Source of the DNA: a virus
Length of the DNA stretch: 21,761 nucleotides
Virus record (IMG/VR): IMGVR_UViG_3300006641_000212
Span: 1 to 21,761 of that record
Strand: one strand, 5' to 3'
Shown here: positions 1 to 21,761 of the stretch, piece after piece
Numbering within the stretch: position 1 is the first letter of the stretch
Layout of the letters: the number at the start of each line of letters is the position of its first letter
Position numbers and translations under genes: made by a program
The notes under the pieces: generated by a model
Told to the model about the DNA's origin: nothing
Seen by the model: the letters and a program-made list of their open reading frames with translations, nothing else
The model's database searches: none

Positions 1-221
1 GTAACAAATGATCTTAATGCTATTTTATATAGTGCCGGATAAGTATCTTTCAAAAAATTTAATCTATCTTTCAAACTAGATAAATTAGCTAAAGATTTTT
101 TCAATTTAATCGCAATTGAATCGGGTATTCTTTCACTAGCCAAACAATAAAAGTGATTATCAGATTCACCTAAATATACAACTACACGATTACGTTGATT
201 ATATTCAATAACGAGAATCAT
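1..221 (-). CDS. Hypothetical protein, C-terminus outside the window
   Basis: An open frame runs from an ATG at 221-219 to the left edge of the window without a stop, giving 73 visible residues beginning MILVIEYNQRNRVVV and ending KIALRSFV. The visible part starts with a short hydrophobic/beta-like stretch followed by a Lys/Leu-rich helical segment. I do not recognise the family. Its ATG directly abuts the ATG of the plus-strand hub gene (CAT|ATG at 219-224), so any ribosome binding site must lie inside that neighbour; none is obvious. The frame is closed by a TAG five codons upstream of the ATG, which supports this start. It is probably another baseplate or tail gene by position, but that is inference. 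Confidence 0.6.
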   Translation of the reverse strand, partial: MILVIEYNQRNRVVVYLGESDNHFYCLASERIPDSIAIKLKKSLANLSSLKDRLNFLKDTYPALYKIALRSFV

Positions 222-1520
222 ATGAATTTGTCGCTACAAAGACCGATAATAGGATCTGGCAATTCTGCAATTGTAACTTTTCCAGATTTCAATATAAAAG
301 ATGTTGACATAAAAGTAAAATATGCAGAACTAAAAGGATTCGTAAACAGCGGATACGCAATACGAGTACAATTAAGCAACGCAGACTTTCGTTTATTAAC
401 AATTCTAACAGGACAAAACTCAGACTATTTTTATAAATGTAGACAAATACCGATTAGAATTATAATAAAATTTAGTCAATCTCCAAACGCAACATACCCA
501 CAAGGCATGACCAGAGACATTGAAGGATACTTACTAGCATTATATTCTCACGGAGAACACCAAAACGATTTAGTCGAATTCATAGCAATTGACCCAGTAA
601 ATTTCGCACTAAGAGCCGGTGACGCAGACGGTAAAGCCTACAAAGGAAATGTAAGCGACGTAATAAAACAAATAATAAACAAATACGCACCAAACGCCAA
701 ACTAGAACTAGAAGATCAAACAAACGACAGCAAGTATAACGTATGGTGGACATTCAGAAGATCACCACGAGAAATGTTATCTCACCTAATCACAATAGCA
801 TCATCATTATCACCAAATAAAACACCATGGATAATTGGTGTATATAATAATACAATAAAAATTGGACCACAAAATAGTAAACAATCAAAAAATGTTGGAT
901 TTTACACCAAAATATCACGCGAAGAACGTGGAGAAATAGAATCATGGAAATCAATACTAAACACCAGCATTGGACAAGAAACAATGGGACTAATAACTGC
1001 CGGTGTCTCAGCAACAACTGGAAAATATTTAGATCAAATTACACACAAAGATGCAACCATAAATGAATGGAACACCGACAAAAAATTAATAACTAAAACA
1101 CACACTAGAGATTTAAGATCACCAATAAAACCATATGACACATTTAGTGCTGGCATATACGGAAGATCATACGTCGAATCTCACCCAGAATATCACAACG
1201 GTGGTGAAAGTGGTTTAGATTATTCAAATTATTATGATTCATATGCAAGAACAAAATTCATACGCAACACATACAAACTACTAACAATCGACTTAAAAGT
1301 TCACGGACATGGAATATATGATAATACATTAGGACTTGGTATTGATACTGTATTTATAGACTGGACTGATCTTTTGTATCCAGATAGTTCATATTATTTT
1401 CATGGTAGTTGGTTAGTGTACGGTTTCAAACACACATGGACAATGAACGGTAGATGGTTTACTGAATTAAACTTAGCAAGAACAGACGACAATGCATTAG
1501 GTGTAAAAGTTCCAACTTAA
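222..1520 (+). CDS. Baseplate hub protein, T4 gp27 / P2 gpD-like
   Basis: The only plus-strand gene I can support, 432 aa from ATG 222. A TTG at 195 in the same frame is possible, but ATG 222 gives the usual short N-terminus (MNLSLQRPIIGSGN). Hub proteins of this group form the ring that links tail tube to spike. Features that fit are a beta-rich N-terminal domain, a central segment with WWTFRRSPREML that resembles the hub pattern of a short region coupling two barrels, and a C-terminal VYGFKHTWTMNGRWFTELNLAR, which matches the hub C-terminal pattern of a His, an aromatic and T-x-L-x-L-x-R. It lies just after the tape measure and two baseplate genes, where a hub gene is expected, but in opposite orientation. 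A weak GAG seven bases upstream is the only Shine-Dalgarno candidate. Its codons end mainly in A or C, unlike the minus-strand genes. Recognition is by pattern, not alignment. Confidence 0.65.
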   Translation: MNLSLQRPIIGSGNSAIVTFPDFNIKDVDIKVKYAELKGFVNSGYAIRVQLSNADFRLLTILTGQNSDYFYKCRQIPIRIIIKFSQSPNATYPQGMTRDIEGYLLALYSHGEHQNDLVEFIAIDPVNFALRAGDADGKAYKGNVSDVIKQIINKYAPNAKLELEDQTNDSKYNVWWTFRRSPREMLSHLITIASSLSPNKTPWIIGVYNNTIKIGPQNSKQSKNVGFYTKISREERGEIESWKSILNTSIGQETMGLITAGVSATTGKYLDQITHKDATINEWNTDKKLITKTHTRDLRSPIKPYDTFSAGIYGRSYVESHPEYHNGGESGLDYSNYYDSYARTKFIRNTYKLLTIDLKVHGHGIYDNTLGLGIDTVFIDWTDLLYPDSSYYFHGSWLVYGFKHTWTMNGRWFTELNLARTDDNALGVKVPT

Positions 1521-1834
1521 CCAATTGATGTAACAATAATTGATCTTACTGGATAATATACAACTTGACCAGCAGAAGGCCAAGCAAACACATTCATTGC
1601 ACCATAATCATTATACCATTTATAGTTAAAACTGTTCAATACCCAATACAAATTATGATCACCATATAAATTATTAGCAATTGTTCTGGAATCACCAGCA
1701 AATTGAGATAATATTTTTAAAGTTTGTATATCATCTTCATTTGGTTTTACAACTAACCAACTATAATTTTCCCATCTTGCCAATATTTCTTTATCAAGAT
1801 ATCTGATTTTTTTAGTATTATTAAATCTTGACAT
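1517..1834 (-). CDS. Baseplate wedge protein with LysM-like fold, T4 gp53-type
   Basis: A 105-aa protein. T4 gp53 and related proteins such as XkdP join tail tube and baseplate wedges and carry a LysM-like module. Here residues from about 48 to 95 read GDSRTIANNLYGDHNLYWVL, then FNYKW, then a WPSAGQVVYYP segment. This is the LysM/gp53 order: D-x-R/W-x-I-A, LYG, LYWVL, and finally P-x-x-G-x-x-x-x-x-P. The stop codon shares TTAA at 1517-1520 with the convergent hub gene. The ATG (1834) follows the upstream gene's TAA by one base, so the pair is probably translationally coupled. The order tape measure, tail protein, LysM protein, hub is common in myophages and supports the call. Confidence 0.7.
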   Translation of the reverse strand: MSRFNNTKKIRYLDKEILARWENYSWLVVKPNEDDIQTLKILSQFAGDSRTIANNLYGDHNLYWVLNSFNYKWYNDYGAMNVFAWPSAGQVVYYPVRSIIVTSIG

Positions 1835-1835
1835 T

Positions 1836-2531
1836 TTAAAACCACAAATCTTCTAAAACAGGCATTTTTGATAATTTTTCCCAATGTTTATTTTCTTTAA
1901 AAACGCTAATAGTAGATATATTAAGAGTGACAGTAGATTTCAATGGATACGATATAAAATCGGTCAATTCTGAAGATGTAGAAGTAATATTAATACCTCT
2001 ATTACCAGGAACATAACCAGGTACTCTACCAGGTGAAACTATATTAGATGGATCAGAATCATTAGCAGTAATTATCATTTCATCACTATATTCAACATTG
2101 ACAGTATTAACTCTAATAGTGCGAGGCACTGGACCAGTTATTAAAGGATAACAAAATAACACCGCAAATTTGGTAACATCAACAATTGGATTTTTAGCAT
2201 TACCCAAATTTTCAACTTTAGTAACTAAGCCCTTTAAATAATTAATGTTTCTTTTGATACGATCTATATTCCATGTTTTAAGATTGCCACTATAATCGTC
2301 TTCAACTATATATTCAAACTTAATTGTCATATCACGTGGAGAATTACCGGCGTAAATTGCTATTGGATCAGTTTGATAATTAGTAGCAATCTTAAAATCG
2401 ACTTTTCTAGAATCAGCTGTAATTTTAGGAGGAAATTGTATCTCTAATTGTTTATCATCAAGATAAAACATTTTAAATACAATACTATCAACTATATTTC
2501 TATCAGCAGTTGTCAAATAAACACTCGTCAT
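1836..2531 (-). CDS. Tail/baseplate protein downstream of the tape measure
   Basis: A 231-aa protein beginning MTSVYLTTADRNIVDSIV. Its ATG overlaps the tape measure stop as ATGA (2528-2531), a sign of translational coupling. It contains the segment LEIQFPPKITADSRKVDFKI, followed by IYAGNSPRDMTIKFEYIVED, and ends WEKLSKMPVLEDLWF. The 'QFPP' start with a beta-rich body and a 'tikFeyi' strand recalls the N-terminal tail-protein domain often fused to LysM in XkdP-like proteins, with the LysM part here encoded by the separate next gene (1517-1834). A split XkdP/gp53 arrangement is therefore plausible. I see no catalytic motif. The assignment rests on position and general fold pattern. Confidence 0.5.
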   Translation of the reverse strand: MTSVYLTTADRNIVDSIVFKMFYLDDKQLEIQFPPKITADSRKVDFKIATNYQTDPIAIYAGNSPRDMTIKFEYIVEDDYSGNLKTWNIDRIKRNINYLKGLVTKVENLGNAKNPIVDVTKFAVLFCYPLITGPVPRTIRVNTVNVEYSDEMIITANDSDPSNIVSPGRVPGYVPGNRGINITSTSSELTDFISYPLKSTVTLNISTISVFKENKHWEKLSKMPVLEDLWF

Positions 2532-5500
2532 GACATTGAAAATCCTATATCTGAAAGTTTACCAGCGGTAGTATCAGACACTAATGGTTCTCCTGTTAAT
2601 GGATTACCTGAATTATTTTCTTTAGACTCTTCCATCAATTGAATAATTCGTTTTAGTAACGCATCGGTTTCATTTTCTGTCAGATTATTATTTATGGTAT
2701 TATTAACAACTTTTTCATTATTATTAATATTCTTAATTTCATTTGGAGTTTGAGCATCTGGCGACGATGGCATAGCATTATTAAGTTCAGAAGCTAAATT
2801 TTGAATTTCAGATTCTTTATCTAATAATTTATCAATTTCGGCTACCATCTTATCAACTTGTGCTGATAATGATTGTATTGGAACTTCTAATGCAGCAGCC
2901 GCTTTAGTTAATGCTGCAGCAGCATCTTCTATACTATCAGCCAATTCAGAACCATCAAATCTAATAGCTGCAAATCTAGCAGCAGCATCTTCTAATTTAT
3001 CAACATCAGAACTAGTAGTTATAGCCAATCTAGATATATCACTAAATGCATAAATTGTATTGCCAAGAGTAAATTTTTGCAATTCCTTAATAGCATTTAT
3101 AAATTGCATTATTATTTGAGTAGATTTATCCAAACCACTCACACTGGACTGCATTTTATTTGACACAAAAGCTAAACCAATAGAACTAAACAATAATAAC
3201 GGAACAGCCATAGCCAAACTTGCACCAGCTATAGCCAAAGAAGCTGATACAGTTACAAGACCCACAGAAACATATGCCAATTCTTTAACAGACACAACTA
3301 AACTAATAGAAGATTTTGCTAATTCAAATGAAGCTACAAACATATCTTTAGCAGCTTCCATTAAAATAGTAGTTCCATTCCTAATAGCAATAGCCGCAGA
3401 CTCATATATAACACCAGCACCATGTAATGCTAAAGCCACAACACCAAAACCGGATGTAGAAACGCCAAGCAAACTACTAGCACCAATCAAAATAGCAGCA
3501 CCAGCAGCCATTAAAATGGCACCAGCCATCAAAGCACCACCACCAACAAGCACAGCAGGTCCAGCAGCAGCTACAAACAACAACCCTAAACCTAAATCAA
3601 TCAACCTTTCTTTAACATCAGGAACTAAAGAATTTAAAAGCTTAGTAAACGCTTCAACCAAAAATGTCAATGGTATAATAACAATAGCCGCCGCAGCAGC
3701 TACAGCTAAAAACGTTAAAGCTAAAATTCCAAGACCAACAGCAATATATGGATTAGCAGCAAAATTCGCTAAAGTAACAAGACCAATACCAAGTGCTAAA
3801 ATAGCAACAGTCAAACCAATTAAAGCATTAATACCAGCATCACTTTTTTCAGCAATTAAAGCAACTCCATGAGCAAAAAGATACGCACCAGCACCAGCAA
3901 GTAAAAACGCCGCACCAACAGCTAATATCGGTACAGATAATCTAGCTAAAAATGCACCAAATCTAACAAAAGCTCTACCAATAGAAGTTAAGAAAACATT
4001 AATTGTAGTTGAAATTGACCCCAAACTGAAATTCCAAACACCAGTAAATGACGCTACAGCCAAAGCAGCAGAACCAATTATACCAATAAATGCCATAAAA
4101 GCAGCGGACAACCCACCAACAATACCTGTAAACGCAGTTCCAGCAAGACCTACAATAATCAATGCTCCAGTAATATACTGAATAGCTTTTCTTACTGTAA
4201 CAAGTATTGGATACAATTTTTCATTAGTTTTCCACCAATCTATAATTGAACCAACTAATTGATTAATTAATGATATTAAATAAGAAATCCCATGAATATA
4301 TGGTATTATCGAATCAGCAATAAAATGTAAAAAATTATTATATAAAGTAATCGTAGCATCATGTAATCTATCATAAGCAGCTCTAAGACCATCAACTCCT
4401 CTTAAATATTCACCATTAATATCAAGACCTTGTTTGGCCATCTCTCTTACTTTGTTGAAATACTCAACTGACGACATATTTGCTTTTGCAGCTTCTGCCT
4501 TTATTTTCTGAAACATTTTAATAACACTATCATCCAAACCATATGCATTTCTAAATGTCTCTTCCATTTCAACTTGAAGTGCTTGTAAATTACCACCAGC
4601 CGCTTTAACTGCATCCATTCTATTAACCCACATATCCATTTGTTCTAGTATTCCACCAATTCTTTCTTCTTCATTGCCAGATAACGAACCCATTGCACCA
4701 TAAAATGATAAAGCTTCAATACCAGTCAGTGCTAATTTACTGTTAAATTCATCAATAACTTGGTTCGTTAATCCAGCTTCTTTGCCAAATTTCATAAAAG
4801 CAGCAGCCGACTCAGTAAGACCACCAATAGAGTCTTTACTCATAAACATTGACAATTTAACTAGTTTACTATTAAATGTTTCTAATATTCTAGTAGTTTC
4901 ACTAGTGGTCAAACCAAAATTAGCTTGCATTTTAATCAATTGTCCAAAATAACCTTCTACTTCACCGACAGTATATCCAATACCTCTCAATCCTTTGGTA
5001 AATGATTGTAATGTTTCAATTTGAATTCCTGTGATTCTTTGAACTTTTGTTAGTGTGACAGTATATCGTTCCAATTCTGCTTTTGGAACATTTATATCCA
5101 TCATAGCTCTAAAAGCTTCTCGTGCTCTGATGCTTATTAGTCCATATTTACCGGCTATCATATCAGATTGAGCAGCCAACTCATGCAACCCGCCATATAA
5201 TCTATAATTAACAATCCTAAAATCTTCTGAAATTCTAGTTAAACGTATTAAATTAAGAATATATTTATCAACTGCACTTATGGCTTTACCAATAGATTCA
5301 ACAGCTTTATCAAAATCCTTAATATAATCAGAAAATGATTTTTGGCTTTTTTCTAATGGATTACTATTAGTTTTTGATATAGAAGCTATTTCACTGTGTT
5401 TGTCAACTATTTCTCCTAATATAGTTTCTGTGTCAGACAGTAATTTATATTGTTTTTCGAATAAATTTGTCTGTAATTGACTTGTTTTTAATATTGCTTC

Positions 5501-5851
5501 ATGGTCAACTAAATTATCTTCAGTTAATTCTTTTAATTCTTCATTTGTTGCTAATTGCTTATCATATTCTATTCCTAATTCTTTAAATCCTTTAAAAAAT
5601 TCATTAAATTGTTCACGTTGTTCAATATGATTTTGACCGATTGTTTCAACAGAATTGTTCAAACCATCAAATTGTTTGGTTAATTCTTGTATTTGAATAG
5701 ATGCTTGAGCTAATGTAGAATTTATAGCTTTATTCAACGATTCTTCTATGTTGACTATTTTTCTATTCAAAGAATCAATTGAATTAAATGCTGCAGTTGA
5801 ATCTATAGATAATTCAATCTTAATAGCATATAAATTGGGGTCAAAAGACAT
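2528..5851 (-). CDS. Tail tape measure protein
   Basis: The longest protein in the window, 1107 aa. Tape measures set tail length, fill the tube lumen and are ejected with the DNA. The N-terminal ~200 residues are highly charged and helical, consistent with coiled coil. Roughly residues 550-900 are a long Ala/Gly/Leu/Ile-rich hydrophobic segment (for example TGALIIVGLAGTAFTGIVGG), typical of tape measures and thought to enter the membrane. The C-terminal ~200 residues are again helical, with a poly-Asn stretch (NNNEKVVNNTINNN). By the usual rule of about 0.15 nm per residue the tail would be near 165 nm; this is an estimate. A good AGGTG Shine-Dalgarno lies five bases before ATG 5851, directly beside a 12-bp hairpin. 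It follows a gp26-type chaperone, as expected, but with three other genes in between. Confidence 0.88.
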   Translation of the reverse strand: MSFDPNLYAIKIELSIDSTAAFNSIDSLNRKIVNIEESLNKAINSTLAQASIQIQELTKQFDGLNNSVETIGQNHIEQREQFNEFFKGFKELGIEYDKQLATNEELKELTEDNLVDHEAILKTSQLQTNLFEKQYKLLSDTETILGEIVDKHSEIASISKTNSNPLEKSQKSFSDYIKDFDKAVESIGKAISAVDKYILNLIRLTRISEDFRIVNYRLYGGLHELAAQSDMIAGKYGLISIRAREAFRAMMDINVPKAELERYTVTLTKVQRITGIQIETLQSFTKGLRGIGYTVGEVEGYFGQLIKMQANFGLTTSETTRILETFNSKLVKLSMFMSKDSIGGLTESAAAFMKFGKEAGLTNQVIDEFNSKLALTGIEALSFYGAMGSLSGNEEERIGGILEQMDMWVNRMDAVKAAGGNLQALQVEMEETFRNAYGLDDSVIKMFQKIKAEAAKANMSSVEYFNKVREMAKQGLDINGEYLRGVDGLRAAYDRLHDATITLYNNFLHFIADSIIPYIHGISYLISLINQLVGSIIDWWKTNEKLYPILVTVRKAIQYITGALIIVGLAGTAFTGIVGGLSAAFMAFIGIIGSAALAVASFTGVWNFSLGSISTTINVFLTSIGRAFVRFGAFLARLSVPILAVGAAFLLAGAGAYLFAHGVALIAEKSDAGINALIGLTVAILALGIGLVTLANFAANPYIAVGLGILALTFLAVAAAAAIVIIPLTFLVEAFTKLLNSLVPDVKERLIDLGLGLLFVAAAGPAVLVGGGALMAGAILMAAGAAILIGASSLLGVSTSGFGVVALALHGAGVIYESAAIAIRNGTTILMEAAKDMFVASFELAKSSISLVVSVKELAYVSVGLVTVSASLAIAGASLAMAVPLLLFSSIGLAFVSNKMQSSVSGLDKSTQIIMQFINAIKELQKFTLGNTIYAFSDISRLAITTSSDVDKLEDAAARFAAIRFDGSELADSIEDAAAALTKAAAALEVPIQSLSAQVDKMVAEIDKLLDKESEIQNLASELNNAMPSSPDAQTPNEIKNINNNEKVVNNTINNNLTENETDALLKRIIQLMEESKENNSGNPLTGEPLVSDTTAGKLSDIGFSMS

Positions 5852-5859
5852 TAGGCACC

Positions 5860-5888
5860 TGTAAATATAAGTTAACCTTATATTTACA
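5860..5888 (-). promoter_or_regulatory. Perfect 12-bp inverted repeat in the tape measure leader
   Basis: Arms at 5860-5871 (TGTAAATATAAG) and 5877-5888 (CTTATATTTACA) are exact reverse complements around the 5-nt spacer TTAAC. It fills most of the 48-nt gap between the 154-aa gene and the tape measure. On the minus strand the hairpin ends at the first base of the AGGTG Shine-Dalgarno of the tape measure, and no U-run follows. A translational control hairpin, processing site or protein operator is therefore more likely than an intrinsic terminator. Confidence 0.6.
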
Positions 5889-5899
5889 AACGATATAGT

Positions 5900-6364
5900 T
5901 TACAATCTTCTATATCGACTTCCATCTATTTCAGAAGTCATTGGGCCAACTTTATCACCATCTAAAAATCTAGAATTGTTAATAGCTAACAATGTTGCGT
6001 CGTGTACAGCTTCACCTATTAGACGAGATTGATCTTTCATATCTGACATGTGTTCACGTTTGGCTTGAACAGTGGCACGATATTCTCTAACATCTTTAGC
6101 TGAATATCGTGCCATTAACCAAGAAAACCAACCCAAAATTCCAGATGGAAACATTGATCTGGTGATTTCATATGAATTTAAATCACGCATAATTGATTTA
6201 GAGACATTTTTCTTATGTTTCAACATGAAATCGTAAGCGGCATTAACCACATTTCCACCATTACTGGCAACGGTTTGTAGTAATTTTATATAATACGATT
6301 TATGTTCATCGTTTAATGATTCTAACCAATTTTCGGCTATCAGCTTTTTTCTAGCCATATTCAT
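5900..6364 (-). CDS. Hypothetical 154-aa protein
   Basis: The protein starts MNMARKKLIAENWLESLNDE; a second ATG two codons in is equally likely and no strong Shine-Dalgarno decides between them. It is basic and helical, with no Cys, no signal peptide and one modest hydrophobic patch (FPSGILGWFSWLMARYSAKD, around residues 72-91). I do not recognise the family. Its start lies two bases after the stop of the primase-like gene, so the two are probably co-translated and may form one functional pair. A hairpin follows its stop. It could be a virion protein or a partner of the primase-like protein; the sequence does not decide. Confidence 0.7.
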   Translation of the reverse strand: MNMARKKLIAENWLESLNDEHKSYYIKLLQTVASNGGNVVNAAYDFMLKHKKNVSKSIMRDLNSYEITRSMFPSGILGWFSWLMARYSAKDVREYRATVQAKREHMSDMKDQSRLIGEAVHDATLLAINNSRFLDGDKVGPMTSEIDGSRYRRL

Positions 6365-6366
6365 AA

Positions 6367-7467
6367 TTAAATTCTCAATGCTATTGCGGATCTTATTTTA
6401 TATTTTGCCATATCGCTATATGGCACTAATGTTTTATTCATTGTTTCAATAATTTGATTATTGGTTAATTTTAAATGTGTATATAATTCATTCCAATCTT
6501 TCACATATTTTTCTTTACCATTTTCATCAACGCCGATGCGTTCTTTGGGTGGTATTGACCAAAATACTTTAAAATTATTACGCAATAACATATCACCATT
6601 ATTAATGATGCTTTTTAATCCTGCTTTATCATTGTCTGGTGCTAATATAACTCCCATAATTGGGTTTAAGAATTTTAATCTTTTTATTTGACCTTCTGTC
6701 ATAGTTGCTCCACCAGTGGCTACGCAACAATCACCTAAATTCACTTTATTAAAAATTGATTCAGTTATTAAAACATAATTACTTTTTGGTACATCGTCAA
6801 ATCCATACAATACGTCTTCTTTAGTAATTTCTAATTTTGAAATAACTTCACCAGCATCGTTTCTGATTTCATTTGGTGGAAACCAGAATTTTTTAGTAGT
6901 AACATTTCTACTTTGCATGTACACTAATTCATCAAACTCAGTATATAACCATAATATATCTGGTCCACGATAATGAATATTTTCTTTTATTATTTGTTCT
7001 TTTGTGTAACCACGTTTGATTAAATAATCATATATTCTTTTAGAGAAAAAATCGTTTGGTTCTAACAATGGTTTAAAACCATTTGGTATTGCTATTTGTT
7101 GACATTCAATCGTGTCGTTATATTGTTTATTTGAATTATCAGTTGTTTCATAAATGTATTCTGAACCATCTAATAATTCTTTAACAGCGTCTTTATAACT
7201 ACATCCACGTAATAATTGAACCAATTTAGTTATATTACATGGTCTTTTGCCTGTTTTTGGATTTGGAGGACCTGCCCATTCATCAGATCTCCAATCGTGT
7301 ACTCCACCATTTAGATTAATGTTTAATAATTTTTTATCATTACCATAAAACGGATTGGCTACAACGAATTCTTGTCCGTTTTTACGTATTTTAAAATCAG
7401 AAAAATTTTTCCTTATCCATTTTTCGATTTTTTCTGGTGGTATTTTTAATAAAACAGAATTTTTCAT
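6367..7467 (-). CDS. TOPRIM-domain DNA primase-like protein
   Basis: A 366-aa protein from ATG 7467 (a TTG two codons upstream is the alternative). DnaG-type primases have a CHC2 zinc domain, a TOPRIM catalytic domain and, if bifunctional, a helicase. Here residues 232-330 show a TOPRIM pattern: VLITESIFNKVNL with the catalytic Glu at 236, CVATGGATMTEGQ, VILAPDNDKAG with the D-x-D pair at 278/280, and a KDWNEL end motif at 323-328. Residues 30-100 look like a CHC2-type domain (NPF..., GGVHDW, ITKLVQLLRGCSYKDAVKELL), but the usual four Cys/His ligands are not in place. No helicase domain is present. No Shine-Dalgarno is visible; a 13-bp inverted repeat stands seven bases before the ATG. It lies between tail chaperone and tape measure, an unusual place for a replication gene. 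It could instead be a TOPRIM protein with another nucleic acid role. Confidence 0.75.
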   Translation of the reverse strand: MKNSVLLKIPPEKIEKWIRKNFSDFKIRKNGQEFVVANPFYGNDKKLLNINLNGGVHDWRSDEWAGPPNPKTGKRPCNITKLVQLLRGCSYKDAVKELLDGSEYIYETTDNSNKQYNDTIECQQIAIPNGFKPLLEPNDFFSKRIYDYLIKRGYTKEQIIKENIHYRGPDILWLYTEFDELVYMQSRNVTTKKFWFPPNEIRNDAGEVISKLEITKEDVLYGFDDVPKSNYVLITESIFNKVNLGDCCVATGGATMTEGQIKRLKFLNPIMGVILAPDNDKAGLKSIINNGDMLLRNNFKVFWSIPPKERIGVDENGKEKYVKDWNELYTHLKLTNNQIIETMNKTLVPYSDMAKYKIRSAIALRI

Positions 7468-7474
7468 GATCAAT

Positions 7475-7516
7475 TTAACTTGTAATTATGGGTCAATATA
7501 CACAATTACAAGTTAA
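7475..7516 (-). promoter_or_regulatory. Perfect 13-bp inverted repeat before the primase-like gene
   Basis: Arms at 7475-7487 (TTAACTTGTAATT) and 7504-7516 (AATTACAAGTTAA) are exact reverse complements with a 16-nt loop. The repeat sits between the Cys-rich gene's stop and ATG 7467, ending seven bases before the ATG where a Shine-Dalgarno should be. It shares the 7-mer AAGTTAA with the inverted repeat before the tape measure. A protein operator or RNA structure controlling the primase-like gene are both possible; there is no U-run that would make it a terminator. Confidence 0.55.
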
Positions 7517-7544
7517 TAAACACTATGAAAATTGCAACGTATGT

Positions 7545-8429
7545 TTATCTTATTTCAAAATAAAATTTCTGACTAACACGAGTTGAGCCATCTGGTAGTG
7601 TTAATTTCACTTGATACCAGTACGTTCCTCTCATGTACAATCCAGTATTTAAATCATATTTTAAAGTCCATGGATTTGCTCTATATTGTCCTTGTCTTAA
7701 ACCGAGATCCATTGATCCATCTTGCACAAGAATATCACAATATTGAGTACCAATGGTAATAGTTGGTTTTAAAAATGGTATAAGTGGATTAACAAGATTT
7801 CTATTATATGAATACAAAGGTAATGGCATTAAACCAACTTCTAAACATCTATGTTCTGGAAAATTGAATCTAGTGTTTAATGGTTCAAATGAAAAATTTA
7901 CACATTGTAAGTTATCATTACAGTACCAAGAATCTGGGTAAACCCAAAATCTATGACAACATTGAACTAGTTGATCTAAAAAACTAGGATCATTACAATC
8001 ACATGGTTCGGTTGTTGGTACTGGTTCATAATTTGGTGGATAACATGGATTATACGGATAAAAATACCATACATCAATATAAACTTCTGGTGATTTAAAT
8101 TCTGATGGTACTAAAAATAATAAATGGTATTTGCCAGGGATTACTGTTGTTGGTGACGTTGGTTCAGTTCCACACAGTCCTGGGTCTTGTTGTATTGATT
8201 CTTGGCAAGCTGGTGCTGGATATAAAGGATCGCCGCAATCAACAAATGGTATTGATGCAACTAAATTAGCTGGTGATACACTACATTGATAAATTTCTAC
8301 TCTTTGAATATAAAATGGATCGTCTAATTGCCCATTGTTATAAAAGTCTACATTTAAATCTATTAATTGATTATTTCTACCACTAATTCTTGGTAAAGCA
8401 TTATTCAATAAGACTGGATCACAAGACAT
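7545..8429 (-). CDS. Cys-rich probable virion protein, 294 aa
   Basis: The protein (MSCDPVLLNNALPRIS...) has 14 Cys, including CDC and CC pairs, most of them between residues 45 and 190 in a Pro/Tyr-rich region (for example YFYPYNPCYPPNYEPVPTTE). The N-terminal ~120 and C-terminal ~90 residues are beta-rich. The end LYMRGTYWYQVKLTLPDGSTRVSQKFYFEIR resembles the last strands of an Ig-like or fibronectin-like fold. No signal peptide is seen. I do not recognise the family. Its place between tail chaperone and tape measure suggests a tail component, perhaps a surface-exposed decoration or fibre-like part. Disulphides would form only after lysis, unless the Cys bind metal. Confidence 0.7.
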   Translation of the reverse strand: MSCDPVLLNNALPRISGRNNQLIDLNVDFYNNGQLDDPFYIQRVEIYQCSVSPANLVASIPFVDCGDPLYPAPACQESIQQDPGLCGTEPTSPTTVIPGKYHLLFLVPSEFKSPEVYIDVWYFYPYNPCYPPNYEPVPTTEPCDCNDPSFLDQLVQCCHRFWVYPDSWYCNDNLQCVNFSFEPLNTRFNFPEHRCLEVGLMPLPLYSYNRNLVNPLIPFLKPTITIGTQYCDILVQDGSMDLGLRQGQYRANPWTLKYDLNTGLYMRGTYWYQVKLTLPDGSTRVSQKFYFEIR

Positions 8430-8451
8430 GATAAATCGCCTATAATAGTGT

Positions 8452-8469
8452 TATTCTATTTTTGAATAA
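8452..8469 (-). other. Small hairpin after the chaperone extension
   Basis: TTATTC at 8452-8457 pairs with GAATAA at 8464-8469 around a 6-nt T-rich loop, in the gap between the end of the chaperone extension (8488) and the next gene's ATG (8429). Six A/T-rich pairs are weak; it may be a minor attenuator or chance. Confidence 0.2.
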
Positions 8470-8487
8470 TCTAAGATAAGCTATGAC

Positions 8488-8685
8488 TTAAAGGCTATGT
8501 TGTCCTTTAGATTTATCTTCCTCGTCTTCGAATTGTTTCTTTAATCGATTTATCCACCATTGTCTATCTTCAGAATTTATATTTTCTTGTTCAAATATAG
8601 ACAATTTACCATGATATTTTAAAATGAATTGTTCTTCTAACAAATTATAATATCTATTATCTAATTCTTCATCACTTTGTCGAGC
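8488..8685 (-). CDS. +1-frame extension of the gp26-type chaperone (65 residues)
   Basis: A 65-codon frame with no ATG or GTG, ending in TAA at 8488-8490. It is open back through the end of the upstream gene to a TAA 11 codons before the proposed shift, and lies in the +1 frame relative to it. The product reads ARQSDEELDNRYYNLLEEQF and later EDRQWWINRLKKQFEDEEDK: acidic, helical and protein-like, so not random AT-rich sequence. In the upstream frame the bases before the tandem stop TGA TGA are TTC TTT CGC TCG ACA AAG. If the Phe tRNA slips from TTT (8689-8687) to TTC, skipping one base, translation continues as FF-ARQSDEE and yields a 400-aa fusion. UUU-CGN is the type of +1 site used by influenza PA-X. 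Tail assembly chaperones (lambda G/GT) are commonly made in two frameshifted forms. An independent gene starting at TTG is possible but has no well-placed Shine-Dalgarno. Confidence 0.6.
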   Translation of the reverse strand, partial: ARQSDEELDNRYYNLLEEQFILKYHGKLSIFEQENINSEDRQWWINRLKKQFEDEEDKSKGQHSL

Positions 8686-9691
8686 GAAAGAATCCGTCAG
8701 TAACGGGTAACTCCATAGTTACTTCGTTCTGACACTCCTTACAAATAATAGTAACTGTTGAATCTATGCCCGGAGTATTTTCTCGCAAGAACTCTCTAAT
8801 TGCGGCATTATCCTTAGAATGTAATTTAGATACAATTGATTGAATAACAATAGGATTAGAAACACCATTAACCGATGTTATCGTTTTTTCCAAAGTTCCA
8901 TCTAATATTGCTTCTGATTGATCAGATTGATCTTGTCTATTAATTCTTCCTGGCACTTTGCGTTTATTTGTAGTTTTAACACTATTATTTAAATTGCGAT
9001 TAAATTTTTGACGTGATAAAATATCTGAAATATCACCAGATCTCAAAAATCGAACACTCACCCAAACTTCTCTTCTTGATATTTCAGACAAATGTGGTAA
9101 AACAACTTTAAATGGTTCTGGTCCAAGTTTAGTATTAGCTGGTATAACTGTTGAATATAATTCATTCATATCATAAACATGTGTATTTTGTGCACCACAA
9201 TGTGGACATGTCAACACAAACTTATACTCATTACCATATGTTATACCTCTTATATAATATAACAAAAACGTTCTATCACCAATTAACAGTTCAGACGGGT
9301 CCATATCACCTGGAAATTGACAACATTTTCTAAACATTGCATCCAATGCTTGACCAGATGATGTAAATCTTTTATTAGCAAAGATTTTTTCTACACTTTG
9401 GGTCATAGCTCGAACATTTACAACACCATTAGACCAACCTTTATAATATAAACCACCACTTGGTAAAATACAATCTTCCCAAGGTATTAATAAATCATGC
9501 GGAGCTTCAGCTAAAGCATTAATAAAATCCACATCGGACATATCTTTACCGATAGTGGCTATTTCACTTGATAATTGTCCGTGTCCTGGTAATATTATAT
9601 TTTCATCAACGTCTGGTGTGGTAGAATCCAATTGATCTTCATTTAAAGATTTACCTGTTACGATATCAATTTCAGTTTCTTTATTGTTCAT
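8672..9691 (-). CDS. T4 gp26-type baseplate hub / tail assembly chaperone, short form
   Basis: A 339-aa protein. The T4 baseplate gp26 family has a start motif like LPSGGLYY, a conserved 'IGDRxFLLxYIRxxTYGNEYxF' block and a Cys pair. All are here: LPSGGLYYKG at 76-85, LLIGDRTFLLYYIRGITYGN at 135-154, CPHC at 162-165 and a second pair CKEC at 317-320, together able to form a zinc ribbon. Residues 1-60 are an acidic, probably disordered tail and residues 228-262 are a Lys/Asn/Gln-rich linker. It lies after the tail tube genes and upstream of the tape measure, the normal position of the G/GT-type chaperone. A tandem TGA TGA ends it, and a +1 frame continues 65 codons further. No convincing Shine-Dalgarno is seen before ATG 9691. 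Confidence 0.75.
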   Translation of the reverse strand: MNNKETEIDIVTGKSLNEDQLDSTTPDVDENIILPGHGQLSSEIATIGKDMSDVDFINALAEAPHDLLIPWEDCILPSGGLYYKGWSNGVVNVRAMTQSVEKIFANKRFTSSGQALDAMFRKCCQFPGDMDPSELLIGDRTFLLYYIRGITYGNEYKFVLTCPHCGAQNTHVYDMNELYSTVIPANTKLGPEPFKVVLPHLSEISRREVWVSVRFLRSGDISDILSRQKFNRNLNNSVKTTNKRKVPGRINRQDQSDQSEAILDGTLEKTITSVNGVSNPIVIQSIVSKLHSKDNAAIREFLRENTPGIDSTVTIICKECQNEVTMELPVTDGFFRSTK

Positions 9692-9740
9692 ATAATATTA
9701 CACATCTCATAAAATATTAATTTGTTGACTAACGATTTAT

Positions 9741-10346
9741 TTACTCTTTAGAACCGCTAATTTCAACTGAAAAATGGTCATACATTATCGTTAGTTCAAC
9801 TGTTTTAATACCAGATTCGACATATGTTAATTCACTTTCTCTTATAACCATCGGCCACGACCCATATAAATTATATTTTACAGTTCCATCTGGTTTCTGC
9901 TTAAATTGGTCTGATGTAGTTAAATCTCTATCAATTAGATATTTAGATATTGTTGTTTGTTTTTTATATCTATTGGCAGCTTTTAGTCCTCTAGTTTCAT
10001 TCCAAATAGAATTCGACCATTGAACTAATAAATTAGAAAGTTTATATGTATCATAAAATGATATTTTTATCGGTTCAAATGTTGGTTTACCAGCGAATTT
10101 GTATTCAATCGAACCGCCTTTAGCTTTTATTTGCTCATAATTAATAGCTGGTAATTGAGCAGTTTTCAATAATATATCTTGAATACCAGTATCATAACCA
10201 GTAGTAACACTATAAGTTTTATTATTATTTTCAAATGTTTTTACAAATAAACTTGGTATTTCCCATGTAAATGTAGAATAAAATCTAGATTCATGATTTA
10301 CCGCACTACCATTACCACCAACATTATTTATCCTAAAACCTGGCAT
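9741..10346 (-). CDS. Tail tube-like paralogue 3 (gp19 family)
   Basis: A 201-aa protein from ATG 10346 (MPGFRINNVGG). This start is preferred over an upstream in-frame start because all three paralogues begin MPGF. It shares with its two neighbours the C-terminal pattern LYGSWPMVIRESELTYVESG followed by TVELTIMYDHF, i.e. (G/R)(C/S)WP, L-x-Y, then E-x-x-x-x-YD. T4 gp19 forms the tube, while gp48 and gp54 are tube-like initiators that cap the baseplate. Being third in the row and the most divergent, this copy may be such an initiator. Its ATG lies one base after the upstream gene's TAA, suggesting coupling, with a purine-rich GATGGGG about nine bases upstream. Confidence 0.72.
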   Translation of the reverse strand: MPGFRINNVGGNGSAVNHESRFYSTFTWEIPSLFVKTFENNNKTYSVTTGYDTGIQDILLKTAQLPAINYEQIKAKGGSIEYKFAGKPTFEPIKISFYDTYKLSNLLVQWSNSIWNETRGLKAANRYKKQTTISKYLIDRDLTTSDQFKQKPDGTVKYNLYGSWPMVIRESELTYVESGIKTVELTIMYDHFSVEISGSKE

Positions 10347-10347
10347 T

Positions 10348-10989
10348 TTAATTCGGCCCCATCTTATCTGATGGTGTAAGTTCTGATGAATAACCTTCCA
10401 TGAATTTATCATATACTAAAGATAATTCTATTTTAGAAATAGATCCATTTTCATAGTCTAATATAGTTGGAGTTATAGTTTCAGGCCAACATCTATATAA
10501 TGTATATTTCCATGCCAAAGTGCCAATACCAGTTAACATTGATATACTTGCAGTTGTTCTTCTTGATTCAGGATACGTTGTCCTTGAAGATCTTCTATTC
10601 CACGCTCCTTGTGTCCACCAAAATACAATATCTGATGCAGTTGCATTAATTTCATTAGTAGGATCTGAACCACTTAAAATTTCATAAAATACAACATTTA
10701 CTGGTGAATATTTAGCTCTAAGTGGAACATTGATGTAGTCAGCACCATTGTAAACTACTTCTTTTTCTATTTCAATTATTGGCCGTGTTATAGATTGACA
10801 AGATAATGTTACAATTTTATCAGAAAATACTGTTTTATTTATTCTAGCGTTGTTTATTGGTATAGATAGAGACAGCTCGAACCGATTAGTTCGAGCTGTT
10901 TCTATTGTGTTGGATATAATATTTTTTGAATCATTACCAAATTTTATATTACATCCATTTAATATTCTGCCAATATTAAATCCAGGCAT
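10348..10989 (-). CDS. Tail tube-like paralogue 2 (gp19 family)
   Basis: A 213-aa protein (MPGFNIGRILNGCNIKF...). It aligns with the first paralogue at the N-terminus (MPGFN; IETARTNRFELSL against IETRRQNRWVMEF) and at the C-terminus (LYRCWPETITPTILDYENGS, then IELSLVYDKF). It is slightly longer than paralogue 1, with a basic SRTTYPESRRTT loop in the middle. Four bases separate it from paralogue 1 and no Shine-Dalgarno is visible, so it probably depends on coupling and is made at lower level than the main tube. It could be a gp48/gp54-like tube initiator. The coding sequence for ETARTNRFELS contains an 11-bp perfect hairpin (10872-10899). Confidence 0.75.
   Translation of the reverse strand: MPGFNIGRILNGCNIKFGNDSKNIISNTIETARTNRFELSLSIPINNARINKTVFSDKIVTLSCQSITRPIIEIEKEVVYNGADYINVPLRAKYSPVNVVFYEILSGSDPTNEINATASDIVFWWTQGAWNRRSSRTTYPESRRTTASISMLTGIGTLAWKYTLYRCWPETITPTILDYENGSISKIELSLVYDKFMEGYSSELTPSDKMGPN
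10872..10899 (-). repeat. Perfect 11-bp hairpin inside tube paralogue 2
   Basis: Arms ACAGCTCGAAC (10872-10882) and GTTCGAGCTGT (10889-10899) are exact reverse complements with a 6-nt loop. They extend by about three more pairs if one G-U wobble is allowed. The hairpin is G/C-rich for this genome and lies about 90-115 nt into the gene. It is not followed by a U-run. It could slow ribosomes or polymerase and so lower paralogue 2 and 3 relative to the main tube protein. Confidence 0.6.
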
Positions 10990-10993
10990 TTTA

Positions 10994-11593
10994 TTAATTT
11001 ACAGGGCAACTTGGTTGAATTGGTTGTGGTGCAACTGGAGTTGGACAAGAACCATCTTCAAATTGACGAACTGCACGATCATAACGCATAATGCATTCAA
11101 TCATACAAATTTTACCACTTGAATAATTTAATTCGCCCCAATCACATTCTTTTGGCCAGCAACCAAACATTGACCAAACTTCATTACGTTGACCAGTTCC
11201 ATCCAACATTCTCAATGACGCATTTCGCTTATAAAAGCGTGGATGTGCCATGTTCATGTTTCCAATGTTTATTACAGTTTCAATCCAGTGATAAACACCT
11301 TTACTTATGTCTGGATCTTGTTCAGCGTCATACCATCTTAGTTTCATGTCAGAAAATTTATGCTTACCGGCAAAGTAAGCAACTTCTTGCATGTGGTGCA
11401 TTTCTTCTTCGTCAAATTGAAATTTAGGTCTACTAGCAGATTCTAGTAACAAAAGTTCAGTTTGAGTGAAAGTACCAGCACCGCGTCCTAAAAATTCCAT
11501 GACCCATCTGTTCTGACGTCTCGTTTCAATGTTGTTGGAAGGGCCAACACCTTGATACGATCCATTGAACGGAGCAACATTAAATCCAGGCAT
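10994..11593 (-). CDS. Major tail tube protein (gp19 family), paralogue 1
   Basis: A 199-aa protein from ATG 11593 (MPGFNVAPFNGSYQG). GGAG 10 bases upstream supports this start over the longer frame. Its length and pattern fit T4 gp19-like tube subunits: an early RRQNRWVMEF strand, a central SDMKLRWYDAEQDPDISKGV with W and D typical of tube proteins, and the CWPKECDWGELNYSSGKICM segment followed by MRYDRAV. The C-terminus is a short Pro-rich tail (CPTPVAPQPIQPSCPVN). Being first of three tandem paralogues and having the best ribosome binding site, it is the best candidate for the main tube subunit. Confidence 0.8.
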   Translation of the reverse strand: MPGFNVAPFNGSYQGVGPSNNIETRRQNRWVMEFLGRGAGTFTQTELLLLESASRPKFQFDEEEMHHMQEVAYFAGKHKFSDMKLRWYDAEQDPDISKGVYHWIETVINIGNMNMAHPRFYKRNASLRMLDGTGQRNEVWSMFGCWPKECDWGELNYSSGKICMIECIMRYDRAVRQFEDGSCPTPVAPQPIQPSCPVN

Positions 11594-11640
11594 TTTATAA
11601 ATCTCCGTGTTGAAACATTTACTTATATTTGTAAAAAATA

Positions 11641-12123
11641 TCAACCGTCTACATGATTTGAAAAACGATTGACTCTACCATCATCTTTGGTTACAAAATA
11701 ATATTTGTCAAAATCATCATTACGTTTGATGGTTTTAATGCATTTAAAACTCAAAGATTTTAATAATAATTGAGCAGATAAGAAAATGTCATTAACGTAA
11801 GCAGACATAACATATGGTTGTTCTTTAATAATAATTTTTGAAATCATCGTAGTAGCCACTTTATTTCTACGAGCTTTTGGCGTTACCCAACAATGGGTAA
11901 AATTAACATAATAATTATCTTGTTTATTATATAATAAGTAACCAATCGGAGAACCATAAATATCATAAGAAATAACGCCAGCATTATTACCAATTTGATA
12001 TATAAAATATGGTATTATATCTACAAGAGGCACACTCAATTCTCTAGAACAACATTGAAATAAAGATTCAAATTCTTGTCTATTTTTTAATTCTAAATCT
12101 TCTACATGAACAAAAAATTCCAT
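11641..12123 (-). CDS. GNAT-family N-acetyltransferase
   Basis: A 160-aa protein from ATG 12123 (MEFFVHVEDLELKNRQ), chosen because CGGAGGT lies five bases before it. GNAT enzymes move an acetyl group from acetyl-CoA to an amine. The core is visible as VISYDIYGSPIGYLLYNKQD (beta2-beta3), then VNFTHCWVTPKARRNKVATT (beta4 and the acetyl-CoA motif A, normally R/Q-x-x-G-x-G/A), then an MSAYVND strand and an FLSAQLLLKSLSFKCIKT segment (typical of the 'N..a..lY...GF' motif B). The first Gly of motif A is Lys-Val here, so activity is not certain. It sits alone between sheath and tube genes. The substrate is unknown; a virion protein is an inference from context only. Confidence 0.72.
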   Translation of the reverse strand: MEFFVHVEDLELKNRQEFESLFQCCSRELSVPLVDIIPYFIYQIGNNAGVISYDIYGSPIGYLLYNKQDNYYVNFTHCWVTPKARRNKVATTMISKIIIKEQPYVMSAYVNDIFLSAQLLLKSLSFKCIKTIKRNDDFDKYYFVTKDDGRVNRFSNHVDG

Positions 12124-12200
12124 GACGACCTCCGAATTTGGTGGCATCATTATATTTGTATGCAAATAAAAGAAGATGGAAAATAATAACAGAACAAGTA

Positions 12201-13067
12201 TTATACAATCATCAAACCTAGTATTTTATCTAATCGTGATTCAAACGCCTGATGCATTGGAGAAGCTAAACGATCATCATCATGAGGAACAATCTCCTCA
12301 GGTTTTTCTGGTTCATCTAGTTCTTCTGGTTCATCTAGTTCTTCTGGTTCATCTGATTCATCTGATTCATCTGATTCATCTGAACTATGCCCCCACGGTG
12401 ATTCCCATCCCCACACTTTCTCAGTGATTTTTCTAGCAAGAGATTCAGCATCACTATATTTTATAATACCAAAATATTGGCTAAAAGGTTTAATAAAATT
12501 TGGCATAAAATTTAATATAGTTTCTAATATATTAAGTCTAGTATAATATTCATTAGAAGCAGTACTAGAAGAACCAGATATATCATCAATAATTTGTTTT
12601 ATCAAATCATCCATACTAGTACGATTTAATACAATATTTAAATTCTTTTTATTAATTTCTTGTAGTATTTCATCATTATCTTCATTACTACCTGTTGCCA
12701 TACTTTGTGCGATATTAACTATGGCTCTACCATCAGTGCCATTAAAAATTTGGCCATTTGAACTTTCAATATATTCTTGAACTTTTAATTTATGTCCATC
12801 ATTTAATGTGATAATTTTACCATCTTTTGTTACAAATTCACCAGAAAAATCATATCCACTCTCATAACCAGAAAAATAACCCCATAATGGGTCCCAAAGT
12901 TTATCAAATGGTATAATTTTAGCAGCAGAAGAAGTAATAGCAGGAGAAGCAACATTTGCTAATGTTTTAAAACTACCAACTGTATCGTGTGCCGCAGCCA
13001 ATCCGGTTGCCATTTTCTTTAAAAAATCACGTCTATTTCCAGCTTCACTAATTGTTGATAATTTCAT
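12201..13067 (-). CDS. Probable virion protein with Tat-like N-terminus and acidic repeat tail
   Basis: A 288-aa protein beginning MKLSTISEAGNRRDFLKKMA. Residues 11-17 (NRRDFLK) match the twin-arginine consensus S/T-R-R-x-F-L-K closely, and are followed by the short mildly hydrophobic MATGLAAA. The middle part has FDKLWDPLWGYFSGYESGYD and FVTKDGKIITLNDGHKLKV, the latter resembling a small beta-rich domain. Residues about 225-255 are an acidic low-complexity stretch (SDESDESDE, then PEELDEPEELDEPEKPEE) encoded by 9-nt DNA repeats. I do not recognise the family. It starts just after the sheath terminator, so it may begin a new transcript. The Tat-like motif may instead be a protease or assembly signal in a virion protein. 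Confidence 0.65.
   Translation of the reverse strand: MKLSTISEAGNRRDFLKKMATGLAAAHDTVGSFKTLANVASPAITSSAAKIIPFDKLWDPLWGYFSGYESGYDFSGEFVTKDGKIITLNDGHKLKVQEYIESSNGQIFNGTDGRAIVNIAQSMATGSNEDNDEILQEINKKNLNIVLNRTSMDDLIKQIIDDISGSSSTASNEYYTRLNILETILNFMPNFIKPFSQYFGIIKYSDAESLARKITEKVWGWESPWGHSSDESDESDESDEPEELDEPEELDEPEKPEEIVPHDDDRLASPMHQAFESRLDKILGLMIV
12310..12381. repeat. 9-nt tandem repeat array, 8 units
   Basis: Eight 9-nt units in a row read (plus strand) ggttcatct, agttcttct, ggttcatct, agttcttct, ggttcatct, then three copies of gattcatct. They also form two perfect 18-nt units at 12310-12345. On the minus strand they encode the S/P-D-E-rich acidic stretch. Such arrays change length readily by slippage in steps of three codons without breaking the frame. 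Confidence 0.85.
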
Positions 13068-13081
13068 TTTATTACCATAAA

Positions 13082-13110
13082 AATTTGGGTCGCATTATGC
13101 GACCCAAATT
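13082..13110 (-). terminator. Intrinsic terminator of the sheath gene
   Basis: Arms 13082-13094 (AATTTGGGTCGCA) and 13098-13110 (TGCGACCCAAATT) are exact reverse complements with a 3-nt loop. On the minus strand the stem ends in a run of T (AAATTTTTATGG), the usual rho-independent form. It lies 30 bases past the sheath stop and just before the Tat-like gene's start, so it most likely limits read-through from the highly expressed sheath. Confidence 0.85.
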
Positions 13111-13139
13111 GAAAAGATTTTCTAGATTTCTAAGAATTA

Positions 13140-15992
13140 TTAACCGTTGAAAACACCAACTGCTGATAATACTTCTTCAGAAGTCAATGAAGCATTTTGA
13201 CGTGTTACACCAATATTCAAAACAACAAATTCAGCGGCACGATTTGGTACTAGAATCACTGAAACCCAAAGTTCACCCCGATCAATGCGTTCAGGAGTGT
13301 TACTATTTTCATCAATAATAGTAACATAACGCACTAGACCACGACGAGATTGGATATCTGCCAAAAATGGGTCTATTGATGCTTTGATTTGTGACCATAA
13401 AATTCGATCATTTGGTTCAAAAACAAACCCTCTTAAGATTGAAATTAAACCACGACGAACATTATTAACCAACAGTCTAACATCCATACGACTCAGTGGT
13501 GAATCACCACGTTGCAACGTTCTATTGCCCCAAACTGTTAAACCCTCACGAGTAAAATTAATGATCGGATTTACAGAATTACCACTACCATACATCAAAT
13601 CTTGTTCACCTTTAGTTGGTGAATATTCAACAGCAATAGGTGACAAAATTCGCCCTCGGCGTAAACCGGCTGGAGCACTCCATGGATCACCTTCACGTGA
13701 ACTTCTACTGAATATACCAGCCATATGTCCACTTGGTGGAATCCAAATATTCTTACCACTAAATTGATCAAATACTAACAGCCATCCACTGTAAAGACCT
13801 GCATAACTGGTATTAATAGCTTGTTGCAAATCACTTATTAACATACCATTATGCCAATCAACAGTCTGCTGCGGTCGCAAACCAAACGGTGGATCTACCA
13901 AATAAACAGCATCACCACGGCTTGAAATTATTTGAATAGCAGTACCGATAACAGCACCAGAACTAAACCCAGGAGTTGCTAAAATATCAATTTCAAAAGT
14001 TTCTGGATTTTCAAAAGCATACAAACCAGTAGCCAATGATGGATTACCTATAACAGCAACGTCCAAATAATTTGAATAACTAGGATCATTTGGAATACCA
14101 TTATTAGCACCAGAATAAGATCTTGAAGCAAATTGAGCAGGCAATCTTGTTTCGTATGTTATCAAATTAGGATCATTATTCAAAAATCCAGGTCGTTCTT
14201 CCCAATGAACGTAAAGATTGCCTCTTAATCCACCAAATACTGATCCAGGATTTAAAACATTGGCAATATAACGACTTGCTGTTTTATCAAATGAAATATC
14301 TTCAACTCTATCAAGTATTTCACCACCACTACCATAAATAAGCAATTTATATCTACCAGCTATTTCACCAACACCTTCGGTGAATAGAGACAGTTCAAAT
14401 TTCAAACCATTAGACCACGTTCCAGAACTTGGTGCTACAAACCAACCGACAATGTTTTGAAAATAATTAGAATCCAAAATGCACTGTTGGCTAAGCGGAT
14501 CTAAATCACAACTCTTAGGAACTGCTGGATCATTTGATCCTGGATCAGGTAATGATAGTCTGTTATCAAAAAATCCACGATAACTTCTTCTGTATGGACT
14601 TAAAATATCAACTTCATCTGCAAATTTTAGAACTTTTAAATTCGAAAAACTAGCTTCAAGTTCAATAGTGTCTAATTGATGATCTCCAGAAACAATTATC
14701 ATTAAATGAGTTGTACCGCCAGGTACAGTTAACTCAATTGCTTCATAATATTGTTCATTGTTTACTGTACCAACACCATTTATAATACCAACAATTGAAG
14801 TTGTATTGAGAACGCCAACTGGTAAAGATACTGATATCTGTTGAGTTGAAGATTCACCAATAACACTTAAAATAACTCTATTATTCGATGCTGTAAATGT
14901 GTATGGTCCTGCATTTGTTCCAAGCAAATAACCACGTGGAACATCCCAAGCATACAAAGCAGAATTTAATTCTGCTGCCCAAGCTTCCGTAGCTGTGATT
15001 TGAATTCTGTCGCCTTCTGTTACAGTTTGAACTTGAGCAATTGTAGATCCATCATCTTGTAACGATTCAACAAATAAATAATCTTCACTTGTTAACAATG
15101 CATTAGCTGCAGCAACAAAATCAGCCACTGTCGTATAAGTAGCTGTTGGCATTTGATAAACATTTGGTGTTACTTCACCTTCTACAGATATTGAAAATGA
15201 GCGATTGTCAGGTTGAACATTCCATGTAAATGTGTCGCCAATGTCCAATTCACCAGATGTAACTTCAACTCTTACACTAAACCCAGAATTTGTTACAGGA
15301 ATCCAAAATGAAATATTAGTACCACCTTGATCAACCAAAACATCTTCAACTATAACTTCACCATCACTATTTCTAATGATCTGAAAATCACAACCACCCA
15401 ATGCTGAACTATCAGATAAATTAGGTTCACTATTAATTATAAGTGAATATGAATCATCTGTGTCACCGGTGTAATTACCAAGAAATGACAAAGTTGCAAC
15501 AGTTCCACCATCTGTTGAACTCAAAACTGAATCAGTATAAACAATATTGTAAATACTAGATGCGTGAAATGCTGCTGATGGTGGATTGCCATCAATACCA
15601 TCACCAATTTTGCGAAACGGTATTTTACCAACATCTATACCAGAAAAAACTGGAAGACGACCCCAACCATTAACTCTAGCACCGCTAGTGTCTATACAAA
15701 TTTCATTTAATTCTGCTGGTAATCCATCGCTGCATTCAACAGCTATACGCATTACAAAAGCTTGATTACCTTCTTCTAAGTAAGCTAAAACAGAATAACC
15801 AAGATAACTATCTGGGAATGGCTCACCAAACACATCAATAAATTGCTGTGCGTTAGTTATTAATACTGGAGTATTAATTGGGCCTTTCTTAGCCGTTCCA
15901 ATAAACGCTGGTCGAATCGGACCAAGTTGATTTGGTAATTGGTTAATCTCAACAACACGTGAATAAACACCAGGGCTCAAATATGTTGGCAT
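13140..15992 (-). CDS. Tail sheath protein (enlarged)
   Basis: A 950-aa protein. The sheath surrounds the tube and contracts to drive it into the cell. The N-terminus MPTYLSPGVYSRVVEINQLP with FIGTAKKGPINTPVLITNAQ and FIDVFGEP is the typical sheath start that gives the linker arm and first core strands. The last ~150 residues, with INFTREGLTVWGNRTLQR, DVRLLVNNVRRGLISILRGF, FEPNDRILWSQIKASIDPFL and WVSVILVPNRAAEFVVLNIG, are the conserved C-terminal core. T4 gp18 has 659 residues, so about 300 extra residues sit in the middle (roughly 110-620) as beta-rich, Ser/Thr/Gly-rich domains probably on the outside of the tail. AAGGT nine bases upstream supports ATG 15992. A strong terminator follows. 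Confidence 0.93.
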   Translation of the reverse strand: MPTYLSPGVYSRVVEINQLPNQLGPIRPAFIGTAKKGPINTPVLITNAQQFIDVFGEPFPDSYLGYSVLAYLEEGNQAFVMRIAVECSDGLPAELNEICIDTSGARVNGWGRLPVFSGIDVGKIPFRKIGDGIDGNPPSAAFHASSIYNIVYTDSVLSSTDGGTVATLSFLGNYTGDTDDSYSLIINSEPNLSDSSALGGCDFQIIRNSDGEVIVEDVLVDQGGTNISFWIPVTNSGFSVRVEVTSGELDIGDTFTWNVQPDNRSFSISVEGEVTPNVYQMPTATYTTVADFVAAANALLTSEDYLFVESLQDDGSTIAQVQTVTEGDRIQITATEAWAAELNSALYAWDVPRGYLLGTNAGPYTFTASNNRVILSVIGESSTQQISVSLPVGVLNTTSIVGIINGVGTVNNEQYYEAIELTVPGGTTHLMIIVSGDHQLDTIELEASFSNLKVLKFADEVDILSPYRRSYRGFFDNRLSLPDPGSNDPAVPKSCDLDPLSQQCILDSNYFQNIVGWFVAPSSGTWSNGLKFELSLFTEGVGEIAGRYKLLIYGSGGEILDRVEDISFDKTASRYIANVLNPGSVFGGLRGNLYVHWEERPGFLNNDPNLITYETRLPAQFASRSYSGANNGIPNDPSYSNYLDVAVIGNPSLATGLYAFENPETFEIDILATPGFSSGAVIGTAIQIISSRGDAVYLVDPPFGLRPQQTVDWHNGMLISDLQQAINTSYAGLYSGWLLVFDQFSGKNIWIPPSGHMAGIFSRSSREGDPWSAPAGLRRGRILSPIAVEYSPTKGEQDLMYGSGNSVNPIINFTREGLTVWGNRTLQRGDSPLSRMDVRLLVNNVRRGLISILRGFVFEPNDRILWSQIKASIDPFLADIQSRRGLVRYVTIIDENSNTPERIDRGELWVSVILVPNRAAEFVVLNIGVTRQNASLTSEEVLSAVGVFNG

Positions 15993-16035
15993 TTTATATT
16001 ACCTTGCTCCGCAATCATTAAATTGTTCGATATAA

Positions 16036-16071
16036 TTTTGCTTAATGGAGCGTATTCTATTAAAAGCAAAA
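16036..16071 (-). other. Hairpin in the sheath leader
   Basis: TTTTGCTT (16036-16043) and AAGCAAAA (16064-16071) can pair across a 20-nt loop in the 86-nt gap before the sheath gene. It is a long-loop, modest hairpin; attenuator, processing site or chance are all possible. I could not find a convincing promoter in this gap. Confidence 0.25.
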
Positions 16072-16078
16072 ATCGAAA

Positions 16079-16297
16079 CTATGATGTTACGATAACTTTC
16101 AATAATCCACGTTCCTTTAAATTGTTAACTTGTTCTGAAACAAGATATTTTTCATCAAGCTGAATATCTTTATTAGGATACAACTGAATCTGCTGTTGAT
16201 CTTTGAAAAAATCTCCTCCAACAGAACTAACGTGTAAAGGTATCATTTGACTAGACGTATTTATAATTCTAATAATTCTTGAATTATTAATAGGCAT
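16079..16297 (-). CDS. Small hypothetical protein, 72 aa
   Basis: The protein reads MPINNSRIIRIINTSSQMIP and continues to a charged C-terminus with LVSEQVNNLKERGLLKVIVT. ATG 16297 is chosen because GGAG lies six bases upstream, inside the end of the previous gene, whose TAG (16299-16301) is one base away. The second half looks like the helix-strand pattern of small head/tail proteins in which 'qi..L...G.l.vi' ends a domain. I do not assign a family. It lies between the gp15-like gene and the sheath, so a tail or neck accessory is likely. Confidence 0.65.
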   Translation of the reverse strand: MPINNSRIIRIINTSSQMIPLHVSSVGGDFFKDQQQIQLYPNKDIQLDEKYLVSEQVNNLKERGLLKVIVTS

Positions 16298-16298
16298 T

Positions 16299-17123
16299 CT
16301 AAACTCCAAAATCTAAAAAAGTTGGTACAAGTAATTGACTAACTGGACGACATTCTTCACGCCAGATGGACGCATGACCACGAACAGTAGGAGTAATTAA
16401 TTCTGGCAAAGGCAACCAAGCATCAGCTTGAAAACGTAATTCCCAAGAAATTACTTCATCCTGATCATAACTAACTTCATCTTCTGTGGTAGTAGCCGCT
16501 CCTTTATAGTACAATTGAACCGTACCTTGAATACGACCATCATCCATTGTAAATTCAGCATATGGATTAAATCTACGCAACAAATGAGACTGAATATATC
16601 CCATATCACGTTTATGCTCAGTCAACACAGTTATTGTATAATTAATTAAAAAAGGCATAGGTCTAAAAACTTTAGCAACTTTAGATCTGGAACTATTTAA
16701 ATATCGCACACCCATAGGGAAATATGGCATACTATATTTTTCATAATTAAATTCAAAATCTTGACCACCACTAATAGCCGCAACAGGTAAATGAGCTTTA
16801 CCCTCTTGTAAATCTTGATTCCATAATAAAGTAGCTCTTTTACCACCAGATATTCTAACCTGCATATACCTAACATGGTCTTTTGCTGGAACAGGAATAT
16901 CAGAAAAATAATGCTTTAAAGAACGTTCCAAAGCATGAAAAGCTACGGGAACATCTTCACGAACATATGCACTATATTCATCAGTAAATTCACCAAGCAA
17001 ATCAACTTTTTTAGACTGAACATCATCCAATTGTTCAATACCATTAATACGACCAGTAACCGGACTGACCATATTAACATCTGGTAATTGTCTAAGATCA
17101 CCATCAAATTCATAAATAGGCAC
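16299..17123 (-). CDS. Tail sheath stabiliser / completion protein, T4 gp15-like
   Basis: A 274-aa protein starting at GTG 17123 (MPIYEFDGDLRQLP), with AAAGGA seven bases upstream deciding this start. gp15-type proteins cap the tail next to the head. The relevant stretch is FRPMPFLINYTITVLTEHKR then DMGYIQSHLLRRFNPYAEFT: in gp15 homologues a Pro-x-Pro-F segment with a long beta strand is followed by 'D..qI.e.iLp.FnP....'. The end is Pro-rich with a WREE motif. It lies directly upstream of the sheath, together with gp13/gp14-like genes, which supports the call. Assigned from pattern memory without alignment. Confidence 0.6.
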   Translation of the reverse strand: MPIYEFDGDLRQLPDVNMVSPVTGRINGIEQLDDVQSKKVDLLGEFTDEYSAYVREDVPVAFHALERSLKHYFSDIPVPAKDHVRYMQVRISGGKRATLLWNQDLQEGKAHLPVAAISGGQDFEFNYEKYSMPYFPMGVRYLNSSRSKVAKVFRPMPFLINYTITVLTEHKRDMGYIQSHLLRRFNPYAEFTMDDGRIQGTVQLYYKGAATTTEDEVSYDQDEVISWELRFQADAWLPLPELITPTVRGHASIWREECRPVSQLLVPTFLDFGV

Positions 17124-17134
17124 AATTCAATCCT

Positions 17135-17389
17135 TTAATCACTTAACGTATTTTTAATAGCATTATCTATAATTTCATCAACCAATTGATCTTTGCCTTT
17201 ATCCAACTCAGCTTGACCTTTGATAACAACATTAACAGACATTTCATCGCTATCACGTTTTTCAGCTTTAGCAGCAAATGCTGGTTCAGATGAATTAATT
17301 CTTTTAGCAATATCTTTAGAAATATCTTTAGCAATTTTATTCATTAAAAGCGTCAAATTACGACGCATATTATCATTACCTTTTATCAT
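17135..17389 (-). CDS. Small hypothetical protein, up to 84 aa
   Basis: Lys/Asp/Ile-rich and helical, with residues such as LTLLMNKIAKDISKDIAKRI and an end of LVDEIIDNAIKNTLSD. Two starts compete: ATG 17389 (MIKGNDN...) or ATG 17368 (MRRNLTLLMNK...). The second has AAAGGT nine bases before it and may be the true one, giving 77 aa. No family recognised. It sits between the gp14-like and gp15-like genes and may be an assembly chaperone or neck accessory; this is inference. Confidence 0.6.
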   Translation of the reverse strand: MIKGNDNMRRNLTLLMNKIAKDISKDIAKRINSSEPAFAAKAEKRDSDEMSVNVVIKGQAELDKGKDQLVDEIIDNAIKNTLSD

Positions 17390-17402
17390 AATTAATTACT
17401 AT

Positions 17403-18032
17403 TTAATACGCCTCCCTAAATGCTGCAGAGCCACCATCTTGTTGTACTCTAGATTGCATATCATCAATTGGGCGTATTGTAGTATCAGCCTTCAATATTA
17501 CCACGTTACAAGTATAATATAACCATGTATACCTAAATTGTCCAGTTGGTGCAGCACTAGTTACTCTATAATGGGTCGGATTGATACTGGCTGCATTATA
17601 CGGGAGATATAATACATCACCAGCTCTAAGCATTCTACCGCCAAATATTTCATATAATTGTCTATGACTAAACACTACTTCAGTATCTGCAGTAGTATCA
17701 AATCCCCATTTTTTTAATTCATGTTGTAAAACTTGAGGCTTAAAAAACGCTTTAATTGGATAATTGGTAAGATATGTTGGATCTGGATCTTCATCCCATA
17801 TCTTATCGTAATCAGCATTATCAGTACGTGGATATATTTTAATATTAGCACCACTAGTATTAATCATTGCATCTGCTTCAGCACGAGCAGTTAATATTTC
17901 TGGTGCGTCAGAATCACTAATAGAAAATAATGAATTTAATTGTTGTTCTTGAGTACGAACATCAGGACCAACTTGTAAAAAACTAGAAGGTGTAGGTTCA
18001 TCAGATTTTATACCAAAATCATAATATCCCAT
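17403..18032 (-). CDS. Neck protein, possibly T4 gp14-like
   Basis: A 209-aa protein (MGYYDFGIKSDEPTPSSF...). The central part has IKIYPRTDNADYDKIWDEDP and FFKPQVLQHELKKWGFDTTA, then TEVVFSHRQLYEIFGGRMLR, AGDVLYLPYN, and a later RYTWLYYTCNVVI. T4 gp14-type neck proteins show the same order: a helix ending in 'L.kfGl', a 'D...f.v...rf' strand, then 'GD.iy.P.....f.v..V' and a W-containing strand. It follows the gp13-like gene and precedes the gp15-like gene, as in T4. The final segment SRVQQDGGSAAFREAY is polar and perhaps flexible. Confidence 0.55.
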   Translation of the reverse strand: MGYYDFGIKSDEPTPSSFLQVGPDVRTQEQQLNSLFSISDSDAPEILTARAEADAMINTSGANIKIYPRTDNADYDKIWDEDPDPTYLTNYPIKAFFKPQVLQHELKKWGFDTTADTEVVFSHRQLYEIFGGRMLRAGDVLYLPYNAASINPTHYRVTSAAPTGQFRYTWLYYTCNVVILKADTTIRPIDDMQSRVQQDGGSAAFREAY

Positions 18033-18065
18033 TATAAATCATTCCAATTTAGAAATAATTTCATA

Positions 18066-18551
18066 TTAATCAATCATATATGGTGGAATTTGATTTAATG
18101 TTCCACGTGCCAATTTTTGTTCACCCAAAGGAATATAAGGATCTGGTTCTGCACTAAAAATATTATCTCCAACACCACAATTATTACACCAATCGGCAGT
18201 TTCCAATTCACAATTTGGTGTTGGTTCTTCAACTGAATGTCTTGGAAGATTTTTCATTATTTTATAATAATCAATGTTAATTGGACATGGGCAATCATCG
18301 GCACGACCTGGTAATTTTAACCATCGTTGACGCCAATTACCAGGACCATAATTGACACCATATACAATAGTGCTACCAGGAATAGCAGCTAATACAGCGT
18401 CAACATCAACCATTCCGCCGTCACAACCATTTTGTTGATACCAAGAAGAAAACCGTAACGAACTGACCGAACTTGGTGGTTCACAGCCAGGAATCATAAC
18501 AGTTCTATTTGGGAGAATCTGTAACATATTGGAAACTGTAACATTAGTCAT
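18066..18551 (-). CDS. Cys-containing hypothetical virion protein, 161 aa
   Basis: The protein starts MTNVTVSNMLQILPNRTVMI and holds seven Cys, including DDCPCPINID and WCNNCGVGD (C-x-C and C-x-x-C). Four of them lie close enough to bind a metal, although no known zinc-finger spacing is matched fully. The part SVSSLRFSSWYQQNGCDGGM and NYGPGNWRQRWLKLPGRADD is rich in aromatic and Gly residues. No Shine-Dalgarno is obvious. No family recognised. It lies between the gp13-like and gp14-like genes and so is probably a neck component. Confidence 0.65.
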   Translation of the reverse strand: MTNVTVSNMLQILPNRTVMIPGCEPPSSVSSLRFSSWYQQNGCDGGMVDVDAVLAAIPGSTIVYGVNYGPGNWRQRWLKLPGRADDCPCPINIDYYKIMKNLPRHSVEEPTPNCELETADWCNNCGVGDNIFSAEPDPYIPLGEQKLARGTLNQIPPYMID

Positions 18552-18594
18552 AATTGAAACATGTCCAAGTCTAATTGTTTTGAATTTAATTTCA

Positions 18595-19377
18595 TTATGT
18601 ACAAATTATTCCAAGAGGTTCACCCAAATGTAAAGCTTCTTCTATTAATTCTTTTTTGCGTGCTTCTCCTTCGTTAACCAATGCTTCACCATCATAAGTC
18701 ATGGCCGAACCATCTGGTGTTGGTATACCATTCATTTTCCTACGAGCCATACCAAGAGCCGTTTTTGCTTCAGCTTCTATGTAATCATAACATATTTTGC
18801 GTGCTTGTGGTGTTCTGAAATGTTGAACGCAAGGAAGATATACTACAACGATTGGAAAACTACCCTTTGGTGTTGGTATTAATCTTATTCGTTGCTTACC
18901 AGCTTCTAAAGCATCATCTTCAACATTACCTTCAACTTCTCCTATTACTTCCCAACGTCCTTCTGAACCCAATATTTTAGAACTGTGCTTTCTAAAATGT
19001 GCCAATAAGTGATAATCTAAAACAAGTGTACTTGGACCATTAAAATTACCATAATTCATTAAATAATAACCGGCACCAAATATATCACCAAGATTTGAAA
19101 CATACGGGTCCCAACTGACTTCCTCTACAAACCATGCGTCTGCTGGTAATGGATATGTTGCTTGTAATGGAGTGGAATAAAATGTGGCTATTTTTTGTTC
19201 ACGAGGAAAATACATGGCAATGAAATCGCCAGCCACTCTTATTATGTCTTCAAGTTGTTCTTCAGTTAATTCTACTCTGACATGTGGGTGCCCAAATTTC
19301 CCCATTATCCATCTTTTAATAGGATCGGTGTGAACTTTTAATACACTACCACCATCTTTCGGACCCATTATTGCCAT
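18595..19377 (-). CDS. Neck / head completion protein, T4 gp13-like
   Basis: A 260-aa protein (MAIMGPKDGGSVLKVHTDPI). The pattern WIMGKFGHPHVRVELTEEQL followed by a helix DIIRVAGDFIAMYFPREQKI, then TPLQATYPLPADAWFVEEVS, matches the neck/adaptor type with 'LG.P.v.vELTd.Ql...I..A...', a helix, and a beta strand giving 'Y.LP......V..V'. The C-terminal half has YDYIEAEAKTALGMARRKMN and EGEARKKELIEEALHLGEPL, long helices as in gp13. The ring of such a protein joins portal to tail. Placement ahead of the gp14- and gp15-like genes fits T4 order. Confidence 0.6.
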   Translation of the reverse strand: MAIMGPKDGGSVLKVHTDPIKRWIMGKFGHPHVRVELTEEQLEDIIRVAGDFIAMYFPREQKIATFYSTPLQATYPLPADAWFVEEVSWDPYVSNLGDIFGAGYYLMNYGNFNGPSTLVLDYHLLAHFRKHSSKILGSEGRWEVIGEVEGNVEDDALEAGKQRIRLIPTPKGSFPIVVVYLPCVQHFRTPQARKICYDYIEAEAKTALGMARRKMNGIPTPDGSAMTYDGEALVNEGEARKKELIEEALHLGEPLGIICT

Positions 19378-19396
19378 TATTTTAATTCCATATTAA

Positions 19397-19957
19397 TTAT
19401 TTAGGAAAATGAACGCCACTCTTACCAAATATCAACCCTAAATAATCAATTTTATCAATTTCATAATTAATACTGGCAGGAACAGCGGCAGCAAGAGCCG
19501 TTTCAATTGCTGTCTTTAAATCAACAACATCCAATAAAACTTCATGTTTAGGTGCACGAATCATTGGATTGCCTGATGGTATATCATATAATACTCCCCC
19601 AGAAAATACTGGTTTAGAACTATATGGATTTTTAATATCTCTAGTAGAATAAAAATGACCAGATACAAAAATATATGCTGGTGTTTGACCAATAGCCGGT
19701 GTATAACTTAAAGCACCCTGTAATCCACTAATTAGACTATTATTAGATAAAACTGCACCACTTGGGGGATGTGGCAATTTAATAGACGTATTAATTAACA
19801 ATTGTGTATAAACATTAATTGCTAATTTGCCCAATTCACGATACAAAGTCAAACGTGGTGTTTCTATACCAACAGATCCAGGATAAAAACTAATCCAAGT
19901 TTTGAACATTCTCCAAGTTTTAGGATTCGCAGCATACGTTTGTGGGCTAAGTGGCAT
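19397..19957 (-). CDS. Hypothetical virion-associated protein, 186 aa
   Basis: The protein begins MPLSPQTYAANPKTWRMFKT and ends YLGLIFGKSGVHFPK. It has a beta-rich middle (SLISGLQGALSYTPAIGQTP, then AYIFVSGHFYSTRDI) and an Ala-rich helix (VVDLKTAIETALAAAVPASI). Its ATG lies three bases after the upstream gene's TAA, so the two are probably coupled. I do not recognise the family. Neck or head-tail joining is a guess from position. Confidence 0.65.
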   Translation of the reverse strand: MPLSPQTYAANPKTWRMFKTWISFYPGSVGIETPRLTLYRELGKLAINVYTQLLINTSIKLPHPPSGAVLSNNSLISGLQGALSYTPAIGQTPAYIFVSGHFYSTRDIKNPYSSKPVFSGGVLYDIPSGNPMIRAPKHEVLLDVVDLKTAIETALAAAVPASINYEIDKIDYLGLIFGKSGVHFPK

Positions 19958-19960
19958 AAT

Positions 19961-20422
19961 TTATGTCCATTCAATTGGTATATAGTCTATTTGATTAAAT
20001 TCTATTGGAAATTTGAATCCAGCATGTCCACTTTCAACAAAATGTCCAATTTCGACACTAAATGTTTCATCATCAATAAAAGCTACACTTATTTTTGATA
20101 CTTTATTAGCTTCCCATACAGCCCATCCCAAAATATGAATTTTAGTCGGAATTGATTTACCAACAGCCATTAACGTTCTCATTCTATATAATGGAGATTG
20201 GCCTGGTAAATAATCCTGTGAACATATTAATCTACCAGTATGATTTACTAATGATATCTTCTTTAAATTTTTACGTGGTATTCCATCTACTGATCGAATT
20301 GGAACATTTTCAGCATATTGGGTTATTACTTTATTATCTCTATAATAAGCAACCCACATTAATCTATTAATACCACGATTAATAGATTGAACAATATTAT
20401 CATTTAAAATATCATGTTTCAT
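19961..20422 (-). CDS. Hypothetical protein, 153 aa
   Basis: The sequence is MKHDILNDNIVQSINRGINR then LMWVAYYRDNKVITQYAENV, with a later HILGWAVWEANKVSKISVAF, and it ends FPIEFNQIDYIPIEWT. ATG 20422 is preferred: it overlaps the upstream gene's end by 11 bases. A longer in-frame start exists but lies deeper in the neighbour. The pattern of strands (IDDETFSVEIGHFVESG) looks like a small all-beta domain. Family not recognised; no catalytic motif seen. Confidence 0.6.
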   Translation of the reverse strand: MKHDILNDNIVQSINRGINRLMWVAYYRDNKVITQYAENVPIRSVDGIPRKNLKKISLVNHTGRLICSQDYLPGQSPLYRMRTLMAVGKSIPTKIHILGWAVWEANKVSKISVAFIDDETFSVEIGHFVESGHAGFKFPIEFNQIDYIPIEWT

Positions 20423-20954
20423 CAAAAGCCCAATAAAAAATTGTTGATGCCGTAACACCAGACAAAGCAGATGAAGTCACTTCAATTTGATACACAATAA
20501 AATCACTAAAAGCACCAGTACCAGAGATTGAACCAGATAAAATAAATGGTGAATCATACGTAATTGATGAAGCATCAACTGGTTCATCAATTAGCCCAGT
20601 ATGATTTGTTGTATTTAATTGTATAGCTGATGTGGCTTGACGATATCCGTTATTATTACCAATATTTGCTATTTGAACTAAAGTTAAAACACCAGTATTT
20701 AAAACAGCACCATTAGTATACCACCTAACATTATTAATAATATTAGCTGGTGCTGTGACAACTGTTAACCTTGTTGAAACCCAATAGCTATAATTAATTT
20801 CAATTCCTCTTGGAATCGGAATTGGATTACTAGAAGAAATAGCGTCAGATTGATGCTCGTCAATTTGATTAGCTACTGTGTTTTCTACAGTTATATCATT
20901 AACATCGTTACCAATATCACCGGTATGTCTATTAATAATTACAACAGCAGACAT
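20412..20954 (-). CDS. Hypothetical beta-rich virion protein, 180 aa
   Basis: The sequence is MSAVVIINRHTGDIGNDVND, with a Ser/Thr/Asn-rich body (GSISGTGAFSDFIVYQIEVT) and an end of STIFYWAFDET. The composition and the WYTNGAVLNTGVLTLVQIAN segment fit a beta-sandwich surface protein. No family recognised. It is first after the terminator at 20999-21024, so it may start the neck transcript; the gap before it holds no promoter that I can defend. Confidence 0.65.
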   Translation of the reverse strand: MSAVVIINRHTGDIGNDVNDITVENTVANQIDEHQSDAISSSNPIPIPRGIEINYSYWVSTRLTVVTAPANIINNVRWYTNGAVLNTGVLTLVQIANIGNNNGYRQATSAIQLNTTNHTGLIDEPVDASSITYDSPFILSGSISGTGAFSDFIVYQIEVTSSALSGVTASTIFYWAFDET

Positions 20955-20998
20955 TGATATTATCCCAATAATAATTCATATTTAAACAACATACGCAA

Positions 20999-21024
20999 AG
21001 AGCCTGCCAATATTGGCAGGCTCT
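20999..21024 (-). terminator. Terminator-like perfect palindrome after the 133-aa gene
   Basis: A 26-nt perfect palindrome: arm AGAGCCTGCCAAT and its exact complement. The stem AGAGCCTGCC/GGCAGGCTCT with loop AATATT is strongly G/C-rich for this genome. On the minus strand it is followed by only a short T-run (CTCTTTGCG). A second A/T-rich palindrome (21039-21061) covers the stop codon just before it. Together they probably end the 133-aa transcript or protect its 3' end. Confidence 0.75.
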
Positions 21025-21057
21025 ATTATGCTAATTCATTAATTGTATTTAATACAA

Positions 21058-21459
21058 TTAAGAACCTGGTGTCAAATCACGAGCATCTTGATGCAAATCA
21101 CCTGTCAAACCAGCTTCTGTATTGGTAATAAATTTGTCTTGACCAATTTGGAAGCCGAATCCAACACTTGGCAAATTGCCTTGTGCATTAATGTAACTAA
21201 CTTGTGCTGCTGTACCAATAACAACAGGATAACCACGAGTAGCTGTTGCTCGTGCTTCACCCATGTATGGGCTAAAGTCAGTAACATTAGTATCACGAGC
21301 GACAATTTCAGTGAATTTGTCTTCTCGTCCTGGAATTGACATTTGAAGAGTTGCAAGTCTCTTGATTCTATTAGCAATAGAAGTATGTGCATCGTGTGCA
21401 CGATAACTTCTTATCGCTCTATAGATTTTAATGGAAGTATTGGCTGGTTGTGCACTCAT
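21058..21459 (-). CDS. Well-expressed hypothetical virion protein, 133 aa
   Basis: From ATG 21459 (MSAQPANTSIKIYRAIRSYR). AAAAAGGTG five bases upstream is among the best Shine-Dalgarno sites in the window and decides this start over the longer frame. A terminator follows and a possible promoter precedes it, so it looks like a one-gene unit. The body has FTEIVARDTNVTDFSPYMGE and a Gly-rich second half (YINAQGNLPSVGFGFQIGQD, then AGLTGDLHQDARDLTPGS), which suits a small beta-rich capsid decoration or head protein. The family is not recognised, and the function is inferred only from expression signals and position. Confidence 0.7.
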   Translation of the reverse strand: MSAQPANTSIKIYRAIRSYRAHDAHTSIANRIKRLATLQMSIPGREDKFTEIVARDTNVTDFSPYMGEARATATRGYPVVIGTAAQVSYINAQGNLPSVGFGFQIGQDKFITNTEAGLTGDLHQDARDLTPGS

Positions 21460-21508
21460 TAAATCACCTTTTTCAAAAGTAGAAACAACAAACATTAACA
21501 AAATAAAT

Positions 21509-21537
21509 TTGAACGAATAATAATATTAAAATGTATT
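21509..21537 (+). promoter_or_regulatory. Possible plus-strand promoter for the structured RNA
   Basis: TTGAAC at 21509-21514 and TGTATT at 21532-21537 are 17 bases apart; each matches the sigma70 boxes in four of six places. The expected start, seven bases after the -10, is 21544, exactly where the 17-bp closing stem of the RNA element begins. The fit of the start is the main support. A/T-rich sequence gives such matches by chance, so this is tentative. Confidence 0.35.
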
Positions 21538-21545
21538 TTGTTCAA
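21517..21545 (-). promoter_or_regulatory. Possible minus-strand promoter for the 133-aa gene
   Basis: On the minus strand TTGAAC (21545-21540), 17 bases, then TATTAT (21522-21517) give a sigma70-like arrangement about 60 bases before ATG 21459. It overlaps, face to face, the proposed plus-strand promoter, since TTGAAC and GTTCAA form an inverted pair. The two could compete, or the pair could be an operator. Confidence 0.35.
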
Positions 21546-21726
21546 TAGAATCGCAGATTAGGATGGCATGGCAGATTCCATGATGATCGGACGCATTCCG
21601 ACCTTCGGGAGACTAATCGAAACCTCTTAGTAGCTAATCGTTGCTTTTAGATTAGTGAATGTCAATAAGTAGCAGCAACTTACTGTATTGATAGGGTAAA
21701 AATTCGAAATAATCTGCGATTCTATT
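21544..21726 (+). ncRNA. Candidate structured RNA with 17-bp closing stem
   Basis: The first 17 bases (21544-21560) and last 17 bases (21710-21726) are perfectly complementary. Inside are several hairpins: CATGG/CCATG (21567-21571 with 21578-21582), TCGGA/TCCGA (21587-21591 with 21597-21601), ACTAA/TTAGT (21612-21616 with 21627-21631), CTAATC/GATTAG (21634-21639 with 21650-21655) and TCAATA-AGTA/TACT-TATTGA (21662-21671 with 21681-21691, one bulge). This is a multibranched layout, richer in G/C than its surroundings. GATTAG and CTAATC each occur twice, so alternative pairings exist. No open frame crosses it with protein-like sequence. It matches no RNA family I can name. The strand is chosen from the possible promoter and could be wrong. 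Confidence 0.55.
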
Positions 21727-21734
21727 TAAAGAAT

Positions 21735-21761
21735 TTACTGTTTTAAATCACGTTGTTGAAT
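21735..21761 (-). CDS. Possible C-terminal end of an upstream gene
   Basis: Nine codons from the window edge (IQQRDLKQ and TAA at 21735-21737) are open on the minus strand and may be the end of the next gene. Too short to support by itself. Confidence 0.25.
   Translation of the reverse strand: MQQRDLKQ

Follow-up and report, generated by a model that had tools for sequence, protein, structure and literature searches.

A probable tail chaperone gene of the T4 gp26/gp51 family with a predicted +1 frameshift, and the direction of shifting within that family

The window analysed here, a 21.8-kb virus record that is probably a metagenome-derived fragment, carries a myovirus tail module lying mostly on the minus strand and comprising a sheath gene, three tube paralogues, a gp26-type gene and a probable tape measure gene. 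The gp26-type gene ends GGA TTC TTT CGC TCG ACA AAG TGA TGA, and an open +1 frame overlaps this end and runs on past the stops. The arrangement raises the question of whether ribosomes cross from one frame to the other and, if so, what the joined protein might be. A sequence-only reading had described the gene end, the tandem stops, a 65-codon +1 frame free of ATG and GTG and a 400-aa fusion; coordinates and frames proved to be as described (Table 1). The comparisons below indicate that a pair of tail assembly chaperones (TAC-N and TAC-NC, of the G/GT type) belonging to the T4 gp26/gp51 family is very probably made from this locus by +1 frameshifting.

Table 1. Features of the gp26-family locus and its surroundings in the window.
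Feature	Position	Strand	Evidence
gp26-family gene (TAC-N, predicted short form)	9691-8672	minus	339 aa; PF12322 T4_baseplate E=6.6e-11, phrog_150 E=1.1e-15
Predicted +1 slip site UUC_UUU_CGC	8692-8684	minus	UUU_CGU at same place in L220, L221, L003
+1-frame extension (TAC-C / gp51 C-terminal-like)	8685-8488	minus	extension HMMs; 52-53% identity in L220/L221
Tandem zero-frame stops TGA TGA	8674-8669	minus	end of short form; read from sequence
Tail tube paralogue, directly upstream of gp26-family gene	9741-10412	minus	phrog_4542 E=6.9e-14; PF06841 gp19 E=2.6e-5 (below its cut-off)
Probable tape measure protein	5851-2528	minus	1107 aa, hydrophobic centre; size, hydropathy, position

The gp26-family protein has a C-terminal Cys4 motif and the terminus ..DGFFRSTK, its frame closing at TGA 8674-8672, followed directly by TGA 8671-8669. 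The codons at the predicted slip are TTC (8692-8690), TTT (8689-8687) and CGC (8686-8684). Past a slip on UUU, 65 codons are open in the +1 frame (8685-8491), up to a TAA at 8490-8488, which gives a predicted fusion of 335+65 = 400 aa; the predicted transframe peptide is ECQNEVTMELPVTDGFFAR, with the junction ...DGFFAR. The only start-like codons of this frame are two internal TTG. A +1 ORF of such length arises by chance with P = 0.0019 (dinucleotide shuffling), and one in either shifted frame with P = 0.0032. The window has no canonical -1 heptamer (X_XXY_YYZ) at this place, and the -1 frame closes 11 nt past the stop. The site falls in the UUU_C class, defined by a P-site UUU followed by C and a restricted A-site codon; CGC is the eighth rarest sense codon of the window (2.4 per 1000 codons). 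UUU_CGC occurs once more in frame, at codon 126 of the sheath gene (13140-15992, unusually long at 950 aa), and the hexamer alone is therefore not decisive.

A blind test of the extension used HMMs built from the extension peptides of other phages only, run against the 313 ORFs of the window. The HMM from a diverse set ranked the +1 ORF 1/313 (E 3.8e-8); the ORF also came first with HMMs from -1-type extensions alone (E 4.5e-6) and from the SP-15, LIS04 and GXN1 extensions (E 1.9e-5). It was not found by an HMM from immuto-type extensions alone, and a PHROG search with the window extension gave no meaningful match. These results argue that the +1 ORF is no chance frame, homology being far stronger evidence than ORF length.

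A scan that used the conserved region of the window protein as query returned three contigs (L219-L221) from close relatives, two of which reach the gene end. The gp26 proteins of these two, L220 and L221, are about 47% identical to that of the window, and their genes end GGC TTT TTT CGT CAG GCA AAG CCC TGA and ACT TTT TTT CGT CCA GCA GAG CGG TGA, respectively. The extensions are 53% (L220) and 52% (L221) identical to that of the window, and where the three differ, third codon positions of the +1 frame are over-represented (chi-square p 0.022, 0.013, 0.051). Streptococcus phage GXN1 (L003) likewise has UUU_CGU at its slip site. Conservation of TTT-CGN, which the sequence-only reading had named as a check, is found in the nearest relatives and in GXN1; together with the HMM ranking, it supports the +1 slip proposed there for UUU_CGC.

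The identity of the protein is best seen by comparison with T4, in which PF12322 is matched by two proteins, gp26 (8.8e-64) and gp51 (3.9e-52). T4 gp26 has the terminus LKEFFELL, with codons TTC TTT GAG and no extension frame. T4 gp51 consists of the PF12322 domain plus about 48 residues recognised by the extension HMMs (E down to 3.6e-5); the latter half of gp51 and the -1 ORFs of KVP40, Bellamy and S-RS29 share a match to phrog_634. By these matches, T4 gp26 is the short form, and gp51 is a natural fusion that includes the extension. With two PF12322 genes, T4 has no slip site, whereas the frameshift-type phages searched never have more than one PF12322 gene; duplication in T4 therefore yields what others make by a shift. 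The window protein has the T4_baseplate N-terminal domain (the PF12322 match is above cutoff, and phrog_150 is a baseplate hub family) and an extension homologous to the C-terminal part of gp51. Its AF2 model (pLDDT 81) matches SP-15 gp26 (TMt 0.85). A Foldseek search placed HK97 TAC (2ob9_B) at rank 4, with the highest probability, though this was 0.21, and an E of 1.5, without significance. Genes of the gp26/gp51 type are reportedly treated as T4-like chaperones by Vladimirov, Gautam and Davidson in 2022, with frameshifting in several groups and separate genes in T4.

The proposal that the gp26 family supplies the G/GT-type chaperone of this tail is supported by the PF12322 domain, the gp51-like extension and the gene position. 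The claim that the gene stands upstream of the tape measure holds with one correction: the gene lies between a tail tube gene, which adjoins it upstream, and the probable tape measure gene downstream, but three genes (8429-5900) separate it from the latter. In SP-15, LIS04, immuto and LuckySocke, the chaperone and tape measure regions are directly adjacent. The probable tape measure protein of the window had no family match in Pfam-type or PHROG searches. One of the intervening genes is primase-like, with a Toprim match (6367-7473; phrog_47 E=1.6e-19); L220 carries relatives of both this gene and the one at 7545-8429, in matching order. Upstream, the three tube paralogues stand in tandem (9741-11644), all with phrog_4542 matches; several tube copies are also present in L219-L221, and at least two in LR756511 (L002).

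The comparison was extended to the gp26 region of 23 further phages, making 24 loci with the window. An overlapping +1 or -1 extension is present at the gp26 end in all 24, LR756511 additionally having its own ATG. The -1 types include RaK2, 121Q, BF, PA5oct, Atu_ph07, KVP40 and cyanophages, with entry at U_UUU_UUC or U_UUU_UUU. The +1 types are the window, LR756508, GXN1, SP-15, LIS04, LuckySocke, immuto, Mel-JY01 and RM378, with entry at UUU_C or YUU_U; the LIS04 site, TTT TTT AGT, is the least clear of these. Common to both types is the entry point, a C-terminal Phe-Phe. An immuto-like scan of IMG/VR gave at least 600 stretches; the best 80 were taken forward, and one of them runs off its contig. 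The +1 arrangement is present in 79/79 readable loci of these best 80, with the site TTT YTT TGG/TAC/TTC CCT. In a cyanophage-type scan, U_UUU_UUC precedes the -1 frame in 80/80 loci, a few extension frames being cut by contig ends. A RaK2-type scan added 25 loci, and those read with a complete gene end all have the -1 form. SP-15-type gp26 used as query against genome contigs found no relatives. Codon choice at the sites is strongly skewed, the counts being inflated by shared ancestry: at immuto-like sites CCT appears in 79/79 (37% of Pro elsewhere in the gene), GAC in 74/75 Asp cases (20% elsewhere) and CTT in 19/19 Leu cases (18% elsewhere), and at cyanophage sites TTC appears in 80/80 (27% elsewhere). 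These data point to one family pattern, in which a gp51-like extension would be entered at the C-terminal Phe-Phe by a -1 or a +1 shift. The long form is absent from every annotated record examined.

The extension might also be a separate small gp51-like gene, translated without any frameshift after reinitiation or from a start at TTG 8643. A start codon does overlap the gp26 stop in some relatives (TAATG in KVP40, 121Q, BF and LR756511), and many cyanophages have an ATG at +3 or +12; in the window it could in principle begin at TTG 8643. However, no start is conserved, which answers another of the checks proposed earlier: at the place of the window TTG, L220 has ATG and L221 has neither ATG nor TTG, nor any start codon near the beginning of its extension, and the whole 78-codon -1 frame of locus L006 is without ATG, GTG or TTG. 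Moreover, conservation reaches into the part of the extension upstream of the TTG (7-9/14 residues), the slip codons are fixed where the shift alone needs them, and T4 gp51 holds both parts in one polypeptide. The lack of a Shine-Dalgarno sequence at the TTG says little, because most window genes have no clear sequence of this kind, as in Bacteroidota viruses, and this argument against separate translation was dropped. On balance, a separate gene is unlikely.

A -2 shift would reach the same frame as a +1 shift and add one Phe, giving ...DGFFFAR instead of ...DGFFAR at the junction. Phage Mu gpGT uses such a shift, as cited in PMC3498833, and -2 re-pairing would be possible in L220 and L221 and at TTT TTT TGG sites. 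In the window, however, it would place Phe-tRNA on UCU, with a middle-base mismatch, and in the 19 TTT CTT variants it would place Leu-tRNA on UUC. Only +1 gives acceptable pairing in every variant of these groups, which makes the -2 alternative very unlikely. Even less credible, to the point of being negligible, is a sequencing or assembly error that split an ordinary fused gene: the probable metagenomic origin of the record would allow for one, yet the window has two in-frame stops, and the same arrangement recurs in the independent contigs L220 and L221 and in about 80 further loci. Transcriptional slippage was rejected for the window, whose T run is just three long, and likewise for the TTT CTT variants. 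RNA structure was rejected as the stimulator, no such element being found in the window (z = -0.95), nor any excess in the +1 group, nor a consensus structure in the cyanophage group. Across the cyanophage-type loci (L106-L185), the stretch of 55 nt that follows the -1 slip site folds better than shuffled sequences (mean z about -1.8).

The sequences establish that the gene belongs to the family, that the +1 frame is open, that T4 gp51 is a natural fusion, and that frame, extension and slip codons are all conserved. From this comparative evidence, which points to frameshifting near the 3' end as the source of two C-terminal variants, as in G/GT pairs, we infer that the shift occurs, in a minority of ribosomes and by +1 rather than -2, and that its products act as chaperones. 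Most ribosomes would halt at the TGA pair and yield the gp26-like TAC-N of 339 aa. The rare CGC in the A site would stall a minority while Phe-tRNA occupies UUU in the P site, and this tRNA would then move one base forward, from UUU (8689-8687) to UUC (8688-8686). UUC pairs better than UUU with the Phe anticodon (Firth 2012, PMC3498833), and UUU_C sites were predicted as a +1 frameshift class by Firth and colleagues (PMC3498833). Slipped ribosomes would produce a 400-aa TAC-NC, that is, gp26 with a gp51-type C-terminal domain. A function as tape-measure chaperone is suggested by the lambda G/GT model of tail chaperones (reviewed in PMC5009743), by the gene position, and by PMC3004832, where gp26 and gp51 of T4 are counted among the hub assembly chaperones and gp51 is absent from the particle. 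If lambda G/GT is a guide, the tape measure (here presumably the probable tape measure protein of Table 1) would be coated by the short and long forms alike, with tail tube subunits being brought in by the C-terminal domain.

How the two directions of shift are distributed was examined on a tree of the N-terminal domain, built with the slip-site columns left out and containing several long branches. The +1 and -1 labels are clustered on the best tree, yet at least three direction changes are needed. A single +1 clade, which this tree does not show, is not rejected (AU p = 0.126). The row nearest to the window is LR756511, a -1 type, with weak support (86/92). By these sequences, a change of direction within the family would be needed at least once. 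It is thus rather likely that one homologous chaperone family switched its direction of frameshifting, the same Phe-Phe codons serving by lineage as a -1 heptamer or a +1 P-site slip (UUU_C/YUU_U), with gene duplication instead in T4. If so, the +1 form, comprising 79/79 readable loci of the best immuto-like set, the group of the window and several isolated phages, would provide a sizeable natural set of UUU_C/YUU_U sites in bacterial viruses.

For numerous gp26-family genes of uncultured and jumbo phages, these findings would provide a function and a corrected gene model. In T4, they support reading gp26 and gp51 as the short and long chaperones of the tape measure; both proteins have long been listed as hub assembly chaperones with an unclear role. 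The findings also bring together a natural series of cases that read a single protein motif by a -1 slip, a +1 slip or gene duplication, so that the requirements of each direction could be compared on homologous mRNAs. The novelty suggested by the sequence-only reading is narrower than proposed. Papers citing Vladimirov, Gautam and Davidson 2022 (Virology 566:9) report from it that T4-like phages have gp26 and gp51 as tail chaperones and that some groups frameshift, and mention poly-T slippery sites in T4-like TAC-N genes (PMC10885494, PRFect; PMC12846349, the Adele paper); a +1 UUU-CGC chaperone site was proposed in 2020 (PMC7230728). The +1 version in the gp26/gp51 family and the direction change on the same codons are apparently undescribed, while the 2022 paper itself may already mention +1 groups.

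A tail chaperone with short and long forms made by frameshifting is a known kind of system. T4 gp26/gp51 shares with the window the PF12322 family, the two forms and the extension domain, and differs in having two genes where the window has a predicted +1 shift at UUU_C. Lambda gpG/gpGT and the P2-type systems also lie near the tape measure gene and pair a short form with a long form made by frameshifting at a low level; they use a -1 shift and belong to other protein families, with no sequence similarity seen here. Influenza A PA-X (UCC_UUU_CGU) resembles the window in its P-site slip from UUU to UUC with CGN in the A site (PMC3498833), whereas the window has UUC as E-site codon, bacterial-type ribosomes and an unrelated protein. 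Also comparable are the HF1-like haloviruses, for which a +1 UUU-CGC chaperone site was proposed in 2020 (PMC7230728): the direction is likewise a predicted +1, UUU_CGC lies near the first stop, and in HF1 the two CDS stand between tail tube and tape measure. The HF1 chaperone gene (L218:25257-26040) ends TTT CGC AGA TAG, with a +1 extension. Its hosts are archaeal, and its 156-aa product (phrog_14268/12163) has no PF12322 match and belongs to another chaperone family; therefore, one slip site serves two chaperone families without detectable relation.
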